DNA of 64,000 nt from Peptococcaceae bacterium. Its GTDB lineage: Bacteria; Bacillota; Peptococcia; Peptococcales; Peptococcaceae. Positions within the stretch are counted from its first letter, which is position 1, and every line of letters begins with the position of its first letter. Shown here in pieces: positions 1-64,000 of the stretch. The stretch lies in the NCBI GenBank assembly GCA_017399005.1, contig JAFQEO010000035.1, positions 248,001 through 312,000 on the forward strand, written 5' to 3'. The notes beneath the pieces were generated by a model. The model saw only the letters and a list, made by a program, of their open reading frames with translations, had not been told where the DNA came from and ran no database searches. The position numbers and the translations under genes are program-made.

Positions 1-341
1 AGCTCAAGCGGGCCGGTTTAGACTACTGGCACCTGCTGGATTTACACATTTACGAAAATCTCGATGAATTTCTGGAAAAACACGGCGACAAACGCCTGTT
101 TTTAGCCACCACCAAAGCCGATAAACACTACGACGAAGTAGAATTTCAGGACGGAGACTTTATCGTATTCGGCAAAGAAACCAAAGGTCTGCCGCAGATG
201 ATGCACGACCGCTACCCGGACACCCGCATCAAAATCCCGATGCTGGATAACGCCGCAGCCCGCTCCTTAAACTTGTCCAACTCCGCAGCCATCATTGTGT
301 ACGAAGCATTGCGCCAGGTTGGATTTTTAGGATTAAAGTAA
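1..341 (+). CDS. trmL: tRNA (cytidine(34)-2'-O)-methyltransferase TrmL, C-terminal part
   Basis: The first codon read in frame is at position 3, and the gene begins outside the window. The 112 visible residues carry the SPOUT methyltransferase signature: FGKETKGLP, then IPM, then RSLNLSNSAAI and YEALRQ, which form the knotted SAM-binding site. TrmL/YibK methylates the ribose of the wobble base of tRNA-Leu in the cytoplasm as a homodimer. The stop codon is followed 30 bp later by a rho-independent terminator, so this is the last gene of a rightward transcript. Family assignment is firm because the C-terminal trefoil-knot motif is diagnostic. Confidence 0.93.
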   Translation, partial: LKRAGLDYWHLLDLHIYENLDEFLEKHGDKRLFLATTKADKHYDEVEFQDGDFIVFGKETKGLPQMMHDRYPDTRIKIPMLDNAAARSLNLSNSAAIIVYEALRQVGFLGLK

Positions 342-371
342 AGAGAATTCACGTAAAACTGTATGATTACC

Positions 372-415
372 AAAGGATGACTTCCCGTTCAGGGCCGTCA
401 TCCTTTTCTTTTTAT
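372..415 (+). terminator. Rho-independent terminator after trmL
   Basis: A 10-bp stem (AAAGGATGAC paired with GTCATCCTTT) with a 15-nt loop is followed by a T-rich run. It separates trmL from the leftward genes that follow. Confidence 0.8.
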
Positions 416-532
416 GCTTTTCTTTTTTGCTTTCCGTTCCTAATGTTTCGGATACATCCCCTCTGGTTTGTGTTATGAATCCCTCCGGGGGCTGCGTCCG
501 TTTTTCTATCGTCGGTCTGTTTTATCCGGTTT

Positions 533-1021
533 TTATTTGTGTTCCTGCTTCTGCCCGATGAGCGTGCCGCTCAACTTTTGTGTGCTATGGATTTTTGCCT
601 CCAGCACGCGCAAATTATCGTACACTCGCACACAGGTGCCGCCGGTAAAGCGGATATACACACCGCTCTCATCCTGTATGAGCTGCTCTGCATGGTGCAG
701 CACCACATAGCCGGTAACGGCATCGTACCGGCCGATTTTTTCCCGCCCTTTTACCGGCACCAGGCAAAACTCCTGCTTCAGCACAAGGGGCACACGGCGG
801 GCATTTTGACCCAGCACCGTGCGGCTCTGCCGTGTTAATACCGACACGCTGCTTCTCAGGTGAAACAGCATATCATCCAGCACGCTGCACAGGCGTACGG
901 GGATTTGCTCTGTACTGCCGTCTAAATAAAGAATCTCCGTGCCGTTGGTGCCGTCGGGCAGATATACCGGCAGAACGGCGCAGATTTGCTGCCAGTGGGT
1001 TTTATAACGGGGCGGGAGCAA
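533..1021 (-). CDS. ComK-like protein (copy 1)
   Basis: This 162-residue protein has no catalytic motif. Its pattern matches Bacillus competence factor ComK: an N-terminal AVLP segment, about 65 residues to a PLVL segment, F-x-L-V-P, a GYVV...H stretch and a V-x-I-R-F-x-G-G turn, in the same order and spacing as ComK's AVLP, PPIMV, FLFP, GWISHVH and VTFSNG. A paralogue lies at 3048-3689. The similarity is read by eye and is remote. The start is uncertain: TTG at 1021 opens the reading frame, but a strong GGAGG sits about 9 nt before an in-frame ATT at 1033, which would add four residues. If ComK-like, it would be a DNA-binding activator, but the ComK C-terminal tail is shortened here. Confidence 0.5.
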   Translation of the reverse strand: MLPPRYKTHWQQICAVLPVYLPDGTNGTEILYLDGSTEQIPVRLCSVLDDMLFHLRSSVSVLTRQSRTVLGQNARRVPLVLKQEFCLVPVKGREKIGRYDAVTGYVVLHHAEQLIQDESGVYIRFTGGTCVRVYDNLRVLEAKIHSTQKLSGTLIGQKQEHK

Positions 1022-1066
1022 TGATTTTTGAATAAGGCAGCGCCTCCTTCTTCGGGGTTGGGATAA

Positions 1067-1170
1067 TTCGCCTGCGGCGAACGGGCTGTCGGGGACGCCA
1101 GCCCCTACACATTACGCCCGTAGGGGACGGCGCCACTAGCGCGCTTTTCTGCGCTGGAGACGTCCCGTCA
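1067..1170. repeat. GC-rich palindromic intergenic element
   Basis: This noncoding stretch is packed with short dyads: CGCCTGCGGCG, a GGGCTG...CAGCCC hairpin, CCCCTAC facing GTAGGGG, and GACGGCG...GACGTCCCGTC. It is much richer in G+C than its surroundings. Related short elements occur at 17927-17950 and 20203-20235. Confidence 0.5.
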
Positions 1171-1173
1171 ATA

Positions 1174-1335
1174 TTAGTATCGGCCTTCCCAGATGGAGCC
1201 TTTCACCAGATCATAGATATCGGCATTGATATCCTGCAAATGCTCCACCGCAAAGGTGTTCTGGCGCAGTTCCAGCAGAATCTCCGTCAGCAGTTGTTTT
1301 TCGCTCAATGCCAGCAATTCTTCATGTTTTTCCAA
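1174..1335 (-). CDS. Small protein of unknown function (53 aa)
   Basis: A TTG start is preceded by a perfect AAGGAGG (1344-1350) at 8-nt spacing. The product begins LEKHEELLALSEKQLLTE and ends GSIWEGRY. It is acidic, soluble and predicted mostly helical, with no recognised family. It lies directly downstream of the phage replication organizer in the same orientation and is probably co-transcribed with it. The strong ribosome-binding site is the main reason to call it real. Confidence 0.6.
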   Translation of the reverse strand: MEKHEELLALSEKQLLTEILLELRQNTFAVEHLQDINADIYDLVKGSIWEGRY

Positions 1336-1494
1336 TCGGTTCGCCTCCTTTCTGTGAACCAGCCACTATCCCAGGAACGCAGGATTTTTGTCAGAGAACA
1401 AGGCGGATTTGGATTTTTTGAGCGACGCGTATTAAACATACGCAAGGCGAAAAAAATCCAAACCAACGCCGCTATCTGGCAAAAAGACAAGTTC

Positions 1495-2451
1495 CTAAGC
1501 GGAGATTTCGCCACGCTGCCACTCGTATTCTTTCTCCACCGCCTCTTCCACGGTATGGATGCGGCGTTCATCAAATTTTTTGTAAATGCCCTCGATGTAG
1601 CTCCAGGTGCAGCCGTTCTGCATAGCGGCCTGCTGAAAGGCATAGCGCAGCAGGTCGGCTTTCTCTGTGCTGAATACGGCACCCCATTCCCCGTCTGGCA
1701 GGGTTCCGGGCATGTAGCATTTGTCGTACACTTTCTCCACGTCGCTTTCATATGCCGCCCGCCCCCAGTATTTACGCGTCAGTTCGGCGGCAAAGTTCTT
1801 CATCTGCACGATAACGCCTCTGGTGGTAAGATGCTGATTCTCGCCGTAGCGAATCTGCTCGTCCGGATTTTCTGCCGCTGCCTCCTCGCCCGCGCCTTGA
1901 CGAAGACGACGACTGGTTTTATCACATACATCCATATCTCCATCTACATCTCCATCTACATCCATATCCTTATCTACATCTACATCTTCATCTACATATT
2001 GGTTGGCAGTCGTTGAAGGTCGTTGAACATCGTTGCCGTCACTGGAAGCACTGCTTAAAGCTGCTTCAAAATGATTCAGCGATTCTTCACCTGTTTTCGG
2101 CTCCTGCTTTTTTCCGGCTTTCTTCGCGCCTTTCTTTGACTCGCTCTTTTCGGCTTTCTTTGCCTCTTTCGCTTTTGCGCTGGCATCTCCGCCTGCTTTT
2201 CCGGCTTCGCTCTTCTTTCTCTGATTGCGTTTCTGGTTGCGGATATCGTTTGCCATCACCGACAGCATCATATCAATAATCGGTTCTTCACTTTTCTGCT
2301 CGCCGGTTCTGACATAATGCATGGCATTGCGAATCAGTTTGCCCAGCTGTTCATCTTTTAAAAACTTCATCTGTTCCTCATAACTGCCGTACATAACAAA
2401 ACTGATTGGATCTTCCTCGTCTAATTTGAGCCACTCGTACATTTCTGCCAT
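1495..2451 (-). CDS. Phage replication organizer (DUF6291-like N terminus, DnaD-like C terminus)
   Basis: The N-terminal 75 residues (MYEWLKLDEE...EEQMKFLKDEQLGKLIRNAMHY) match the short helical domain found at the start of many phage replisome-organizer proteins. A charged Ala/Lys linker and an Asp-Val repeat follow (about residues 150-172). The last 100 residues end in a DnaD/DnaB_2-type helix pair (SYIEGIYKKFDERRI...VEEAVEKEYEW), the element that loads helicase at phage origins. The start has AGGAGG at good spacing. Its neighbours (KilAC antirepressor, small ORFs) fit a prophage remnant or domesticated replication module. No helicase, primase or structural phage genes are present. Confidence 0.7.
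   Translation of the reverse strand: MAEMYEWLKLDEEDPISFVMYGSYEEQMKFLKDEQLGKLIRNAMHYVRTGEQKSEEPIIDMMLSVMANDIRNQKRNQRKKSEAGKAGGDASAKAKEAKKAEKSESKKGAKKAGKKQEPKTGEESLNHFEAALSSASSDGNDVQRPSTTANQYVDEDVDVDKDMDVDGDVDGDMDVCDKTSRRLRQGAGEEAAAENPDEQIRYGENQHLTTRGVIVQMKNFAAELTRKYWGRAAYESDVEKVYDKCYMPGTLPDGEWGAVFSTEKADLLRYAFQQAAMQNGCTWSYIEGIYKKFDERRIHTVEEAVEKEYEWQRGEISA
1928..1997. repeat. Imperfect hexanucleotide repeat coding for Asp-Val/Asp-Met
   Basis: Units of the type CATCTA/CATCCATAT repeat about a dozen times and encode an acidic D-V/D-M/D-G linker in the replication organizer. Such repeats are prone to slippage, so linker length may vary between strains without breaking the frame when whole units change. 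Confidence 0.75.
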
Positions 2452-2471
2452 TGTTCACTGCCTCCTGTTGA

Positions 2472-3020
2472 TTACACACTCTGCTGTTCTGCTGCCAGCT
2501 GCGCTTTTTCCTCCAGCCGTTTTTTACGCCGCACTTCGGTAGCACGGCTGATTCGTTCTTTCTTTTTGGCTGCCTCTTTTGTGTTGATTTCCTCTTTGTG
2601 CCGGTTGAGCACCTCCATAAAATAAATCTGCCCCTCCGGTGTAATTTTCACCGTGCGCCGGACTTTGCTGCGCCCGCTGGCACCCATAATCAGCCGCTCT
2701 TCAAAATCCATCACGCCCAGATTCAGGCTTTTCTGCGTAGGGCGGTTATCGCCACCCGGCATACGGTACAGATACTCATGCTCTCTAAGCCACTGAAACA
2801 GCCGTGTCTCGCCCGTTTCAATGCCGCTCTGCTTTAAAATATTGGCCATCTCCCCCACTTTAATGCTCTTTTCACTGGCCCGTACCGCATCGGCAAACAG
2901 CACCTTGCCTTTTTGTGCCTCCAGCTTTGCCTCCGCCTCCATACGCTGCGCCCGCTCCCTTGCAAGCTCTTCCAGCGCCAGATTTAATAATTCCTGTGTA
3001 TTGCCGCTATTGTGACTCAT
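2472..3020 (-). CDS. Phage antirepressor KilAC-domain protein
   Basis: This 182-aa protein has an N-terminal coiled coil (residues 8-40, LALEELARERAQRMEAEAKLEAQK in part) followed by the KilAC/ANT C-terminal fold: S-I-K-V-G-E-M-A-N-I-L-K-Q, R-L-F-Q-W-L-R, LYRMPGGDNRPTQKS, VKITPEGQIYFMEVL. The usual N-terminal DNA-binding (Bro/AntA) domain is missing, so it is either a stand-alone KilAC protein or a truncated antirepressor. In phages this domain relieves repression or acts with replication proteins. The replication organizer starts 20 bp downstream, so the two are translationally close. Confidence 0.8.
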   Translation of the reverse strand: MSHNSGNTQELLNLALEELARERAQRMEAEAKLEAQKGKVLFADAVRASEKSIKVGEMANILKQSGIETGETRLFQWLREHEYLYRMPGGDNRPTQKSLNLGVMDFEERLIMGASGRSKVRRTVKITPEGQIYFMEVLNRHKEEINTKEAAKKKERISRATEVRRKKRLEEKAQLAAEQQSV

Positions 3021-3047
3021 TAAAAAAACTCCCCTCTGCCTGATTGA

Positions 3048-3689
3048 TTATAGTTCCTGTTTTTGAATGATTTTTTTTACCGCTTTTCTTGCATTGCAGA
3101 TTTCGTACTGCCAGTACTGCTCCTCCATCTCTTTGGCACGATGCAGATTGCGGGTGCGCTCCATCTGCTCCTCCACATCGGTTATATGCTGCATAATCAG
3201 GAGCACCACATCCGGATTTTTAAACACAATCTCACACATATTGCCCGGCTTTTGCTCAATGTGTTTCACATACGGATACACCACATAAGCCAGCGAGCCC
3301 GAATTGCGTACAACCTCTCTGCGGCACTTCACCGGCACAAAACTGTAGTTTCCAAACATCACCAGCGGCACCTTGCGCAGTTCACCGCACTCTGCCCCTT
3401 CATCCAGAAGCACTGCACGCCCCCGCACCACCTCCAGCGTTGTATGAAACATCACCGCCAGCTTCTCCAGAAGCGCCTCACAGCGGCATGGATACTCCTC
3501 ACTCTGGCCGTCAATATACTGCACACGCGTCCAGGTATTGTGGTTCATATCATAAACCGGAACCAGCGCCACCACATAAGGCCAGTACAGAATATAGTTT
3601 GGTATTTTCCTTCTTCTTTTTCGCCGGATTCCTTTTCCGCCCTTTGCTTTCTGCTTTTGTTGCTGTGTTTGTTGCTGTGATTTAAGCAT
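3048..3689 (-). CDS. ComK-like protein (copy 2)
   Basis: This is a paralogue of the protein at 533-1021: the ALVPVYD, KVPLV, SFVPVK, YVVYPYVKHIEQ and EIVFKN segments fall in the same order. The start is set at 3689 because GAGGTG precedes that ATG at proper spacing, while an upstream in-frame ATG at 3728 has no ribosome-binding site. The N terminus carries a Gln/Lys-rich stretch and a basic KGIRRKRRRK patch that copy 1 lacks. The C terminus adds a charged helix. Function is inferred only from remote ComK resemblance; a phage-encoded regulator is the alternative. Confidence 0.5.
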   Translation of the reverse strand: MLKSQQQTQQQKQKAKGGKGIRRKRRRKIPNYILYWPYVVALVPVYDMNHNTWTRVQYIDGQSEEYPCRCEALLEKLAVMFHTTLEVVRGRAVLLDEGAECGELRKVPLVMFGNYSFVPVKCRREVVRNSGSLAYVVYPYVKHIEQKPGNMCEIVFKNPDVVLLIMQHITDVEEQMERTRNLHRAKEMEEQYWQYEICNARKAVKKIIQKQEL

Positions 3690-4027
3690 CGTTTTCACCT
3701 CGAAATAGAATTGTGAGCCTTGCTCCATAACGTATCATACTTCATTTTATTTTTGCACATCAAATTGTGCTAAATCTATTTTTTAGCATTTTCCCTCCTA
3801 AAATCTGTTATTAATAGGCAATATTCGGTAAAAAATAATTCCAGATTTTTCATATTTTCGCCTTATTTTTTCCTGCTATTTACAGCACTTACAGCCAGCT
3901 TGCATTTTTTAGCGATTTAGCACCGATTTAACGAAAATAGAAGGCATTAACGATACTTATATATAAAACAGCATAAAAAAACACCCCCTTCACAAAGAAG
4001 AGCGTGGCTGTAAACGATATTCCGTTT

Positions 4028-4090
4028 GGTTACAGCTTTGTCGAAACCTGTCGAAAGGCACCCTCCGAAAAGAGTGCCTGTAGAATATTT
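4028..4090. repeat. 63-bp hairpin repeat, copy 1
   Basis: It aligns without gaps to 4452-4514, with 56 of 63 positions the same. It contains the hairpin GGCACTC...GGGTGCC. Read on the minus strand, a pyrimidine run follows the hairpin, so this copy can terminate the toxin mRNA. Confidence 0.85.
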
Positions 4091-4105
4091 GGTTTACAAT
4101 ATCAC

Positions 4106-4133
4106 TTGACGAATATTTTCATTTTGTTATAAT
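4106..4133 (+). promoter_or_regulatory. Sigma-70 promoter of the antisense RNA
   Basis: TTGACG (4106-4111), a 16-bp spacer and a perfect TATAAT (4128-4133). It points at the 3' end of the toxin gene on the other strand, with no ORF downstream before a strong terminator. Confidence 0.8.
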
Positions 4134-4139
4134 AAAAAA

Positions 4140-4231
4140 AGAAAAGAGAGAAAGCACAACGGCTTACCCTCTAAATCGTTGGATTGCTCCCGTCACGATT
4201 TGTCAGGTCAGAGACGGGAGTAATTTTTTAT
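4140..4231 (+). ncRNA. Candidate antisense RNA antitoxin
   Basis: Predicted from the promoter at 4106-4133 to the terminator at 4187-4231, giving an RNA of about 90 nt with no reading frame. It is convergent with the Hol-Tox-like gene at 4244-4333 and would pair with the 3' untranslated part of the toxin mRNA. This is the layout of txpA/RatA and bsrG/SR4 type I systems. Confidence 0.65.
4187..4231 (+). terminator. Terminator of the antisense RNA
   Basis: Stem CTCCCGTC (4187-4194) with GACGGGAG (4213-4220), followed by TAATTTTTTA. Confidence 0.85.
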
Positions 4232-4243
4232 TTCATCAAAAAA

Positions 4244-4333
4244 CTACTGCTTCTTACCCATTATCAAGGCGATAATCTCGACAATGAGTGAGGCGAATGC
4301 AATAATGCACAATAAACCTTCCCATGTAACTAT
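4244..4333 (-). CDS. Hol-Tox-like type I toxin (putative holin-like, 29 aa)
   Basis: The product reads VTWEGLFCIIAFASLIVEIIALIMGKKQ after the first codon in shortened form: one hydrophobic helix ending in a basic tail, matching the short single-helix Hol-Tox family (family consensus T-T-Y-E-x-L...I-x-F-A-x-L-V...). A strong GAGGGGG lies 8 nt upstream of codon ATA (4331-4333), exactly where the family has ATG. So either ATA is a weak start, or translation begins at GTG (4340-4342), or the gene has lost its start. Such peptides insert in the membrane and depolarise it unless silenced by antisense RNA. Confidence 0.6.
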   Translation of the reverse strand: MVTWEGLLCIIAFASLIVEIIALIMGKKQ

Positions 4334-4451
4334 GACTACCACCCCCTCACAGGGCAAGCCGTCTTGATACCGTTATGCGCTGCGCAAAACAGCGTGGCTT
4401 TCTCTCAAGGAATATTTTACCACAGGAACACACGGGCAGATATTTAGACTC

Positions 4452-4514
4452 GGTTACAGCTTTGTCGAATAAAGTCGAAAAGCACCCTCCGAAGAGAGTG
4501 CCTGGAGAATATTT
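4452..4514. repeat. 63-bp hairpin repeat, copy 2
   Basis: Second copy of the repeat at 4028-4090. On the minus strand it lies just after the stop codon of the gene at 4518-4727 and forms GGCACTC...GGGTGC followed by TTTT, so here it acts as the terminator of the DUF3990 cluster. Confidence 0.85.
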
Positions 4515-4517
4515 ATT

Positions 4518-4727
4518 TTACCATGCTGTTTTTCCGGTGGCGATGAGGCTGTCCATATCCATAAACGCATTTTCAATTGCCTCCACATGATACAGCTCGT
4601 ACATACCATAAACAAAGTCTGTCAGCCCTTTTTCATCCAGAAGGTTTAATACCTCCGATGCCGTCATACCCTTATGGATGGCGTAGCTTTCCAGCAGGTA
4701 AGTAAAAAACCGAAACTCCTTACTCAT
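4518..4727 (-). CDS. DUF3791 family protein
   Basis: This 69-residue protein has the pattern FFTYLLESYAIHKGMTASEV, LLDEKGLTDFVYGMYELYH, typical of DUF3791. These proteins nearly always sit next to DUF3990 genes. Its ATG overlaps the stop of the preceding gene by 4 bp (ATGA), so the two are translationally coupled. Role unknown; a component of the toxin-antitoxin-like cluster is inferred from context. Confidence 0.75.
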   Translation of the reverse strand: MSKEFRFFTYLLESYAIHKGMTASEVLNLLDEKGLTDFVYGMYELYHVEAIENAFMDMDSLIATGKTAW

Positions 4728-4978
4728 ACCTCATCCCCCCTGATATACAGAGAATTGCGCGGGTCCCCCGTTGCCTCCTCATTCTCCCACATATCATAAA
4801 TTACAAGCGGACTGAAATGCCACAGCTTTAAATCATCATCTGCCAGCATAGCATGCGTTTCCGATGCCAGAAACAGCCTTAGTGCATCCATTTCCGATAT
4901 TTCACGGTTCTGGGCAATCAACCTCGCCAGTTCCGCATCAAACGTCTGAAGAATCGACGGTGCCGTCCGTTTCGTCAT
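4724..4978 (-). CDS. Small protein of the DUF3990/DUF3791 cluster (84 aa)
   Basis: The start at 4978 is chosen because GGAGG precedes it by 9 nt; the longer frame to 5035 has no ribosome-binding site and a Cys/Arg-rich extension that looks spurious. The protein reads ILQTFDAELARLIAQNREIS...DALRLFLASET...LWHFSPLVIYDMWE, all helical. The start lies inside the end of the DUF3990 gene (41-bp overlap in another frame), which suggests tight coupling. Possibly an antitoxin; not assigned to a family with certainty. Confidence 0.65.
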   Translation of the reverse strand: MTKRTAPSILQTFDAELARLIAQNREISEMDALRLFLASETHAMLADDDLKLWHFSPLVIYDMWENEEATGDPRNSLYIRGDEV

Positions 4979-5453
4979 ATACCTTCGCCTCCAAATACCG
5001 CAGCACCGAAAGCCCTTTCTGCGTAAGAAACGCATACTGGTCTGACAGTTTTTGCGGTTTTAATAAAATTAAAGCCGTTTCTTCGTTAATATTGCCCATC
5101 ATATAATCATTAATGACCGGCATGGTATTATCGTTAGCCACAGGGCCAATGACAATATCATATTTTTTACCCGTATATACACCCTTACGATTAGCTGTCA
5201 CAAAATTCAGCCAATCCGCATCCGGTGATTCAAATCGTAATACAGCCAGGCCTGAAAGCTTTTCTTCATCCAGTTCATATATAGAAACCGTTGGTACTCC
5301 ACTCCTGCGACGAAGCGCCTGGTTTTTCGACCATTTATCGGCCTGACTTTCACTGGAAGTTGTATAAAAGCCAGCACCAAAATCAAGCATTCTACGAGAA
5401 ATAATTATTTTAGGTTCTTTAACCTCCACATTGCTGCCATGATATAAACGCAT
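4938..5453 (-). CDS. DUF3990 protein (ADP-ribosyltransferase-like, candidate toxin)
   Basis: The 171-aa protein opens with LYHGSNVEVKEP, continues with LDFGAGFYTTS and has YDIVIGPVANDN near residue 115. These three blocks are the DUF3990 signature and line up with the conserved H/R, S-T/Y and C-terminal positions of the ADP-ribosyltransferase fold. It is the first gene of a three-gene operon with two small proteins, the usual order for this group. AAGGAGCG precedes the ATG. A 17-bp palindrome lies 24 bp upstream of the start. Toxin activity is inferred; no target is known. Confidence 0.8.
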   Translation of the reverse strand: MRLYHGSNVEVKEPKIIISRRMLDFGAGFYTTSSESQADKWSKNQALRRRSGVPTVSIYELDEEKLSGLAVLRFESPDADWLNFVTANRKGVYTGKKYDIVIGPVANDNTMPVINDYMMGNINEETALILLKPQKLSDQYAFLTQKGLSVLRYLEAKVYDETDGTVDSSDV

Positions 5454-5476
5454 GTATATCGCTCCTTATGTTAGAT

Positions 5477-5493
5477 TATTTCTACTAGAAATA
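5477..5493. promoter_or_regulatory. 17-bp palindrome upstream of the DUF3990 operon
   Basis: TATTTCTA-C-TAGAAATA is a perfect 8+1+8 inverted repeat in the leader or promoter region of the DUF3990 gene. Its position fits an operator for autoregulation by the cluster. Confidence 0.55.
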
Positions 5494-5602
5494 TTTGACA
5501 TTAAAAAGGAGAATCCTGCAAAGGTTATAAACAATTCCCCGCAGTTCCCACTGATTTGCATATTGGGGATTACGTGGAGAATCGGATGGAATATTTTCAA
5601 AA

Positions 5603-6700
5603 CTACTTCATGCATTGTTCCCACAGCAAGGCAATATCTTCAGCCAGGCAGCGACGTATAATGTGCTTGGTTTCATTCATTGGAAAAGGCACTTCTGATT
5701 CCACATACCAATCTGCTGCTATCACCTTTGCAACCTCAAGCCGATTCTCTTTGCCCGCAGGCACCACCACATAGTCTCCTTTGCGAATGCTCTCATCATC
5801 GGCAATGTAATAATAGCTTTTCTGCCCTTCTCCAAAAATCACACGACAATACAAATACTCCTGCTCTTCATCGTATTCTTCCAGATATACTCTACGAAAT
5901 CCCCACAAGTCATCAATGTTTAGATTTTCACGCAGGATATCCGATATATCCTTTCCGTTTACCGGAAACTCCGCATACATTGAACCGTTAAAATAAAAAT
6001 TCTCTTTTGCATCATTTGTCAGTTTTAATTCCCAAGTACCTACATCCGTAACAAAACATATCACACGCATGGTACTAAAATACCGCTGAAACGCATCACA
6101 AATAATTTCTGCTTTTTCTTTTTCGATTTTAAACTGAGCCTTGCGGTTGCGCACATACGGAAATCCATATCCATAATCATAACCGCTAAACCATACACGT
6201 CCATCCCTGCAAACCGTCAAATGCTGTTCTATTTCATCTTCCGGCTCCGGCATTGGGCCATAACAAAGCCCACCAGAAATAAGCCGCAGTTTCTGCAAGG
6301 TGCCTTTAAACTCTGACGAACATCCCCCCACCTCTGATGTTACAGAAGAAAGCTCTGATAAACGAGTAAATGCAATAATAAACCATTCCCTGTTTTCAGC
6401 AGAAAGTAAATCACTGATATAATCCCAGTGGGTAATTGCTCGCCATTTTGAAAAAATCGCATTACCAAGAACCATTACATCATCCACACGATGAATAATC
6501 TGTTTCAGGTGGTCGTTCTCATAAAGCGCATCTACTTCCGGAAATGCCCGTTTAAATGATTCCCCCGCATCCATTTTAAAGTTTAAGGCAAAACATTTAT
6601 CACCAAAACCATCTTCCACTTCAAACTGTTTGGTAGTATCGCTCTGATATAATTTCAGATAGTCCTCTGCAAAATGATAAATCGCATTATAATCCGGCAT
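5603..6700 (-). CDS. Hypothetical protein in the restriction-modification operon (365 aa)
   Basis: The start is set at 6700 (MPDYNAIYHF) because GGAGGTG precedes it; a frame-extending ATG at 6715 overlaps that ribosome-binding site. The protein is acidic and soluble. The C-terminal 75 residues (YYYIADDESIRKGDYVVVPAGKENRLEVAKV...ETKHIIR) resemble a small beta-barrel module seen at the end of many Clostridial hypotheticals. No catalytic motif was recognised. It starts about 20 bp after hsdR ends and is probably the last gene of that transcript. Confidence 0.75.
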   Translation of the reverse strand: MPDYNAIYHFAEDYLKLYQSDTTKQFEVEDGFGDKCFALNFKMDAGESFKRAFPEVDALYENDHLKQIIHRVDDVMVLGNAIFSKWRAITHWDYISDLLSAENREWFIIAFTRLSELSSVTSEVGGCSSEFKGTLQKLRLISGGLCYGPMPEPEDEIEQHLTVCRDGRVWFSGYDYGYGFPYVRNRKAQFKIEKEKAEIICDAFQRYFSTMRVICFVTDVGTWELKLTNDAKENFYFNGSMYAEFPVNGKDISDILRENLNIDDLWGFRRVYLEEYDEEQEYLYCRVIFGEGQKSYYYIADDESIRKGDYVVVPAGKENRLEVAKVIAADWYVESEVPFPMNETKHIIRRCLAEDIALLWEQCMK

Positions 6701-6720
6701 AACAGGCACCTCCATGCATT

Positions 6721-9700
6721 TTATTTTTCTGCTACCATCATCAGACCGGTGTCTTTTATTTCATATGTGACAGACTTCTTCTTTCCTGAAACAGGTGCAT
6801 ACTTTTTAAAATTTTCTGCTTGTTCCAGAACTTCTTTGTAAACATCATCGATGGTCACTGGTGGATAGCCAAATTCATCAAGCAAAAGTATTAAATCTAC
6901 TTGTAAATTCGCTTTAATATCTTCACGAGTAGACCAATCCGTATAACGAGATTTGTCATCCACAATCAATTTGATACGTTTTGATAATGCTATCATTTTA
7001 TCTTCCGGATATTCAAACTCATATTTTTTTGCTACTGCTTTCAGAATATCGTAAAAAGCTTTTTCTTCGTAATCAATGCCGATTTTTTTGAAGGATTCCC
7101 GTTCCTGTTTCAGTTCTTCTAAAAGATTAGCAAGCTGTTCCGCTACATCATCCAGAACTTCATTTGCAAAAGCCTCGTCGCGGCGTCGATTATTATATTC
7201 ATCCACAACACGCTTCATTCTTTCACTAAATTCCAGCCCCATAATTTTGTTAACTTTACGGAACTCCTCAATTGCCTGAGATAACAGCCTCTGCAGAATT
7301 TTAATTTTTGTATTCGGCAGCTGTATGGAATTAATTTTATCCAGATATTCATCACTAAAAATATCAACAGAAATATGTTTTCCTGTTTCAAATAATTCTT
7401 CAATGCCATCTGAAAGAATGGCACCTTCCAGCATTTCTCGTACACGAGCGTTCATTTGTGAAATATCCGGAGCCTCGCCTTTTGTAAGCTTAAACAGTAT
7501 AGAACGCACAGCACTATAGAAATAGATATAATCCTTATCTTCCTGTGTCAGTTTTTCGCTGGAAGTGCAAAGGTTAAATGCCTGTTTCATACGTTTTACC
7601 GCAGCCATAAAACGGGTTTCTAGTTCCTCTGTCAGCTGTACATATTCAACTGCTCGATTTAAACACGCAAGCTGTTCTGTAGGTGTACCATAAAAATAAT
7701 CATGGTCGTTGAAGTTATGGAACATCTGCCCCAATACTTCCAGCTGGTCTTTTACAATCACAACACTTTGTTCAACACCTTCGAACTCATCACTTTCGTA
7801 GTTCGTGTACTTTTTCAGTGCAAGATTCATATTTTTTTTAATACCGATATAATCAACAATCAGTCCTTTATCTTTTCCCGGACATACACGATTAACACGA
7901 GAAATGGTCTGAATCAGCGTATGCTGCTGAATCGGCTTGTCTATATAAATTGTATCCAGTTCCGGAACATCAAAGCCGGTCAGCCACATATCCACAACAA
8001 TAGCGATTTTAAAGTTTGATTTCGGATTTTTAAACTGTCTGTCCAGTTCTTTTCTGTCATCTTTTGTACCTAGCATATCAAATAATTCTTCATCATCATC
8101 TTTGTTGCGTGTCATAACAAGTTTAAGTTTTTCAACCGGTTTTAACTCTTTTTTGTCTTTCTCGGTCAGTTCTATGCCTTCGTCAGAGACTTTTTTCTCT
8201 GCCCATTCTGGCCGAAGTTCAATGATAATTTTATACAGATTATACGCAATGGTACGATTCATGCAAACAAACATAGCTTTGCCTGCAACTGTAGCCCCTT
8301 CCTGCACCCGTGTTTCATAATGACGAATAAAATCCTCCGCCACAGCACGAAGCCGGTCAGGGTCGCCAATAATAACTTCCATATTAGCAACGGCTTTCTG
8401 GCTTTCTTCAATCTGATGTTCATTGGCTCCAAGCCGTTCGCATTCCTCGTAGTATTTTTCAATCAGTTTTACTTTTTCCTGATCTAATACTACACGTGCC
8501 GCACGACCATCATAAACCAGATTTACCGTAATGCCATCACGTACCGATTCGGTCATGGTATATGCATCTACTACAGGACCAAACACATCAATAGTACCAT
8601 CAATTGGTGTACCGGTAAACCCTACATACGTAGCGTTTGGAAGAGAATCATGCAAATATTTGGCAAAACCATATTTGCGCTCTACACCTTTTTCCGTAAT
8701 ACGTACTTTTTGTTCCAGATTAATCTGGCTACGGTGCGCCTCGTCTGAAATACAGATTACATTGCTTCTATCGGTTAAAAGCTGAATATCCTCTGTAAAT
8801 TTCTGAATGGTTGTCAAATAAACACCGCCACTTTCTCTCCCTTGTAGTGCTTCACGCAGTTTTTCTCTAGATTCAATACTGATAATGGTTTCATCACCGA
8901 TATATTTTTTTGAAACAGTAAACTGTTTGGAAATCTGGTCATCCAGGTCTGTTCTATCTGTAATAATCAGAATGGTTGGAGAATGAAAATACGGGCTTTT
9001 CATCAGCATACGGGTTAAAAACAGCATCGTAAAACTTTTGCCGCAACCGGTAGCACCAAAATAAGTGCCGCCCTTTCCGTCGCCATTCGGTTTCATGTGA
9101 ACTTTAATATTCTCATACAATTTCTTTGCTGCAAAAAACTGAGGATACCGACACACAATTTTAATATCTTTGTCCGAGCTATCAGGAAAATATACAAAAT
9201 CTTTCATTACAGAAAGCAGTCGCTCTTTTTGGAAAAGACCTCTTACCATGGTAATAAGCGAATTGATCCCATCCACATCTTTATCATCCGCATTAATTTT
9301 ACGCCATGCATAAAAGAAATTATATGGGCTAAAGAAAGAACCATATTTATTATTTACACCATCACTGATAACAATAAAAGCATTATATTTAAACAGCTCT
9401 GGAATATCTCTGCGATACCGCACTGTTAACTGCTTGTACGCATCCATGATAGTGGTATTTTCTTTTACAGCACTCTTAAATTCCAGCACTACTACTGGAA
9501 GCCCGTTTATGAACACAATCCCATCTGGAATCCGAACCTGCTTATTCATGCCTTCAATTTCAAACTGGTTTACGATTTTGAAAATATTATTATCCGGATT
9601 ATCAAAATCAACCAGTTCAATATAAATATCCTTCTGGCTTCTGTCCTCACGGTTCAAAATAAAACCATCACAAAACAACTTATAAAAAGCTCTGTTCGCC

Positions 9701-9930
9701 TCGTACAATGTTCCGGAAATATTCCGCAGCATAAGCAGAATCCCATCCACCTCATTCGGTGTAATACCATCCTTTGCATAACGATTATAAAGATACTGCC
9801 TCAAATCATCCGTTAATAATATTTCCGTTCTCTCGCGATGTATCTGCCAGCCGCTTAAATGCGTATATCCTTCTTCTTTGAATAAGTCCATGATAGACAA
9901 TTCCAACGCATGTTCATTAAAATTTGTCAT
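6721..9930 (-). CDS. hsdR: Type I restriction enzyme R subunit
   Basis: This 1069-residue protein has the full HsdR architecture. A PD-(D/E)xK nuclease core lies near residue 150 (FINGLPVVVLEFK). The SF2 translocase follows, with Walker A GATGCGKS near residue 297, DEAH box (ISDEAHRSQ) near 397, FTGTP near 440, and motif VI-like SRVNRV near 685. A helical C-terminal domain binds HsdM/S. The start at 9930 follows GAGAGGTG at proper spacing. Unusually, hsdR is separated from hsdM and hsdS by about 6 kb of other genes on the same strand. It cuts DNA lacking the methylation pattern set by HsdS, so shuffling of HsdS changes its targets. Confidence 0.96.
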   Translation of the reverse strand: MTNFNEHALELSIMDLFKEEGYTHLSGWQIHRERTEILLTDDLRQYLYNRYAKDGITPNEVDGILLMLRNISGTLYEANRAFYKLFCDGFILNREDRSQKDIYIELVDFDNPDNNIFKIVNQFEIEGMNKQVRIPDGIVFINGLPVVVLEFKSAVKENTTIMDAYKQLTVRYRRDIPELFKYNAFIVISDGVNNKYGSFFSPYNFFYAWRKINADDKDVDGINSLITMVRGLFQKERLLSVMKDFVYFPDSSDKDIKIVCRYPQFFAAKKLYENIKVHMKPNGDGKGGTYFGATGCGKSFTMLFLTRMLMKSPYFHSPTILIITDRTDLDDQISKQFTVSKKYIGDETIISIESREKLREALQGRESGGVYLTTIQKFTEDIQLLTDRSNVICISDEAHRSQINLEQKVRITEKGVERKYGFAKYLHDSLPNATYVGFTGTPIDGTIDVFGPVVDAYTMTESVRDGITVNLVYDGRAARVVLDQEKVKLIEKYYEECERLGANEHQIEESQKAVANMEVIIGDPDRLRAVAEDFIRHYETRVQEGATVAGKAMFVCMNRTIAYNLYKIIIELRPEWAEKKVSDEGIELTEKDKKELKPVEKLKLVMTRNKDDDEELFDMLGTKDDRKELDRQFKNPKSNFKIAIVVDMWLTGFDVPELDTIYIDKPIQQHTLIQTISRVNRVCPGKDKGLIVDYIGIKKNMNLALKKYTNYESDEFEGVEQSVVIVKDQLEVLGQMFHNFNDHDYFYGTPTEQLACLNRAVEYVQLTEELETRFMAAVKRMKQAFNLCTSSEKLTQEDKDYIYFYSAVRSILFKLTKGEAPDISQMNARVREMLEGAILSDGIEELFETGKHISVDIFSDEYLDKINSIQLPNTKIKILQRLLSQAIEEFRKVNKIMGLEFSERMKRVVDEYNNRRRDEAFANEVLDDVAEQLANLLEELKQERESFKKIGIDYEEKAFYDILKAVAKKYEFEYPEDKMIALSKRIKLIVDDKSRYTDWSTREDIKANLQVDLILLLDEFGYPPVTIDDVYKEVLEQAENFKKYAPVSGKKKSVTYEIKDTGLMMVAEK

Positions 9931-9958
9931 TGTGTTCACCTCTCATCTACGGATAATC

Positions 9959-10456
9959 TTATTTACAAATATCTTTTACCCTTACTATCTTCTTTATAAA
10001 TTTCCTATCCTCTACTAATATCTTTTTATATTTTTTCCCTTCAGTATCCTCAACAAAAGCTTTAATCATTGTATTTTCAGACGTATTTGTACCCTTGATA
10101 GCCTTTCGAAAATCATCAACATCATAATATTGTGAAGTCGTTCCACCCGGTGTCAAAACAACCTGACTATCAAATAAAGTATGTGAATTGATATAAACAT
10201 TGTTACCGCTCAAAAGAAACCCTATGTTTTTTATTTTAACATTTCGGTTTCCCACATTAGTCACTGTAATATGCAAACCTATTCTATTTATAGATATATA
10301 TGTCCCTGTGTTTACTAACAGTTTTTTCTTATACGGAAGTTTGGCAGTACGAATTGATACTCCTAATGCAATTATACTTACAAGCAATGTTAAAGCTGAT
10401 AATAAAAGTGAAGCAAATCCTTGATTTTCATTGCACCATAATATAAACTCTGTCAA
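9959..10456 (-). CDS. Membrane-anchored protein of unknown function (165 aa)
   Basis: A TTG start at 10456 follows AGGAGG at 7-nt spacing; a longer frame opening at a GTG (10483) has no ribosome-binding site. One transmembrane helix (LLLSALTLLVSIIALGVS) is followed by a basic stop-transfer segment and a cytoplasmic beta-rich domain (LHITVTNVGNRNVKIKNIGF). The pattern NVGNRNVKIKNIGF occurs in small membrane proteins found in phage and defence islands. It sits directly upstream of hsdR in the same orientation. Function unknown; the stretch is visibly AT-rich compared with the housekeeping genes. Confidence 0.65.
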   Translation of the reverse strand: MTEFILWCNENQGFASLLLSALTLLVSIIALGVSIRTAKLPYKKKLLVNTGTYISINRIGLHITVTNVGNRNVKIKNIGFLLSGNNVYINSHTLFDSQVVLTPGGTTSQYYDVDDFRKAIKGTNTSENTMIKAFVEDTEGKKYKKILVEDRKFIKKIVRVKDICK

Positions 10457-10506
10457 AGTTATTCCTCCTAAACAATTTTGCACGTTTAGAAAATTTTAGA
10501 TATCTT

Positions 10507-11679
10507 CTATCTTTCTTGTTCAAAACTCTTTGCTAATTGCTCACAAGCAAAGGCATTAAAATATTCTCCTTGCATTTCTAAATCATTTTGAATTTGTCCA
10601 ACTGATTCAAAATGATTCATGAAATTAATCAAAGCATTAAACAAAATTAAATCATCTGCATATATTCCAGAATATGATTTATACCAAGCCGGCTGCCATT
10701 CACAAATAATCCGATAGAGTTTTTTATATAACTGTAATTGCTTTTCATTTATCCGAAACCAATTAACATTCAAAATCTTTTTATTTATACCATCATCAAT
10801 AGATTGATAGCTTAAAGAATCACACAGGCCTTTCATCAACTTTGATAAAATACCTGCCATCATGTCAGCCATACGCAACCCTGCATATTCTTTAGAATCA
10901 GCTTCATCAGAATTATTTAACCCCATCGCAAGAGCAGTTTTTAGAGTTTTGCTTTTCTCCCCTTCTTCACCCTCTTTGTCGATAAGCAAAGTATAATCCT
11001 GTATATCTTTTTCATTCAAATATTTTTTAAACCCATCAAAAGACATCCGATATGACCAGGCAATTTCTACACTATCTGAAATTCGACTCAACACAAATAA
11101 AATTTGTTGAAATGCCTCTGTCTCTTTTTGTTTTAAATCCGGTTTACTTTTATTATATTCAATTCTGTCACGAAAAAACTTCTTCAATTCCTCTAAAAAA
11201 TTATCCGGTGATTCATAGAGACATTTTATAATTTCCTGTGGGCGATACAGGACAAGTGCTTTCGTAATAGAATACTTTATCGAGTTAGCATCAATAAGAA
11301 AGGTATTTTTGTATCCTTGGAAAAGTTGTAAAACAAGATATTCTATCTTGCTGGCAACAGAAAAATAAATATGAATATCTTCATCAAAAAGAGACAGAAA
11401 ATCATCAACAAACTGTGTATTTTGCCTGTTAAGAGAAGCAAATCCATACTTAAATTCGTTCTGCTTCAACACTTTACTTTTTATTTCACCATTACGGTCT
11501 TTTCTATCTGCATATTTAGCTTCAAAAGCAGCGTGTTTTTGCAAAATATCTTCGTTTTCAGATGGCCATCCTATAATCATAGTCACAAAATTATCATAAT
11601 AATTATCAGCACTTACCGTACTATAATTAATTATTCGACTATGTTCTGTCTCATCATAATAGAAGTTGTATTTTGACAT
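10507..11679 (-). CDS. DUF3800-like protein (RNase H-like fold), defence-associated
   Basis: The N terminus FYYDETEHSR is the DUF3800 hallmark, where an Asp-Glu pair belongs to the metal site of an RNase H-like fold. The central LLIDKEG and C-terminal LRMADMMAGILSKLMKG match the later acidic motifs (D...YxGLxxADxxAG). At 390 aa it is longer than the usual 230-280, with an insertion of charged helices. DUF3800 genes occur often in anti-phage islands. Here the gene lies within the restriction-modification operon. Nuclease activity is inferred, not shown. Confidence 0.7.
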   Translation of the reverse strand: MSKYNFYYDETEHSRIINYSTVSADNYYDNFVTMIIGWPSENEDILQKHAAFEAKYADRKDRNGEIKSKVLKQNEFKYGFASLNRQNTQFVDDFLSLFDEDIHIYFSVASKIEYLVLQLFQGYKNTFLIDANSIKYSITKALVLYRPQEIIKCLYESPDNFLEELKKFFRDRIEYNKSKPDLKQKETEAFQQILFVLSRISDSVEIAWSYRMSFDGFKKYLNEKDIQDYTLLIDKEGEEGEKSKTLKTALAMGLNNSDEADSKEYAGLRMADMMAGILSKLMKGLCDSLSYQSIDDGINKKILNVNWFRINEKQLQLYKKLYRIICEWQPAWYKSYSGIYADDLILFNALINFMNHFESVGQIQNDLEMQGEYFNAFACEQLAKSFEQER

Positions 11680-11709
11680 TTTATATCGCCTCTTTGATAA
11701 ATGACTATT

Positions 11710-11964
11710 TTAATAACCTATCCCGTTTAAAATATTATCAATTTCTTCAAATTCAGATGGAGTACTTGGATTCCAATCAGAAGCATTACAATGTCTACAA
11801 TACATAGCGCTTTTATCTCTCATGCGATGACAATATGGGCACTGCACAGAATCATCTTCATAATCTGTTTTTCTTGTTCTATGCGTACAGGAAGAACAAT
11901 AAATTGTTTCCCCTTCATCCCATAAAGTTTCCGGATCTTCATTTCCACAATTTGCACATCTCAT
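11710..11964 (-). CDS. Small zinc-ribbon protein
   Basis: This 84-aa protein carries three CxxC pairs in order: CANC (residues 3-6), CSSC (23-26), CPYC (41-44), plus a fourth CRHC (55-58), giving two zinc ribbons, with an acidic tail. AGGAGA lies upstream of the ATG. It is positioned between the ParB-like and DUF3800-like genes of the defence operon. Possibly a nucleic-acid or protein adaptor; exact role unknown. Confidence 0.75.
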   Translation of the reverse strand: MRCANCGNEDPETLWDEGETIYCSSCTHRTRKTDYEDDSVQCPYCHRMRDKSAMYCRHCNASDWNPSTPSEFEEIDNILNGIGY

Positions 11965-11996
11965 ATTTATTTTCTCCTAACTTTCATCGCAAAAAA

Positions 11997-12521
11997 TTAT
12001 ACTCTTATTACTTTCCAGATTGTATGGTGCTCCTGAACAGCTAATCCACTATCCAACATTCGCTTTAAGTATACCAATCTTCTATGTCCTTCTAATAAAT
12101 GATACGGTCTAAGATATTCATATTCTCCATCAGCATTGCTATTTTCTGTATCCAAAACAATTATTGGACGAGGCCAGGTGCCATTAGCAAGCATATAATC
12201 ACTTAGCATCGTGACTAAGGTTTTTTCACAAATTTCAGCATATCCTATACCAGCATCATAATAATTAGGCAAATCATAAATATCCCACACCATTTCAGAC
12301 GTTATCATTACTTCTGAAAATCTAAGTCTATCATAACCAATTTCCCATCTATCTTCGGAGGAAAATATCGAAAAATTTTCATAGACCCATTGTTCTAGTA
12401 CATCATCAGGAAAATGCGGAAGAAATGGCCTAGCTTTTTCTATAAATTCTTCAATCGCAAACCGTTTATCTTGTCGCGTAGGATCAATTGGAGATATTTC
12501 TAAAAATTTTTCTTTATCCAT
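11997..12521 (-). CDS. ParB/sulfiredoxin-like domain protein
   Basis: The C-terminal half has PIIVLDTEN...LRPYHLLEGHRRLVYLKRM, matching the ParB N-terminal (ParB/Srx) nucleotide-binding core with its E/D-G-H-R-R loop. The N-terminal half is helical and acidic. ParB/Srx domains hydrolyse CTP or act as DNases or ADP-ribosylating enzymes in mobile elements. No segregation partner (ParA) is nearby, so a defence or regulatory role is more likely. It lies immediately beyond the invertible hsdS cassette, so inversion events change what is upstream of it. Confidence 0.65.
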   Translation of the reverse strand: MDKEKFLEISPIDPTRQDKRFAIEEFIEKARPFLPHFPDDVLEQWVYENFSIFSSEDRWEIGYDRLRFSEVMITSEMVWDIYDLPNYYDAGIGYAEICEKTLVTMLSDYMLANGTWPRPIIVLDTENSNADGEYEYLRPYHLLEGHRRLVYLKRMLDSGLAVQEHHTIWKVIRV

Positions 12522-12544
12522 TTCTTCTCACCTTTTTTCTAGGC

Positions 12545-12558
12545 TAAATGATAATTTA
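12545..12558. repeat. hsdS recombination site A
   Basis: TAAATGATAATTTA, reverse complement of sites B and D and the same as site C. It marks the beginning of the inverted 3' hsdS cassette, where the N-D-N-L codons of the HsdS spacer fall. Confidence 0.85.
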
Positions 12559-13209
12559 CTGGCTCAAGCCCAAACATACTTTGGTTCTGTTTTTGCAGGC
12601 AAAGATACCGAAAACTCCTTGCCAGACAGCTGGAAGTTCGCCAAAGTCGGAGATTACTGCGTTGATAACATAGGCAATCTCTCAAAAAACGATGACTTTG
12701 ACACCATTCTATATCTGGATACGGGTAGCATCACGGATAACTATATCGTTGAATTACAAGAATTGAACTTGTCAACTGATGAAATTCCAAGCCGAGCAAA
12801 ACGAAAGGCGACGCACGGCGACATTGTTTATTCAACGGTTCGTCCCAATCTGCGACATTATGGGTTGCTGCAAAACCCGCCCGCTAATCTAATTGTTTCG
12901 ACAGGTTTTGCAGTTCTTCACAACAAAGGATTAGAAGTGTCAAATGACTTCTTGTTTATGTGCCTTACTACAGATTCCGTGTTAGAGTATCTGCAGGCAA
13001 TAGCCGAAAATAGCGTATCAACCTATCCTTCGCTTAATGTCTCAGACTTACTTAACGTGAAGATTATCGTGCCAGACGATAAAACTCTTACCAATATCAA
13101 TCGCTTTTTGACCTCAATCTTCTCGTCCATTTCCGAGAATAACAGGCAGATTAAGATGCTTACGAACAGTATGGGTACGCTGTTACCTAAACTGCTGTCA
13201 AGCCGCTAA
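12547..13209 (+). pseudogene. hsdS: Silent inverted hsdS 3'-half cassette (second target-recognition domain)
   Basis: From site A the frame reads NDNLLAQAQTYFGSVFAG...LPDSWKFAKVGDYC and runs open to SSR-stop inside site B. It has the look of the second HsdS target-recognition domain plus distal conserved helix (NRFLTSIFSSISENNRQIKMLTNSMGTLLPKLL). It has no start codon with a ribosome-binding site and lies on the opposite strand to the rest of the operon; a TTG at 12619 could start a shorter frame but lacks a ribosome-binding site. It is a storage cassette rather than a decayed gene: the frame is intact over 220 codons and would join the 5' halves upon inversion at sites A/B or A/D. Confidence 0.85.
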
Positions 13210-13713
13210 ATTATCATTTATCTGCTTCTTTAAGGCGATTCTATCCGTTACAGTTCTGTATGCCTGGACGATTTTTCTCTGTTCCTCGATAGAAGGGACT
13301 GGCAACTTCATCTTTGCAAATTCTTCCCAAGGCATACTACCACGGACTCCGCCAACTGCAATAAAAGCAGCTTCTCTGTCGAACTCAGGGCGCTTAAACC
13401 ACATATCCAAGTATTCAGGGAGAATAACATTTTCGTCTTTCACTCTAAAAATCGGATAAGCAGGCGACATAATTGCGACATCATATTCTTCTAATCGTGC
13501 CACCGGAATCTTGGAGTCTCGGCTCACCTGCATCAAACTGACTGCAAAATCATTTTTTCTAATGACTTTATACTTTGATAAATCTGTTCCATTAGTATTT
13601 GCAACAGACTTAATAAAGCACTTATCAATGCTGACACCAATCAGTTCAGAAACACTTTCATCAGTATTACGCTCATCAATTTTGTCAACGAGTTCTTCTA
13701 TGGTCTTGTACAT
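13198..13713 (-). CDS. hsdS: Partial HsdS (5' half, first target-recognition domain)
   Basis: The 171 residues align with the first half of the full HsdS at 15090-16244: ELIGVSIDK, GTDLSKYKVIR, LPEYLDMWFKRPEFDR, VPSIEEQRKIV and the shared ending ALKKQINDNL. It then stops after AA because site B joins it to the inverted cassette. It has its own ribosome-binding site (GAGGTG, 5-6 nt before the ATG) and follows the recombinase by 9 bp, so it is probably expressed as a half-subunit. Half HsdS proteins can dimerise, or it may await fusion with a 3' half by inversion. Confidence 0.88.
   Translation of the reverse strand: MYKTIEELVDKIDERNTDESVSELIGVSIDKCFIKSVANTNGTDLSKYKVIRKNDFAVSLMQVSRDSKIPVARLEEYDVAIMSPAYPIFRVKDENVILPEYLDMWFKRPEFDREAAFIAVGGVRGSMPWEEFAKMKLPVPSIEEQRKIVQAYRTVTDRIALKKQINDNLAA
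13207..13220. repeat. hsdS recombination site B
   Basis: TAAATTATCATTTA at the junction of the partial hsdS (minus) and the inverted cassette (plus). It shares 20 bp (AGCCGC plus core) with the complement of site C and a longer right arm (ATCTGCTTCTT) with site D. Confidence 0.88.
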
Positions 13714-13722
13714 TTTTTCACC

Positions 13723-14706
13723 TCAACCTATGTATTTTCTATGAGCGATCTTTACGTTGCTCTGCTTGACCATTGCATACTGCAAGGTCGTATCTATGCG
13801 TTTATGCCCCAATAGCTGTTGTAATTGTTCAATAGGCATTCCTTTATCTATCGCCATCGTGGCTAGCGTTCTTCTGAACTTGTGTGGATGTACTTTCGCT
13901 AAACCTAATTGCTCACCCATTGTCCGCAACCTAACCTCAATGCCACCAATACTCAGCCGATTGTGCGGAGCATTGAACGACACAAATAACGCAGGGTTAT
14001 CATCGTTTCTACTTTGCAAATAATTTTGCAAATGAATCTTTGTTCTGGCATCGAAATATACAATACGTTCTTTATTGCCTTTACCGAACACCACACACTC
14101 TCGCTCGTTGAAATTAATGTCTTCTCGATTGAGTAGCACCATTTCACCCACACGCATACCAGTGGAGGCTAGCATATCAATCATAGCCAAATCTCGAAGT
14201 TTTGTGCAGCTATCACGCATTAATTCCAGTGCTTCATCGGTGTATGTTTCTTTTACACAAGTACCTGTTTTTATTTTGTGTATTCTTCGCACAGGACTTT
14301 TTAAAATATAGTCCTCATCTTCCAACCATGAAAAAAAACTCGACAAAATCCTGCGGATATTATCAATGGTAACTTTACTGGAATTTTTTCGTGCCTGATA
14401 GCCGGTCAGATAGGTACGAATATCATCGGTTTCAATACACTTCACATCTTTTTGTAGCTCGTCCAACATGGCTGTAATTGTTGATTCATAATATTTCAAA
14501 GACTTTTCAGAACAGCCTTCGATTCGTTTTGCGGCAAGGAATAAACCCACAAAATTCTGTTCCAAGTTATTAGTTTCCTTATTTGTTTTCGTTACCTCAT
14601 AACCGAAAAACACGTACGTCATAACTTCCTGTAGTTTTTCAATCTGTGCATTATTCAAATGCGGCAACATTCCTTGCATAACATCTGTAATCAAACTCTG
14701 TTTCAT
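13723..14706 (-). CDS. Tyrosine recombinase, candidate hsdS invertase
   Basis: This 327-aa XerC/D-like integrase has a core-binding SAM-like domain at about residues 45-130 and a catalytic domain with Arg in STGMRVGE (about 184), HPHKFRRT (about 272), LLGHKR (about 295) and the nucleophile Tyr in LQYAMV (about 309). It lies within the hsdS region between the full and partial hsdS copies, the usual place for the recombinase that shuffles HsdS domains (as with CreX/PsrA-type systems). AAGGAGAT precedes the ATG. No phage attachment site or excision genes accompany it, which argues against a prophage integrase. Confidence 0.92.
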   Translation of the reverse strand: MKQSLITDVMQGMLPHLNNAQIEKLQEVMTYVFFGYEVTKTNKETNNLEQNFVGLFLAAKRIEGCSEKSLKYYESTITAMLDELQKDVKCIETDDIRTYLTGYQARKNSSKVTIDNIRRILSSFFSWLEDEDYILKSPVRRIHKIKTGTCVKETYTDEALELMRDSCTKLRDLAMIDMLASTGMRVGEMVLLNREDINFNERECVVFGKGNKERIVYFDARTKIHLQNYLQSRNDDNPALFVSFNAPHNRLSIGGIEVRLRTMGEQLGLAKVHPHKFRRTLATMAIDKGMPIEQLQQLLGHKRIDTTLQYAMVKQSNVKIAHRKYIG

Positions 14707-14741
14707 TGTCGTATCTCCTTTACTTTGATGAGAACGACAGA

Positions 14742-14783
14742 CAACGGCTGTTCTTTTTTATAAACTCCTGCCGTTGGTAGGAG
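14742..14783 (-). promoter_or_regulatory. Alternative hairpins in the recombinase leader
   Basis: Two mutually exclusive stems can form on the minus-strand transcript: CTCCT/AGGAG (14765-14769 with 14779-14783) and CAACGGC/GCCGTTG (14742-14748 with 14770-14776). They sit just before the ribosome-binding site of the recombinase and might modulate its expression. Inference only. Confidence 0.3.
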
Positions 14784-14790
14784 CGTCTTA

Positions 14791-15063
14791 CTATTTTTCT
14801 TTATTTCTATTTTTCCTGTTTTTAGCAGTTCTTATCTCATCCTCAGCTTCGGATAATCTTAAATCAAAATGCTTCTGCAAAAGACTGATTATTTCAGCAT
14901 CTTTCAAATTTGAATCTACCAATAAGTTCATCATTTTCAGCATACATAAATCAAAACCTTGGTAGAAACTATCGTCCAGATTTTCTACATATTGATTATC
15001 AAATTGGTTTGCAAAGTTTTTTGTAGCTGATTTTATAGTGCCAAGCACTTTCTCTTTATCCAT
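14791..15063 (-). CDS. Hypothetical 90-aa protein between hsdS and recombinase
   Basis: It begins MDKEKVLGTIKSATKNFANQF and ends in a very basic tail (AKNRKNRNKEK). It is helical with acidic patches and has no recognised family. GGAGGAG precedes the ATG. It starts 16 bp beyond site C, so it belongs to the fixed part that moves as a unit with the recombinase in A/D inversions. It could be an accessory or directionality factor for the recombinase; this is inferred from position only. Confidence 0.65.
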   Translation of the reverse strand: MDKEKVLGTIKSATKNFANQFDNQYVENLDDSFYQGFDLCMLKMMNLLVDSNLKDAEIISLLQKHFDLRLSEAEDEIRTAKNRKNRNKEK

Positions 15064-15078
15064 ACATCTCCTCCCTCG

Positions 15079-15092
15079 TAAATGATAATTTA
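15079..15092. repeat. hsdS recombination site C
   Basis: TAAATGATAATTTA overlapping the stop codon of the full hsdS. Its complement continues left into GAGCCGC, matching site B over 20 bp. Confidence 0.88.
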
Positions 15093-16244
15093 GCGGCTCG
15101 AAATCTGAGTTAGAAGTAATGATTTCAAGGACTCTAAATGTTGCATCTCGTATTGATTAGCTCTGATTGCAGAAAAAAGCGGTTCTACTTTTCCGTGAAA
15201 CTCATTCATTACTGTTTCATCCGGTAAAAGAATTGGGATTTGCACAAATAGTGTTTTGTTGACGTTAAGCGTTGTGCTACCGCCTGCACCAAGTTGTTTA
15301 AGATACTCAGTAAGTGTAGTCATCTTAATGTAAACATAGAAAGGACTAATATTCTTCTTGCATACGATAGAGTTAATCTGTTGATTGGTTTGGCTCGGCT
15401 CAGCGGTAAGACATACTAAACCAACCGAAGCGATACAACTAACGCAGATACTATTTTCAGGTAAAGTTTTGTTGGCTTGTGTTGCAACTCCTTTATCCGA
15501 TAAGAAGCGTTCAGTTGAAGTAGTATATACGCTGCCGTGCATATCAGGAATTGTGATGAACGGAACATTTCCACCGTAGTTGTCTGCATCCGCAGTTGGT
15601 GGGGTTTTCCCACACACTACTTCTTTTGCAATGTCATCAATTGTAACTTCTTGCCAAGACTCAAGTTGAGCTAAGTCAAAAGGTTCAAAATCAACGAAGT
15701 AGGACTTATAAATAGTGAGTGCTGTTGCTTCTAAATTATCATTTATCTGCTTCTTCAAAGCAATTCTATCTGTAATGGCCTTATATACCTTTACAATTTT
15801 TTTCTGTTCATCGATAGGTGGTATAGGTAATTCAACCATGCACAACTCATTCCAGTCAAAGATTTCGCGAACACTTCCGTGTGACTTATATCGTGCGTAT
15901 CTGTCAAACTCCGGTCTGCTGAACCAAAGCATCAGATATTCAGGGTCAAGTTCGTTCTTATTCACGACCTCGAAAACGGAATAGGAGCTTGAAATAATGC
16001 AATCCCCACCCTCAAGATAGGCGATAGATATTTTCTCGCCGTTTCTTGACGTTACGGGACCATATGCAAACTGTCCAGTTCGAACTACTTTATAGCTGGA
16101 CAGGTCTGTTCCAACGATATTAGCAATAGAAAGGATAAATTTCTTCTCAATACTTACACCTAACAAATTGGTAATTGCTAAATCTTTGTTTCTCATGTCT
16201 ACAAGTTGGATGTATTTTCCTAAAGTATCATAATTTGATTTCAT
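15090..16244 (-). CDS. hsdS: Type I restriction-modification specificity subunit, complete
   Basis: The start at 16244 (MKSNYDTLGKY) follows AAGGAGC and overlaps the end of hsdM by 17 bp. The first target-recognition domain is about residues 1-150, the central spacer ALKKQINDNLEATALTIYKSYF carries site D, the second domain runs to about 345, and the distal helix ends QISSR. HsdS binds the bipartite DNA target and holds two HsdM and two HsdR. This copy is the expressed one. Its 3' half is bracketed by sites D and C and so can be exchanged with the silent cassette. Confidence 0.95.
   Translation of the reverse strand: MKSNYDTLGKYIQLVDMRNKDLAITNLLGVSIEKKFILSIANIVGTDLSSYKVVRTGQFAYGPVTSRNGEKISIAYLEGGDCIISSSYSVFEVVNKNELDPEYLMLWFSRPEFDRYARYKSHGSVREIFDWNELCMVELPIPPIDEQKKIVKVYKAITDRIALKKQINDNLEATALTIYKSYFVDFEPFDLAQLESWQEVTIDDIAKEVVCGKTPPTADADNYGGNVPFITIPDMHGSVYTTSTERFLSDKGVATQANKTLPENSICVSCIASVGLVCLTAEPSQTNQQINSIVCKKNISPFYVYIKMTTLTEYLKQLGAGGSTTLNVNKTLFVQIPILLPDETVMNEFHGKVEPLFSAIRANQYEMQHLESLKSLLLTQISSR
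15732..15745. repeat. hsdS recombination site D
   Basis: TAAATTATCATTTA inside the full hsdS at the codons for N-D-N-L of the central spacer, the boundary between the two target-recognition halves. Confidence 0.88.
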
Positions 16245-17799
16245 AGCCCAGCTCCTTAAACACATTCAGTAAATCAGCTTTGGACTTTTCCTCTGCAATC
16301 AGCAATTCTTTTAATTCTGTCTGTAATGCTTTCATCTTTGTGTCAAAGTCAATATTTTCATCACGATTCACAAATTCAATATATCGGCTTGGCACAAGGG
16401 TGAAGCCTTTTTCTTTCACTTCGTCGAAAGAGGCAGAGTAACAAAGCTCAGGAACATTTTCGTACGTTTCTTCAAAACCTTCCTGCTGCCAGTTGTGATA
16501 AACAGTGGAAACTTTTGCTCTGTCTTCTTCGGTGAGTTCAATATATTTTTTCTCATACGGACTGCCCATCTGTCGTAAATCCATAAAGAGAATTTCTTTT
16601 TCTCTGTCACGGTAGCGTTTTAACTGTCCGTTACGTTCTACCGTGCGTGCTTTTTTATTCTTGTTCAGCACCCATAATGTAACGCTGATATCTGTAGTAT
16701 AAAACAGGTTTCTTGGCAGAATGATAATTGCCTCAACGAGATTATTTTCAATCAGCTGCTGTCTTATTTTCAGCTCTGTACCATCGTCTGATAATGCCCC
16801 ATTGGCAAGTAAGAACCCGGCTACCCCATTCTGAGATAATTTCGATACAATATTTAAAATCCATCCGTAGTTTGCATTACTGGTAGGCGGTACTTCATAA
16901 CCATTCCAGCGCGGGTCGTCAACTAATTCATTAGCTGCTCTCCACTCTTTCTGATTGAATGGAGGGTTCGCCATAATATAATCGGCTTTCAAGTCTTTAT
17001 GCTGGTCGTTAGTAAATGTATTGGCCGCCATTTCACCAAGGTTTGCTGCAATACCACGAATCGCTAAATTCATTTTTGCCAGTTTAAATGTTGTATTTGT
17101 ATATTCCTGCCCATAAATAGACACATTCTTTTTATTACCGCTATGTGCTTCTACGAATTTCATAGACTGCACAAACATACCACCCGAACCACAGCAAGGG
17201 TCATACAAAATCCCATCGTAAGGTTCTAGCATTTCAGCAATCAGGTTAACAATACATTTTGGTGTATAGAATTCGCCTTTTCCTTTCCCCTCTGCCAGCG
17301 CAAATTTACTCAGGAAATATTCATACACACGGCCAATGATATCATTTTCTTCATCATCTGTGTTGATTTTATTGATTTCATCCAGCAGGGAAGCCAGTTT
17401 TGCAGTATCAATATGCAGTCTGGAATAATAGTTGTCGGGTAAAGCACCTTTTAATACTGGATTATTTTTTTCAATGGTAAATAATGCTGTGTCGATTTTT
17501 AATGCAATATCATCCTGCTTTGCATTTTCAATAATATAGGACCAGCGGCTTTCTGCCGGTAAATAAAATACATTATCTTTTGTGTAAAATGCGGTTGTAT
17601 CCGCAAATTTTTCCCCGTAACTCTCTATAATTTTCTTGCGTTGTGCTTCAAACTTATCGCTCGCAAATTTCAGGAAAAATAAACTTAATACCACATGTTT
17701 ATATTCAGCCGGTTCAACAGAACCGCGAAGCTTGTCGGCACTTTTCCATAAAGCTTCTTCCATACTTATTTCTTTTTTTGGTTTTGCTGCTTTTGCCAT
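16228..17799 (-). CDS. hsdM: Type I restriction-modification DNA methyltransferase subunit
   Basis: This 523-aa protein has an N-terminal helical HsdM domain (residues 10-140), the SAM-binding motif DPCCGSGGMF near residue 203 and the catalytic NPPF near 278, the mark of N6-adenine methyltransferases. It modifies host DNA at the site chosen by HsdS and is required for restriction too. It is the first gene of the operon, with a sigma-70 promoter 63-91 bp upstream and AAGGAGAGG before the start. Confidence 0.96.
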   Translation of the reverse strand: MAKAAKPKKEISMEEALWKSADKLRGSVEPAEYKHVVLSLFFLKFASDKFEAQRKKIIESYGEKFADTTAFYTKDNVFYLPAESRWSYIIENAKQDDIALKIDTALFTIEKNNPVLKGALPDNYYSRLHIDTAKLASLLDEINKINTDDEENDIIGRVYEYFLSKFALAEGKGKGEFYTPKCIVNLIAEMLEPYDGILYDPCCGSGGMFVQSMKFVEAHSGNKKNVSIYGQEYTNTTFKLAKMNLAIRGIAANLGEMAANTFTNDQHKDLKADYIMANPPFNQKEWRAANELVDDPRWNGYEVPPTSNANYGWILNIVSKLSQNGVAGFLLANGALSDDGTELKIRQQLIENNLVEAIIILPRNLFYTTDISVTLWVLNKNKKARTVERNGQLKRYRDREKEILFMDLRQMGSPYEKKYIELTEEDRAKVSTVYHNWQQEGFEETYENVPELCYSASFDEVKEKGFTLVPSRYIEFVNRDENIDFDTKMKALQTELKELLIAEEKSKADLLNVFKELGYEIKL

Positions 17800-17861
17800 T
17801 ACTATTTCCTCTCCTTAGATTATGTAACAATATAATTATGAAAATAGCTTCTTAATCCTAA

Positions 17862-17890
17862 ATTATATCATAGAATCATCATTTCGACAA
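17862..17890 (-). promoter_or_regulatory. Promoter of the hsd operon
   Basis: TTGTCG, a 17-bp spacer and a perfect TATAAT on the minus strand, 63 bp before hsdM. It is the only strong promoter seen for the leftward series that contains hsdM, hsdS and the recombinase. Confidence 0.75.
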
Positions 17891-17926
17891 ATTCCCCGTT
17901 GGATATAGTAAATATATAAAAAATCA

Positions 17927-17950
17927 GGGCGCCGAAACGACGCCCCTACA
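17927..17950. repeat. Short GC-rich palindromic element
   Basis: GGGCGCCGAAACGACGCCC followed by CTACA, related to the elements at 1067-1170 and 20203-20235. It lies in an AT-rich intergenic region between the hsd promoter and hicB. Confidence 0.5.
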
Positions 17951-17975
17951 GAAACATTTTTATACACCATCAATA

Positions 17976-18005
17976 TTGACCCCATATATGACACCATAAT
18001 ATAAT
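17976..18005 (+). promoter_or_regulatory. Promoter upstream of hicB
   Basis: TTGACC, an 18-bp spacer and TATAAT, about 75 bp before the HicB start. Confidence 0.6.
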
Positions 18006-18079
18006 ATAAAGACATGAACCCATCAAGCGTGTTTATGTGGAACTGGTAAAACAGGTGGTAGAAAGTGAGGAATCGAACC

Positions 18080-18442
18080 ATGAAAAGAATTGAGGATTAT
18101 ATGGCATTACCATATCGTATGGAGCTTGTACCTGACCTGGATGAAGGCGGCTATGCGGTGTCTTATCCGGATTTGCCGGGTTGTGTTTCCTGCGGGGAAA
18201 CGCTGGAATCGGCAGTCCGAAACGGCGAAGATGCAAAAAAGGCCTGGCTCTTAGCAGCGCTGGAAGATGGCATCGATATTCCGGAACCAAACCAGCTGGA
18301 GCAGTATTCCGGCCAGTTTAAGCTGCGTATTCCAAAAAGCCTGCATCGTCAGCTTGCAGAACATTCCAAACGGGAAGGTATCAGTATGAATCAGTATTGT
18401 CTATATCTGCTCACAAAGTTTGATGCGCAATATAATATGTAA
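18080..18442 (+). CDS. HicB-family protein (solitary)
   Basis: At 120 aa it has the degraded RNase-H-like HicB fold in residues 8-70 (LPYRMELVPDLDEGGYAVS, YPDLPGCVSCGET) and a C-terminal ribbon-helix-helix-type DNA-binding segment (FKLRIPKSLHRQLAEHSKREG). No hicA gene was found on either side, so it is an orphan antitoxin or regulator. The start at 18080 follows GAGGAA; a short in-frame extension to 18065 lacks support. A strong hairpin terminator follows. Confidence 0.85.
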   Translation: MKRIEDYMALPYRMELVPDLDEGGYAVSYPDLPGCVSCGETLESAVRNGEDAKKAWLLAALEDGIDIPEPNQLEQYSGQFKLRIPKSLHRQLAEHSKREGISMNQYCLYLLTKFDAQYNM

Positions 18443-18446
18443 ATCA

Positions 18447-18487
18447 AACCAGGCAAGTATCCGATAGTTTCAGATACTTGCCTGGTT
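18447..18487. terminator. Bidirectional terminator between hicB and abiEii
   Basis: A 15-bp perfect stem AACCAGGCAAGTATC / GATACTTGCCTGGTT with an 11-nt loop, between convergent genes. Confidence 0.85.
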
Positions 18488-18511
18488 AAAATTTGTACTG
18501 CTATTCATTTA

Positions 18512-19417
18512 TTATTCAAAAATATTGGCTTCTATCAGCTGTTCCAGTGCAGATATTGCGGTATCATAGGAAACCGGCGTAAAAAGTAAAGAACGAGTTG
18601 TATTTTTATAATCCTCTTTATATGCTTCATTATCTATAATTTCTCGTAAAATTTTATTTACCGATACCCCATCTGCTGCCGATAAGCATGTTTTGTGCGG
18701 CTGGCGTTCTTCTCTTACTTCTTCGGCAAGGTCTTTGAGGTTTTGACCTGGGAATACAATTTCTAAAAGCCGGAAAATATCGTAGATATGTCTGGAATGT
18801 TCTATTACGGAACCATTCAGATAATAATTACATAGAGCAAAAACCTTATCTACCAGGGTGCGTTCTGCTGTCTGTACACGAATTTCAAAAGGCTCCATCT
18901 GATATTGTGCAATAAACCCGGTATAATCGTTTTCTGACAGGTAATCGTATATATAACTGGCTACAGGCATCAGTTGTGTTGGATAGGTGCGAAAAAAGAT
19001 TGTTGTTTCCACCTGTAAATGAGGTTTCAGATAATTTTCAGAAAATATGGATGAATAACTTACCAGATAGCAATTGTATTCTCTTCGGCTTCGTATTTCA
19101 TCTGGATTCGTTAACAGCATCTCCCGATGTTCAATGGCTGAAACAATGTTTTCTTTCAGTCGTTTTCGCTGAGACTCAGTAGGCTTTTCGTCAAAAAAAA
19201 TGGTAAGATCAATGTCTTCTGAAAAACGGTCTATAATGCGATAACATTTGGATAAGGATGTGCCGCCTTTAAAAATAATATCAGGCTGAAGTCTCACAAT
19301 TTCCTGTAAAAGCAGTGTTACATAATAATCTTTCTCAATAATGGCTGCATCAATTTGCAGATATTCCGATGTTTGTAATACAACCTGCTCAAATAATTCC
19401 CTGTTATGATGTAACAA
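18512..19417 (-). CDS. AbiEii/AbiGii-type nucleotidyltransferase toxin
   Basis: This 301-aa protein has FKGGTSLSKCYRIIDRFSEDIDLTIF near residue 50 in shortened form: the G-G-T-S and D-x-D of the nucleotidyltransferase active site of AbiEii (type IV toxin-antitoxin). Such enzymes add nucleotides to tRNA or other substrates and stop growth on phage infection. A TTG start at 19417 follows GCGAGG and lies inside the last codons of the partner gene (14-bp overlap), the usual arrangement. Confidence 0.9.
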   Translation of the reverse strand: MLHHNRELFEQVVLQTSEYLQIDAAIIEKDYYVTLLLQEIVRLQPDIIFKGGTSLSKCYRIIDRFSEDIDLTIFFDEKPTESQRKRLKENIVSAIEHREMLLTNPDEIRSRREYNCYLVSYSSIFSENYLKPHLQVETTIFFRTYPTQLMPVASYIYDYLSENDYTGFIAQYQMEPFEIRVQTAERTLVDKVFALCNYYLNGSVIEHSRHIYDIFRLLEIVFPGQNLKDLAEEVREERQPHKTCLSAADGVSVNKILREIIDNEAYKEDYKNTTRSLLFTPVSYDTAISALEQLIEANIFE

Positions 19418-20024
19418 GATAAATAACCTCGCTTTCTATCAGTGTTCGCATAGCTTTATCGGGAAAAACAGGTGCATAACGGGTAATGTCCTTGCGTGTC
19501 AGATTGTTCTCCTGAATATAGTTTCTTATAATCTCACGCCGTTCTTCATTAAAATAAGAGGCCGGCACCTGATTCATCAGTTCCAGAAAGCACAATACAG
19601 CGGCATTTTCTTTTGTAATACCGGTACGTGCTTTTCGCAGAAGCACTTTCTGACTGCCGATTTTTACTTCTCGCACAATAGAGGTTTCATTATTGGTATA
19701 TATTTCAACGGTATTTGCCATCTGGGTTGATAAGCCGGTCTGATTCAGAAGTTTCACCCCTGCATAATAGCCAATTATCTCTGAGCCATTATACAGATAT
19801 TTTTTCTCCATTACTTTGTACGGGTTCAGTTTTCCCGGCCCAAAAGGGGTCTGGCTTGGAATATAGTATACACCTTTTTCAAAACGGACCAGTTTTTCAT
19901 CCGCACACAGCTTTGCAAGTTCTTTTGCAATCCAGGGCTTTGAATAATTCTCGTAAGTAATCTCTGCTTTTATAATCGGCTCATTCTGTCCATACGTTTC
20001 CAGTAAAGCTTCGTATAAACCCAT
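19404..20024 (-). CDS. AbiEi-like antitoxin (DUF6088)
   Basis: This 206-aa protein has an N-terminal winged helix (residues 18-55, WIAKELAKLCADEKLVRFEKGVYYI) and a C-terminal AbiEi-type domain (IIGYYAGVKLLNQTGLSTQ, VEIYTNNE, KVLLRKAR). It acts as the repressor and antitoxin of AbiEii. AAAGGAGGG precedes the ATG, and a sigma-70 promoter lies 28-56 bp upstream. Confidence 0.87.
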   Translation of the reverse strand: MGLYEALLETYGQNEPIIKAEITYENYSKPWIAKELAKLCADEKLVRFEKGVYYIPSQTPFGPGKLNPYKVMEKKYLYNGSEIIGYYAGVKLLNQTGLSTQMANTVEIYTNNETSIVREVKIGSQKVLLRKARTGITKENAAVLCFLELMNQVPASYFNEERREIIRNYIQENNLTRKDITRYAPVFPDKAMRTLIESEVIYLVTS

Positions 20025-20051
20025 CCTGCCATCCCTCCTTTGTTTTTAATT

Positions 20052-20080
20052 ATTATATCATTTTCTATTTAGTATATCAA
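20052..20080 (-). promoter_or_regulatory. Promoter of the abiE pair
   Basis: TTGATA, a 17-bp spacer and TATAAT on the minus strand. The surrounding sequence is very AT-rich with overlapping dyads such as ATATTATAAT, which could be AbiEi operator half-sites. Confidence 0.65.
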
Positions 20081-20202
20081 TTATAATATATTTTATTCGC
20101 GAACTGATTTATCCGCATTTCTTATCCCTGCAGCCAGTTTCTGTTTATCACATTTCGGTTATTTCGAGCCTGCTTTCTCACACTTCGACAATATCCATGA
20201 AA

Positions 20203-20235
20203 GCCCGGTGCGTCGAGGGCGCCGCACCCTACGAG
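20203..20235. repeat. Short GC-rich palindromic element
   Basis: GGTGCG...CGCACC hairpin around GGGCGCC, followed by CTACGAG; related to 17927-17950. Several TTCGACAAT words lie on both sides (about 20184, 20246 and inverted at 20269). Apart from this, promoters and repeats, the 400-bp gap between abiEi and the next gene is noncoding. Confidence 0.45.
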
Positions 20236-20305
20236 ATTTCGACAATCTATTTACAATAAATCGTATTCTGTCGAATTGTCTATCCAGTTGTTTCCAGATT
20301 CATTC

Positions 20306-20334
20306 TTTACAAGTAGAAGTGCACATCGTATAAT
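20306..20334 (+). promoter_or_regulatory. Promoter of the small Rpn-tail-like gene
   Basis: TTTACA, a 17-bp spacer and TATAAT, followed by two copies of the word GTACACACA (about 20356 and 20390) before the ribosome-binding site. Confidence 0.55.
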
Positions 20335-20430
20335 AAATATATACTATATGCAATGGTACACACAGCACGCAATACACCACTCCATTGTACACACAATTAT
20401 CTGAAATATTCAGACAAGGGGGTTCAGTCT

Positions 20431-20607
20431 ATGTCCAGTGTTATTGAAGAATATAAAAATAAGTGTGTTCAGGAAGAACTGGCATATCAGCAAAAAACAT
20501 TGGCGTTAAATCTGCTAAAGGATGCTCTTTATCCTCTAAATAAAATTGCGGAGTTAACCGGTTTATCGGAACAGGAAGTTGAAAATCTGAAACGTACAAT
20601 CGCATAA
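20431..20607 (+). CDS. Small protein resembling the C-terminal tail of Rpn/PD-(D/E)xK transposases
   Basis: The 58 aa include the pattern LALNLLKDALYPLNKIAELTGLSEQEVENL, the helical tail that follows the nuclease domain in Rpn-family recombination-promoting nucleases. The nuclease domain is absent. AAGGGGG lies 8-9 nt before the ATG and a promoter and terminator flank it, so it seems to be a free-standing gene, perhaps an internal-start product kept after loss of the nuclease. Function unknown. Confidence 0.65.
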   Translation: MSSVIEEYKNKCVQEELAYQQKTLALNLLKDALYPLNKIAELTGLSEQEVENLKRTIA

Positions 20608-20617
20608 AAAATACAAA

Positions 20618-20655
20618 AGCCCTCTGCACATTCGTGTGCGGAGGGCTGCTTTTTT
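20618..20655. terminator. Terminator between the Rpn-tail-like gene and fic
   Basis: Stem AGCCCTC-TGCACA with TGTGCG-GAGGGCT, then CTTTTTT on the plus strand; it can also serve the convergent fic gene. Confidence 0.85.
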
Positions 20656-21259
20656 ACAGTTCTTCTGTTTTATACAGGGTATAGCCTTCATAATAATAGC
20701 TGTGGTCAATGCCTTTCATATACATTTCCCGGCTGTGAATATCATCGGTGAGCGCATTCTGTAATAGATGTTTGATTTCATAATCTTTCACCGGGCTTCG
20801 TTCCATAGCCAGCAGATAATCATCTTTATCCACTTTGCTCCAGTCTATCACTTTGTGCAGTTCTGCGCGGAGCATTACATCCAGCCAGATACGCATACTG
20901 CGTCCGTTTCCTTCACGGAATGGATGGGCAATGTTCATCTCGATATACTTTTCGATAATTTCATCAAAATTGCTCTGCGGCATATGGTCAATGCTGGCAA
21001 TGGCTGATTCCAGATACATAACGGATGCAAAACGGAAACTGCCTTTTGAAATATTCACCGTGCGCAGTTCACCGGCAAAATCATAAATTTCATCAAACAG
21101 ATATTTATGGATAGCCTGCAGCGAGCGGAATGTTCCAGCTTCCAGCTGACTTAACCGGTCGCTTTCAAACAGTTCTATTGCTTTTTTTTTGCTGATTTTT
21201 TCTTCGGCATGTGCCAGTTCTACAGAACTGCTAAGCCCCAGTCTGTTTTTCAGTACCAT
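20654..21259 (-). CDS. Fic domain AMP-transferase-like protein
   Basis: This 201-aa protein carries the Fic signature HPFREGNGRSMR near residue 111, complete with the catalytic His. The upstream helix contains FAGELRTVNISKGSFRFA, the usual flap region. Fic enzymes transfer AMP or related groups to target proteins. No inhibitory S/T-x-x-x-E-G/N motif was identified with certainty, and no separate VbhA-like antitoxin gene is adjacent. GGAGGTG precedes the ATG. It may be a self-contained growth regulator or a toxin whose antitoxin was lost. Confidence 0.9.
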   Translation of the reverse strand: MVLKNRLGLSSSVELAHAEEKISKKKAIELFESDRLSQLEAGTFRSLQAIHKYLFDEIYDFAGELRTVNISKGSFRFASVMYLESAIASIDHMPQSNFDEIIEKYIEMNIAHPFREGNGRSMRIWLDVMLRAELHKVIDWSKVDKDDYLLAMERSPVKDYEIKHLLQNALTDDIHSREMYMKGIDHSYYYEGYTLYKTEEL

Positions 21260-21337
21260 ACTGCACCTCCTAAAACCAATTGTTTTTTTCTAGTATACCA
21301 TAAGAGCCGGCTAAAGCCAATGATTCGCCGCTCTGCC

Positions 21338-21754
21338 TTATATTCTCTTCTGCATAACCCAGTAGGCAATGAAGTATATTACCAGCATCAGCATCATTGG
21401 GTAGGAAATCCACACTGCTTCCTGATGCATATTTAGAAGCGACAGCACAATTACGGCAATACCGGAAACGAAAAAGTATAAGATAAAGCAAAAGCTTCTG
21501 GCTTTATCGGCAATGGCTAAATTGCGTTCGTCTGTTTCAAGAATCATCTGTTTGCGGATGGTTTCTTCATTGCGGGTAATCAGGTGGTGTTTGCGAACAC
21601 GCGCTGCCCCTACGATTGCAAGGCACAGCCCGAAGGACGAAAAGAAATAATTATCGGGTTTTAAAATAAGGGCACCTGCAATTAATAATATACCGGTTGC
21701 TACCTCGGCATATGCAACATATAACCGTTGTTTCAGTCTTTTTTTATAATCCAT
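21338..21754 (-). CDS. Four-helix membrane protein paired with an XRE regulator
   Basis: 138 aa with four predicted transmembrane segments: near residues 12-30, 36-50, 85-103 and 112-132. A cytoplasmic loop (RNEETIRKQMILETDERN) separates the two pairs. The start codon overlaps the stop of the XRE gene (TAATG), so the two are co-translated. This XRE/membrane-protein pairing is common in Bacillota. Function unknown. Confidence 0.75.
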   Translation of the reverse strand: MDYKKRLKQRLYVAYAEVATGILLIAGALILKPDNYFFSSFGLCLAIVGAARVRKHHLITRNEETIRKQMILETDERNLAIADKARSFCFILYFFVSGIAVIVLSLLNMHQEAVWISYPMMLMLVIYFIAYWVMQKRI

Positions 21755-21954
21755 TATATGTCCTCCTCAAATATAAATACATCCTCAATGTGAAGGTTAA
21801 AGTATCTGGCAATGCGATAGGCAAGCTGCAGCGACGCATTATACTTTCCGTTTTCCAGTGAAATAATGGTCTGGCGGGTTACGCCCACAGCCCCGGCCAG
21901 TTCGTCCTGTGTGATTTTATATTCCTTGCGCAGTTCTTTAATCCGGCTGTTCAA
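21754..21954 (-). CDS. XRE-family transcriptional regulator (66 aa)
   Basis: A compact Cro/C1 helix-turn-helix: [50 protein letters not shown]. It has the YolD-independent short form typical of single-domain repressors. A TTG start at 21954 follows GGAGGTGG. The palindrome at 21971-21986 between promoter and ribosome-binding site is the likely binding site, giving autorepression of the pair. Confidence 0.9.
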
Positions 21955-21970
21955 GTAACCACCTCCAATA

Positions 21971-21986
21971 GTAAAGTACACTTTAC
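21971..21986. promoter_or_regulatory. Likely XRE operator
   Basis: GTAAAGT-AC-ACTTTAC, a perfect 7+2+7 inverted repeat lying just downstream of the -10 box of the XRE promoter. Confidence 0.7.
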
Positions 21987-21992
21987 ATTTTT

Positions 21993-22021
21993 ATTATACG
22001 GTTCACTTCTCAATATGTCAA
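21993..22021 (-). promoter_or_regulatory. Consensus promoter of the XRE/membrane-protein operon
   Basis: Perfect TTGACA and TATAAT with a 17-bp spacer on the minus strand. Confidence 0.88.
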
Positions 22022-22108
22022 GCCTGCTTTACATTTTTCTTATTCTAAATTCTACCGTTTTCTCTATGATGCAGTTCTTTCCGCCTGCGGCTCCTCGATA
22101 ACAGAAAA

Positions 22109-22139
22109 AGCCTCTGCACAATGAATCTGTACAGAGGCT
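22109..22139 (-). terminator. Terminator after the GNAT gene
   Basis: Stem AGCCTCTG/CAGAGGCT, followed on the minus strand by TTTTT. Confidence 0.8.
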
Positions 22140-22156
22140 CTGGTTATTCGCTTATA

Positions 22157-22783
22157 TTAAAAAAGCTGGCCCGGGAGTTTCTCTTTTTTCTTATACGGAA
22201 ACGACTGGTCGAATTTCTCCGCTTCGTCTTCGCTTACAAAATAGCCCTGCGGTGTTGCATACTCGCCTGTAATGCCGTTAAGGTAGCCTGGCACTAATTC
22301 TTTGCACAGAAAGAACGATGCATCTTCGCCTTCCGGCAGCCCGTGATAACGGATGCCAAATTCGCTGGCAAAGGTAAATCCGCTTTTGCCGTAAAAATCA
22401 ATGTTGCCTTCAAAACAAACGGCTCCGCATCCAAGTTCTGCCGCTTTCTCCAGTGAGTAATCCAGCAGAATTTTTCCGTAACCCTTGCGTTTCAGTTCCG
22501 GCGTAATGCAGATTGGCCCCATAGTCATAATGGGAATCTCTCTGCCGTCATCGGCCCTGATAACCGCATGCATAAACACATTCTGCCCAATGAGCTGTCC
22601 GTCTTTTTCCATCACAAAATCCAGTTCCGGAACAAAAGCCGCATCTGTTCTCAGCTGGTTTAACACATAATGCTCTAAACATCCCGGCCGGTACACATTC
22701 CAGAATGCTTCCCGCACAAGGTTTTCTACTTCCCGGTATTCTTCTTTTCGTTCTAAACGAATGATGTAGTCATTTTTATTCAT
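22157..22783 (-). CDS. GNAT-family N-acetyltransferase
   Basis: This 208-aa protein has the GNAT core: MGPICITPELKRKGYGKILLDYSLEKA (the R/Q-x-x-G-x-G/A acetyl-CoA loop) near residue 95, and GNIDFYGKSGF later. It resembles the YhbS-type acetyltransferases that end in a poorly conserved C-terminal segment. Substrate not predictable. CAGGAGG precedes the ATG. The leader contains an extended hairpin (22801-22871). Confidence 0.88.
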   Translation of the reverse strand: MNKNDYIIRLERKEEYREVENLVREAFWNVYRPGCLEHYVLNQLRTDAAFVPELDFVMEKDGQLIGQNVFMHAVIRADDGREIPIMTMGPICITPELKRKGYGKILLDYSLEKAAELGCGAVCFEGNIDFYGKSGFTFASEFGIRYHGLPEGEDASFFLCKELVPGYLNGITGEYATPQGYFVSEDEAEKFDQSFPYKKKEKLPGQLF

Positions 22784-22800
22784 TATTTAATCCTCCTGAT

Positions 22801-22871
22801 GATTGTTGACCGCAATGCCGGGAGGTCTGGTGAGAATGTATTTACGCAAACCTCCCGGTTAGCATACAATC
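22801..22871 (-). promoter_or_regulatory. Structured leader of the GNAT gene
   Basis: Outer stem GATTGT/ACAATC and inner 9-bp stem CCGGGAGGT/ACCTCCCGG with about a 23-nt loop, 18 bp upstream of the start. There is no T-run, so it is not a simple terminator. It matches no riboswitch class that could be recognised by eye. One arm contains GGGAGGT and the other ACCTCCC, so it could also mask a ribosome-binding site. Confidence 0.4.
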
Positions 22872-23036
22872 TCCAGTGTTCTGCTCATGTTGTTCAAAAA
22901 GCAATCTCCTTAAAAATATAATTTATAATCGTCAGTTCATATCGCCTGACAATGACATACTACCACATAATTCGCCTCTTTTCAATCGTGTCCGCTTTTG
23001 TATAACGAAAATAGCACTGCCTTTCATTCTCACCTC

Positions 23037-23065
23037 TTGACAGTATCTCTTTCAGCTTATAAAAT
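23037..23065 (+). promoter_or_regulatory. Promoter of the ABC-F gene
   Basis: Perfect TTGACA, a 17-bp spacer and TAAAAT. The transcript has a leader of about 235 nt. Confidence 0.8.
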
Positions 23066-23096
23066 AAATTCAGATATTACGAATTGAGGTGGGAAG

Positions 23097-23105
23097 ATGA
23101 AATAA
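23097..23105 (+). promoter_or_regulatory. Two-codon upstream ORF in the ABC-F leader
   Basis: ATG-AAA-TAA with GAGG 7 nt upstream, shortly after the predicted transcription start. Very short uORFs of this kind sense stalled ribosomes in attenuators of ABC-F resistance genes. A longer frame opens at TTG 23084 in another register. Confidence 0.5.
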
Positions 23106-23253
23106 GCATTTCTTGCAGAGTTTCAACACAGCATTCAAGAAACGGGTATGTTTTACCCTTTGTTTTTGTGCTGTTTTTTGCAGGAAAGCTATGGATTCTT
23201 CTGTTTATTTGGATGATACGGGCAGATTCTCTGCTTTTATGTTCTGTATCCCT

Positions 23254-23294
23254 AATAGCCGCGGAATTTCTTTCCTGCGGCTATTTTCTGTTTT
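23254..23294 (+). terminator. Attenuator terminator in front of the ABC-F gene
   Basis: A 9-bp stem AATAGCCGC/GCGGCTATT followed by TTCTGTTTT, ending just before the ribosome-binding site. An upstream word GCAGGAAAG (23180-23188) is the exact complement of CTTTCCTGC (23270-23278) in the loop and 3' arm, so it can form an antiterminator. Confidence 0.75.
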
Positions 23295-23307
23295 AGGAGG
23301 ATACAAT

Positions 23308-24774
23308 ATGTCGCAGATTAAGATTACAAATTTAACCTTTACACACGAAGGCAGTTATACACCTGTATTTGAAAATGTTTCCCTTCAGCTGGATACAGAC
23401 TGGAAGCTTGGATTCACCGGACGCAACGGCCGGGGCAAAACCACTTTTTTAAAGCTGCTGACCGGTGCCTACACTTATAGCGGAACCATCTCGTCGAAAG
23501 TGGAATTTGATTATTTTCCGTTTTCAGTGGAGGAACCCTACACCCTCGTTCTGGATTTGCTGGAGGAACTGGCTCCCTCCGCAGAACAATGGCAGATTCG
23601 CAAAGAACTGTCGCTGTTAAATCTGGATGATGATGTGTTCTATCGGCCATTTGCCACGCTCTCCAATGGCGAACAGACAAAAATTCTGCTGGCTGCACTG
23701 TTTTTAAGAGAAAACCGGTTTTTGCTCATCGATGAGCCAACCAATCATCTTGACCAGACCGGGCGCGAAATCGTAAGCCGGTATCTGAACAGCAAAAAAG
23801 GGTTCATTCTTGTTTCACATGACCGGACATTTCTGGATGGATGTGTAGACCATATTCTATCGATTAACAAAACCAGTATTGAAATCCAGGATGGAAATTT
23901 TAGCTCATGGTATGAAAACAAACAACGCCGCGACCAGTTTGAACAAACCCAGAATAATCGATTAAAAAAAGAAATCGGCCGGCTTCAGGAAGCCGCCCGC
24001 GAAAAGGCTGCATGGTCCAATAAAGCGGAAGCTGCAAAAATCGGCAATCATGTCTATGACCGGGGCTATGTTGGCCATAAAGCAGAAAAAATGATGAAAC
24101 GCTCCAAATCATTAGAAAACCGGCAGCAGAAAGCCATTGAAGAAAAGTCGGCATTACTTAAAAATGTGGAACGAGTAGACAGCTTAAAAATCTCATCCCT
24201 TCCAGCTCCAGCAGAGCGTCTTGTTTCCCTGCATGAAATCTGCATAATGTACGATGGCACACCAGTAAACCGTCCCGTAACATTTGATATTCTAGCCGGT
24301 GATCGCATTGCCATTCAGGGGCCAAATGGCTGTGGAAAATCCAGCATACTGAAACTGATTACTGGCGAGCCCTTATCTTATACCGGCAGCTTTGATAAAA
24401 ACAGTCGGCTGAAAATGTCGTATATCAGTCAGACAGTAAATCATCTCTCCGGCTCTCTGCAGGATTTTGCAAGAGAACAGCAGATTGATTTGAGCCAGTT
24501 TCTCACCATTCTCAGTAAACTGGATTTCTCCCGCACACAGATGGAGCAGCCTATGCAGTCTTTCAGTATGGGTCAGAAGAAAAAAGTACTGCTAGCCGCC
24601 AGTCTGTGTCAGCAGGCTCATCTGTATATCTGGGATGAACCGTTAAATTATATCGATATCTATTCTCGTTTTCAGCTTGAAGATGTAATTCTTCAGTTTC
24701 AGCCAACCATGCTCTTCGTAGAACATGAACGGCAATTTACGGAAAACATTGCAACCCGCATTATTTCTCTTTAG
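23308..24774 (+). CDS. ABC-F protein, likely antibiotic-resistance (ARE) type
   Basis: The start at 23308 (MSQIKITNLTF) follows GGAGG. Two ATPase domains sit in one 488-aa chain with no membrane segments: Walker A GRNGRGKTT (about residue 40), signature LSNGEQTKI (about 118), Walker B LLIDEPTNHLD (about 140), a charged linker (about 205-275), then GPNGCGKSS (about 338), FSMGQKKKV (about 419) and IWDEPLNYID (about 442). This size and the short linker fit Lsa/Vga/Msr-type ribosome-protection proteins, which release macrolide, lincosamide, pleuromutilin or streptogramin drugs. The attenuator upstream supports drug-induced expression. Specificity cannot be read from the sequence. Confidence 0.9.
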   Translation: MSQIKITNLTFTHEGSYTPVFENVSLQLDTDWKLGFTGRNGRGKTTFLKLLTGAYTYSGTISSKVEFDYFPFSVEEPYTLVLDLLEELAPSAEQWQIRKELSLLNLDDDVFYRPFATLSNGEQTKILLAALFLRENRFLLIDEPTNHLDQTGREIVSRYLNSKKGFILVSHDRTFLDGCVDHILSINKTSIEIQDGNFSSWYENKQRRDQFEQTQNNRLKKEIGRLQEAAREKAAWSNKAEAAKIGNHVYDRGYVGHKAEKMMKRSKSLENRQQKAIEEKSALLKNVERVDSLKISSLPAPAERLVSLHEICIMYDGTPVNRPVTFDILAGDRIAIQGPNGCGKSSILKLITGEPLSYTGSFDKNSRLKMSYISQTVNHLSGSLQDFAREQQIDLSQFLTILSKLDFSRTQMEQPMQSFSMGQKKKVLLAASLCQQAHLYIWDEPLNYIDIYSRFQLEDVILQFQPTMLFVEHERQFTENIATRIISL

Positions 24775-24810
24775 AAACTCTCTTTAACTGCATAAATAAA
24801 CGGTATAAAA

Positions 24811-24855
24811 AATGCGCCTGACATTTCGTTTTTGAAAACATCAGACGCATTTTTA
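24811..24855. terminator. Terminator between the ABC-F gene and the convergent membrane-protein gene
   Basis: AATGCGCCTGA...TCAGACGCATT with one mismatch, flanked by A- and T-runs on both sides, so it works in both directions. Confidence 0.75.
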
Positions 24856-24856
24856 T

Positions 24857-25558
24857 TTATCGGATTATTTTGAAGCGGTCCAGATAACCGGTTAATACCT
24901 GTTTCTGTTTCATGGCACGGTAGCCAATTACCACGGCCCACACATAAGCGCAGGCTTTTGGCAGCATAAGCATTCCCACTGCCGGTATTGTTTCTGCAAA
25001 CAGCACCACCGGGATATAGCACACAAAGCTGATTACCACAGTAAGCCACAGCCAGCGAAAGGCGGTGTCCTGTTCTTTCTGGGCACTCTGGTACAGAATC
25101 ACCATCAGGATAATGCCCAGAATTACAAACGGAATATTGCGATAAATGCCCCAGGAAAGCGGCGCATCCAGGCTTGTCCACTGATTAAACGGCAGCAGAC
25201 ATAACACAACGCGCAGAGCCAGCAGCACATAAACCGCAATGGTCAGCTCGTTTTTACCGGTAACATGATACCGGATACGCCACACATGATACAGCAGGGT
25301 ATAATACACCGCTGTGGTAATCGACGAAATCATTTTACCGATACCAAGGGCCGCGGCGTAGTGTTCCATATCACCGGCATGCAGTGCCATAATGCGCGGC
25401 ACCAGATGAAAGGCATCGCCCACGCCAAGAATCACACCCATAATCCCAAACAGAAGAAACTGCCGGTCGCCTCTGCAGTTTCGCATCATCAGCACACCCA
25501 GCACGATTACCGCACCCAGATAGCCTACATCAAAAATTGTTTCCATAATTGCCTGCAT
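24857..25558 (-). CDS. Polytopic membrane protein of unknown function
   Basis: 233 aa with about seven hydrophobic segments spaced evenly from residue 10 to 212 (for example VGYLGAVIVLGVLMM, FVILGIILMVILY, WLWLTVVISFVCYIPVVLF). No conserved transport or catalytic motif was recognised. Short polar loops contain RNCRGDRQFLLFG and GDAFHLVPR. It stands alone, with a terminator on its 3' side. Confidence 0.8.
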   Translation of the reverse strand: MQAIMETIFDVGYLGAVIVLGVLMMRNCRGDRQFLLFGIMGVILGVGDAFHLVPRIMALHAGDMEHYAAALGIGKMISSITTAVYYTLLYHVWRIRYHVTGKNELTIAVYVLLALRVVLCLLPFNQWTSLDAPLSWGIYRNIPFVILGIILMVILYQSAQKEQDTAFRWLWLTVVISFVCYIPVVLFAETIPAVGMLMLPKACAYVWAVVIGYRAMKQKQVLTGYLDRFKIIR

Positions 25559-25677
25559 TGTTCCACACTCTTTTCGTTATACCGTTCTGATTTCCTGTTT
25601 TATATTATAGTGCGGATTGCTGAAAATTTCAATACAACTGCACAATAGCAGCTCACAATGGCAGCTCCACAATACCG

Positions 25678-25875
25678 TTAATCGGAATTCTGCGATTCTG
25701 TGCGGCAGTCTTCCCCGGACTTTTCGGCAACTTTTTTTATGGCCTCACTATGGCCGGTTAATGCTGCAAACGGTGAAAACTGGGCGGCCCGGTTCTGCCT
25801 GTCCATTGGCGGATGTTTTTTCGATACCGGGCGGGGCAAGTTTATTATATCATCATATCGACGGGTTTCTTTCAT
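25678..25875 (-). CDS. YolD-like protein
   Basis: The 65 aa begin with RRYDDIINLPRPVSKKHPPM and MDRQNRAAQFSPFAALTG, the N-terminal signature of YolD-like proteins that accompany Y-family polymerases. The C-terminal region of the family is missing. Its ATG overlaps the polymerase stop by 4 bp, so it is translationally coupled and falls under the same LexA control. Confidence 0.85.
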   Translation of the reverse strand: MKETRRYDDIINLPRPVSKKHPPMDRQNRAAQFSPFAALTGHSEAIKKVAEKSGEDCRTESQNSD

Positions 25876-27374
25876 GCTTTATGCCCCCCAATCTGTTGAT
25901 TTCGTTCTTTTGCAGTAGCGCCCTCCTCCAGGCTCATGCCTCGAAGAATGGCGTTTTTCCCGAATTTTTTCTTAATCTCCAGCATGGCCTGCTGTCTGCG
26001 CTTTTCTTTATCCAGCTCGGCCTGTTCCTCTGCCTGCCGTTTTTCCTCGGCTTCATAATCAAAAAACAGATTTAACTGCTCGGTTTTCTTCTCCTGTTTT
26101 ACGGCATACTCCGGTATTACATGACTGGCCGTAATCGTAAGCCGATGCACCATAAGCTCCGGATTGACAATCTGATGGTACAGATTCTCCACTGCGTTTA
26201 TCATTTTTTGTGCTGAGGAAGTCGGTCGTTCCAGATTGGCAGTGCCGTGGGCATGTTTGGGGATTCTGCGCCCGTATTCATCAATGCGTACCTCGCCCTG
26301 ATAGCTCTGGCTGGCATCGTACCCCACCGTCAGCACCAGCTGTTTTGTTACAAGCCCCTTATCCACCAGATCCAGTGCAAGGGAGTCGGTCATTTCTTTT
26401 ACTACCAGCAATGCTTTCTCTGCCGTGTACGGATGATGCAGCACCTGCCCTGCCCCCAAACTGCTTGATTCAGGCCGATACGCCCGAATATCCGCCATGG
26501 TGCACGGTTCATAGCCCCAGGCATGGTCTATCAGCAGTTCCGCATTGACGCCAAACAGTTTGTAAAGCAGTTCCTCGTTGTAATAATCGCTCTCCGCGCC
26601 AATGGAACATCGGGCAATATCGCCCATGGTATACAGGCCCTGCTCCTCCAGCTTTCGGGCATAGCCTCTGCCTACCCGCCAGAAATCGGTGAGCGGTTTA
26701 TGATTCCACAGCATACGCCGGTAGGTCATTTCATCCAGTTCGGCAATGCGTACGCCGTCTTCGTCGGGTGTTACATGCTTTGCCACAATATCCATGGCCA
26801 CCTTGCACAGATACAGATTACTCCCGATACCGGCCGCCGCTGTGATGCCGGTTTTTTGATACACAGCCTGTATCATCTGCTTTACATAGTCCCTGGCTGA
26901 CACTCCGGCAGCATGCAGATAATCGGTTACATCCACAAACACTTCATCGATGGAATATACATGAATATCCTCCGGTGCTGCAAACTGCAGATACACTTCA
27001 TAAATTTCTGTGCTAACCTCAATATACCGTGCCATGCGAGGCACAGCTACAATATAATCCAGCTCCAGTGAAGGGTTGCTCCGCACATCGGGGTCATGAT
27101 AAGAAGCAGCCGCAAATTTTCGCTCTGGTGCATTCCGCCGGCGCTCTGCATTCACTGCCCGCACCTTCTGCACCACTTCAAACAGCCTTGCTCTGCCGGC
27201 AATGCCGTAAGCTTTCAGCGATGGCGACACCGCTAAACAGATGGTCTTTTCCGAGCGATTCTTATCTGCCACCACCAGATTGGTAACAAGCGGGTCCAGA
27301 TTGCGGTCCACACACTCCACCGAGGCATAAAACGACTTTAAATCAATGGCTGCATATATCCGGCTGTCTGTCAT
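25872..27374 (-). CDS. UmuC/DinB-type Y-family DNA polymerase
   Basis: The start at 27374 follows GGAGGTG. 500 aa: palm motif YAAIDLKSFYASVE (residues 7-20), SIDEVFVDVT near residue 141 (catalytic Asp-Glu), HhH region near 190-250, and little-finger domain to about 430. A basic/acidic helical tail follows (EEKRQAEEQAELDKEKRRQ). It belongs to the Gram-positive UmuC-like (UvrX/YqjW) group rather than DinB proper. It carries out error-prone bypass of DNA lesions. A near-consensus LexA box overlaps its promoter region. Confidence 0.93.
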   Translation of the reverse strand: MTDSRIYAAIDLKSFYASVECVDRNLDPLVTNLVVADKNRSEKTICLAVSPSLKAYGIAGRARLFEVVQKVRAVNAERRRNAPERKFAAASYHDPDVRSNPSLELDYIVAVPRMARYIEVSTEIYEVYLQFAAPEDIHVYSIDEVFVDVTDYLHAAGVSARDYVKQMIQAVYQKTGITAAAGIGSNLYLCKVAMDIVAKHVTPDEDGVRIAELDEMTYRRMLWNHKPLTDFWRVGRGYARKLEEQGLYTMGDIARCSIGAESDYYNEELLYKLFGVNAELLIDHAWGYEPCTMADIRAYRPESSSLGAGQVLHHPYTAEKALLVVKEMTDSLALDLVDKGLVTKQLVLTVGYDASQSYQGEVRIDEYGRRIPKHAHGTANLERPTSSAQKMINAVENLYHQIVNPELMVHRLTITASHVIPEYAVKQEKKTEQLNLFFDYEAEEKRQAEEQAELDKEKRRQQAMLEIKKKFGKNAILRGMSLEEGATAKERNQQIGGHKA

Positions 27375-27399
27375 AGTCTGCACCTCCGCTTTATTTATT

Positions 27400-27413
27400 C
27401 GAACATTTATTCG
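27400..27413. promoter_or_regulatory. LexA (SOS) box
   Basis: CGAACATTTATTCG matches the Gram-positive consensus CGAAC-N4-GTTCG at 9 of 10 conserved positions. It is placed just downstream of the -10 box. Confidence 0.8.
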
Positions 27414-27414
27414 T

Positions 27415-27443
27415 ATTATAGCATATCCATCCGGCCAATTCAA
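27415..27443 (-). promoter_or_regulatory. Promoter of the umuC-yolD operon
   Basis: TTGAAT, a 17-bp spacer and TATAAT on the minus strand, adjoining the LexA box. Confidence 0.75.
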
Positions 27444-27549
27444 CCTCACGGTTTACTATCTTGATGCAGAAAGCGAAATATTATATACTATGTACGTATC
27501 CTTTATGCCTCTTAAAGGCAGATATCCAAAACCAGCAGGAGAGATTTAT

Positions 27550-28290
27550 ATGCAAAACCGATTACATATAGAAGTAACCTCGATGGCACTGCACATCATG
27601 GCAATGGCCTTTATGCTGTGCGACCATCTCTGGGGCACCATTATCCCCGGTAACGACTGGCTTACCTGTATTGGCCGTATTTCATTTCCTATCTTCGCCT
27701 TTATGATTGTGGAAGGCTATTTTCACACCAGCAATCTGAAAAAATATGCCACCCGCTTGCTGCTGTTTGCCGTGCTGTCTGAAATTCCGTTTAACCTTGC
27801 CATGGGCAGCCGGATTTTTTATCCGATACATCAGAATGTTCTGTGGAGTTTTCTGATTTCTCTCGCCCTGATTCACTGGAACGAGAAGGCAAAAGCCACA
27901 CAGAAACTCTGGATGCGGATTCTGGTGGGCTTCGCCAGCGTTGTGCTGGGTGCCATCATCGGGCTGATTACTATGGTGGATTTCTACCACGCAGGTGTGC
28001 TGACGGTTCTGGTATTTTATTTCTTCCGCCGGAGAACATGGTGGTGTTATGCAGGGCAGTTGTTCTGCCTGTGGTATATTAATATGGAACTGCTGGGCGG
28101 CCTTGTTTACGAAATTCCGCTCTTTGGCCACACCTTCATCCTTGCCCGCCAGGGCTTTGCCCTTTTAGCTCTTATTCCAATCTGGCTGTACCGCGGAAAA
28201 CAGGGCTACCACAGCAAAGCACTGCAATATACCTATTATGCCTTTTATCCAGTGCATCTGCTGATTTTAAGCATATTAAAAATGCTGTAA
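27550..28290 (+). CDS. TraX family membrane protein
   Basis: 246 aa, mostly hydrophobic. The N terminus reads ALHIMAMAFMLCDHLWG, followed by WLTCIGRISFPIFAFMIVEGYFHT, the TraX signature. About eight transmembrane helices end with YTYYAFYPVHLLIL. TraX acetylates F pilin in the F plasmid; chromosomal relatives in Bacillota are thought to be acyltransferases of unknown targets. No conjugation genes are nearby. AGGAGAG precedes the ATG; the frame is open further upstream but without support. Confidence 0.88.
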   Translation: MQNRLHIEVTSMALHIMAMAFMLCDHLWGTIIPGNDWLTCIGRISFPIFAFMIVEGYFHTSNLKKYATRLLLFAVLSEIPFNLAMGSRIFYPIHQNVLWSFLISLALIHWNEKAKATQKLWMRILVGFASVVLGAIIGLITMVDFYHAGVLTVLVFYFFRRRTWWCYAGQLFCLWYINMELLGGLVYEIPLFGHTFILARQGFALLALIPIWLYRGKQGYHSKALQYTYYAFYPVHLLILSILKML

Positions 28291-28310
28291 ATTGTATCGA
28301 AACATAGCAA

Positions 28311-28337
28311 AAAAGCCCGGGAATCCCCGGGCTTTTC
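28311..28337. terminator. Bidirectional terminator between traX and tspO
   Basis: AAAAGCCCGGG and CCCGGGCTTTT form an 11-bp stem with a 4-nt loop, with T-runs on either strand. Confidence 0.9.
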
Positions 28338-28369
28338 ATCTGTATTCTGATACTCACGCATTCTGATAC

Positions 28370-28849
28370 TCAGTTCAGCATCCACACCATAAAATTTAAA
28401 TATCCGGCAAAGGTTACCCAGATCAGATAGGGCACCTGCAGCCAGCCTGCTGTTTTATCCACTCTGCCAAACAGATAAATCATTAACAGAATCAGTATCC
28501 ACAAGCCGACCAGCCATAAAAAGGCAAACCCGTAAGCCTGCAGATTAAAAAATACAATGCTCCACAAAAAATTCATAGCCAGCTGAATACCAAACACCGC
28601 CAGCCCGTATGTGCGTATTTTTGACGGCTTCGCCATCCATATTTTTGCCGCACCAATACCCATCAGGGCATAAAGAATTGCCCACACAACAGGAAACACA
28701 ATCGCCGGCGGATTTAGAGGCGGCTTTATCACCTCTGCCTGATACATTTTTGTGCCGGTTCGGGTCAGAAAGCCCGACAGCGCCCCCACCGCCTCGGTAC
28801 CGGCAATGAACAGCCCGTAAATCTTCCACATCGTCTTCATATACATCAC
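28370..28849 (-). CDS. TspO/MBR family protein
   Basis: 159 aa and five transmembrane helices. Diagnostic motifs are KPPLNPPAIVFPVVWAILY near residue 42 and QLAMNFLWSIVFFN near 90, ending VPYLIWVTFAGYLN. TspO proteins bind porphyrins and are linked to tetrapyrrole and stress responses. The first four residues are uncertain because GTG, ATG and ATG follow closely with a weak ribosome-binding site. Confidence 0.93.
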   Translation of the reverse strand: MMYMKTMWKIYGLFIAGTEAVGALSGFLTRTGTKMYQAEVIKPPLNPPAIVFPVVWAILYALMGIGAAKIWMAKPSKIRTYGLAVFGIQLAMNFLWSIVFFNLQAYGFAFLWLVGLWILILLMIYLFGRVDKTAGWLQVPYLIWVTFAGYLNFMVWMLN

Positions 28850-28891
28850 CCGATGCTAGCCTATGCAGAAAAGCCGCCAATAATACATTCA

Positions 28892-29884
28892 TTATTCTTT
28901 CGCTTTAAATAATGCTTCAACAATATTTTTCTCAATATATTCCACTCTGTCAAAAACCATCGGTTTAAAATGTGCAGTTATGGCTACTACAATTTGATTT
29001 TTTCTATCAATATATATAATATTACCACCATCACCAATAGCGGCAATTACCTCTCCTGTTCTATGAGGAAGCCACCACAAAAAACCATAATCCTGATTTC
29101 CAAATTTTTCATCGGTAGATATATAGGATTTGGTCATCATTTCAATCCAATTCTCACTTATAATACGGGTATTATTATAAACTCCATTATTAAGCACCAT
29201 CAAACCTATCTGTGCCATTTCATAAGCAGAAAGAGATAAGCCCCAACCTGCAGTTGGCATACCTGTCGGATCCAAAAACCAGACTTTTCCGTGGTCGTTT
29301 TTGTTCATTAAATACGCAAACTGGTCTTCTTTGCTCTCGCAACCCGCATTGCTTCTTGGTACAATTCCTAAAGGCTTAAAAAGATATTCATTAGCAAAAT
29401 CAAGCACATTCATACCACTCGTAATTCTGATAATTCCCAAAAGGATTTGAACACCGAGAGTGTGATATCTGAATTCATTCGTGATACCTTTGCGACCACC
29501 CAAAATATCCAATGTTGTCAGTGTCCAATCTTCCGATGTGCAAATCTTTGTCCAGGGTTCACTCTTTCCCTTATAGGGTGCTGTCATTGTAAGCAAATGT
29601 TTAATTGTAACTTTAAATATAGTTTGCTCTCCTCTTTTGGGAGTGTAAGTTTCCCTGTAATAGTCCATCACAAAGTCGTCTACACTTTTTATGAAACCCT
29701 GGTCAATGGCAATACCTACCAGCAATGATGTTACAGATTTTGTCACACTCATTACATTCATTGTATCGTCTTTTGTAAAACCATCTTTATACTCTTCAAT
29801 TTCGAGTATGCCATCTTTATATGCTACAATCTGCTTTATATTAGTATCGTTTTTACTTGAATAAGCATCTAAAACTTTCTTCAT
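28892..29884 (-). CDS. Serine hydrolase (beta-lactamase/class C family)
   Basis: The start at 29884 follows AGGAGG; the 84-bp extension to 29968 lacks a ribosome-binding site. The 330-aa protein contains the SxxK nucleophile motif (SVTKSV, about residue 48), a tyrosine motif YHT near 140 in place of Y-x-N, and a C-terminal GDGG in place of H/K-x-G. No signal peptide is seen, so it is cytoplasmic. Such proteins hydrolyse esters or peptides; true beta-lactamase activity is unlikely without export. Confidence 0.88.
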   Translation of the reverse strand: MKKVLDAYSSKNDTNIKQIVAYKDGILEIEEYKDGFTKDDTMNVMSVTKSVTSLLVGIAIDQGFIKSVDDFVMDYYRETYTPKRGEQTIFKVTIKHLLTMTAPYKGKSEPWTKICTSEDWTLTTLDILGGRKGITNEFRYHTLGVQILLGIIRITSGMNVLDFANEYLFKPLGIVPRSNAGCESKEDQFAYLMNKNDHGKVWFLDPTGMPTAGWGLSLSAYEMAQIGLMVLNNGVYNNTRIISENWIEMMTKSYISTDEKFGNQDYGFLWWLPHRTGEVIAAIGDGGNIIYIDRKNQIVVAITAHFKPMVFDRVEYIEKNIVEALFKAKE

Positions 29885-29980
29885 TAAAACTTCCTCCTGT
29901 AAAGCGGTAAGAATCATATTATCTGGACGTCCTGTAATAAGCCTAAATGAATTAAAAATTAATTTCAATATTTTTTCACA

Positions 29981-30016
29981 AAAAAAAGATATCTAAGTTA
30001 ATAGACATCTTTTTTA
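29981..30016. terminator. Hairpin between the serine hydrolase and the macro-domain fragment
   Basis: AAAAAAGAT...ATCTTTTTT with internal mismatches; it may end the leftward transcript from the macro-domain fragment. Confidence 0.55.
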
Positions 30017-30075
30017 CAACATAAAATTCAAAGTTTTCGTTCTTTTTTACAGCAAATTATAGCACGAATGAAATA

Positions 30076-30159
30076 TCATAACAGCGATGTATTGGCCGCA
30101 TTGACAATGGCATCTACCTGCATTTTTGTTATATCATTCCGCACAATTTCAAACGGCAT
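30076..30159 (-). pseudogene. Truncated macro-domain (ADP-ribose hydrolase) gene
   Basis: AGGAGG and ATG are followed by MPFEIVRNDITKMQVDAIVN and AANTSLL, then a stop. This is the exact beginning of a macro-domain protein (D-x-V-x-A-I-V-N-A-A-N). The glycine-rich loop and the rest (about 230 residues) are missing. So it is a deletion remnant with translation signals still intact. Confidence 0.85.
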
Positions 30160-30174
30160 GGTTTCTCCCTCCTG

Positions 30175-30363
30175 TTATTGTCTGCGTGCCAGATAGTAAT
30201 CATCCGCAAAACGAAAGTACGGGCAGTGATGGGTGTTATAATTCAGAAAATTCTCCATCTCGTCCTGGTCCAGCTCTACCTCACAAACATAATATTCCAG
30301 CCATTCATCATATACATAGTGTTCGCACTGTTCGCAATTGCTTGCCGCAATTTTTTCTGCCAT
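30175..30363 (-). CDS. DUF6472 small cysteine protein
   Basis: 62 aa with the pattern NCEQCEHYVYDEWLEYYVC...CPYFRFADDY: four conserved cysteines that could bind a metal. The start at 30363 follows GGAGTG; the longer frame to 30465 runs into the preceding gene. It is followed 15 bp later by the macro-domain fragment. Confidence 0.8.
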   Translation of the reverse strand: MAEKIAASNCEQCEHYVYDEWLEYYVCEVELDQDEMENFLNYNTHHCPYFRFADDYYLARRQ

Positions 30364-30418
30364 ACTGTCACACTCCAGATTTTTCGTAGTTTTCTGTTCG
30401 ATTGCAGGGCTCTTCCTG

Positions 30419-31363
30419 TTATACCGGAATGTATCCTGCTTTTTCAATCGCGTTTCTGCCTTCATCGCTTAAAATCCAGTCACGCAGTTTTCGTGCCGGG
30501 CTGTCTGCCGGTTCGTCGGCGCGAATTACCACATAGTATTCGTTTAATAATGGATAGGTACCGTCGGCAATGGTTTCATCCGAAGGGGCTACCCCGTCTA
30601 CCGCAATCATTTGCAACCCTGGCTGGCTGTACATATAGTTTGCGTAATAGAATACCGAGTATCCCAGCGCGTTGCCCTCATTGTTATAACGAGCCAGTTC
30701 ATCAATCAGCTCGCCCATCTCCGAAGGCCGAAACGACATCGGTGCATCCACAGGCGTATTATTCTGCATCAGCAGTTTCATAAACAGCGACTGGCTTCCG
30801 CTGGTTTCTACCCGCTGATAGGCTGCAATATCCAGATTTTCGCCGCCCAGCTGGCTCCAGTTGGTAATACTGCCGGTATAGATATCGATTAACTGCTGCT
30901 GTGTCAGATTTTTCACCGGATTCTGCTCATTGGTGATAAACACCAGTGCATCCCGTCCAACTGGTGTAATTTCCAGTTCCACACCGGAGTTTTCCAGCAA
31001 TGCTTTTGTATCCTCCGCTGCCTCGTACACCAGCAGAATATCCGATGTGCCATTGGCTACATTTTCCCATGCCCGTGGTGTTTTGGAACAGGTTGTCAGT
31101 TCTTCTGCCTCCTCCAGCGGAATCCCGCATACCTGCGACATAATCTCTGCCATCATCGGCAGATTTGCCGTGGAGCCATCCATTACCGGATACTCCTCCA
31201 GCGAAAGCTGAAGAGAAACGGACGCCGGTTTCTCCTGGTTCATTTCCTCCTGGTTCAAAGGAAAATCGTTCTGTTCCTGCTGTGGTTCTCCTCCGCTGCA
31301 GCCTGCTGCCAGAAGCAATGTCAGCATAGCAATTGCAATCAGCATTATTTTTTTATGTTTCAT
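30419..31363 (-). CDS. PstS-like substrate-binding lipoprotein
   Basis: The start at 31363 follows AGGGGG. The 314-aa chain opens with a lipoprotein signal (KKIMLIAIAMLTLLLAAGC, lipobox Cys near residue 22). The mature part has the phosphate-binding fold: DGSTANLPMM near 62, ITNEQNPVKNLT, DIYTGSITNW, RVETSGSQSLF. It is the extracytoplasmic binding protein for phosphate or a similar oxyanion. No pstCAB genes follow, so it may serve sensing or signalling with the upstream lipoprotein instead. Confidence 0.85.
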   Translation of the reverse strand: MKHKKIMLIAIAMLTLLLAAGCSGGEPQQEQNDFPLNQEEMNQEKPASVSLQLSLEEYPVMDGSTANLPMMAEIMSQVCGIPLEEAEELTTCSKTPRAWENVANGTSDILLVYEAAEDTKALLENSGVELEITPVGRDALVFITNEQNPVKNLTQQQLIDIYTGSITNWSQLGGENLDIAAYQRVETSGSQSLFMKLLMQNNTPVDAPMSFRPSEMGELIDELARYNNEGNALGYSVFYYANYMYSQPGLQMIAVDGVAPSDETIADGTYPLLNEYYVVIRADEPADSPARKLRDWILSDEGRNAIEKAGYIPV

Positions 31364-31407
31364 AAATTCTGCCCCCTGTCTGTAAATCATACGGTATATT
31401 TTTCCCA

Positions 31408-32943
31408 TTATTCGTCAGCCGCCGATGTAAACACCGACTCTTCATAAAGCCAGTTTCCATCCGTATCTATCAGCCCGCGGGAAAATCCTTTCTCTATCCA
31501 GAAGCGGTCTTCCGCCAGCATATTTACCGATTTCAGCCGCTCAATTAACACATTGCCGTCGGCATCCAGAATATCCATCAGGTTTGCATTGTTGTAGGTA
31601 TACCAGCCCACAGCCAGCTCTGAACAGTTGATATATCCGTTCGGTTCTCCCAGATACAGGCTGTTGATATTTTCATACGGCTTCTCATTCAGTACAGTGC
31701 CATCCAGACTGCACATCCGGTCGCCTTTGCCGTCAAGGCCATTCACAATAATGCAGTCTTCCGTCAGCACCGAAATCCATTCGCCTGCTTCCGATGTATA
31801 CAGCACTTTACCGTTTTCATCAATCAGATAGCGAATGCCTGTTTCGTCCTGTGCCGTAAACAGCAGCACCCCTTCGCCGGTTTCCCGCAGTGTCCGCTCA
31901 TATAAATCGGTCTGGGCCGAGAGCGATTCGTAGGATTTACCCACAGGCCGGCCTTCATAATTGTACAGCTGCGTCCGGTATTCATATACCGGCCAGGCTG
32001 TGCTGGAATCCTCCGCTTCGTGGCGGGTCTGCACCATCATACAATCGGCGAACATATCCTGAATATATTCATATTCATCAGCGGTGCGATAAATCTCACG
32101 GCCGTCATCCAGCGAAAGAACCATGGTCAGCCGGTCTTTCACGGCCTGTACATAAGGGGTCTGCACAGAATAATATGTCATAAAATAGTCATATTCATTT
32201 GGCACAATCTGTGTGCCGTCAATGCGGCACAGCCCTTGCTTTTCGCCATGTTCTGTCTCCTCCTGTGTGATAATCAGATAACGTCCCTTCGAATCCATAA
32301 ACCCGTCGCTGCCAGCCACATCCATCAGCACATCCAGATTCCGGTTCATTACACACACACTGTTATACTGGTCATAGCTGATTATATAAGCATTCTCGCC
32401 CCAATTCACCGTCACACAGTTATCAAACAGCACCTCACCGGTGGGCTCATGCACCAGCCGGTTGTCCCTGTACAGAGTCAAATCCCCGCAGATACGGCGT
32501 ATTCCGCAATCCTCCGTCTGTTTCACCGGATTGCCCTCCATATCAAACAGCTGCCACTGTTCCTCAAAAACGGTATCGCCTTCACCGGTATATAACTGCT
32601 GGTAATAGGCCTCTTTCAGTTCATCGGTCATCAAGGTTTCGTCTGTCAGCTTCATATCACGGGTTTGCAGATATCGCGGCTCATCGGTTTCCATATCATA
32701 CAGAATTTCCAGATAGGGATATTGTATCGGCAGTACCATGGTGCCGTCATGCCGGATTGCACCGTAACTTACATTCCAGCTGTTTATCACGCCGGCCTCT
32801 CTGTGCACAATATATACAGCATCTTCCGGCGGCACAGCATCCTGCTGCGGTCCATTATCTACTCCAGTACAGCCGCAAAACAACAGCATTGCCAGAAGCA
32901 CCATCAGGTATCGGAACCAGTTCTGTTTTTTGCATCGTTTCAT
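31408..32943 (-). CDS. WG-repeat-like lipoprotein
   Basis: 511 aa from an ATG at 32943 with AAGGGGG upstream. The signal ends at a lipobox (MLLFCGC). The body has repeated short beta motifs of the type Y-x-x-I-x-x-D-G-x-x-V-x-P (RHDGTMVLPIQY, RIDGTQIVPNEY, LIDENGKVLYT, SLDGTVLNEKPYE, LIDTDGNWLYEE), as in WG-repeat surface proteins. The PstS-like gene starts 44 bp downstream, so the two form an operon. Ligand unknown. Confidence 0.75.
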   Translation of the reverse strand: MKRCKKQNWFRYLMVLLAMLLFCGCTGVDNGPQQDAVPPEDAVYIVHREAGVINSWNVSYGAIRHDGTMVLPIQYPYLEILYDMETDEPRYLQTRDMKLTDETLMTDELKEAYYQQLYTGEGDTVFEEQWQLFDMEGNPVKQTEDCGIRRICGDLTLYRDNRLVHEPTGEVLFDNCVTVNWGENAYIISYDQYNSVCVMNRNLDVLMDVAGSDGFMDSKGRYLIITQEETEHGEKQGLCRIDGTQIVPNEYDYFMTYYSVQTPYVQAVKDRLTMVLSLDDGREIYRTADEYEYIQDMFADCMMVQTRHEAEDSSTAWPVYEYRTQLYNYEGRPVGKSYESLSAQTDLYERTLRETGEGVLLFTAQDETGIRYLIDENGKVLYTSEAGEWISVLTEDCIIVNGLDGKGDRMCSLDGTVLNEKPYENINSLYLGEPNGYINCSELAVGWYTYNNANLMDILDADGNVLIERLKSVNMLAEDRFWIEKGFSRGLIDTDGNWLYEESVFTSAADE

Positions 32944-33096
32944 CCGCACAACCCCCTTCGTTGTTCCATACTGCAGACAGTTTTACTTTCTGCAAATATT
33001 ATATCATACTGCCAGTCAGATAGCACTGTATTTCTTTTGTATCCGCAGGATTGTGCAGCCGAACACAAAAAGCAGCTGTTTGGAGAAAACAAAAAA

Positions 33097-33130
33097 GGAA
33101 ACCCCTATCTTACCGGATAAGGATTTCCCC
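33097..33130 (-). terminator. Terminator after the lonB-like gene
   Basis: GGAAATCCTTATC paired imperfectly with GATAGGGGTTTCC and then TTTTTT on the minus strand. Confidence 0.8.
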
Positions 33131-33149
33131 GTAATGGCTGTTATCTGCT

Positions 33150-35558
33150 CTATTCGCCGTAATGTTTTGCCCCGTCGGCAAAGGCTTTCAGTTTGGCATA
33201 TACTCTGCCGTGTACGCTGTCGGCCGGGAAATTGCCCTGTTCATCCCGCTCACCGGCCGGATGACCCATTAAGAGCTCAATACCCTGACTGATGTGCGAT
33301 ATCGGATAAATGTGGAACATTCCGTCTTTCACCGCGTCTATCACATCATCGTTCAGCACAAGGTCTTTGACATTCGATACCGGAATCAGCACGCCCTGAG
33401 TGCCGGTTAGCCCACGCTTGCGGCAGAGAGCAAAGAACCCTTCAATTTTCTGGGTTACGCCGCCGATTGCCTGAATCTCGCCCTTCTGGTTTACCGAGCC
33501 GGTTACCGCCAGATCCTGACGAATCGGCAAATCGGCCAGCGAGGAGATAATGCAGTACAGCTCGGTACTGGAAGCGCTGTCCCCGTCGATACCGTTATAG
33601 TTCTGTTCAAAGCACACGCGGCAGGATAATGCCATCGGGAACTGCTGGGCATAGGTCTGCCCCAGATACCCGGTGATAATCTGCACACCTTTATCGTGGG
33701 TCTGACCGCTCATGCGGGCCTCTTTCTCAATATTCACAATGCCGGAGCGTCCCATGTAGGTGGTGGCAGTGATGCGCGATGGTGTACCAAAGGCATAACG
33801 ACCGGTATCCAGCACGGCAAGGCCGTTAATCTGACCGATTTCTGCACCTTCGGTGTCAATCATAATCACATCTTCTTCCAGCATTTCATTCAGTTTTTCT
33901 TCGTAAAGCCGCAGCCGTTGTTCTTTTTCGTCGATGGCTTTGCGCACATGTGCCTCGGATACTACTGCCGCCTGTTCAAACTGAGCCCAGGTGAAGGCTT
34001 CGCCCAGAATCTCCGACAGCTGATTAAACTGGGTAGACAGTTTATCCTGCCGGGAAACCGCGCGGGACGAATACTCAATAATGGCACACACAGCACTGAC
34101 ATCAAACTCCAGCGTATGCTCCCTCTCTACAAAACCTTTGATAAACTGCGCAATTTTCGCAATATTCTCATCGGTGCGCGCCATCTCGTAATCGAAAGCA
34201 GCACGAATTTTGAAAAACTTGTCAAACTCTTCGTCGTAGGCACTCAACAGTTCATAGAAGTAGTCGCTGCCTATCATAATCACTTTTATACTGGCCGGAA
34301 TTGGCTCTGGTTTCAGTACAGGCACTACCGGCGCATTCAGCATCTCCCGAATGGAGTCCATATTGATTTCGCCGGTTTTAATCACACGGCGCAGGGCTTC
34401 CCATGCATGAGCCGACGACAGAATATCCTGCGCCTGCACAATCAGATAGCCGCCATTAGCCTGATGAAACAGCCCGCCTTTGATTTTCATAAAGTCAGTG
34501 GTAAGGTTGCCGTATTCGCTGTCGTACTCCGTCTCGCCCATCAGATTGCTGTAGGTTGGATTAAAGGTTACAATTACCGGTGCGCCTTTTGTTTCGGAAT
34601 GGTCTACAATCAGGTTTACACGGTATTTCAATGTGATGTCTTCCTCCTGCTTTTTCCCCATGCCGGTAACCAGTGCAGAAAGGGTCACTTCCTCCGGTTC
34701 TTCCTTTTCCATAAACTGATCCAGATGTTCCAGCACATCATTCTGCACTGCATCCAGGTAGGCTGTTACCCGTTCATTTTCCGAATAATTCTGCTGCAGC
34801 AGTGCCACATAATCCCCGATAGCCTGCAGGCCGATGGTACGGTCAAGCCCGCTTACCTGCCTGTCGCATTCTTTCTCCAGTTCATTCATTTCACGCATAA
34901 ACACGGCTGCTTTCTCCTGCATCAGCCCGGTGTTCTTCTCAATCGTTTCTTTTTCTGTATCCGATAACTTGTGATAGTCCTCTTCCTCCACCACGTTACC
35001 GTTCACCGTAGGCAGGAAAAACACTCCCGCCTCGGTCTGTTTCAACTGAAAACCATACTGCTCCGCTGCCGCACGCACTTCAGCAAGCAGTTCATCCTGC
35101 CGCAGCTCATAGTCGTGAGTCACCGCATATTTCTGTTTTTCATAGGATTCGGACTGAAAGGCTTTTGCCAGCTCTTTCTGAAATACTGCAACCAGCTGCG
35201 CCATATCATCCCGGAACTGTTTGCCGGTACCGGCGGCAAAACTAATTGCTATCGGTTTTTTCGGATTCTGAAAATTGTACACATAGCACCAGTCCATCGG
35301 CACCGGCTCCAATGCGGCCCGTTCTTCAGTGCTGCGCCGTGCATAAGTGGTTTTACCGGTACCTGCAGGTCCCGACATATAAATATTATAGCCCTTCATC
35401 TTCACTGCCAGACCAAAATCAAAGGCTTTTACCGCCCGTTCCTGGCCAATGATGCCCTCCAGCGGGCTTAGCTCTGCCGTGGTGTCAAAGGTAAAATCAT
35501 CAGGGCGGCAGTCGTTCTTTAACTGCGTCCAGGCTAATTCATAAGGTTCCTTCCTCAT
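33150..35558 (-). CDS. LonB-like ATP-dependent protease (AAA_32/S16)
   Basis: 802 aa. An N-terminal P-loop (SGPAGTGKTTYAR, about residue 63) belongs to a split AAA+ domain interrupted by a long coiled-coil insert (about 130-290). The C-terminal Lon peptidase has the catalytic Ser in GDSASSTE (about 660) and the Lys in TQKIEG (about 703). The family lacks the N-terminal substrate domain of LonA. It degrades misfolded or regulatory proteins in the cytoplasm. It stands alone with its own terminator, and AAGGAGG precedes the ATG. Confidence 0.93.
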   Translation of the reverse strand: MRKEPYELAWTQLKNDCRPDDFTFDTTAELSPLEGIIGQERAVKAFDFGLAVKMKGYNIYMSGPAGTGKTTYARRSTEERAALEPVPMDWCYVYNFQNPKKPIAISFAAGTGKQFRDDMAQLVAVFQKELAKAFQSESYEKQKYAVTHDYELRQDELLAEVRAAAEQYGFQLKQTEAGVFFLPTVNGNVVEEEDYHKLSDTEKETIEKNTGLMQEKAAVFMREMNELEKECDRQVSGLDRTIGLQAIGDYVALLQQNYSENERVTAYLDAVQNDVLEHLDQFMEKEEPEEVTLSALVTGMGKKQEEDITLKYRVNLIVDHSETKGAPVIVTFNPTYSNLMGETEYDSEYGNLTTDFMKIKGGLFHQANGGYLIVQAQDILSSAHAWEALRRVIKTGEINMDSIREMLNAPVVPVLKPEPIPASIKVIMIGSDYFYELLSAYDEEFDKFFKIRAAFDYEMARTDENIAKIAQFIKGFVEREHTLEFDVSAVCAIIEYSSRAVSRQDKLSTQFNQLSEILGEAFTWAQFEQAAVVSEAHVRKAIDEKEQRLRLYEEKLNEMLEEDVIMIDTEGAEIGQINGLAVLDTGRYAFGTPSRITATTYMGRSGIVNIEKEARMSGQTHDKGVQIITGYLGQTYAQQFPMALSCRVCFEQNYNGIDGDSASSTELYCIISSLADLPIRQDLAVTGSVNQKGEIQAIGGVTQKIEGFFALCRKRGLTGTQGVLIPVSNVKDLVLNDDVIDAVKDGMFHIYPISHISQGIELLMGHPAGERDEQGNFPADSVHGRVYAKLKAFADGAKHYGE

Positions 35559-35753
35559 ACAAACGCCTCCTTCATCATACGGATATCTGTTCTTGTTTCT
35601 ATTGTATCATGTCCGTATCAAAAAATGAATAGAAGCGCTGCAAACCCGCCGGACAAAACAGCATTCTTGTCTAAAATCTGTTCTACGCCTATAAATTATT
35701 GGACTATCCAGCCATCTCCGCCACTCCGGTATTACCTCTCTGCTAGAGAGAAA

Positions 35754-36833
35754 TTACTCCGTCAGAATGATCCGCAGCGGTTCGCCAGCTGTTTCAAAAT
35801 TTGTACGGCTTCGGCCGTCCTCGTCCACATCATCCTGCCCCAGATACAGCTGTAGTTCCAGCCATTTTGTGTCCTCCGTGATGGCAGTGCCGGTAACGGA
35901 ATCACACTGCAGATAGCCGTGCCCTTTGGTGCCTGTCAGGTTCCCCTCATACACATTGGACAGGAAGACAATTTTCTGACCGAGGTCGTCAATACCTTCC
36001 AGTTTTACATCACGGTTTACTTGCCCGTGCATGGAATAATCAATACGCTGCGCAATCACATTGCCGGTATAATCGGTAAGGCGAATCTCTGCACCATTTT
36101 CCAGTGTGAGGCTGTAATCCAGCGGTATCACCCGGGTGTCGGCGGCCAGAGCGCTGCCGTCAGCAGTGAAATGAAATACCCATTTACCGGAAGGGCTTCC
36201 CTCTTTAAGGCTGATGTTGTGATATACCAGCTTGATATCCAGCTCGCCGGATGTATCGATTCCGTCTGCCAGATGGTACTGTATCAGTGCCCCCTGTACA
36301 GCACCGTCACCGGAGCCTGCACTGCCTGTAGACACACGGGCGGCATCCCGACCGTTAATATATACATCGCCGGATGGAATGGCCATTGGCAGAGCCTCAC
36401 CGTTTTCTACATAAACCTCTGTGCCTACCAGCAGGGTGTTCCGGTCCAGAATCACTTCGTTTAACTGAATGGTATAGCCGTTGTCCGACTGCACAGTGCC
36501 AATCGTTTCTGTATAGACATCCAGATTGCGCTCCATTCCCAGAAGCTGGCTAATCTGATAGGCTGCACTCTCTTTTGCCGCATACACTGGTGAATCGGCC
36601 GGTGATACCGCCACCAGTCCCACAGCCAGCATCAAAGCACAGGCCACACCGGCTGCCTGATGCACACGTTGCTTACGGCAGCTCGTTCCGGTAATCCGCT
36701 TTGCCTGCTGTTTCAAACGCTGCATATCAAGTTCTGTAACGGGTTCGTTATCATACTGGCTGATATCCGTCTGAACATCGTTTAATAAATCATATATCGT
36801 CTGTTGTTCTGGTTTATATATATTCGTTCTCAT
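35754..36833 (-). CDS. DUF4179 anti-sigma-like membrane protein
   Basis: 359 aa: a cytoplasmic N-terminal 65 residues, one transmembrane helix (AGVACALMLAVGLVAVS, about 62-80) and an extracytoplasmic DUF4179 domain. Its gene overlaps the sigma factor gene by 4 bp (ATGA). The pair is a standard ECF sigma/anti-sigma arrangement in Clostridia, where the membrane protein holds the sigma factor until an envelope signal arrives. Confidence 0.88.
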   Translation of the reverse strand: MRTNIYKPEQQTIYDLLNDVQTDISQYDNEPVTELDMQRLKQQAKRITGTSCRKQRVHQAAGVACALMLAVGLVAVSPADSPVYAAKESAAYQISQLLGMERNLDVYTETIGTVQSDNGYTIQLNEVILDRNTLLVGTEVYVENGEALPMAIPSGDVYINGRDAARVSTGSAGSGDGAVQGALIQYHLADGIDTSGELDIKLVYHNISLKEGSPSGKWVFHFTADGSALAADTRVIPLDYSLTLENGAEIRLTDYTGNVIAQRIDYSMHGQVNRDVKLEGIDDLGQKIVFLSNVYEGNLTGTKGHGYLQCDSVTGTAITEDTKWLELQLYLGQDDVDEDGRSRTNFETAGEPLRIILTE

Positions 36834-37390
36834 CGTTTCTGCTCCTTTCCAAAGGCGAGATACTGTTTCTGTATCCGTTTGCGCCCGCGGCTTACCCGGT
36901 TATATACATTGCTGCGGCTGATACCACGCTGTATAGCGGCCTCTTCTGCCGATACACCGTCAATAAACAACTGCCTGAATAATGCCCTGTCATCCTCATT
37001 CAGACAGGATAACATCTGCTCTGTTTCTTCAAAAATCTCCTGTTCCAGAAGCACGGAACGGCTTCCGGCATCTTCCAGATGTTCAGCACTTTCAAGCGGT
37101 GCCTCCTGTATCTGATGCAGCCACCGCCGCCTGCAATCGATAGCCTTGTAGCGGCATATACCCGCCAGCCAGTTCTCAAAACTGCTTCGATTTTCATCAT
37201 AGCGGCTGGTATGCTGCCACACTGCCAACAGCGCATCGTTCATACATTCCTGCTGCAGCTCCGGAAGACTGGCCAGCTGTTTCCGCACCACGGCATACAT
37301 CAACCCGCCGTAATGCTCTGCCATATACTCCAGCGCTTTCTCATTGCCACGCCGCAGTTCCGCTATAAAGTTGTTCTCTGTAATTCTCAT
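36830..37390 (-). CDS. ECF-type RNA polymerase sigma factor
   Basis: 186 aa. Region 2 includes NEKALEYMAEHYGGLMYAVV and FENWLAGICRYKAIDCRRRW; region 4 is LNEDDRALFRQLFIDGVSAEEAA followed by GISRSNVYNRVSRGRKRI. No regulatory extension. It directs core polymerase to a small regulon; the target promoter is not known. It is co-transcribed with the DUF4179 gene. Confidence 0.92.
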   Translation of the reverse strand: MRITENNFIAELRRGNEKALEYMAEHYGGLMYAVVRKQLASLPELQQECMNDALLAVWQHTSRYDENRSSFENWLAGICRYKAIDCRRRWLHQIQEAPLESAEHLEDAGSRSVLLEQEIFEETEQMLSCLNEDDRALFRQLFIDGVSAEEAAIQRGISRSNVYNRVSRGRKRIQKQYLAFGKEQKR

Positions 37391-37484
37391 AACAATCCCT
37401 TCCTGTTCCGTCGGCCGACCAAAACTCTCTACACTTATTATTTCGCACAGAACGATGAAAATCTATCACATTTCTGCAGACAGA

Positions 37485-37518
37485 CACAAAAAAACTGCCC
37501 TGACGAATCAGAGCAGTT
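37485..37518 (-). terminator. Terminator after the gene at 37532-38095
   Basis: AACTGC...GCAGTT stem with CCTGA/TCAGA, then TTTTTTTG on the minus strand. Confidence 0.85.
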
Positions 37519-37531
37519 CTGTAATTTTTAT

Positions 37532-38095
37532 TTATTCACTTTTTACCCAGGCAGGGTATGCCACCATTGGTAGAATCATCACTTCAGCAAGGCTTGCCTC
37601 ACGGCCAATTGCCATCTGAACACCGGTTTCCAGAAGTTCTTCCCATTGCCAGGTTTCCAGCATGCCAGGCTGCTCCGTTTCGGCTGTGTCCGGCACACGG
37701 CTGAACGCTAACAGCAGCAGACGAATTGGAAAATCGTTAAGCTGCAGCATCTGCTGGAGCCACTGTAGTTTTGCCTGTAAAGCGCTTTGCAGAAAATCAT
37801 CCTGCTGTGCATAGGCTGCGGCAACAATCAGGCCGGTACGGCCATCATCCGTACGCATTAAGCCGGCACTCTGCCAGCATTCTGCCGGAATCACAAACTG
37901 ACTCTCCACCCCTGCCTGCTGCAGAGCAGCCTGCAGATATTCGGCCTGTGCAGCGTTATGTTGCGGTGCATCGGCAAGCCACTGGATGGCCTGTACCTGT
38001 CCGCCACTCATAATACTCATCAGCTGTTTTAAACGGGCACCATCGTTTATGCCCAACAGCGCCTGCATCCAGGTTTCTTTTGTAATCGATTCCAT
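37532..38095 (-). CDS. Hypothetical protein (187 aa)
   Basis: It is rich in Gln, Leu and Ala and predicted helical (QALLGINDGARLKQLMSIMSGG, LQWLQQMLQLNDFPIRLLLLAFS). No family recognised. The start is set at 38095 (MESITKE), where AGGGGCG sits at suitable spacing; ATGs at 38101 and 38122 are alternatives. It is the last gene of the tsaE-tsaB-rimI-tsaD transcript. Confidence 0.65.
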   Translation of the reverse strand: MESITKETWMQALLGINDGARLKQLMSIMSGGQVQAIQWLADAPQHNAAQAEYLQAALQQAGVESQFVIPAECWQSAGLMRTDDGRTGLIVAAAYAQQDDFLQSALQAKLQWLQQMLQLNDFPIRLLLLAFSRVPDTAETEQPGMLETWQWEELLETGVQMAIGREASLAEVMILPMVAYPAWVKSE

Positions 38096-38111
38096 ATCCA
38101 TCCGCCCCTTT

Positions 38112-38921
38112 TTAAAATGCAATCTGCTGCGGTCTGCCCTGTTTAAACAGGGTGTAATGATGAAATCCGCATCGTTTCAGAAGCGCTTCCGCCGCATCAA
38201 AACCATAACCCAGATACTGTGGCACATGGGCATCGCTGCCGATGGTAACAATCTCGCCACCAAGCTGCCGGTACAGTTTCAAAACGGTCTCGTGGGGATG
38301 CGGATAGGTGAATCCTTTATAAAGGCTTCCGGTATTAACCTCAATCCCTTTGCCTTTGTCGATGAGGACTGTCAGCAGTTCTTTAAACACATCGTAATAG
38401 TCCATCGGATTATAGAAGCGGTCTTTATTCGGGCCGTAACGAATCACATAGTCCAGATGACCGTATACATGGAAACAGTCCAGTGCCTTTGCATTTTCCA
38501 GAATGGACAGAAAATATTCCTCATAAGCCTGCTTTTCGGTTTTGCCTTCATAATATTCGGCGTAGTACGGGTCCTGCCCGTGTACCAGATGGGACGAACC
38601 GATAATGAAATCAAATGGATAGCCCGACACATACTCGTTAATTTTATCGCTGATGTGTGCCATCAGGCCCATCTCTACACCGATGCGCAGCTCGATTTTA
38701 TCAGCATACAGATTCTTCAGCTGTTCCAGACGGACGGTGTAATCCTCCCGTGGCAGCTGAAAATCTCTGCCGTCCTCGCCTACCGGGTAATCGAAATCGT
38801 GATGGTCTGTTAAGTAAAAATATTTGCGTCCCTGTGCAATGGCAGTTTCAATCATCTGTTCCACTGGTGTTTCGGCATCACTGGAAAAACAGGAATGTAC
38901 ATGGCAGTCAGCCAGAATCAT
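38112..38921 (-). CDS. PHP-domain histidinol-phosphatase-like protein (HisJ family)
   Basis: 269 aa. PHP metal ligands are visible: DCHVHSCFS (residues 5-13), YLTDHHDFD near 37, IIGSSHLVHG near 95, HVYGHLDYV near 150 and TIGSDAHVP near 230. The family hydrolyses L-histidinol phosphate to histidinol in histidine synthesis. No other his genes are nearby, so a different phosphomonoester substrate is possible. Confidence 0.88.
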   Translation of the reverse strand: MILADCHVHSCFSSDAETPVEQMIETAIAQGRKYFYLTDHHDFDYPVGEDGRDFQLPREDYTVRLEQLKNLYADKIELRIGVEMGLMAHISDKINEYVSGYPFDFIIGSSHLVHGQDPYYAEYYEGKTEKQAYEEYFLSILENAKALDCFHVYGHLDYVIRYGPNKDRFYNPMDYYDVFKELLTVLIDKGKGIEVNTGSLYKGFTYPHPHETVLKLYRQLGGEIVTIGSDAHVPQYLGYGFDAAEALLKRCGFHHYTLFKQGRPQQIAF

Positions 38922-38927
38922 GCAGTA

Positions 38928-39215
38928 TCACTCCCCGATAAATTTTGCGATGGCAGTATCCAGCACATACTGTTCTTTGATGCCGCCCAGCTGTTGAAAG
39001 TGAGCGGTTTTTGTGTGCGCCTGCTGCGCTTCCACACTATCCCAGATTTCTACCAGCAGCACTTTGTCATCGGCCTGTGCCGCATAAAAGTAATCGTACT
39101 GGCGGCAGCCTTCTTCCGCACGGGAAGCGGCATCAATACCGGCATCGGCAATGGCCTGCACAAAATTTTCCTTCTGCCCCGGTTTTACGGTATAGGTTAC
39201 ATGTAAGATAAACAT
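38928..39215 (-). CDS. ABM-domain (YgiN-like) monooxygenase
   Basis: 95 aa, a dimeric ferredoxin-like fold: FILHVTYTVKPGQKENFVQAI, CRQYDYFYAAQADDKVLLVEIWDS, HTKTAHFQQL. Small members act on quinones or as stress proteins. AAAGGAGCG precedes the ATG. It is downstream of tsaD in the same operon. Confidence 0.88.
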   Translation of the reverse strand: MFILHVTYTVKPGQKENFVQAIADAGIDAASRAEEGCRQYDYFYAAQADDKVLLVEIWDSVEAQQAHTKTAHFQQLGGIKEQYVLDTAIAKFIGE

Positions 39216-39230
39216 GATATCACGCTCCTT

Positions 39231-40274
39231 TTACGCCTGTCCGCGTTCCATTAACAGTTTTTCAAACGAGAGATTCGGTACTGCATTCAAGGTTAAATCG
39301 GCATATTCCTGATTCACTGCTTTATAGTGGGCAGCAGCGCCAATCATAGCCGCATTGTCGGTACAGTACTGTACCGGAGGATAATATACCTGAATCCCTT
39401 TTGCTTCTGCGGCCTGCTGCAGCTGTTCGCGCAGAGTGCCGTTGGCAGCCACACCACCAGCCAGCAGAATCGTATTCACACCGTGCACTTCGGCTGCATG
39501 AACGGTTTTCTGTACCAGCACATCCAGCACAGCCTGCTGAAAACTGGCAGCCACATTGGCTGGCACAATTTCGTCGCCTTTCATTTTTGCCTTGTTCAGA
39601 TAATTCAGAACTGCTGATTTAAGCCCGCTGAAACTAAAATCAAAGCTGTCATCGCCCATCCAGGCACGAGGCAGTTCAATAGCAGAAGCATCGCCCTCTT
39701 TTGCCAGTTTCTCTATCTGTGGACCGCCCGGATATGGCAGTCCGATAGCGCGAGCGATTTTATCGTAGGCTTCCCCGGCTGCATCGTCTTTTGTCTGCCC
39801 CAGTAACAGATACTGGCCATGGTCGGTAATTTTAATAATATTGGTGTGCCCGCCTGATACAACCAGACAGATTAATGGAAACTGCAACTCCTGATTTACC
39901 AGAAAATTAGCACAAATATGACCTTCAATATGATGCACGCCAATCAGCGGTTTGCCAGAGGCAAAGGCCAGCGCTTTTGCTGTTGCCACACCAACCAGCA
40001 GCGCCCCTACCAGCCCCGGGCCGTAGGTAACTGCAATGTGCGTGATATCATCCAGTGTAAGCTTTGCCTGATCCAGCGCTTCCTGCACCACAATGTTAAT
40101 CAGTTCCAGATGTTTGCGGGAGGCAATCTCCGGCACAACACCGCCATACCGGCGATGAATCTCAATCTGAGTGGAAACCACATTGGATAAAATCTCATGT
40201 CCGTTTTTGATAACTGCCACAGCTGTTTCGTCACAGCTGGATTCCATCGCTAAAATAATGGTATCAGTTGTCAT
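39231..40274 (-). CDS. tsaD: tRNA N6-adenosine threonylcarbamoyltransferase TsaD
   Basis: 347 aa; ASKHA fold with the iron-binding HHIEGH near residue 112 and VSGGHTNI near 140. It transfers threonylcarbamoyl to A37 of ANN-decoding tRNAs in a complex with TsaB and TsaE, both encoded directly upstream. Its start overlaps the end of rimI by 11 bp. Confidence 0.97.
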
Positions 40275-40770
40275 AGGTATCGGCCTCCTCCTGTTTTCTG
40301 GCGCGATACCACATTATCAGGGCATCTTCGCCATTATCTTCATAATATTTGGGACGTACACCCTCCACTGCAAAGCCCAGTTTTGTGTATAAACCCTGAG
40401 CGGCCAGATTGGAACGGCGCACTTCCAATGTCATAGAATTCATTCCTTCTGATGCGGCCAGCTGCATCATCTGTTGCATCAGATAGGTGGCGGCTTTTCT
40501 GCCGCGCCAGTCGGGATGTACCGCCACGTTAGTGATATGTCCCTCGTCAAAGATTTTCCAGTAGCCCGCATAGGCAATCACATGCCCTGGCTGCTGTTTA
40601 TCCAGCAACACCACATAGCGTGCCATCGGATTTATCAGTTCATCGTGAAACATACGCTCAGTCCATGGCACTGCAAAACTGCGGTTCTCCACCTCACAGA
40701 CCCCGGCAATATGCTTCGGCTCCATCAGACACACGAAGACTTCATCTGCGATGCTTGACGCGCTTCCCAT
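40264..40770 (-). CDS. rimI: Ribosomal protein S18-alanine N-acetyltransferase RimI
   Basis: 168 aa [45 protein letters not shown] (acetyl-CoA loop), [19 protein letters not shown]. The sequence is typical of RimI, which is usually linked to tsaB/tsaD. The start at 40770 has GGAGG 10 nt upstream and overlaps tsaB by 46 bp; an in-frame ATG at 40725 is an alternative. Confidence 0.92.
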
Positions 40771-41450
40771 TGCACTTCCGCCTCCGATTTTCGAATATAA
40801 ATCAGCTCTGCCTGATACAAATCATCAAACTGCTGCTGTTCTGCCCTTCTGGCTGCCAGCATTGCCAGCGCACCGGCTCTCGGCAGAATCTGGTGGCCAT
40901 CAGCAAAGCGGCAGCGATCACCTAAAAGCCGAGCAAACACATCACCGAAAGCAGCAACACCGTCACCTACAAACCACACATCCTCATCCAGTGCTTTCAG
41001 CTGTTCTGCCAGCTGTTCCACTGCAATGGCCTGATAATCACTGAGTCGTTCCATACCATCACGACCACTGCGATAAATAGCTGTGTATACCTGTTTTTTC
41101 TGTGCATTCATAATCGGGCATACAATGCCTGGATAATGTACCAGATTTTCCGCCAGACAATCTAATGTCGGCACTGCAATCAGCTGTTTATCTGCACCCT
41201 GTGCCAGCCCTTTGGCAGTTGCCATCCCGATACGCAGTCCGGTAAAAGAACCAGGCCCCTGGGTTACTGCAATAGCATCCAGGTCTTTTACAGTCAGCTC
41301 CAGCTCATCCAGCAACTGCTGTACCAGCGGCATCAGTTTTTCTGAATGGGTGTTTTTTGTATTTAACGTAATTTCGCCAAGCAGTTCTCTCCCGCTGGAA
41401 ACGGCAATGCCTGCAACCGGCGTAGAACTATCGATACTTAGAATAATCAC
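40725..41450 (-). CDS. tsaB: tRNA threonylcarbamoyladenosine biosynthesis protein TsaB
   Basis: 241 aa. N-terminal ILSIDSSTPVAGIAVS and VTQGPGSFTGLRIGMATAKGL near residue 65 are diagnostic. It is the non-catalytic paralogue of TsaD that scaffolds the complex. It overlaps tsaE by 23 bp. Confidence 0.95.
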   Translation of the reverse strand: MIILSIDSSTPVAGIAVSSGRELLGEITLNTKNTHSEKLMPLVQQLLDELELTVKDLDAIAVTQGPGSFTGLRIGMATAKGLAQGADKQLIAVPTLDCLAENLVHYPGIVCPIMNAQKKQVYTAIYRSGRDGMERLSDYQAIAVEQLAEQLKALDEDVWFVGDGVAAFGDVFARLLGDRCRFADGHQILPRAGALAMLAARRAEQQQFDDLYQAELIYIRKSEAEVQWEARQASQMKSSCV

Positions 41451-41904
41451 AGCCTGTCAACTCCTCTATTAAATGCTCATAACGGGCACCATGGGGTGCA
41501 AAACGAAGCTCTCTGCCTTCCGGTACAACGGAAATCTCCATACCCAGATATTCATCAGGCAACAGAGGTTCAATAATCTGTGCCCACTCTACAACAGTGA
41601 CACCTTCACCGTAAAAATATTCCTCATAACCCAGATCATACATCTCTTCCGGCTGTTTCAAACGGTATACATCCATATGATACAATGGCAGCCGACCCGA
41701 TTCGTATTCATGAATAATGGTAAAGGTCGGGCTTACAATCTCTTCCGTTACCGCAAGACCCCGAGCCAGCCCTTGCGTCAGCAGGGTTTTACCTGCACCC
41801 AGATCGCCGTCCAATGCAATAAAATCACCAGATTCCACTAACTGAGCCATACGTTCACCCAGATACTCCAGTTCCTGCGGTGTCTTTGTAATAATCTTAA
41901 TCAT
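41428..41904 (-). CDS. tsaE: tRNA threonylcarbamoyladenosine biosynthesis ATPase TsaE
   Basis: About 158 aa from ATG at 41904 (MIKIITKT), placed 10 nt after AGGGG; upstream ATGs at 41913 and 41940 are possible. Walker A GDLGAGKTLL near residue 35, then SPTFTIIHEY and YHMDVYRL. First gene of the tsaE-tsaB-rimI-tsaD operon. Confidence 0.93.
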   Translation of the reverse strand: MIKIITKTPQELEYLGERMAQLVESGDFIALDGDLGAGKTLLTQGLARGLAVTEEIVSPTFTIIHEYESGRLPLYHMDVYRLKQPEEMYDLGYEEYFYGEGVTVVEWAQIIEPLLPDEYLGMEISVVPEGRELRFAPHGARYEHLIEELTGCDYSKYR

Positions 41905-42046
41905 CGCATTCATTCCCCTCGGAAAATCAGATTTCAACAATATGAACTGTCATCATGAACTGTCATCACAATCTATCTTTCAGCTTTCCCATACAGGAAA
42001 TTTTTATACAAACCAGCCACTTTGCAAAAGTCGCAGATAAAAGAAA

Positions 42047-42072
42047 AATGGTGTCGCAAGTGCGACACCATT
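42047..42072 (-). terminator. Terminator of the tRNA operon
   Basis: Perfect 12-bp stem AATGGTGTCGCA/TGCGACACCATT with a 2-nt loop, then TTTTTCTTTT on the minus strand. Confidence 0.92.
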
Positions 42073-42078
42073 CTCTAA

Positions 42079-42151
42079 TGGGAGTTGACGGGATCGAACC
42101 GCCGACATCCTGCTTGTAAGGCAGACGCTCTCCCAGCTGAGCTAAACTCCC
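42079..42151 (-). tRNA. tRNA-Val (anticodon TAC)
   Basis: Cloverleaf with GGGAGTT/AACTCCC acceptor, D-arm GCTCAGCTGGGAGAGC, anticodon loop CTTACAA and T-arm with GGTTCGATCC. CCA is not encoded. Confidence 0.95.
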
Positions 42152-42157
42152 GGGTAA

Positions 42158-42231
42158 TGACATGTACGGGATTCGAACCCGTGAATGCCAGCGTGAAAGG
42201 CTGGTGAGTTAAGCCCCTTCTCCAACATGCC
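42158..42231 (-). tRNA. tRNA-Glu (anticodon TTC)
   Basis: Acceptor GGCATGT pairs with ACATGTC with one G-U. Anticodon stem CCAGC/GCTGG encloses CTTTCAC; T-arm ACGGG/CCCGT. Only a 3-bp D-stem, as is usual for Glu. Confidence 0.93.
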
Positions 42232-42254
42232 ATACAGTGTATTAACGAATATAA

Positions 42255-42327
42255 TGGGCCCACTTGGTTTCGAACCAAGGACCGGCCGGTTATGAGCCGG
42301 CTGCTCTAACCCCTGAGCTATAGGCCC
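42255..42327 (-). tRNA. tRNA with CAT anticodon, likely tRNA-Ile2 (lysidine type)
   Basis: Acceptor GGGCCTA/TGGGCCC (with one mismatched pair), anticodon stem GCCGG/CCGGC around CTCATAA. The body, with TAGCTCAG-GGGTTAGAGCAG before the CTCATAA loop, resembles Ile2 tRNAs more than initiator or elongator Met. Elongator tRNA-Met remains possible. Confidence 0.85.
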
Positions 42328-42361
42328 GCGAGGTTTCTCCCCTTGTTCAGGAGCCTTTATT

Positions 42362-42390
42362 ATTATATTTTAACCAGCCTGCAAAGTCAA
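42362..42390 (-). promoter_or_regulatory. Promoter of the tRNA operon
   Basis: TTGACT, a 17-bp spacer and TATAAT on the minus strand, 35 bp before the first tRNA. Confidence 0.88.
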
Positions 42391-42414
42391 GCCCTTTTTC
42401 ATGAATTTGTAAAA

Positions 42415-42472
42415 AAACTTATACTGCCGCTTCAGACGATAAATCGGAGTTCTCATCCGAAACGGCAGTATC
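42415..42472 (-). terminator. Terminator after rpoD
   Basis: ATACTGCCG...CGGCAGTAT with an internal hairpin arm, then AAGTTTTTTT on the minus strand. Confidence 0.8.
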
Positions 42473-42491
42473 GTTTTTTATGGACTTCTGA

Positions 42492-43667
42492 TTAATCCAG
42501 ATAATCTTTCAATTTACGGCTTCTGCTTGGATGGCGCAGTTTGCGCAGCGCTTTTGCTTCAATCTGACGGATACGTTCACGGGTTACACCAAATTCCTGA
42601 CCAACTTCCTCCAGAGTTCTGGAGCGACCATCATCCAGACCGAAACGCAAACGCAATACTTTTTCCTCACGCGGTGTCAGAGTATCCAGAACACTTTCCA
42701 GCTGTTCTTTTAATAAAATGTAAGATGCCGCTTCTGCAGGTGCAGGTGCATCTTCATCCTCGATGAAGTCACCCAGATGGCTGTCTTCCTCTTCCCCGAT
42801 TGGAGTTTCCAGCGATACAGGTTCCTGAGCAACTTTCTGAATTTCACGCACACGTTCTACCGGAATTTCCATAGCAGCAGCAATTTCTTCCGGTGATGGA
42901 TCACGGCCCAGTTCCTGAAGCAATTGACGGGAAACGCGAATCAGTTTATTGATGGTTTCCACCATATGAACCGGAATACGAATGGTTCTCGCCTGATCTG
43001 CAATAGCACGTGTAATCGCCTGACGAATCCACCAGGTTGCATAAGTACTGAATTTAAAGCCTTTGCCATAATCAAATTTTTCTACCGCTTTAATTAAGCC
43101 AAGATTACCTTCCTGAATCAGATCCAGAAACAGCATACCACGGCCTACGTAGCGTTTTGCAATACTTACTACCAGACGCAGATTGGCTTCTGCCAGTTTT
43201 TTCTTAGCTTCCTCGTCACCCTGCTCCATACGTTTTGCCAGTTCGACTTCCTCTTCGGCACTCAGAAGAGGAACGCGGCCGATTTCTTTCAGATACATAC
43301 GTACCGGGTCATCAATGCCAACACCTTCTGGAACACTTAAGTCCAAATCAAGAACTTCTTCTTCCAGATCTTCCGGCGGAACATCATCCTCCAGACTGGA
43401 TACAGCCATCAGGCTGTCATCCGTTTCCAGCAGAGTGATTTCCATATCATCTTCGTCAAGATCTTCTTTGTCGGGATCTAAATCTGTATGCACCAGTTTA
43501 ATGCCCATGGCGCTAATCTGTTCATATATATCATCGATTTGTTCAGGGGAAAGCTCCGTGGTAGACAGGCTGTCCATAATTTCCTCATAAGACAGCACCC
43601 CTTTTTCTTTCCCTTTGGCTAGCAGCTGCTTGATTTTTTCTTTTTCATTCTGAATCTCCATGCTCAT
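42492..43667 (-). CDS. rpoD: Primary RNA polymerase sigma factor RpoD (SigA)
   Basis: 391 aa. Region 1.1-like acidic N terminus (residues 1-120), region 1.2 ([16 protein letters not shown]), region 2 with [20 protein letters not shown], region 3 ([13 protein letters not shown]), and region 4 ([33 protein letters not shown]). It directs housekeeping transcription. It follows dnaG by 3 bp, the conserved macromolecular-synthesis order. Confidence 0.98.
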
Positions 43668-43670
43668 CTG

Positions 43671-45494
43671 CTATTCCCCCTTCCTCGATGTTTCCAGTTC
43701 TTTTTTCTCGCGTCGAATGTTGTCCAGTTTCTGCAGTATTTCATGCATGTTCCCTGTTTCCCCCACTTTTGTATTTTCTGTCAGCCTCTGACTTAACCGC
43801 TGATATTCCTGATCCAGGCGTTCTGCTTTCAATTGCCACAGTGCATTGTTCATCGTTTTTTCCTGATCTGTAATATACAGCTCGTCCATCAGCAGATTGG
43901 CTAACAGCTGCCCTTTGTCCTGACCGATTCCAGCACTGTCCACCTTACCACAGCGCCGAATACTCGACTGAAACTCCTGATACAATTCTGCCGCCGGGCT
44001 GTCAAACAGCGATACGCCGCCGTAGCTTTCCACCAGTTCCAGCAAATCAGGCCGGTCAAACAGAATATGCAGTATATTTTTTTCTATTTTGCTTTCTATA
44101 TTCCCTGCTTTCTGCTCAGTTTCCTGCACAGAAACAGAAGCTTCCTCTTCTTTTCTGCCCGGTTCTGCCGCGGCATCACTGCTTTTACGCAACTCGTCCC
44201 AGACGGCCTTCTCACTAACCTGCAGACGGATACTAATCTCCCGTATAGCCGTTTCACGAGCCACTGCGCTCTGCATTTTCCGTAAATCCGGCAGCAACAT
44301 GGAAACCACTTTCATTTTACCGGTAATGGTATCCGTATTAGTTGTTTCCATAAATCTGGCAATTTTATACATAATCAGCTCTTGAGCCTCTTTAATCAGC
44401 CGCTCAAACGCTTCTTTTCCATATTTCTTCAAATACTCATCCGGGTCTGCCTGGTCCGGAATCTGGATTACCCGGGCGGTACAGCCCAGATCTGACAGAA
44501 TATCCAGACAGCGCATGGTGGCTTTAATGCCTGCCGCATCACCGTCAAAGGAAATTCCCATCTGATAGGTGTTTCGCATCAGTAGCCTGCCCTGTTCCGG
44601 TGTAAAGGCCGTACCTAATGGCGCTACCGCATTGGTGATACCATACTGATGACAGCTGATAACATCCATATAGCCTTCTACAATAATAGCCTGGTCGGCA
44701 TTACGGATTCCCGTACGTGCCAGATGCAGACCATACAGATTACGGCTCTTATGAAACAGCGGTGTATCCGGTGAATTCAGATATTTCTGCGGGCTGGCGT
44801 CTTTATCAATAATGCGGCCGCCAAAGGCAATCACATTCCCTTTCTCGTCACCAATCGGAAACATCAGTCTCTGCCGGAACCGGTCAATATACTGACCATT
44901 TTTGCGACTCTCGCTTATTAATCCTAAATCCAGCATCTCCTGATTACTAACACCGCGTTTCTTCAGCGCCTGATACAGACTGTCCCATCCGGGCGGCGTT
45001 GCCCCCAGCTGGAACTTCTCAATAATCTCATCGCTGATCTGTCGTCTTTTCAGATATTCCCGGTACGGTTTACCCTGCTGACTTTCCATCAGCACTTTAT
45101 GATAGTATCTGGCCGCAAAATCATTAATCTGCAGATAGCGTTTTCGCTGTTCCATTTTTTTGCGCTGTTCGGCAGTCATTTCTTTCTCCGGCAGAGGCAC
45201 ATTGGCACGCTTTGCCAGTTTCTCTACCGCTTCCAGAAATGAAATTCCCTCAATATCCATAATAAAGCGGAATACATTGCCGCCTTTCCCGCAACCGAAA
45301 CAGTGGAAAATCTGTTTGCCCGGCGAAACAGAAAACGACGGTGTCTTCTCATTATGAAACGGACAAAGACCCTGATAGTTGCTGCCTCTCCGTTTCAGCG
45401 GCACATATTCATTAATTACAGAAACGATATCACACCGGGCGGCAATCTCGTCCAGAACTTCCTGCGGTATGTATCCAGTCGACATAATCATCAC
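43671..45494 (-). CDS. dnaG: DNA primase DnaG
   Basis: 607 aa. Zinc-binding CPFHNEKTPSFSVS...CFGCGKGGN at residues 43-72, RNA-polymerase core to about 250, TOPRIM with IIVEGYMDVISCHQ near 265, and a C-terminal helicase-binding domain. It makes RNA primers for replication. Three close start codons (GTG, ATG, ATG) leave the first residues uncertain. Confidence 0.97.
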   Translation of the reverse strand: MMIMSTGYIPQEVLDEIAARCDIVSVINEYVPLKRRGSNYQGLCPFHNEKTPSFSVSPGKQIFHCFGCGKGGNVFRFIMDIEGISFLEAVEKLAKRANVPLPEKEMTAEQRKKMEQRKRYLQINDFAARYYHKVLMESQQGKPYREYLKRRQISDEIIEKFQLGATPPGWDSLYQALKKRGVSNQEMLDLGLISESRKNGQYIDRFRQRLMFPIGDEKGNVIAFGGRIIDKDASPQKYLNSPDTPLFHKSRNLYGLHLARTGIRNADQAIIVEGYMDVISCHQYGITNAVAPLGTAFTPEQGRLLMRNTYQMGISFDGDAAGIKATMRCLDILSDLGCTARVIQIPDQADPDEYLKKYGKEAFERLIKEAQELIMYKIARFMETTNTDTITGKMKVVSMLLPDLRKMQSAVARETAIREISIRLQVSEKAVWDELRKSSDAAAEPGRKEEEASVSVQETEQKAGNIESKIEKNILHILFDRPDLLELVESYGGVSLFDSPAAELYQEFQSSIRRCGKVDSAGIGQDKGQLLANLLMDELYITDQEKTMNNALWQLKAERLDQEYQRLSQRLTENTKVGETGNMHEILQKLDNIRREKKELETSRKGE

Positions 45495-45592
45495 CCGAAT
45501 TTCATTTATCTTGCTTATAATTCTCTAAAAAAGACGAATTTCCTCTTTTTTTCGAAAATAAATTATTTTTATAAATTCTATTCTTTTATCAA

Positions 45593-46645
45593 TTACAGTG
45601 TTTGAATAAAAGAGCGTGGAATTGTAATCTCTTTAAACAGTGCAATACAGTAGGCATCAGACATACCAGAAATATAATCACAGACTCCCTGCCGGATCCC
45701 TTCCTCCTGGACAATCTGCTGATATAATTGCGGCATCTGTTCTGGATGTTCCAGATAGTGGTCAAACAGATAATTCACCACCAGTGCTGCCCGTTCACGC
45801 TCCATAGCACAGACATCACCCTTGTAGATATTGTCAAACATGAAGGCACGCAGTCCTTTTAAAGCTTCGTCTACATCTTCCGTAAAACAGAGCCGTATAT
45901 CTTCTCTACTGCTAGTCTGTTCCATCATTACACGTGCATGCGTCACCAGATTGGTCACCAGTGTGGTGATGCGGTCACCATGACTGTGACCCAGCACATC
46001 GGTATACTGACGCGGCAGGTCATCCTCTTTTAAAATACCGGCACGGATACTGTCATCAATATCGTGCTGCACATAGGCAATTTTATCGCTAAACCGTATA
46101 ATCTGACCTTCCAGTGTGGATGCACATGCCTGTGCCGAACCATAACCGCTGTGATACAGCACACCATCCAGTACTTCTCTGGAAATGTTGAGCCCGGGCT
46201 GGCCTTTGTGCCGCTCCAGTTTCTCTAATACTCTTACACTGTTCACATTATGTTTAAACCCTTCCGGCATCCGCTCGTTCAATACTTCCTCACCGGTATG
46301 AGCAAACGGGGTATGCCCCACATCGTGGGCAAGTGCAATCGCCTCGATTAAATCCTCGTTAAGCCGCAGCGCCTTGCCGATTGTTTTAGCAATCTGGTTC
46401 ACTTCCAGTGTATGCGTCAGCCGGGTGCGATAATGATCACCAGACGGTGTGATATACACCTGTGTTTTCTGATTAAGCCGTCGAAAGGCTTTTGAATGGA
46501 TAATCCGGTCACGATCCCGCATAAAGCAGGTACGCAAATCATCCGGCTCCTCTGGCTGTTTCCGCCCGGCACTCTCTGCCGACAGCACTGCCAGCGGCGA
46601 CAGCTGCATCCGTTCCCAGTTTTCTAATTCTTCCCGCATCCGCAT
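45593..46645 (-). CDS. dgt: Deoxyguanosinetriphosphate triphosphohydrolase-like protein (HD domain)
   Basis: The start at 46645 (MRMREELENW) follows GAGGG by 8 nt. 350 aa. HD metal site: RLTHTLEVNQIA near residue 75, AHDVGHTPFAH near 108. It degrades dGTP or other dNTPs to nucleoside and triphosphate, influencing dNTP pools; placement just before dnaG is conserved in Bacillota. Confidence 0.93.
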   Translation of the reverse strand: MRMREELENWERMQLSPLAVLSAESAGRKQPEEPDDLRTCFMRDRDRIIHSKAFRRLNQKTQVYITPSGDHYRTRLTHTLEVNQIAKTIGKALRLNEDLIEAIALAHDVGHTPFAHTGEEVLNERMPEGFKHNVNSVRVLEKLERHKGQPGLNISREVLDGVLYHSGYGSAQACASTLEGQIIRFSDKIAYVQHDIDDSIRAGILKEDDLPRQYTDVLGHSHGDRITTLVTNLVTHARVMMEQTSSREDIRLCFTEDVDEALKGLRAFMFDNIYKGDVCAMERERAALVVNYLFDHYLEHPEQMPQLYQQIVQEEGIRQGVCDYISGMSDAYCIALFKEITIPRSFIQTL

Positions 46646-46743
46646 AGCAAACACCCTCTTTTCCTGTCATCCAATGTTCCTGTCAGACTGCATCCATTTT
46701 AGAATCCGCTCTTTAAAAATGTGTTATCTTTATTGTATTCGCA

Positions 46744-46792
46744 CAAAAAAAGGATTCTCCTGCTTCTCTCAACAGAAAAAAGCAAAAAGAAT
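46744..46792 (-). terminator. Terminator after the CcpN-like gene
   Basis: GGATTCT...AGAATCC with an inner TGCTT/AAGCA stem, then TTTTTTT on the minus strand. Confidence 0.75.
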
Positions 46793-46823
46793 CCATAAAA
46801 GCGCCATTATACGCAATATTTTA

Positions 46824-47450
46824 TCAGTTCTGATTTCCCAGTGCCACAAAAGCCTTTGCCACATTGGTCTTTGTTACACGGCCAACCACTTTTAAGCGGC
46901 CCTTCTCGGTTTTCTGTACAACCGGCATCCCGTCAATCTGGTGTTCAATCATGCGTTTTGCCACTTCCCAGAGGCTTTCTTCCTCATACGCCACCACGAT
47001 ATTCGGCATACGGGTCATAATTACACCAATCGGCAGCTGGTTAATATCCGCCTTGCCGATGGCAATTTTCAGCATATCTTTGCGAGAGCTAATACCTTCC
47101 AGTTCCTGCTGGTCGTTTACTACGAACAGTGTCCCCACATCCTCAACAAACATGGTCACAATGCCATTGTATACAGACGTACTTTCATCTACAGTTACCG
47201 GTACCGATTGATAATCAGCTACTTTCAGTTCGTTCATCTGCTCATACAGACTAAACGGGTTCTGTTCACCCTTGTAATAGTAACCAACACGCGGACGTGC
47301 CTCCAGAAGACCAATCTGAGTCAGAAATGCCAGATCGGGACGCAGAGACGCACGGGTCAGATTCAGCATTTCTGCCACTTTCTCCCCGGTAATCGGGCCC
47401 TGTTCTTTTACAATTTCTACGATTTTTTCCTGACGTTCATTCAGCTGCAT
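46824..47450 (-). CDS. CcpN-like transcriptional regulator with CBS pair
   Basis: 208 aa. Winged helix-turn-helix at residues 1-65 (QEKIVEIVKEQGPITGEKVAEMLNL, TRASLRPDLAFLTQIG), then two CBS motifs (VTVDESTSVYNGIVTMFVEDVGTLFVV; IGVIMTRMPNIVVAYEEES). CcpN represses gluconeogenic genes in Bacillus and senses adenine nucleotides through CBS domains. The role here is inferred. Confidence 0.88.
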   Translation of the reverse strand: MQLNERQEKIVEIVKEQGPITGEKVAEMLNLTRASLRPDLAFLTQIGLLEARPRVGYYYKGEQNPFSLYEQMNELKVADYQSVPVTVDESTSVYNGIVTMFVEDVGTLFVVNDQQELEGISSRKDMLKIAIGKADINQLPIGVIMTRMPNIVVAYEEESLWEVAKRMIEHQIDGMPVVQKTEKGRLKVVGRVTKTNVAKAFVALGNQN

Positions 47451-47467
47451 TGTTGAGCCCTCCTGTC

Positions 47468-47965
47468 TTAAGAGCGGAAATTACTGAACTGTAACTCCAC
47501 ACCGTAATCCTGCCCCTTTAAAAAGGCAATTACAGCCTGCAAATCATCAATTTTTTTGCCGCTGACACGAATCTGATCGTCCTGCAGCTGCGCCTGCACT
47601 TTCACTTTCAGGTTTTTGATGTCTTTTGTGATTTTTTTTGCCACATCGGCATCAATGCCCTGTTTTACCTTGATACTCTGACGAACCATACCACCGGCTG
47701 CCGGTTCCACTTTACCGTATTCCAGATTTTTAATAGCCACACCGCGTTTGATGAACTTGCCCTGCAGAATATCTACAATATTACGCATTCTGGTATCATC
47801 TTCGGTTACGATTTTGATAGCATTGCCGTTTTCAATCTCCACAGTGCTCTTTGTTCCTTTGAAATCGAAACGCTGAGTAATTTCTTTTACGGTCTGATTA
47901 ACGGCATTGTTAACTTCCTGCATATCCACCTCGGATACAACGTCAAAACTTGGTTCTTTTGCCAT
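47468..47965 (-). CDS. YajQ family nucleotide-binding protein
   Basis: 165 aa, with the family N terminus [19 protein letters not shown] and [10 protein letters not shown] near the end. YajQ proteins bind c-di-GMP or nucleic acid in other bacteria. It is followed 17 bp later by the CcpN-like gene. Confidence 0.95.
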
Positions 47966-48049
47966 GCAGACTCCTCCTTACATTCATCTCATTATCTATC
48001 TTCCGTTCTTCAGTTTCTGTTCTCTGTCTCTCGTCTTTTATAAACAGTT

Positions 48050-49435
48050 CTAAAATTCCGCACTGCGAACCACGCGCGGGAACGCAATTACATCACGGAT
48101 ATTGCCGATGCCGCTCAGATACATAATCAGGCGTTCAAAGCCAAGCCCGAACCCAGCATGACGGGTTCCGCCATATCTGCGCAAATCCAGATACCACCAG
48201 TAATCCTCTGGATTCAGCTGCAGTTCTTGCATACGTGCCTCAAGCACATCCAGACGTTCTTCTCTCTGACTGCCGCCGATAATCTCCCCAATGCCAGGTA
48301 CCAGTAAATCCATAGCGGCTACTGTTTTTCCATCATCATTCAGACGCATATAGAAAGCCTTAATATCTTTTGGATAATCGGTGACAAATACCGGTTTTTT
48401 GAAATGCTGCTCGGTCAGATATCGTTCATGTTCGGTCTGTAAATCGATACCCCATTCAACAGGATATACAAATTCAGTATTGGCCTGTTTCAGAATCTCA
48501 ATAGCCTCCGTATAAGTTACCCGGCCAAAGTCTGAATCTACAATATGCTGCAGACGTTCCAGCAGCTCTTTATCCACAAATTTATTGAAGAACTCCATCT
48601 CTTCCGGCAGACGTTCCAGCGCTGTACGAATCAGATATTTCATCATGTCTTCTGCCAGTGCCATATTCTGTTCTAAATCAGCGAAAGCTATCTCCGGTTC
48701 CAGCATCCAGAATTCAGCCGCATGACGGGCTGTATTAGAGTTTTCCGCCCGGAATGTCGGCCCGAATGTATATACATTTCGAAATGCCATAGCAAAGGCT
48801 TCCGCATTCAGCTGGCCGCTCACCGTCAGGTTTGCCGCTTTACCAAAGAAGTCCTGAGTATAATCCACAGTTCCGTCTTCTCCAGTCGGCACCTGATTTA
48901 AATCCAGCGTAGTCAACTGGAACATTTCACCGGCACCTTCGCAATCGCTGGCAGTAATAATCGGTGTATTTACATATACAAAGCCTTTTTCCTGAAAATA
49001 CTGATGAATGGCATAAGCAAGCACCGAACGCAGACGGAACACTGCCGAAAAGGTATTGGTACGCGGGCGCAAATGTGCAATAGTACGCAGATACTCGAAT
49101 GTGTGCCGTTTTTTCTGCAGCGGATAATCCGATGGACAGCTGCCTTCTACCACGATTTCTTTTGCTTTCAGTTCAAAAGCCTGCCCACTGCCCGGAGAAG
49201 CCACCAGTCGGCCGGTTACCACCAGTGCCGTGCTGATGCCCAGCTTGCAGATTTCTTCAAAGTTTGGCAGTTCCTCTTCAAACACAATCTGTAGATTCTG
49301 AAAAAAGCTGCCGTCATTTAACTCAATAAATCCAAATTTTTTGGAAGCACGGATGTTGCGAACCCAGCCTGCCACTTCCAGTTCCTGGTCCAGATACTTC
49401 TCTGGTGCACGGAAAATCTGTTTCAGTTCCGTCAT
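48050..49435 (-). CDS. asnS: Asparagine-tRNA ligase
   Basis: 461 aa, class IIb. N-terminal OB fold ([25 protein letters not shown]), motif 2 with [21 protein letters not shown], and motif 3 [13 protein letters not shown]. The [10 protein letters not shown] stretch and overall length fit AsnRS rather than AspRS, which carries a GAD insertion. A promoter lies about 80 bp upstream. Confidence 0.97.
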
Positions 49436-49516
49436 TTCACAAAACCTCCCGTTATCAGTTGTTATTACTATAAACTATCCCTGTACAAAACAGCTTATAA
49501 CTCTCATATTATCTAT

Positions 49517-49546
49517 ATTGTACGCTATTATTGTGCATCATGTCAA
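49517..49546 (-). promoter_or_regulatory. Promoter of asnS
   Basis: Perfect TTGACA, an 18-bp spacer and TACAAT on the minus strand. No T-box leader was seen between it and asnS. Confidence 0.8.
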
Positions 49547-49617
49547 ATAAATGTGCGACATTATTCGTAAAAAGATGTTTTATTTGTAGCTATATTCGTT
49601 GCGTTATTGAGCGGAAA

Positions 49618-49656
49618 CAAAAAAAGAGCCTGCCACTCTGCAGAGAGACAGACTCC
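49618..49656 (-). terminator. Terminator after azlD
   Basis: GAGTCTGTCTCTCTGCAGAG and its mismatched complement form a long hairpin, then TTTTTTT on the minus strand. Confidence 0.7.
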
Positions 49657-49672
49657 ATTGTTCATCCTTCAT

Positions 49673-49984
49673 TTACAGAAACAGATACAACACAAAATCC
49701 ACAGCAACGGCTGCCAGTACGCAGACCATAATCTGACACTTGCGCATAGCAAGTACAATAGCCACTGCACCGCCGGCAATACCGATAATCGGATTCATGT
49801 TATCCACCAGAAACACACCCGGGAAAATCAGAGCGGCCATAGCTGTATAAGGAATCAGTTTCAGAAATTTCTCGGTTCTGGAACCAAATTTCATTTTATC
49901 CACCAGAACAGCCGGAATTGCGCGAGGAATATAGGTTACCGCCATCATCCCCGCAATCAGAAGAAAGATATCAGTTGATGCCAT
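49673..49984 (-). CDS. azlD: AzlD-like branched-chain amino acid export subunit
   Basis: About 103 aa from ATG at 49984 (MASTDIFLLIAGMMAVTYIPRAIPAVLV), chosen for its GAGGAGG; a longer frame to 50011 overlaps azlC further. Three or four transmembrane helices. It works with AzlC, whose gene it overlaps by 14 bp. Confidence 0.9.
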   Translation of the reverse strand: MASTDIFLLIAGMMAVTYIPRAIPAVLVDKMKFGSRTEKFLKLIPYTAMAALIFPGVFLVDNMNPIIGIAGGAVAIVLAMRKCQIMVCVLAAVAVDFVLYLFL

Positions 49985-50696
49985 CGGTATTGCCCTCCTC
50001 TTTCTCCTCATCTAATTCCACAAAAAACACGCCGATAAAGGCGCAGAGCAGTGTAGAAATAATCAGCGCCCAGCTGGAAGCCATAACCTGTGTCAGAACA
50101 GTATTGCACATTGCTGTCAGCAGTACCAGCACCGCCAGCTTCCAGTTTCCAGTCAGGTTTGGAAACAACAGACCGATAAACATGGCATACAGAGCAATGC
50201 CAAGGCTGGCAGTCACAATGGCCGGCAGAAAATCTGAAGCCACAGCACCAATCAGAGTTCCCGCATTCCATGACAGATAAGTCACTGTAATCAGCCCCAG
50301 AAAATACATCAGATTGCTGTTTTCTTTTGATTCGGTTGTAAAAATAGCAAAGGACTCATCCGTTACACCGAATGCGGCAAGTAAACGACCAGCCGTGCTG
50401 CCGTCCTGCATTTGATTCATCACACAGGTGCTCATAATCAGATGGCGCAGATTTAAAATAAAGGTAGCCACAATCATAGCAATAAGGCCGGCACCCTGTT
50501 CATACATACCAACGGCCATCATCTGACTGGCACCAGCAAACACCGCAATAGACATACTGCAGGTTTCCAGCACTGAAAACCCTGCCTGACGCGCCATAAT
50601 AGCATAAGCAATGCCCACTGGCACAAAGCCCAGAATAACCGGTAGACCAGAACGCATCCCAGTCATATAACTGGCTTTCCAGTTTTTGTTTGACAT
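49971..50696 (-). CDS. azlC: AzlC-like branched-chain amino acid permease
   Basis: 241 aa with about seven transmembrane segments. Motifs include GLPVILGFVPVGIAYAIMARQAGFSVLE, GASQMMAVGMYEQGA, LNLRHLIMSTCVM and FGVTDESFAIFT, characteristic of AzlC. The pair exports leucine analogues or branched-chain amino acids. Confidence 0.94.
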   Translation of the reverse strand: MSNKNWKASYMTGMRSGLPVILGFVPVGIAYAIMARQAGFSVLETCSMSIAVFAGASQMMAVGMYEQGAGLIAMIVATFILNLRHLIMSTCVMNQMQDGSTAGRLLAAFGVTDESFAIFTTESKENSNLMYFLGLITVTYLSWNAGTLIGAVASDFLPAIVTASLGIALYAMFIGLLFPNLTGNWKLAVLVLLTAMCNTVLTQVMASSWALIISTLLCAFIGVFFVELDEEKEEGNTDGIN

Positions 50697-50714
50697 AGTA
50701 GACGCTCCTTTTTC

Positions 50715-51200
50715 TTACTGATAACCGTTTTCACGCAGCTTAGCTGCATAATACTGCACAAAATCAGCAATTTCTACCTGGAAGGTACCCTGGCCGGTAG
50801 CCAGCAGTTCCTCCCGCTGATTTTTTACAGTACAGGTGCAATGGCATACTGCTTCACCATCCTGTGTAACAATAGCTTCTGCTTTAATCACATCGCCTTT
50901 TCCGGCGTTTTTCAGATAACTGGTACTCATAGATGTAATGGATGCCACTTTATTTTTTGTCAGCACAGCCATTCCCATAGCAGCATCCATCAGTCCGGCA
51001 AACACGCCGCCGTGTACCACACCGGCTGTATTGTAATGCATTTTAGAAACCGGTACCTCCAGATCAGCAGAACCATCACCAAGCGCTGCAAAATAAATAT
51101 CCATGGTATCAAAAAATGCATTATTTTCTTCGGCATCCATAATATAACCAAACAGATGGCATGGTAAATCCCGATTCTCTACTTCACGAAACATTGTCAT
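50715..51200 (-). CDS. PaaI-type hotdog thioesterase
   Basis: About 161 aa from ATG at 51200 (MTMFREVENRDL), with AGGAGG 11 nt upstream. The hotdog core has NTAGVVHGGVFAGLMDAAMGMAV near residue 75 (the HGG helix) and TSMSTSYLKNAGKGD. It hydrolyses acyl-CoA thioesters, substrate unknown. It precedes azlC by 18 bp. Confidence 0.88.
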   Translation of the reverse strand: MTMFREVENRDLPCHLFGYIMDAEENNAFFDTMDIYFAALGDGSADLEVPVSKMHYNTAGVVHGGVFAGLMDAAMGMAVLTKNKVASITSMSTSYLKNAGKGDVIKAEAIVTQDGEAVCHCTCTVKNQREELLATGQGTFQVEIADFVQYYAAKLRENGYQ

Positions 51201-51363
51201 AACAAACTCTTCCTCCTGACTTGTTCTTATTCCTGTAATTTTATGAATTATCATCCTGTTAGTCATCTTCTCATAGTGCTTTTCATTGTATCACACCAGA
51301 TGCAATCCTTCCAGTATATTTATATCAATTTGCGGCACACTACTATCGAGGAGAGTGATATCC

Positions 51364-51495
51364 ATGGATGAAATCAGAAAAATTGACCGTCATATGGGCA
51401 CCTGGGGCTTTCTGCGCACCGGGTGGTGGGTTCTGCACATCGCTGCTATTGCCCTGATTTTCTGGCTTGGCATGTGGTTTGCCGGCGGTTATTAA
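51364..51495 (+). CDS. Small single-helix membrane protein (43 aa)
   Basis: It reads MDEIRKIDRHMGTWGFLRTG then WWVLHIAAIALIFWLGMWFAGGY: a charged N terminus and one very Trp-rich transmembrane helix. GAGGAG precedes the ATG by 10 nt and a strong terminator follows. It is the only rightward gene in 31 kb, between two leftward operons. No family recognised. Confidence 0.65.
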   Translation: MDEIRKIDRHMGTWGFLRTGWWVLHIAAIALIFWLGMWFAGGY

Positions 51496-51509
51496 TCAAC
51501 ACAGACAGA

Positions 51510-51561
51510 AAAGAGCAATGCGTTCAGATTGCAATCCGTCATCTGTTCACATTGCTCTTTG
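51510..51561. terminator. Bidirectional terminator between the small membrane protein and thiI-helicase operon
   Basis: AAAGAGCAATG/CATTGCTCTTT forms an 11-bp stem enclosing a further imperfect arm, with T-rich ends. Confidence 0.8.
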
Positions 51562-51598
51562 TTTGTTTTATACCATTCTTTTGTTTCGGTTTGAACAA

Positions 51599-52846
51599 TT
51601 ATTCTGCTGCGTCAGACAGATTGGTTTCCGACAGAATCACTTCATCGGCACTGCGGCGACGTTCCGGTTTATCTTTCCCGTACATGATGATTCTCTCAGT
51701 ATTGGCAACCGCATCAGCAATCAGAGTTCGCAGATCCAGTTTTTCCTCTTCTTTTTCGCAGGCATCCACTTTCGGTCTGGTTTTTGGTTCTTTCGGCACG
51801 AATACGGTACAGCAGTCCTCATAAGGCAGAATGGATGTCTCATAAGTGTCAATCTGTTGTGCCAGACGAATAATTTCTTCTTTCTCCATCGTGATACATG
51901 GGCGCAGAATCGGCATAGTCGCTACATTATTAATCGCGTAGATGCTTTCCATAGTCTGGCTTGCCACCTGCCCCAGATTATCACCAGTAAAAATAGCCAG
52001 ACAGTCACGCTGACGTGCAATCTCTTCGGCAATACGTACCATTATACGGCGCATAATCGGGATACGCATATTATCGTGGCAGTAATGGGCAATTTCTTCC
52101 TGAATTTTGGTGAATGGCACCATATGCACAACCACACGGTTAGAGTATTTGGCCATTCGTTTTGCCAGTTCCAGTACTTTTTCCTTTGCCTGTTCACTGG
52201 TATATGGATAGCTGTGGAAATGCACAGCCTCCACAGTTACACCGCGTTTCATCGCCAGCCACCCGGCAACCGGACTGTCGATACCACCGGATAACAGTAC
52301 CACACCTCTGCCACTGCTGCCAACCGGCAGCCCGCGCAGCCCCGGATAACTGCGGGTGTAGATGTAAGTTCCATCGGTACGGATTTCCAGCAGCAGGTCT
52401 ATATCATAATGATGCAGATCTGCTTTCAGCCCCGGCACATTCTTCAGCATATGCGCAGCGATAATCTGCTGCATTTCCGGAGAAGTCACCGGGAATTTTT
52501 TATTAGCACGCTTTACGCTGACACGGAAACGGCTTGGCCCGTCAATCGCAGCGCGCAGTTCCTCCAGCGCAGTGGCTTTGATTTCTTCCAGTTCAAATCC
52601 GGTTTTACGGGCAGGGCTGTAAGAAGAAATGCCGAATACATGATTCAGCGAATCATAAAACAGCTCCGGTGCACGGCCTTCCAGTTTCAGGTACAAACGA
52701 CCCATTTCACGCTCAATCACCGGTGTAATATCCAGATCTGTCTTTACCTGTTCCTTGATATTATGCACCAGACGATTTAAAAAATCTTTCTGGTTTTTCC
52801 CTTTCAGCGCAATTTCCGCATATCGGATAACAATATGATCGTACAT
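51599..52846 (-). CDS. thiI: tRNA 4-thiouridine synthase ThiI
   Basis: 415 aa. N-terminal THUMP domain to about residue 170, PP-loop SGGIDSPVAGWLAMKRG near 190, then FTGDNLGQVASQT. The C-terminal rhodanese domain of enterobacterial ThiI is absent, as in most Bacillota. It makes 4-thiouridine at U8 of tRNAs. It is 14 bp after the DEAD-box gene and probably co-transcribed. Confidence 0.95.
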   Translation of the reverse strand: MYDHIVIRYAEIALKGKNQKDFLNRLVHNIKEQVKTDLDITPVIEREMGRLYLKLEGRAPELFYDSLNHVFGISSYSPARKTGFELEEIKATALEELRAAIDGPSRFRVSVKRANKKFPVTSPEMQQIIAAHMLKNVPGLKADLHHYDIDLLLEIRTDGTYIYTRSYPGLRGLPVGSSGRGVVLLSGGIDSPVAGWLAMKRGVTVEAVHFHSYPYTSEQAKEKVLELAKRMAKYSNRVVVHMVPFTKIQEEIAHYCHDNMRIPIMRRIMVRIAEEIARQRDCLAIFTGDNLGQVASQTMESIYAINNVATMPILRPCITMEKEEIIRLAQQIDTYETSILPYEDCCTVFVPKEPKTRPKVDACEKEEEKLDLRTLIADAVANTERIIMYGKDKPERRRSADEVILSETNLSDAAE

Positions 52847-52860
52847 AGGAATCTCCCCTG

Positions 52861-54459
52861 TTATTCAGCAGATTTGTTTTTCTTGTAGCTTTTTTTGCCG
52901 TCACGGCTGTAAGTTTTATGTTTTCCAGCTTTATTGCTATACTCTTTCTTTCCGGCATCTTTTTTGAAAACATCCTTTTTGCTGAAGTCTTTTTTGCCAA
53001 AGTCCTTCTTCATGCCGTCTTTTCTGTATTTGCCATCGCGATTTCCACCGCGTTCCTCATTGCGATTGTATTTTCCGTGGCCGCCTTTTCCTCTGCCGCC
53101 ATCTCTTCTTGGTTCTTTCAGACGTTTTACATAGATTGGACGTTCCGCCGACAGATGGATTTCCTCCATATCAGCCTCGTGATCACTGTCACCGGCCATC
53201 AGTTCCAGAGCGGCAGCCACAACATCTACACTGCCGTATTCCTGAATCAGGTCATTGGCAAATTCCTGATAATCCAGCACACGGCCTTCTTTAATAGCTG
53301 TCACAATTTTTCCGAACAGGATATCCTGTTTTTTCTGGCGGCTGTCCTGTGCAGAAGGCAGTTTTGTTCGAGTCAGTTTACGCTGGATGGTTTTTTCAAT
53401 CACTTTCAGATGAGGCAGTTCACGCGGTTCCACAAAAGTCAGCGCAATCCCCTCTTTGCCGGCACGGCCGGTACGACCAATACGATGTACATAGTTGTCG
53501 ATTTCCTGCGGCAGGTCAAAATTAAACACATGACTCACACCAGTAATATCCAGCCCGCGTGCTGCCACATCAGTAGCAACCAGAATAGAAATCTGACCGT
53601 TACGGAATTTGTTCATAACGATATCACGATGGCGCTGGGTTAAATCTCCATGCAGACCTTCCGCCTGATAACCCAGTTTCTGCAGCGCTTCTGTCAGTTC
53701 ATCCACACGGCGTTTTGTACGACCGAATACCATAGCCAGCTCTGGATTATGGATATCCAGCAGACGGCATAACAGCTTGAATTTTTCCTGCTCTGGCACT
53801 TCAAAGTACTGCTGTTCAATGGATGGCACCGTCAGTTCCTGTGCTTTCACTTTCACCAGTACCGGTTCTTTCATGAATTTATTGGCAATCGCTTTGATTT
53901 CATCTTTCATAGTAGCGGAGAACATCATGGTCTGGCGTTCTTCCGGGCAGGCTGCCAGAATTGTTTCGATATCTTCTAAAAAACCCATATTCAGCATTTC
54001 ATCAGCTTCATCCAGCACAATCATTTTCAGATTATCTAACCGGATAGTTTTACGGTTCATATGATCCATCAGACGGCCTGGTGTTGCCACAATCACCTGT
54101 GGACGACCCTTCAGTTCACGAATCTGACGGTTGATGTCCTGCCCGCCATAAACTGCTACCGACTTCATGCGCAGATACTTGCTTAATTTCTTAACTTCTT
54201 TCTCTACCTGCATACACAGTTCACGGGTCGGGGTCAAAATAAGAACCTGAACCACCGGTTCACTACCTAACAGCTGCAGAAATGGAATCGTGAACGCTGC
54301 TGTTTTTCCAGTACCGGTCTGAGCCTGTCCTATCACATCCTGACCGGTCAAAGCAACTGGAATCGCCTGTTCCTGAATCGGTGTCGCTTCTGTGAAGCCC
54401 ATATCCTGAATAGCTTTTAAAATTTCTTCTTTCAGATTTAATGTCTCAAAATTTAACAT
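52861..54459 (-). CDS. DEAD-box RNA helicase (CshA/DeaD-like)
   Basis: 532 aa. Motifs in order: Q motif, AQTGTGKTAAF (about residue 45), PTRELC, DEADEML (about 150), SAT, RGLDI, HRIGRTGR (about 325). The C terminus is a basic, repeat-rich tail from about 455 (GGRGKGGHGKYNRNEERGG, then KKDFGKKDFSKKD). Such tails bind RNA and link the helicase to ribosome assembly or the degradosome. Confidence 0.95.
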   Translation of the reverse strand: MLNFETLNLKEEILKAIQDMGFTEATPIQEQAIPVALTGQDVIGQAQTGTGKTAAFTIPFLQLLGSEPVVQVLILTPTRELCMQVEKEVKKLSKYLRMKSVAVYGGQDINRQIRELKGRPQVIVATPGRLMDHMNRKTIRLDNLKMIVLDEADEMLNMGFLEDIETILAACPEERQTMMFSATMKDEIKAIANKFMKEPVLVKVKAQELTVPSIEQQYFEVPEQEKFKLLCRLLDIHNPELAMVFGRTKRRVDELTEALQKLGYQAEGLHGDLTQRHRDIVMNKFRNGQISILVATDVAARGLDITGVSHVFNFDLPQEIDNYVHRIGRTGRAGKEGIALTFVEPRELPHLKVIEKTIQRKLTRTKLPSAQDSRQKKQDILFGKIVTAIKEGRVLDYQEFANDLIQEYGSVDVVAAALELMAGDSDHEADMEEIHLSAERPIYVKRLKEPRRDGGRGKGGHGKYNRNEERGGNRDGKYRKDGMKKDFGKKDFSKKDVFKKDAGKKEYSNKAGKHKTYSRDGKKSYKKNKSAE

Positions 54460-54624
54460 CAGATACCTCTTTACCTGTTAATATAGTCATACATAGCAGT
54501 GCAAAATAAGCCCATACGGAAAAATGCACTATCTTTATAGTTTATATGAGTTCCTATAAAAAAACAATTTTTTTCATATCATTATTGCTTATATCATCTA
54601 TATTTATAAAACGGTTAGTGCTGT

Positions 54625-54656
54625 AAAAAAGGACATCTCTGTTACAGAGACATCCT
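54625..54656 (-). terminator. Terminator after rodA
   Basis: GGATGTCTCTG with CAGAGATGTCC (two mismatches in the stem) followed by TTTTTT on the minus strand. The remaining 165 bp up to the helicase gene start are AT-rich with no clear feature. Confidence 0.78.
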
Positions 54657-54708
54657 CCTTGTTTTCTGTTTTATAGACTTACTATTTTGCAGTAGTTACC
54701 GCATAGCA

Positions 54709-55872
54709 TTAAAATATCAGCCTCTGTCTGTGTACATAAATATTCTGCAGAAGGGCTATTCCAACCAGATTCGTCAGCATAGAACTCCCCCCGTAACTGA
54801 CGAACGGCAGCGGAATCCCGGTAACCGGCATCAGACCCATGGTCATTCCGGCATTTTCGAGAATATGGAACAGATACATACTAACAATTCCGGCCGCCAC
54901 CAGTGCACCGTACAAATCTTTCGACAACATAGCTACCCGCAGACCGCGAAACAGCAGAAATGCGTACAGCAAAAGCAGTGCACAGGCTCCGATAAAGCCC
55001 AGTTCCTCCGAGAGCACCGCAAAAATAAAGTCGGTCCACTGCTCCGGCATAAATGCCCCGCTGCTCTGGCTGCCCATATGCAGACCTTCACCCCAGAGCC
55101 CGCCGTTACCAATAGCAATCTTGGACTGTGCCACATTATACCCCGCACCACGCGGGTCTAATGACGGATCAAACAATACTAAAAAGCGGTTCAGCTGATA
55201 GGTTTTCAGCGGACACCACCAGTTGAATTTCCAGACACCAATCAGATATATAATCAGTGCCAGCGTACTGCCGCCAAAGAGCCCCAGCAAAATCTTTCGA
55301 TTAGCTCCGGCAATCAGCAGCATCCCTACCATGATAAAAATAAATACCAGCGAGCTGCCTAAATCAGGCTGCATCATCAGTAACAGCACCGGCGGCACCA
55401 TAAATAAAATACACGGTATCAGCTCCTGGAATGTCTGTAAATTCTCACGACGCGCCGATAAAAACTGGGCATAACTCAGAATCATAAGAATTTTACAGAA
55501 TTCTGCCGGCTGCAGAGTAAAGCCGCCAATCGCAAACCAGCCCTTTGCCCCGCCACGTTCTACACCGATAATCAATACTGCCACCAGCAATACCATAGAG
55601 GCAATATAAAATTCCTTTGGATAGTTCTTCAGCACACTGTAATCAAATTTCAACAGCGCAAACACTGCCACTGTACCAATTCCCACAAACAGCAGCTGTT
55701 TCATTACATAGTTGCTTTCCTTGCTGGCTGCAGCACTGTCCAGCACAAACAGACCCAGCACAATAATTACGGTAACAGTAAGTAACATACTGAAATCCAT
55801 TTTTTTCAACAGTCGATAAAAATTCTGCATAAGTGCCGTGCCACAGCTCCTTTCCTTCTGAGTCTTCTGCAA
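54709..55872 (-). CDS. rodA: SEDS-family peptidoglycan glycosyltransferase RodA
   Basis: 387 aa, ten transmembrane helices, with conserved GGFTLQPAEFCKIL, MQPDLGSSLV, GNGGLWGEGLHMGSQS and LPFVSYGGSSML. It polymerises lipid II during cell elongation together with PBP2 encoded upstream. A TTG start at 55872 has GAGG 7 nt upstream; an ATG at 55830 is the alternative. Confidence 0.96.
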   Translation of the reverse strand: MQKTQKERSCGTALMQNFYRLLKKMDFSMLLTVTVIIVLGLFVLDSAAASKESNYVMKQLLFVGIGTVAVFALLKFDYSVLKNYPKEFYIASMVLLVAVLIIGVERGGAKGWFAIGGFTLQPAEFCKILMILSYAQFLSARRENLQTFQELIPCILFMVPPVLLLMMQPDLGSSLVFIFIMVGMLLIAGANRKILLGLFGGSTLALIIYLIGVWKFNWWCPLKTYQLNRFLVLFDPSLDPRGAGYNVAQSKIAIGNGGLWGEGLHMGSQSSGAFMPEQWTDFIFAVLSEELGFIGACALLLLYAFLLFRGLRVAMLSKDLYGALVAAGIVSMYLFHILENAGMTMGLMPVTGIPLPFVSYGGSSMLTNLVGIALLQNIYVHRQRLIF

Positions 55873-55930
55873 TGCCCGTCCTCAGGCATCACAAAATTCT
55901 CTCTTCCGTCCATCAAAACAGATAATCTTA

Positions 55931-56200
55931 TTAGTTTCCTGCATTGCGTTTTACGCTGGATACCGGAATATTCACTTCCAGCATGGTCATATTATCCTGC
56001 TCTGCCATCTGCACATCCAGAGCCGCTTCGTCAAAATCCATATATTTGGAGATAACCTGTACTAAGTCACGGCGCAGATCTTCCATCATACTTGGAGATA
56101 CGCTGGCACGGTCATGAATCAGTACCAGTTTAAGACGGTCTTTTGCCAGATCTTTGCTGGCTTTCTCACTGCCAAACAGTCTTTGTAAAAAACTTGCCAT
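55931..56200 (-). CDS. minE: Cell division topological specificity factor MinE
   Basis: 89 aa. N-terminal amphipathic MASFLQRLFGSEKASKDLAKDRLKLVLIHDRA in part, then the beta-rich dimer domain (VQVISKYMDFDEAALDVQMAEQDN). It activates MinD ATPase so that the Min system oscillates and division occurs at midcell. Confidence 0.95.
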   Translation of the reverse strand: MASFLQRLFGSEKASKDLAKDRLKLVLIHDRASVSPSMMEDLRRDLVQVISKYMDFDEAALDVQMAEQDNMTMLEVNIPVSSVKRNAGN

Positions 56201-56211
56201 CTTACGTCCTC

Positions 56212-57006
56212 CTAGTTCCCTTTAAACAGTTTTTTCAGTTTTGCAAAGAAGCCTTCTTCCACTTCCAGATTCATCAGCGGCACATCTTCACCCAGAATAC
56301 GTTTTACAATGTTGCGATATGCCTGGCCTGCTCTGGACTGCTGATCCAGCACGGTTGGCTCGCCCCGGTTAGTGGAGATGACAATATTGTCATCATCCGG
56401 AATAACGCCCAGCAGTTTGATTGCCAGAATTTCCAGAATATCATCCACGCTCATCATATCGCCCTGGCGCACCATATTTGGACGTACACGGTTCAGGACC
56501 AATTGCGGATTGCCCAGACCATTTGCTTCCAGCAGACCGATAATACGGTCCGCATCACGCACAGCAGACACTTCCGGGTTCGTTACCACGATGGCTTTAT
56601 CCGCACCGGCAATAGCATTTTTGAAACCCTGTTCAATACCGGCAGGACAATCCACGATAATATAATCCACTTCCTGTTTCAGTTCGGCACAGATTGCACG
56701 AACCTGGTCTTCTGTCACAGCGCTTTTATCTTTTGTCTGTGCCGCAGGAATCAGATACAGTTCCGGATAGCGTTTATCTTTGATCATACCCTGTTTCAGC
56801 TTGCAGTGACCCTGTGCAATATCTACAATGTCATACACAATACGGTTTTCCAGACCCATAACCACATCCAGATTGCGCAGCCCGATATCAGTATCCATCA
56901 ATACAACTTTTTTTCCCTGTGCCGCTAAACCGGTACCAATATTTGCAGCAGTAGTGGTTTTCCCTACGCCGCCTTTCCCCGATGTTACTACAATTACTTC
57001 ACCCAT
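56212..57006 (-). CDS. minD: Septum site-determining ATPase MinD
   Basis: The start at 57006 (MGEVIVVTSGKGGVGKTT in shortened form) follows GGAGG. About 264 aa. Deviant Walker A KGGVGKTT, switch IDCPAGIEQGF, and an amphipathic membrane-targeting helix at the C terminus (FFAKLKKLFKG). Operates with MinC and MinE. Confidence 0.96.
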   Translation of the reverse strand: MGEVIVVTSGKGGVGKTTTAANIGTGLAAQGKKVVLMDTDIGLRNLDVVMGLENRIVYDIVDIAQGHCKLKQGMIKDKRYPELYLIPAAQTKDKSAVTEDQVRAICAELKQEVDYIIVDCPAGIEQGFKNAIAGADKAIVVTNPEVSAVRDADRIIGLLEANGLGNPQLVLNRVRPNMVRQGDMMSVDDILEILAIKLLGVIPDDDNIVISTNRGEPTVLDQQSRAGQAYRNIVKRILGEDVPLMNLEVEEGFFAKLKKLFKGN

Positions 57007-57040
57007 GTGAAAGCCTCCATTCTTTTTCGCACTTTGTATA

Positions 57041-57766
57041 TTATATTTCCTCAATCACAAGCTGATTATCAATGATTCTGGCCATTTCCGGCACACGCCG
57101 TTCCGGCATTTCACCATCCGGAGCCCGTGCAATCATATCAGCAATACGCAACTGCAGCGAATTCAGACTGGTCGCATATACAATAGCCTGTTTATTACCC
57201 TGGCATCCTGCATGTGCAACACCACGCAGTGTTCCCAGCACCAGAATATGACCGGTAGCCACCAGTTCAGCCCCGGCGTTGACATCGCCAAACACAATCA
57301 GGGTGCCGTTATAGGCAATTTTCTGGCCGGAACGCACATTTTTCCGCACAGCCAGAGCACCGTCCGCCAGATAATGCGCCACATCCGTCAGTTCTGCCGG
57401 AACCTCCTGCTGCGAAATTTTATGCTGTAATACATTTTTCGCTGGAGCTGGTTTTTCCGAAATCTGCGGCGCAATTGATGTCGATTTTTCCACCGGGCTG
57501 GTTTCGGTATCCACACACTCTTCCGGTACAAATGCGCGTACTTCATGGCCAAGCGACTGCAGCAGCACTTTCAATGCCAGACGCTGACCGGCATCCAGAC
57601 AGATATCACCTGAATGAACGGTTAATGTGGTACGCTCTCCCAGAAAACTTCTAGACTGCCACAATTTCTGCACAATCATCTGACACAGCGACTCAAATTC
57701 TACACTACAGTCCAGCATCAGAACAATCCCGTCTTTATTTCCTTTAAAACTTACTGCTTCTCCCAT
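57041..57766 (-). CDS. minC: Septum formation inhibitor MinC
   Basis: 241 aa: an N-terminal MinC_N domain (to about 105), a variable linker (VEKSTSIAPQISEKPAPAK) and a C-terminal beta-helix (RSGQKIAYNGTLIVFGDVNAG, GHILVLGTLRGVAHAGCQGN). It inhibits FtsZ assembly away from midcell. Confidence 0.93.
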   Translation of the reverse strand: MGEAVSFKGNKDGIVLMLDCSVEFESLCQMIVQKLWQSRSFLGERTTLTVHSGDICLDAGQRLALKVLLQSLGHEVRAFVPEECVDTETSPVEKSTSIAPQISEKPAPAKNVLQHKISQQEVPAELTDVAHYLADGALAVRKNVRSGQKIAYNGTLIVFGDVNAGAELVATGHILVLGTLRGVAHAGCQGNKQAIVYATSLNSLQLRIADMIARAPDGEMPERRVPEMARIIDNQLVIEEI

Positions 57767-57851
57767 ACAACTCTCTCCAGACTCTTGTCTTTTGATTTTT
57801 CTGTATCTCTACATAATTTTTATTATACACAAATTCGTTTTCATCTGCAAT

Positions 57852-59861
57852 TTACGGCTGGTTCAGACCAAAATATTCCTCCAGAACCGCTTTTGCCACA
57901 CGCCCGGCCGAACCGGAACCGCTATAACCATATTCCATAACACAGGCAAAGGCAATTTCCGGATCATCTGCCGGCGCAAAACAGATAAACAGACCATCGT
58001 AATATTCTTTATTACCAACCCGGTAGCCTTTACCACCCGGCTGAGCAGTACCGGTTTTCGCCGCAACCTGAATATCTGCCGGAAAATTAGCAAACAGACC
58101 GTACGCCCCACCGCCTGTATCGGTAACTTTGCACATAGCCGCACGAACCTTGTTCAGCGTATCCTCGCTGATATCAGCAGTCTGACGCACTACAGGCTCA
58201 GCCGTTTCAATGACTTCACCAGCGTTATTTCGGATTTCCTTGACTACATACGGCTGGTACACCGTACCGCCATTAGCGATAGCCGATACATAAACAGCCA
58301 GTTGCAGCGGTGTATAGTTCTGACGCCCCTGTCCGATTGCCACGTTAAAGGTATCAGCTGCATGCCATTCCGAGTTCCATTTATGGTTAATCAGTTTTTC
58401 ACTCTTTGCAACAGCAATCTGGCTGTTATATTTTCGTTCTGTTTTCTTCTTTTCTTCCTCAGTGGATGCAGCCGCCAGTGCAGCAGCCTTTTCCTCTTCC
58501 AGAGCGGCAATCTTTCTATCCCATAACACATCCGATGTTTCTGCCGCCATATCCTGATACATCTGCCGTTTTTCCACAGTCGGCAGCCCCTGTGTAGCCC
58601 GCTCGCCGGTGCTTTCATAGGCCAGGTCGATGCCTGTAGGCCCTTCCAGTCCCAGCATCTCACCGTATTTGGCAATATTGTCAATTCCGGCTCTGCGACC
58701 CATCTCCTGGAAATATACGTTATCCGATTTCGCCATCCCGTTATAAAGGTTATAATAGCCAACCGGCGCTGTTGTTTTAATAAACGGTGCAATCCAGTAA
58801 CGCCCAGGGTTGTATATCATTTCGGTATCGGTGGTCACACCGCTTTCCAGCGCTGCAATGGCAGTCACCGGTTTAAAAGTGGAACCGGGAATATATCGAC
58901 CCTGAATGGCTCTGTTCTGCTGGCCTACATTATCCTCTGGACGGCTGGCCATAGCCAGAACCTCACCAGTTTTTACATTTAACAGAACACCGGCACCGGC
59001 ACCAGCCTTATCAGAACGACTCTGACTCTGCAGACTGGCAATGGTGCTGTCCAGCGCACTTTCCAGAGCCCTCTGCAAATCAGCATCAATGGTGAGTACC
59101 AGACTGTTTCCCGCTTCCGGTTCTATAATTTTTACATCAGACACAGGACGTCCGCCGGCATTTACCTCAACCTGCCGATAACCATCTGTCCCGCGTAGAA
59201 TCTCATCATAATAATTCTCCAGGCCAACTTTTCCAATATAGTCGCCCATTTTGTAAATGCTTTCTTCACCAGCTTCTTCTGCCTTTAAAGTGGCTGTTTC
59301 CAGTTCCGACTGACTGATTTCACCGATGTAACCCAGCACATGACTGGCTAGTGTCCCATGCAGATAAGTTCGTTCCGGAACAGCCTCCACACTCACACCA
59401 GGAAGCGTATCTCTGCTTGCCTCAATACGACTCACAGTGGCAATATCCAGATTTTTTTTCAGAACAACCGGCTTATACAGATAACCGCTGTTGGCATCGC
59501 AGATCTCCTTCACCTTCTCCACAGTCAGTTCCGGATCCTGTACCAGCGCCACCAGACGGCTGATTAGTTCTTCATTATACTCGCCGTTTTCCCTCATAGA
59601 AAGATATTCTACTGTCAGCTGATAACTCGGCCGGTCCGTTACCAGAACCGTGCCGTCACTGGTCATAATATCGCCGCGGGTCGCCGTAATCGTCATCAGT
59701 CTGTTTCGCTGCGCATCCGCACGGGAGGCATATACTTCCGTATCAACCAGCTGCAGCCAGGCCAGACGGGTAATCAAAATCCCGATGACAACAAACATCA
59801 GCACTGTATAGATACGGGTTAGTTCTTCCAGATTCTTTTTTTCTTTTGTTTGCAATGTCAT
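57852..59861 (-). CDS. mrdA: Penicillin-binding protein 2 (elongation transpeptidase)
   Basis: 669 aa. N-terminal membrane anchor (residues 17-40), dimerisation/pedestal domain to about 250, transpeptidase with SxxK in PGSTFK (about 327), SDN (about 377) and KTGT (about 604). A coiled-coil insertion rich in Glu, Ala and Lys lies at about residues 440-490 (KIAALEEEKAAALAAA; EEEKKKTERKY). It cross-links peptidoglycan in the Rod complex. Confidence 0.95.
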   Translation of the reverse strand: MTLQTKEKKNLEELTRIYTVLMFVVIGILITRLAWLQLVDTEVYASRADAQRNRLMTITATRGDIMTSDGTVLVTDRPSYQLTVEYLSMRENGEYNEELISRLVALVQDPELTVEKVKEICDANSGYLYKPVVLKKNLDIATVSRIEASRDTLPGVSVEAVPERTYLHGTLASHVLGYIGEISQSELETATLKAEEAGEESIYKMGDYIGKVGLENYYDEILRGTDGYRQVEVNAGGRPVSDVKIIEPEAGNSLVLTIDADLQRALESALDSTIASLQSQSRSDKAGAGAGVLLNVKTGEVLAMASRPEDNVGQQNRAIQGRYIPGSTFKPVTAIAALESGVTTDTEMIYNPGRYWIAPFIKTTAPVGYYNLYNGMAKSDNVYFQEMGRRAGIDNIAKYGEMLGLEGPTGIDLAYESTGERATQGLPTVEKRQMYQDMAAETSDVLWDRKIAALEEEKAAALAAASTEEEKKKTERKYNSQIAVAKSEKLINHKWNSEWHAADTFNVAIGQGRQNYTPLQLAVYVSAIANGGTVYQPYVVKEIRNNAGEVIETAEPVVRQTADISEDTLNKVRAAMCKVTDTGGGAYGLFANFPADIQVAAKTGTAQPGGKGYRVGNKEYYDGLFICFAPADDPEIAFACVMEYGYSGSGSAGRVAKAVLEEYFGLNQP

Positions 59862-59903
59862 CGCTCCTTTCTAACCAGTAATCCGTCTGCCTTTCCGACA
59901 GAA

Positions 59904-60386
59904 TCAGTCATTGCTGACCATAAAAAAATGATAAAACACCGCATAAAACACAGGAGAGAAGCACATGTTGTAAATAGCATCAGGAATACTGCTGAACAGC
60001 ATAGTACTCAGCCCTACATTGCCGCCAATCAGAACACTGAACATAAAATACAGCACGGCATTTCCGAATGTAGCTGCCAGAACAGCTGCCATGGGCACCG
60101 TAAAATTATTTTTATGCAGATTACGTTCCGAATAGCCAGCAGCATAACCAATTAAACCTTTACATATCGCATTAATGCCGATAAAACGACCTGTCATCAG
60201 ATCTTCCAGCAACCCCAGAGCTGTCCCTAACAGCCCGCCTTGCACCGAGCCGCGAAAAATGGCAAAATAGACCACCATAATCAGTACAAAATCCGGCTTT
60301 CCGCCTGCTACTGACAGACCGTTAAATACAGTATCACGCAGCACGATTCCCAGAAATGCCACAAGAAACAGGACAACCACTCGCAT
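59904..60386 (-). CDS. mreD: Rod shape-determining protein MreD
   Basis: 160 aa, five transmembrane helices with the MreD pattern (FLVAFLGIVLRDT, GGKPDFVLIMVVYFAIFRGS, GLLGTALGLLEDLMTGRFIG). Its start overlaps the mreC stop by one base. Membrane part of the Rod complex. Confidence 0.92.
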   Translation of the reverse strand: MRVVVLFLVAFLGIVLRDTVFNGLSVAGGKPDFVLIMVVYFAIFRGSVQGGLLGTALGLLEDLMTGRFIGINAICKGLIGYAAGYSERNLHKNNFTVPMAAVLAATFGNAVLYFMFSVLIGGNVGLSTMLFSSIPDAIYNMCFSPVFYAVFYHFFMVSND

Positions 60387-61228
60387 CAGGCAGTCCCTCC
60401 TCCGCTGTTCATCAGCACAAATACTTCCTCCAGCCGGTTAAAGCTCACATACGGTTTTACCGTTGCTGTTTTTGTCAAACCGTTGCCGCTATACTCAATC
60501 GAGATAATCTCACCAATTTGAATACCGCCCGGGAAAACACCATCCAGCCCGGATGTAACCAGCGAATCTCCTACATAGACATCTGCATCGTGCGGCAAAT
60601 GAATCATTTTCAGATTAGATGAGCCACTGCCATCCCCTTCTACAACACCAACCACTTCGCGGGTACTCCAAACACGGGCCCCGATTGCACTTTCACGGTC
60701 CGGAAGCAACATCACTTCACTGGAATCCGGCATAACAGCTGTGATACGGCCAATCAGCCCTGAGTGATTCATCACAGTCATGCCAGTTCGCACACCGTCA
60801 TTACTGCCCTTATCGAGAGTAATGGTATGCTGAAGATTCGTATTATTTTCTGCAATGATCCCGGCAAGCTGAAGGTTATACTGCCCCCGGGTTTCTTCTT
60901 TATAGTTAAGCAGTTCCCGCAGCCGAACATTCTCCATACTGATTTCGTCCATCTGTACAAGTTCACTGTTCAACTGGCTGAGCTGCTGTTTTAATGCTTC
61001 ATTTTCCTGCTGCAGCGCTTCTTTTTCTGTAAAGTAGGCAAAAAATCCATTTACGCTTTCATTGATAGCGCGAAAGCCATACTGAAACGGACTGGATGCA
61101 ATACGCAGCCCTTTTTCAACGATAGTCAGGTTTTCCCGTGGCTGAACAGTATTCATCGCCAGCGACAAGAAAACAACAATCAGCGCTACTACTGCAAGCA
61201 GATTTCGAATCCACGTTTTTTTGAACAT
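60386..61228 (-). CDS. mreC: Rod shape-determining protein MreC
   Basis: 280 aa. N-terminal transmembrane helix, coiled coil (residues 65-105, KEALQQENEALKQQLSQLN), then a beta-barrel domain with IGRITAVMPDSSEVMLLPD and LVTSGLDGVFPGGIQIG. It regulates PBP2/RodA activity. Confidence 0.95.
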   Translation of the reverse strand: MFKKTWIRNLLAVVALIVVFLSLAMNTVQPRENLTIVEKGLRIASSPFQYGFRAINESVNGFFAYFTEKEALQQENEALKQQLSQLNSELVQMDEISMENVRLRELLNYKEETRGQYNLQLAGIIAENNTNLQHTITLDKGSNDGVRTGMTVMNHSGLIGRITAVMPDSSEVMLLPDRESAIGARVWSTREVVGVVEGDGSGSSNLKMIHLPHDADVYVGDSLVTSGLDGVFPGGIQIGEIISIEYSGNGLTKTATVKPYVSFNRLEEVFVLMNSGGGTA

Positions 61229-61240
61229 CGCAGCCAGCTC

Positions 61241-62266
61241 CTATGCACGGCTCAGTTTATGGCCATTTTCTACCTTACGAAGTAAATCAATATTTTCCAG
61301 CGCTTTCCCGGCACCTAAAACAATACTGGTCATCGGATCTTCCGCATAGATAACCGGCATACCGGTTTCTTCAGAAATCAGCTGATCCATGCCGCGAATC
61401 AGAGAACCGCCACCTGCCAGCACAATGCCGCGCTGAATGATATCACCAGCCAGTTCAGGCGGAGTTTTTTCCAGACAGGACTTAATAGCATCCAGAATGC
61501 TCTGGATAATATCGCTGAATGCCAGATGAATCTCATGGTCAGAAATTTCTACCTGACGAGGCAAACCGCTCACCAGATCACGACCATTTACCATATAAGT
61601 CAGATGTTCACTTTCCGGCAGAATATGCACGGTACCGATTGCCATTTTGATTTCCTCTGCTGTACGTTCGCCAATCAGCAGATTATAATTCTTTCTCACA
61701 AAATTTACGATTGCGTCATCCATTTTGTCACCGCCGATGCGGATAGACTGGCTGGTAACCACACCACCCAGAGAAATAACGGCTACATCTGTTGTACCTC
61801 CGCCGATATCCACAATCATACTGCCGGTTGGATCAGATACTGGAAGCCCTGCACCGATAGCAGCCGCCATTGGTTCTTCCATCACATGCACTTCTTTTGC
61901 ACCAGCCTGTGTAGCTGCATCGCGTACTGCACGTTCCTCAACAGAAGTAGTTCCAGCCGGTACACAAATAATCACACGTGGTTTTGAGAAAAAACCGGTT
62001 GGACCAACTGCCTTGTCAAAGAAATATTTCAGCATAGTAGCACAAACATCAAAATCTGCAATAAAACCATCCTGCAGAGGTTTTACAGCTACGATGTTTC
62101 CAGGTGTACGGCCAATCATTTTTTTTGCTTCATCTCCTACCGCTAACACCTTGCCAGTATCCTTTTTAATGGCAACCACCGACGGTTCCCGAATAACAAT
62201 GCCTTTACCCTGAACATATACCAGACTGTTGGCTGTCCCTAAATCGATTGCAATTTCTTTTGACAT
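61241..62266 (-). CDS. mreB: Rod shape-determining protein MreB (actin homologue)
   Basis: 341 aa, actin fold: [14 protein letters not shown] (phosphate 1), [17 protein letters not shown] (phosphate 2), [13 protein letters not shown] (adenosine). It forms membrane-associated filaments that orient lateral wall synthesis. Confidence 0.97.
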
Positions 62267-62292
62267 AATGTCTGCTCCTTTCGGCAGTCTCG

Positions 62293-62982
62293 TCAGAATA
62301 TCTGATTCTCACGAAAACTGTAATACGTATCTTCTCCAATAATGATATGATCTATCACATCAATTCCTATCATCTGCCCGGCCTCTTTCAGCCGCTGTGT
62401 CACAAGCAGATCCTGTTCGCTCGGCTCACAGATTCCGCTCGGATGATTATGAGCCAGAATGACTGTAGAAGCACTGCGCCGGATTGCCGACTTGAACACT
62501 TCTCTTGGATGCACCATAGAACCATTCAGCGTACCGACCGATACAGTTTCAATTCCCAGCAGTGCTTTTTTCTGATTCAGCAGCATCACCTGAAAATTTT
62601 CACGATCCAGTCCGCGCATTTTTTTAATCAGCAGCTCCGCTGCATCGGCAGAGTTATTAATTACCTGTCGGTAATCCATACTTCCTGCCCATACCCGTTT
62701 TCCGAGTTCTACAGCTGCGGCAATCGATGCTGCCTTTGCCGAACCAATGCCTTTCTGCTGCATCAGCTCGTCCATAGTCAGATCACGCAGACCTGCCACG
62801 CCCTGATGCTGAATCAGAATCTGATCCGCCAGTTCCAGCACACTGTATTCCCGGCTTCCGGTTGACAGTAAAATGGCCAGCAGTTCCCGATCAGAAAGCT
62901 GAGCCGCCCCCAGCATTTCCATCCGTTCCCGCGGACGTTCCTGCTGCGGATATTCTTTCATTTTGCAAATTGCTGTATGCAT
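62293..62982 (-). CDS. radC: DNA repair protein RadC (JAMM domain)
   Basis: 229 aa. N-terminal helix-hairpin-helix ([11 protein letters not shown]) and a C-terminal JAMM-type metal site ([27 protein letters not shown]). The physiological role is debated. The start at 62982 follows GGGGGAT and lies 92 bp inside maf in another frame. Confidence 0.93.
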
Positions 62983-63565
62983 ACAAATTCATCCCCCAGT
63001 TTCGCAGCCCTGCTGCTACACGCTGAAGAGGCAATCCAACAACATTAAAATAACATCCTTCTATTTTTTCCACCAGAAGAGCGCCGTATCCCTGAATACC
63101 ATAACTTCCAGCTTTGTCCATAGATTCACCGGTCGCTATGTAAGCTGCAATATCCTCCTCTGACAGATTACGGAATTTCACACCGGTTTTCTCCACCGAT
63201 ACCCATGGTTCCCGTTCCCCGGATGCATCCACCAGAGCCACTGCTGTCATGACCTGATGCCATCGGCCTGACAGACTTCGCAGCATTTCTGCCGCTTCCT
63301 CTTCCGTAGCCGGTTTGCCCAGCAAGCGCTGGTCACTGACTACAACCGTATCGGAACCCAGCACCAGACCATCTGTATGATTACCCGCCACTGCAGTTGC
63401 CTTCTGCAGTGCCAGCCGCTGCACCATTTCTTCCGGCGACAGCGAATCATCGATAATCTCCTGTGCATTGCTTACTTCCACTTCAAAATCTGCACCAATC
63501 TGACGAAGCAGTTCTCTGCGCCGCGGTGATGCAGAAGCTAAAATCAATGTCATAACATGGGTCAT
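62891..63565 (-). CDS. maf: Maf nucleoside-triphosphate pyrophosphatase
   Basis: 224 aa. ILASASPRRRELLRQIG at the N terminus and GSDTVVV...LGKP; DKAGSYGIQGYGALLVEKIEGCYFNVVGLPL later. It removes non-canonical nucleotides and is linked to septum control. It has an unusually long C-terminal Gly/Ser/Ala tail ([15 protein letters not shown]) that is read through the start region of radC. Confidence 0.95.
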   Translation of the reverse strand: MTHVMTLILASASPRRRELLRQIGADFEVEVSNAQEIIDDSLSPEEMVQRLALQKATAVAGNHTDGLVLGSDTVVVSDQRLLGKPATEEEAAEMLRSLSGRWHQVMTAVALVDASGEREPWVSVEKTGVKFRNLSEEDIAAYIATGESMDKAGSYGIQGYGALLVEKIEGCYFNVVGLPLQRVAAGLRNWGMNLYAYSNLQNERISAAGTSAGTDGNAGGGSAF

Positions 63566-63715
63566 TCCCTTCTTTTGAGCCTACTATCCCATACTAGATT
63601 ATAATAACATTACAAATGAGTGGAAACAAGCGCTATTCTGCATTCCAGCACGAAAAAATTTAAAATTCCGCATCGAAAACAACTGTAAAATAATCCGTTT
63701 TCCAATTACCCTTTT

Positions 63716-63745
63716 ATTATAGCATAAATTTACAGTTCCTGTAAA
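63716..63745 (-). promoter_or_regulatory. Promoter upstream of the maf-mre-min operon
   Basis: TTTACA, an 18-bp spacer and TATAAT on the minus strand, about 150 bp before maf. Confidence 0.6.
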
Positions 63746-63746
63746 T
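63728..63746. promoter_or_regulatory. 19-bp dyad overlapping the maf-mre promoter
   Basis: ATTTACAG-TTC-CTGTAAAT, a perfect 8+3+8 inverted repeat covering the -35 box and part of the spacer; a candidate operator. Confidence 0.5.
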
Positions 63747-63777
63747 AATCATTCAGCAAAATATTCTACAGATAACA

Positions 63778-63818
63778 AAAAAAGCCCCCGGCGCTACCAA
63801 CGCCTGAGGGGCTTTCAC
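63778..63818. terminator. Terminator-like hairpin
   Basis: AGCCCC-CGGCG...CGCC-TGAGGGGCT with an A-run before and TTTC after; it probably ends a transcript entering from the right. Confidence 0.6.
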
Positions 63819-63897
63819 GTACTGACAGGAAAAACCTATTCAATACTTAGACCGGTTTGTATTATAACACAAATCATTGCCAGATTCCATCGATTTA

Positions 63898-63932
63898 CAC
63901 CTGTTTTCACAAAAAAACAGGTGAATCATTTT
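63898..63932 (+). terminator. Hairpin with trailing T-run near the window end
   Basis: CACCTGTTT/AAACAGGTG followed by AATCATTTTT. Apart from the hairpins, promoter and dyad listed, the 435 bp from 63566 to 64000 hold no gene that could be recognised. Confidence 0.55.
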
Positions 63933-64000
63933 TATGCAATCTATTAGTTTCACCCGTCTATATTTCTATAAATATATGGATATATGTTTTTTTACAGAGC

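Follow-up and report, generated by a model that had tools for sequence, protein, structure and literature searches.

How does a type I restriction-modification locus that holds two 5' halves and two 3' halves of its specificity gene, with a recombinase gene in their midst, come to carry one complete hsdS, and how many different HsdS proteins could it make? We have examined such a locus within a 64-kb stretch of DNA (‘the window’, to which all coordinates refer). Our reading, which we hold with high confidence, is that it represents a recombinase-driven, invertible hsdS switch of the SsuCC20p type known from Streptococcus suis, with four HsdS specificities at its disposal.

Architecture of the locus

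Following the minus strand, the first gene of the locus is hsdM (16228..17799, −), encoding a type I methyltransferase subunit of 523 amino acids (TIGR00497 hsdM; PADLOC MTase_I, E 2e-145). Directly downstream lies 5' half 1 of hsdS (15746..16244, −), comprising the first target recognition domain (TRD) and the start of the central helix, as assigned from sequence, the PADLOC Specificity_I model and the reading frame. After site D (14 bp; 15732..15745, +) comes 3' half X (15093..15731, −), the second TRD, which matches Pfam Methylase_S and the S subunit of PDB entry 1yf2 (E 2e-27); then site C (14 bp; 15079..15092, −), orf90 (14791..15063, −), a small protein with neither assigned function nor family match, and an XerA-like tyrosine recombinase of 327 amino acids (13723..14706, −; PF00589, E 2e-32; NF040815 above cutoff). 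Beyond the recombinase are 5' half 2 (13221..13713, −; PADLOC Specificity_I, E 1e-35), site B (14 bp; 13207..13220, +), 3' half Y (12559..13206, +; Pfam Methylase_S)—inverted, silent and without a proper start codon—and site A (14 bp; 12545..12558, −). Four accessory genes (9959..12521, −), encoding a 174-aa protein, an 84-aa zinc ribbon, a DUF3800 protein of 390 aa and a further 174-aa protein, then connect the switch to hsdR (6721..9939, −), the restriction subunit of 1072 amino acids (TIGR00348, E 2e-144; PADLOC REase_I, 1206 bits). With hsdR, hsdM and hsdS of type I families together in one locus (TIGR00348, TIGR00497, Methylase_S), this is a type I restriction-modification system.

In its current state (5'half1-X: X forward, Y reversed) the locus contains one complete hsdS and one truncated 5' half. 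The complete gene (16244-15090, minus strand) joins 5' half 1 to X and encodes an HsdS of 384 aa, its start being probably the ATG at 16244, with AAGGAG just before it; the two Methylase_S stretches within the 391-aa hsdS open reading frame correspond to two TRDs, and a PDB search finds the protein similar to the solved S subunits 1yf2, 3okg, 5ybb and 7bst. Both 5' halves have ribosome-binding sites, that of 5' half 2 being GAGGTG; the latter is at present a truncated reading frame of 171 aa (13198-13713). One other assembly of this genome (L007) is identical in sequence and in the same state.

Outside the switch proper, orf90 is absent from all of the relatives that we fetched and recurs only in L007, whilst DUF3800 is found in just six loci; on these grounds we rejected the idea that orf90 or the accessory genes have a conserved role. 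The DUF3800 gene (10507-11679) has a homologue, approximately 50% identical and in the same position, in Lactococcus plasmids and in the viral contig L094, which suggests, from sequence comparison, an accessory gene that travels with such hsd loci. Just upstream of hsdM, PADLOC identifies an AbiEi/AbiEii-type pair (18512-20024), and a Fic-like gene lies at 20654-21259; taken with the hsd locus, this looks like a small defence island.

The recombinase and its 14-bp sites

The original prediction had placed four identical 14-mers at the boundaries of the hsdS halves and an intact tyrosine recombinase between them, and both claims hold. By exact match every coordinate was right: TAAATTATCATTTA is found on the plus strand at 13207-13220 and 15732-15745, and on the minus strand at 12545-12558 and 15079-15092. 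The recombinase, in addition to its PF00589 match, contains the full R-K-H-R-H-Y catalytic set (R185, K209, H275, R278, H301 and Y310), six residues that are kept in 99-100% of 136 relatives, and it is similar to XerA and to an XerC-like protein of known structure (PDB 5hxy, 4a8e).

Exact copies of TAAATTATCATTTA number four in the whole 2.41 Mb genome, all of them at the locus, with a reversed-pattern control giving 0 copies in the same 2.41 Mb. Allowing up to 2 mismatches, the window contains 10 matches (a count that includes both strands of each near-palindromic site) against a mean of 1.46 and a maximum of 6 in dinucleotide shuffles. This is the single type of 14-bp repeat at the locus, and its copies bracket both 3' halves as inverted pairs. 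The sites are also part of the coding sequence: the first three bases of the 14-mer provide the TAA stop of both 3' halves (that of X in site C, that of Y in site B), and the same 14-mer read on the opposite strand encodes an I-N-D-N-L linker leading from 5' half to 3' half. In most relatives the stop codon is found 8 bp before the site, not inside it.

When the locus is rearranged at these sites in silico, all four 5'/3' combinations remain in frame and encode proteins of 382-387 aa: 5'half1-X (384 aa, the form present), 5'half2-Y (385), 5'half1-Y (387) and 5'half2-X (382). The up to four specificities foreseen in the original prediction, produced by recombinase-driven shuffling, are supported by the complete catalytic set, by the four joins and by inversions at homologous sites in relatives (see below). 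In each state the leftover 5' half is truncated to 171-177 aa; the truncated half of the window (13198-13713, 171 aa, own ribosome-binding site) stays open whatever the state. Half-size HsdS proteins are able to dimerise in some type I systems, and the truncated half might therefore add a further specificity.

Comparison of 87 loci gives a site consensus of TAAAT-N4-[GA]TTTA, to which the window's site conforms. Positions 6-10 vary between loci, with 13 variants seen, whereas copies within a locus agree closely; of the 27 within-locus mismatches in these 87 loci, 24 fall at positions 1 and 14 and 3 elsewhere. A centre that is shared within a locus and variable between loci is the expected signature of strand exchange across a common central overlap. 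One exception, L067, has ATTG at the centre of its site 3 and CTCG in sites 1 and 2; such unlike centres are possibly a natural lock on exchange between its two cassettes. The non-coding outer flanks of sites s2 and s4 are little conserved, at no more than 0.8 bit per base, for which reason a longer recombinase site was rejected, and the conservation of the inner flanks is explicable by hsdS coding. A literature search for further sites of this TAAAT-N4-[GA]TTTA family found no relevant report.

Comparison with known systems

In S. suis CC20 the locus has a known homologue, SsuCC20p, whose switching has been proven by experiment (Willemse 2016, PMC5198162; Roodsant 2023, PMC10790761). Both possess hsdM, hsdR and two hsdS units that together contain four TRDs, with a single Xer-type recombinase lying between the units; in both, the two 3' TRDs are bracketed by 14-bp inverted repeats (TAAATCATCATTTA in SsuCC20p, TAAATTATCATTTA in the window), assemblies contain one complete hsdS, and the hsdS downstream of the recombinase can be the active one. 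They differ in the centre of the site, in host lineage and in their accessory genes (two hypothetical proteins in SsuCC20p; DUF3800, the zinc ribbon and two unknowns in the window), and the window's switch is one predicted from sequence. The S. suis site, TAAATGATGATTTA, fits TAAAT-N4-[GA]TTTA and recurs at homologous loci of Lactococcus and Enterococcus; recombinases of loci with this S. suis-type site are 64% identical to that of the window over their full length. These loci—on Lactococcus cremoris plasmids pJM2A, pJM1A, pUCCL627F and pUC073A, and Enterococcus faecium plasmid pW142—share the layout with its single recombinase and have sites identical to those of SsuCC20p; the Lactococcus plasmids, like the window, also have a DUF3800 gene before hsdR. 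Their site centre differs from that of the window, and they are plasmid-borne.

Other recombinase-driven shufflers share some of these features. The hsd loci of Listeria monocytogenes CC8 and CC4 contain, as here, hsdM, hsdS, a tyrosine recombinase and a second hsdS, and form four alleles by inversion, but their second hsdS is in the opposite orientation (PMC4783014, PMC7662400), and CC8 uses two distinct pairs of inverted repeats, of 16 and 29 bp, for large inversions (2.3 and 3.3 kb) in which the recombinase is carried along. The original prediction cited SpnIII and the PsrA type as the known example; we rejected SpnIII/PsrA as the closest relative, the precise one being SsuCC20p (PMC10790761). 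In SpnIII/cod, with PsrA (CreX), a tyrosine recombinase likewise shuffles hsdS through short inverted repeats; these, however, are three different pairs (15, 85 and ~300 bp), the donor genes are silent, and activity is confined to the hsdS after hsdM, whereas the window has just the one 14-bp repeat type and ribosome-binding sites before both 5' halves. The SpnIV/tvr locus, with TvrR, resembles the window in shuffling TRDs around the recombinase gene, but does so by direct repeats and circular intermediates and has a toxin-antitoxin-like regulator pair (PMC6265443). Assignment to the tvr/TvrR type was rejected: the window's sites are inverted within each cassette and orf90 has no family match. 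A REBASE survey of hsdS systems with inverted repeats considered only repeats of 20 bp or more (PMC7394358), a threshold that made it blind to 14-bp repeats.

Relatives and their natural rearrangements

A scan of one genome per species gave at least 584 candidate stretches, of which at least 572 code for proteins related to the recombinase. The 80 best were retrieved, and further loci from viral contigs, whole-genome searches and plasmids brought the number of relatives fetched to some 130. Huang et al. 2020 (NAR) reportedly surveyed hsdS invertons and may include relatives of this locus. The four-site layout (−, +, recombinase, −, +) is present in at least 87 of the fetched loci, and a de novo repeat search of the first set recovered the same orientation pattern in most. 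In sampled genomes, the system was found in 21/393 Clostridia (~5%), 6/398 from the window's phylum and 3/399 from the class of a Streptococcus locus.

Several relatives depart from the two-cassette form. L093, L011 and L068 are three-cassette variants, the first having two complete hsdS genes (and being left out of the state statistics) and the other two repeating part of the switch in identical tandem copies. In L048 and L076, 3.2-kb contigs binned, possibly wrongly, as Gastranaerophilales/Cyanobacteria MAGs, the same switch is laid out differently, hsdM and the recombinase standing back to back. Each of these two short contigs has a site precisely at either end, and L026 stops 4 bp past one; a population in which the two orientations coexist would be expected to break assemblies in this way.

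Near-identical relatives are seen in different states, their breakpoints lying exactly at the homologous 14-bp sites. Between L053 (Massiliimalia massiliensis) and L054 (a MAG), cassette X is inverted precisely from site to site (878 bp, 99.77% identity); the two loci agree at 99.4-99.9% around and to the right of the switch and at 93.7% over 9 kb to its left, and their other cassette differs. The L. cremoris plasmids occupy three states: pJM2A and pUC073A are X+/Y−; pUCCL627F is Y+/X−, its two cassettes having changed both place and orientation relative to pJM2A, at 100% identity, with the recombinase not inverted; and pJM1A is X−/X+, X being inverted in place at 100% identity with a second X standing where Y would be. 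Both cassettes of this last locus (L152) are hence copies of the same 3' half, an outcome to be expected if two copies of the plasmid, each in a different state, had undergone exchange. In L020 versus L021, as in L053 versus L054, the right-hand cassette has been swapped for an unrelated one between near flanks of 98.6-99.9% identity, and this comparison suggests that strains exchange specificity cassettes, at the sites or close to them.

Exactly one complete hsdS

Relatives from dozens of genera nearly always obey one rule. Among 76 non-redundant two-cassette loci, with cassette orientation scored by open reading frame, 72 contain exactly one complete hsdS: the left cassette alone is forward in 40, the right alone in 32, neither in 3 and both in 1. 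Were the cassettes to flip independently, approximately 38 of the 76 would have none or both forward, where 4 are observed (Fisher p 7e-17). The recombinase is co-oriented with hsdM in 69/74 loci and inverted in 5/74. Mapped onto the recombinase tree, the states show no clustering (at least 27 changes, against a shuffled mean of 26.4), indicating that state changes fast and that relatedness is not the source of the pattern. In S. suis, Roodsant et al. reported the same rule for assemblies and long reads—no state with two complete hsdS genes or with none—offering no mechanism but speculating on a coordinated double recombination (PMC10790761); within one culture, long reads contained no molecules with two, with none, or with an inverted recombinase (PMC10790761).

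These figures bear on the route between states. The original prediction had envisaged single inversions between A/B, A/D, C/D or B/C, which is not how the states of natural loci present themselves. Exchange at A/B or C/D alone would leave two complete hsdS genes or none, as in 4/76 loci, and one confined to A/D or B/C would leave the recombinase inverted, as in 5/74; indeed, a single exchange between any two sites results in none or two complete hsdS, an inverted recombinase, or a deletion. The three paired exchanges, (14|23), (13|24) and (12|34), by comparison retain one complete hsdS and the orientation of the recombinase. We therefore favour paired exchanges as the route.

In the mechanism that we propose, the dedicated Xer-like recombinase would exchange strands between the four identical 14-bp sites bracketing cassettes X and Y, allowing X or Y to follow either 5' half (with TRD1 or TRD1') in frame, and the four joins would give four HsdS proteins and four methylation specificities. 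State would change mainly through paired exchanges at all four sites, which would keep exactly one complete hsdS and the orientation of the recombinase. We infer that the switch is active in the window's own strain; its dependence on the recombinase, and the correspondence of one methylome to each allele, are expectations carried over from the work on S. suis.

Discussion

The one-complete rule could stem from a concerted four-site exchange or from selection. Under selection, cassettes would flip singly and cells with none, two or a silenced hsdS would be outgrown; this is a plausible account that stops short of being probable. The four exceptions speak for it, L038 having two complete hsdS genes and L014, L081 and L143 none, yet all with full-length hsdM, hsdR and recombinase frames, so that such states are viable and single flips either occur or are tolerated; SsuCC20p alleles, moreover, differ in fitness (PMC10790761). 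Against this, inversion of the recombinase leaves one complete hsdS in place, and yet such loci are also rare (5/74), which calls for a second, separate selective reason and argues mildly against selection on hsdS alone; illegal molecules are missing even from the single-culture S. suis long reads; and loci with hsdR upstream of hsdM obey the rule too (7/8). That the family uses a concerted reaction, in which two strand exchanges are coupled and only four legal states can be reached, is a proposal we make tentatively. Its legal states would form a Klein four-group on the pairings 12|34, 13|24 and 14|23.

A route without inversion seems to us unlikely: that cassettes are swapped by excision of a circle, containing the recombinase and one cassette, through s1/s3 or s2/s4, followed by reintegration. 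These pairs are direct repeats in every four-site locus, such a swap leaves one cassette forward and one reversed, the pneumococcal tvr locus works in this way (PMC6265443), and two S. suis isolates lacking xerD, TRD2 and TRD3 fit a deletion product. Excision and reintegration alone, however, can yield neither the inverted-and-swapped state of pUCCL627F nor the in-place inversion of L053/L054, and was rejected as the sole mechanism, whilst circles that went back in at the wrong site would frequently leave the recombinase inverted.

It is highly improbable that the locus is instead locked, its sites and recombinase being remnants and 5'half1-X the only form in the organism: both records of this genome are in the same state, but decay would have broken some part of a set that retains four identical sites, all catalytic residues and both orphan halves intact and in frame. 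RecA-dependent homologous recombination between conserved hsdS regions, without the recombinase, can be given almost no credence despite some flanking similarity (100 bp at 77% between 13206 and 15731), given that 14 bp is too short for RecA, that relatives have rearranged with breakpoints at the 14-bp sites, that conservation is lacking in the non-coding flanks outside s2 and s4 and that deletion of the recombinase, which locks the SsuCC20p alleles, abolishes switching there (PMC10790761).

Returning to the recombinase-driven switch, a system characterised in one pathogen is here extended to a family present in ~5% of sampled Clostridia and on plasmids of Lactococcus and Enterococcus, and the one-complete rule, known from S. 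suis, is extended across Bacillota. How a single complete hsdS is maintained becomes a testable question through this family-wide pattern of states, with plasmids of harmless Lactococcus already available in three of them; if the concerted reaction is true, this would be a tyrosine-recombinase switch with mutual exclusion built in. Many gut bacteria would, by means of a defined DNA switch, be able to change their methylome and, with it, their barrier to phages and plasmids.

Follow-up and report, generated by a model that had tools for sequence, protein, structure and literature searches.

Gene content and layout of the leader

The window, by which we mean the whole 64,000-nucleotide stretch of Peptococcaceae DNA analysed here, carries at 23037-23307 a leader that runs directly into an ABC-F gene and is flanked on its other side by a divergent GNAT gene (Table 1). 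Farther away lie two adjoining minus-strand ORFs (18512-20024), which resemble an AbiEii/AbiEi-type pair, and an ORF at 20654-21259 that may encode a Fic protein.

Scored against the NCBIfam models, the ABC-F protein reaches 713.9 bits with NF000167 (ABCF_Lsa_all), short of the cut-off of 750, and it is therefore termed Lsa-like here rather than filed as Lsa; with NF000355 (ribo_prot_ABC_F) it scores 472.1 bits and passes the cut-off of 380. Its best relative of solved structure is Lsa(A) (7nhk, E 5e-128). LsaA and its group confer protection from pleuromutilins, lincosamides and streptogramin A (PMC10201436). Through most of the leader (23113-23307) the frame of this gene is open, giving a mechanical ORF of 553 aa from a TTG at 23113. 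This is probably due to chance, and it could lead an annotation program to mis-call the start of the ABC-F gene.

Table 1. Features of the leader and its neighbouring genes (window positions).
Feature	Position	Strand	Remarks
GNAT gene, divergent	22157-22783	-	Pfam; other side of leader
Promoter TTGACA-17-TAAAAT	23037-23065	+	11/12 consensus matches
Shine-Dalgarno of uORF, GAGGTGG	23086-23092	+	identical in kin L003 and L004
5' strand of outer helix burying uORF Shine-Dalgarno/start	23092-23097	+	partner 23197-23202; fold
Two-codon uORF ATG AAA TAA (Met-Lys)	23097-23105	+	
Anti-antiterminator arm TTTCTTGC	23109-23116	+	+13 to +20 from uORF start
Antiterminator word GCAGGAAAG	23180-23188	+	partner either 23107-23116 or 23270-23278
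Hairpin inside antiterminator helix	23220-23236	+	terminator scan and fold
5' strand of helix over ABC-F Shine-Dalgarno	23245-23253	+	partner 23296-23305; fold
Intrinsic terminator	23254-23294	+	stem 23254-23266/23272-23285, T-run 23284-23294
Terminator 3' segment CTTTCCTGC	23270-23278	+	target of antiterminator word
Shine-Dalgarno AGGAGG of ABC-F gene	23295-23300	+	
Lsa-like ABC-F ribosomal protection protein, 488 aa	23308-24774	+	

A preliminary description of this DNA had named the promoter, the uORF with its ribosome-binding site, the antiterminator word, the 9-bp stem and the T-run, and each of these lies where it was placed. The outer terminator stem consists of AATAGCCGC and GCGGCTATT (23254-23262/23277-23285) and is followed by TTTTCTGTTTT. 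The same description held that every element of the switch can be seen; it had overlooked the arm TTTCTTGC behind the uORF, and it also omitted the helix over the Shine-Dalgarno of the ABC-F gene. The arm matters, because it is what a stalled ribosome would have to keep from pairing; in its absence nothing would link the uORF to the terminator. Reading by eye, we find a promoter of the form TTGACA-17-TAGAAT at the corresponding place in the homolog L003 and no obvious promoter at that place in the homolog L004.

Two exclusive pairings of the antiterminator word

The word GCAGGAAAG is the exact reverse complement of CTTTCCTGC in the terminator. In the minimum-energy fold of the leader, which is more stable than all of 200 shuffles (z = -5.4), TTTCTTGC pairs instead with GCAGGAAA (23180-23187) in a helix that is extended on both sides, and the Shine-Dalgarno/start region of the uORF is buried in the outer helix. 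The antiterminator word can thus pair either with the arm behind the uORF or with the terminator's 3' part, and each pairing excludes the other; this is the classical logic of anti-antiterminator, antiterminator and terminator. An unbiased scan for 8-nt words that can pair with a partner on each side recovers exactly this triple, which was equalled by two of 500 dinucleotide shuffles. In a stretch of about 270 nt, chance would produce roughly 0.14 complements of 9 nt, so that the weight has to be carried by the comparison of homologs.

The terminator hairpin is absent from the list returned by a simple terminator scan, the likely reason being that more lies within its 9-bp outer stem than the loop of 3-8 nt allowed by the tool; RNA folding does find it. 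Taken alone it is worth -18.2 kcal/mol, against -13.6 kcal/mol for the antiterminator duplex. When the growing RNA is folded without a ribosome, the terminator forms, the antiterminator word remaining bound to 23107-23116. If a simulated ribosome footprint covers -18 to +16 relative to the uORF start, pairing of the word with the terminator's 3' part sets in when the RNA ends at 23274, and 23180-23188 is fully paired with 23270-23278 at 3' ends 23278-23280, a state never reached without the footprint. From 23282 onward the terminator is again the minimum-energy fold. Given this return and the greater stability of the terminator, the switch would, in the fold model, have to be kinetic. Masking the Shine-Dalgarno alone also flips the leader of the window in the model, which suggests that the arm itself need not be covered.

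Leaders of homologous genes

Named contigs (23 loci), plasmids and further genomes yielded 225 unique upstream stretches of Lsa-type ABC-F homologs, a list that is not random, since 145 of them are from Paenibacillaceae and nearly all of these come from a targeted draw of that family. Seven loci lacking upstream sequence or a protein start were skipped, and 7 of 116 pieces with the start codon off the expected place were used unchanged. As a rule for the leader we required a Shine-Dalgarno word, a start codon placed 6-16 nt upstream of an arm of the TTTCTTGC type, and a complementary word downstream. This rule was written after examples had been seen, and 151 of the 225 leaders conform to it; ten shuffled sets of 225 gave 0, 0, 1, 0, 0, 0, 2, 0, 0 and 0 passes, and the reverse strand gave 11. 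A triple score of 16 is reached by 166 of the 225, against 6.8% of shuffled leaders. The 74 failures include some that arise from the narrowness of the rule and others that truly have no such leader; the close relative L003, with its diverged arm, also fails. In a draw across the phylum, 30 of 37 places were kept as loci and 22 of these 30 pass, with uORFs of three to eight codons in 18, two codons in three and a start-stop uORF in one. The draws at class and order level were small, with 46 and 21 genomes. A DNA search for the leader within the same family found it in three of 13 genomes, that of the window included. No Rfam family reaches its threshold in the window leader; RF02452 (ncr1575) scores 21.7 bits (E 0.43-0.55) over positions 1-212, under a gathering threshold of 60.

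Covariation was assessed in alignment A1, for which 36 leaders were hand-picked for spread among the carriers of the motif. Of the cells in its four repressed-state helices 93.2% are paired, compared with 45-60% after sliding, and 21 of the 37 pairs in these helices have changed on both sides, above all 500 shuffles. Pairing is kept in 99.3% of cells in the arm helix (8 pairs) and 98.4% in the terminator (12 pairs), and RNAalifold finds both unaided. The helix over the Shine-Dalgarno of the gene has 87.0% of cells paired with 6/6 pairs changed on both sides, and the outer helix over that of the uORF 86.0% with 7/11. The competing antiterminator-terminator helix has 95.1% of cells paired; three of its pairs have changed on both sides, a count reached by 140 of 500 shuffles. 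More telling is base 4 of the antiterminator core: where it is G (seven rows), the terminator has C in all seven, and the arm has C in four and U in three. No kept aptamer-like core is present in A1.

All three words are present in 141 of the 151 leaders. A footprint at the start codon gives the antiterminator in 141/141, a result that is partly by construction since the leaders were selected for complementary words; in the same leaders the antiterminator forms in 12 without a footprint, in 12 with the mask placed 40 nt upstream and in 25 with it downstream. A mask ending at +16 suffices in 139/139 leaders of the three uORF length classes tested.

The distance from the start codon to the first base of the arm is held at +7 to +14 in 150 of the 151 leaders, and the uORF is free to vary in length, from one to eight codons in 149 of them (one codon, 63; two, 11; three to eight, 75; longer, 2). 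The commonest long uORF is MRNFSC, the last codons of which are the arm itself. The two kin of the window protein, at about 77% identity, both have two-codon uORFs, ATG AAA TAA in G006 (L003/L008/L030) and ATG AAG TAA, a synonymous change, in G010 (L004/L007/L031). Elsewhere two-codon uORFs encode MR (L049, L121, L122), MK (L095, L102, L203), ME (L137, L152) and MN (L207). L075, counted as two-codon by the rule, is better read as an ATG TAG start-stop. Among the leaders that fail the rule we read by eye start-stop uORFs in L050, L062, L066, L085 and L091, two codons in L003 and L122, and six in L059; labels of this kind were used in a tree of 106 proteins, a quick one with SH-aLRT support alone. 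In this tree the two-codon class (8 rows) needs four changes, at least three of them forced by well-supported branches, and the start-stop class (24 rows) needs seven, at least one of them forced. To judge from these sequences, the two-codon uORF arose at least three times.

The 63 one-codon uORFs comprise ATGTAA (30), ATGTAG (24), ATGTGA (8) and GTGTAA (1). By the rule they occur in 63 of the 145 unique Paenibacillaceae leaders and in none of the 80 others, one of which (L062, on a Paenibacillus plasmid) reads ATG TGA by eye and fails the rule. A further start codon near an SD-like word is present in 30 of the 63; the remaining 33 have none. Codons of the form T-purine-purine at the second place are TAA (31), TAG (24), TGA (8) and TGG (2), where independence of the two positions predicts about four TGG. 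These counts do not show that a stop at codon 2 is itself selected, as the stops would be explained equally well by a constraint on purines or on pairing. The uORF finder used in the field accepts by default nothing shorter than nine nucleotides (PMC10219788), so that start-stop uORFs, which have six, would be missed at that setting.

Several observations concern particular groups of leaders. The Paenibacillaceae (L041, L062, L066-L095, L126-L235) also have MDISC, MDFSC and MYISC uORFs beside the start-stop kind, and MYISC is one base away from a start-stop (TAT/TAA). The mobile lsa(E) gene of Enterococcus faecalis plasmid p11-27 (L063:551-1000) has the same leader with a six-codon uORF, MYNFSC; its terminator does not adjoin the gene but stands well upstream, separated from it by a further stretch. 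Eleven Paenibacillaceae homologs (L047, L202, L204, L208-L210, L212, L215, L216, L224, L230) are without the Lsa-type leader and share another recurring complementary triple, CCATGTTA/TGGCATGG/CCATGCCA, perhaps a different switch. The Lsa homologs L115, L118 and L119 have ATG ATT CGT TAG or ATG ATC CGT TAG (MIR) with unrelated arm words. The upstream regions of L010, L011, L012 and L065 (lsa(B)) are of other kinds that lack the TTTCTTGC arm, and the last three have an GGAAGGATTTTT-type hairpin in common, far upstream.

Comparison with known attenuators and proposed mechanism

The leader has the architecture of the vmlR-type attenuator, a known kind: a short uORF with its Shine-Dalgarno at the 5' end, an anti-antiterminator overlapping the uORF and the ribosome footprint, an antiterminator and a terminator that exclude each other, and the intrinsic terminator directly before an ARE-ABCF gene. 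That leaders of ABC-F genes sense stalled ribosomes, as the preliminary description stated, agrees with the published attenuator of Bacillus subtilis vmlR (PMC9226507). There the uORF encodes Met-Ile-Asn, the initiation (30S) toeprint lies 16 nt from the A of the start codon, induction needs the start codon and Shine-Dalgarno of the uORF, and lincomycin and retapamulin are strong inducers and erythromycin a weak one (PMC9226507). The likeness extends to the order of the parts, with the uORF inside the anti-antiterminator hairpin, the antiterminator around a further hairpin, an intrinsic terminator, a helix over the Shine-Dalgarno of the gene and a PLSA-type ABC-F protein downstream (PMC9226507). 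The hairpin at 23220-23236 occupies the position of the vmlR pause hairpin SL-2 and may share its role. The two leaders differ in that vmlR has three codons where the window has two, and in sequence, as the low ncr1575 score indicates. From its consensus, AUG AUU AAC UAA, ncr1575 is probably the vmlR leader; a weak full-length match makes sense, since that consensus holds the vmlR uORF.

Other published ABC-F uORFs are MR[I/M] in cplR, MK[L/Q] in vmlR2 and MAGN in E. faecalis lsaA, the last unlike the six-codon type of most Lsa homologs here; these systems share very short uORFs, initiation-stalling drugs and attenuation with the window, and none of those named has two codons or a start-stop (PMC10201436). 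In Streptomyces are5sc and tiaA, lincosamides and pleuromutilins likewise stall the ribosome at the start codon of the uORF; the uORFs reported for these ABC-F leaders, MLV and MVGDDDISG, have three and nine codons, and the ABC-F subgroup and the RNA are others (PMC12421871).

We consider it very probable that a three-state, ribosome-operated attenuator controls the Lsa-like gene, and that it senses arrested initiation, with no role for the peptide. We infer from the architecture that the uORF is translated, what transcripts arise, and that drugs of certain classes induce the gene. In the absence of drug, ribosomes would start on ATG-AAA-TAA and leave at once; TTTCTTGC would pair with GCAGGAAAG, the terminator would form and transcription would stop near 23294. 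A drug preventing formation of the first peptide bond (lincosamide, pleuromutilin or streptogramin A) would park the ribosome on the start codon of the uORF, where it would cover the Shine-Dalgarno and reach to about +16 on the RNA. Neither the arm pairing nor the outer helix could then form, and the freed GCAGGAAAG would capture CTTTCCTGC as it emerges from the polymerase, so that the terminator fails. The helix over the Shine-Dalgarno of the ABC-F gene would probably be weakened too, and it is likely that translation of the read-through RNA is also controlled. The preliminary description was thus right as to the kind of device, a ribosome-controlled attenuator before an ABC-F gene, which homologs, covariation and footprint folding strongly support, and incomplete in missing the arm. 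It had also listed macrolides among the inducers. These are not expected, because macrolides need nascent-chain-dependent stalling, which a uORF of two codons cannot provide, and we have rejected macrolide sensing.

Control might be mainly translational, with the stalled ribosome freeing the Shine-Dalgarno of the ABC-F gene from 23245-23253/23296-23305 and termination in the leader playing a minor part. This helix does cover the Shine-Dalgarno in the window, all six of its pairs have changed on both sides, and both layers act in cplR of C. difficile (PMC10201436). A terminator with its T-run, the best-kept part after the arm (98.4%), would nevertheless be pointless on this account, which we regard as rather unlikely, and the two layers may work together. 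That the codons of the uORF themselves are sensed, as nascent peptide or by codon identity in the manner of the erm and msrD leaders, appears improbable. Met-Lys is kept in all three members of the lineage through a synonymous AAA/AAG change, vmlR uORF variants differ in strength (PMC9226507), and six-codon relatives keep a final SC; yet those SC codons are the arm TTTCTTGC itself, and the second codon varies, being K, R, E or N where the uORF has two codons and a stop in 63 of the 151 leaders.

A two-codon ORF that works in cis in bacteria is known from axe-txe, where such minigenes regulate translation (PMC8708949); neither drug sensing nor an attenuator is described there, in the part of that source available. 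A minigene of this sort, acting through ribosome turnover, mRNA protection or peptidyl-tRNA drop-off and sensing no drug, would leave unexplained the three exclusive pairings, the held start-to-arm distance and the six-codon and one-codon uORFs at the same place, and seems to us very improbable. We find it hardly credible that the leader holds an ordinary constitutive terminator or a small-molecule riboswitch with a coincidental ATG-AAA-TAA. That none of the Rfam families reaches threshold in the leader would suit such a reading; against it, 151 of 225 leaders keep a Shine-Dalgarno and start codon at a fixed spacing from the arm, compared with 0-2 in each shuffled set, and A1 holds nothing like a kept aptamer core.

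Returning to the ribosome-operated attenuator, the reduction of the uORF while the geometry is kept points most simply to peptide-free sensing of arrested initiation. The chances seem to us about even that Lsa-type leaders as a whole are sensors of this sort, for which the start codon and a fixed arm distance are all that counts, so that the uORF may decay from six codons to two (in the window lineage and at least two others) and on to the bare AUG-stop of Paenibacillaceae, in which a ribosome parked with its A site over a stop codon would switch on an antibiotic-protection gene. As far as we have searched, the free length of the uORF (two codons here, one in relatives) at a kept geometry appears to be new; in the available portions of the open-licence literature we found no report of the Lsa leader family, or of two-codon or start-stop uORFs as bacterial drug sensors. 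A parallel to the Paenibacillaceae start-stop leaders alone, with no kinship, is Arabidopsis NIP5;1, in which a bare AUGUAA senses boron by ribosome stalling; that system is eukaryotic and works via mRNA decay and repression (PMC11915504). If the proposal is true, the start-stop leaders would be the bacterial counterpart of this plant AUG-stop sensor. On the question of peptide versus initiating ribosome, nature has already varied the uORF through one, two, five and six codons at nearly one start-to-arm distance. The leaders form a searchable RNA family, absent from Rfam at threshold, that stands before the Lsa-type genes of many Firmicutes, the mobile lsa(E) included.
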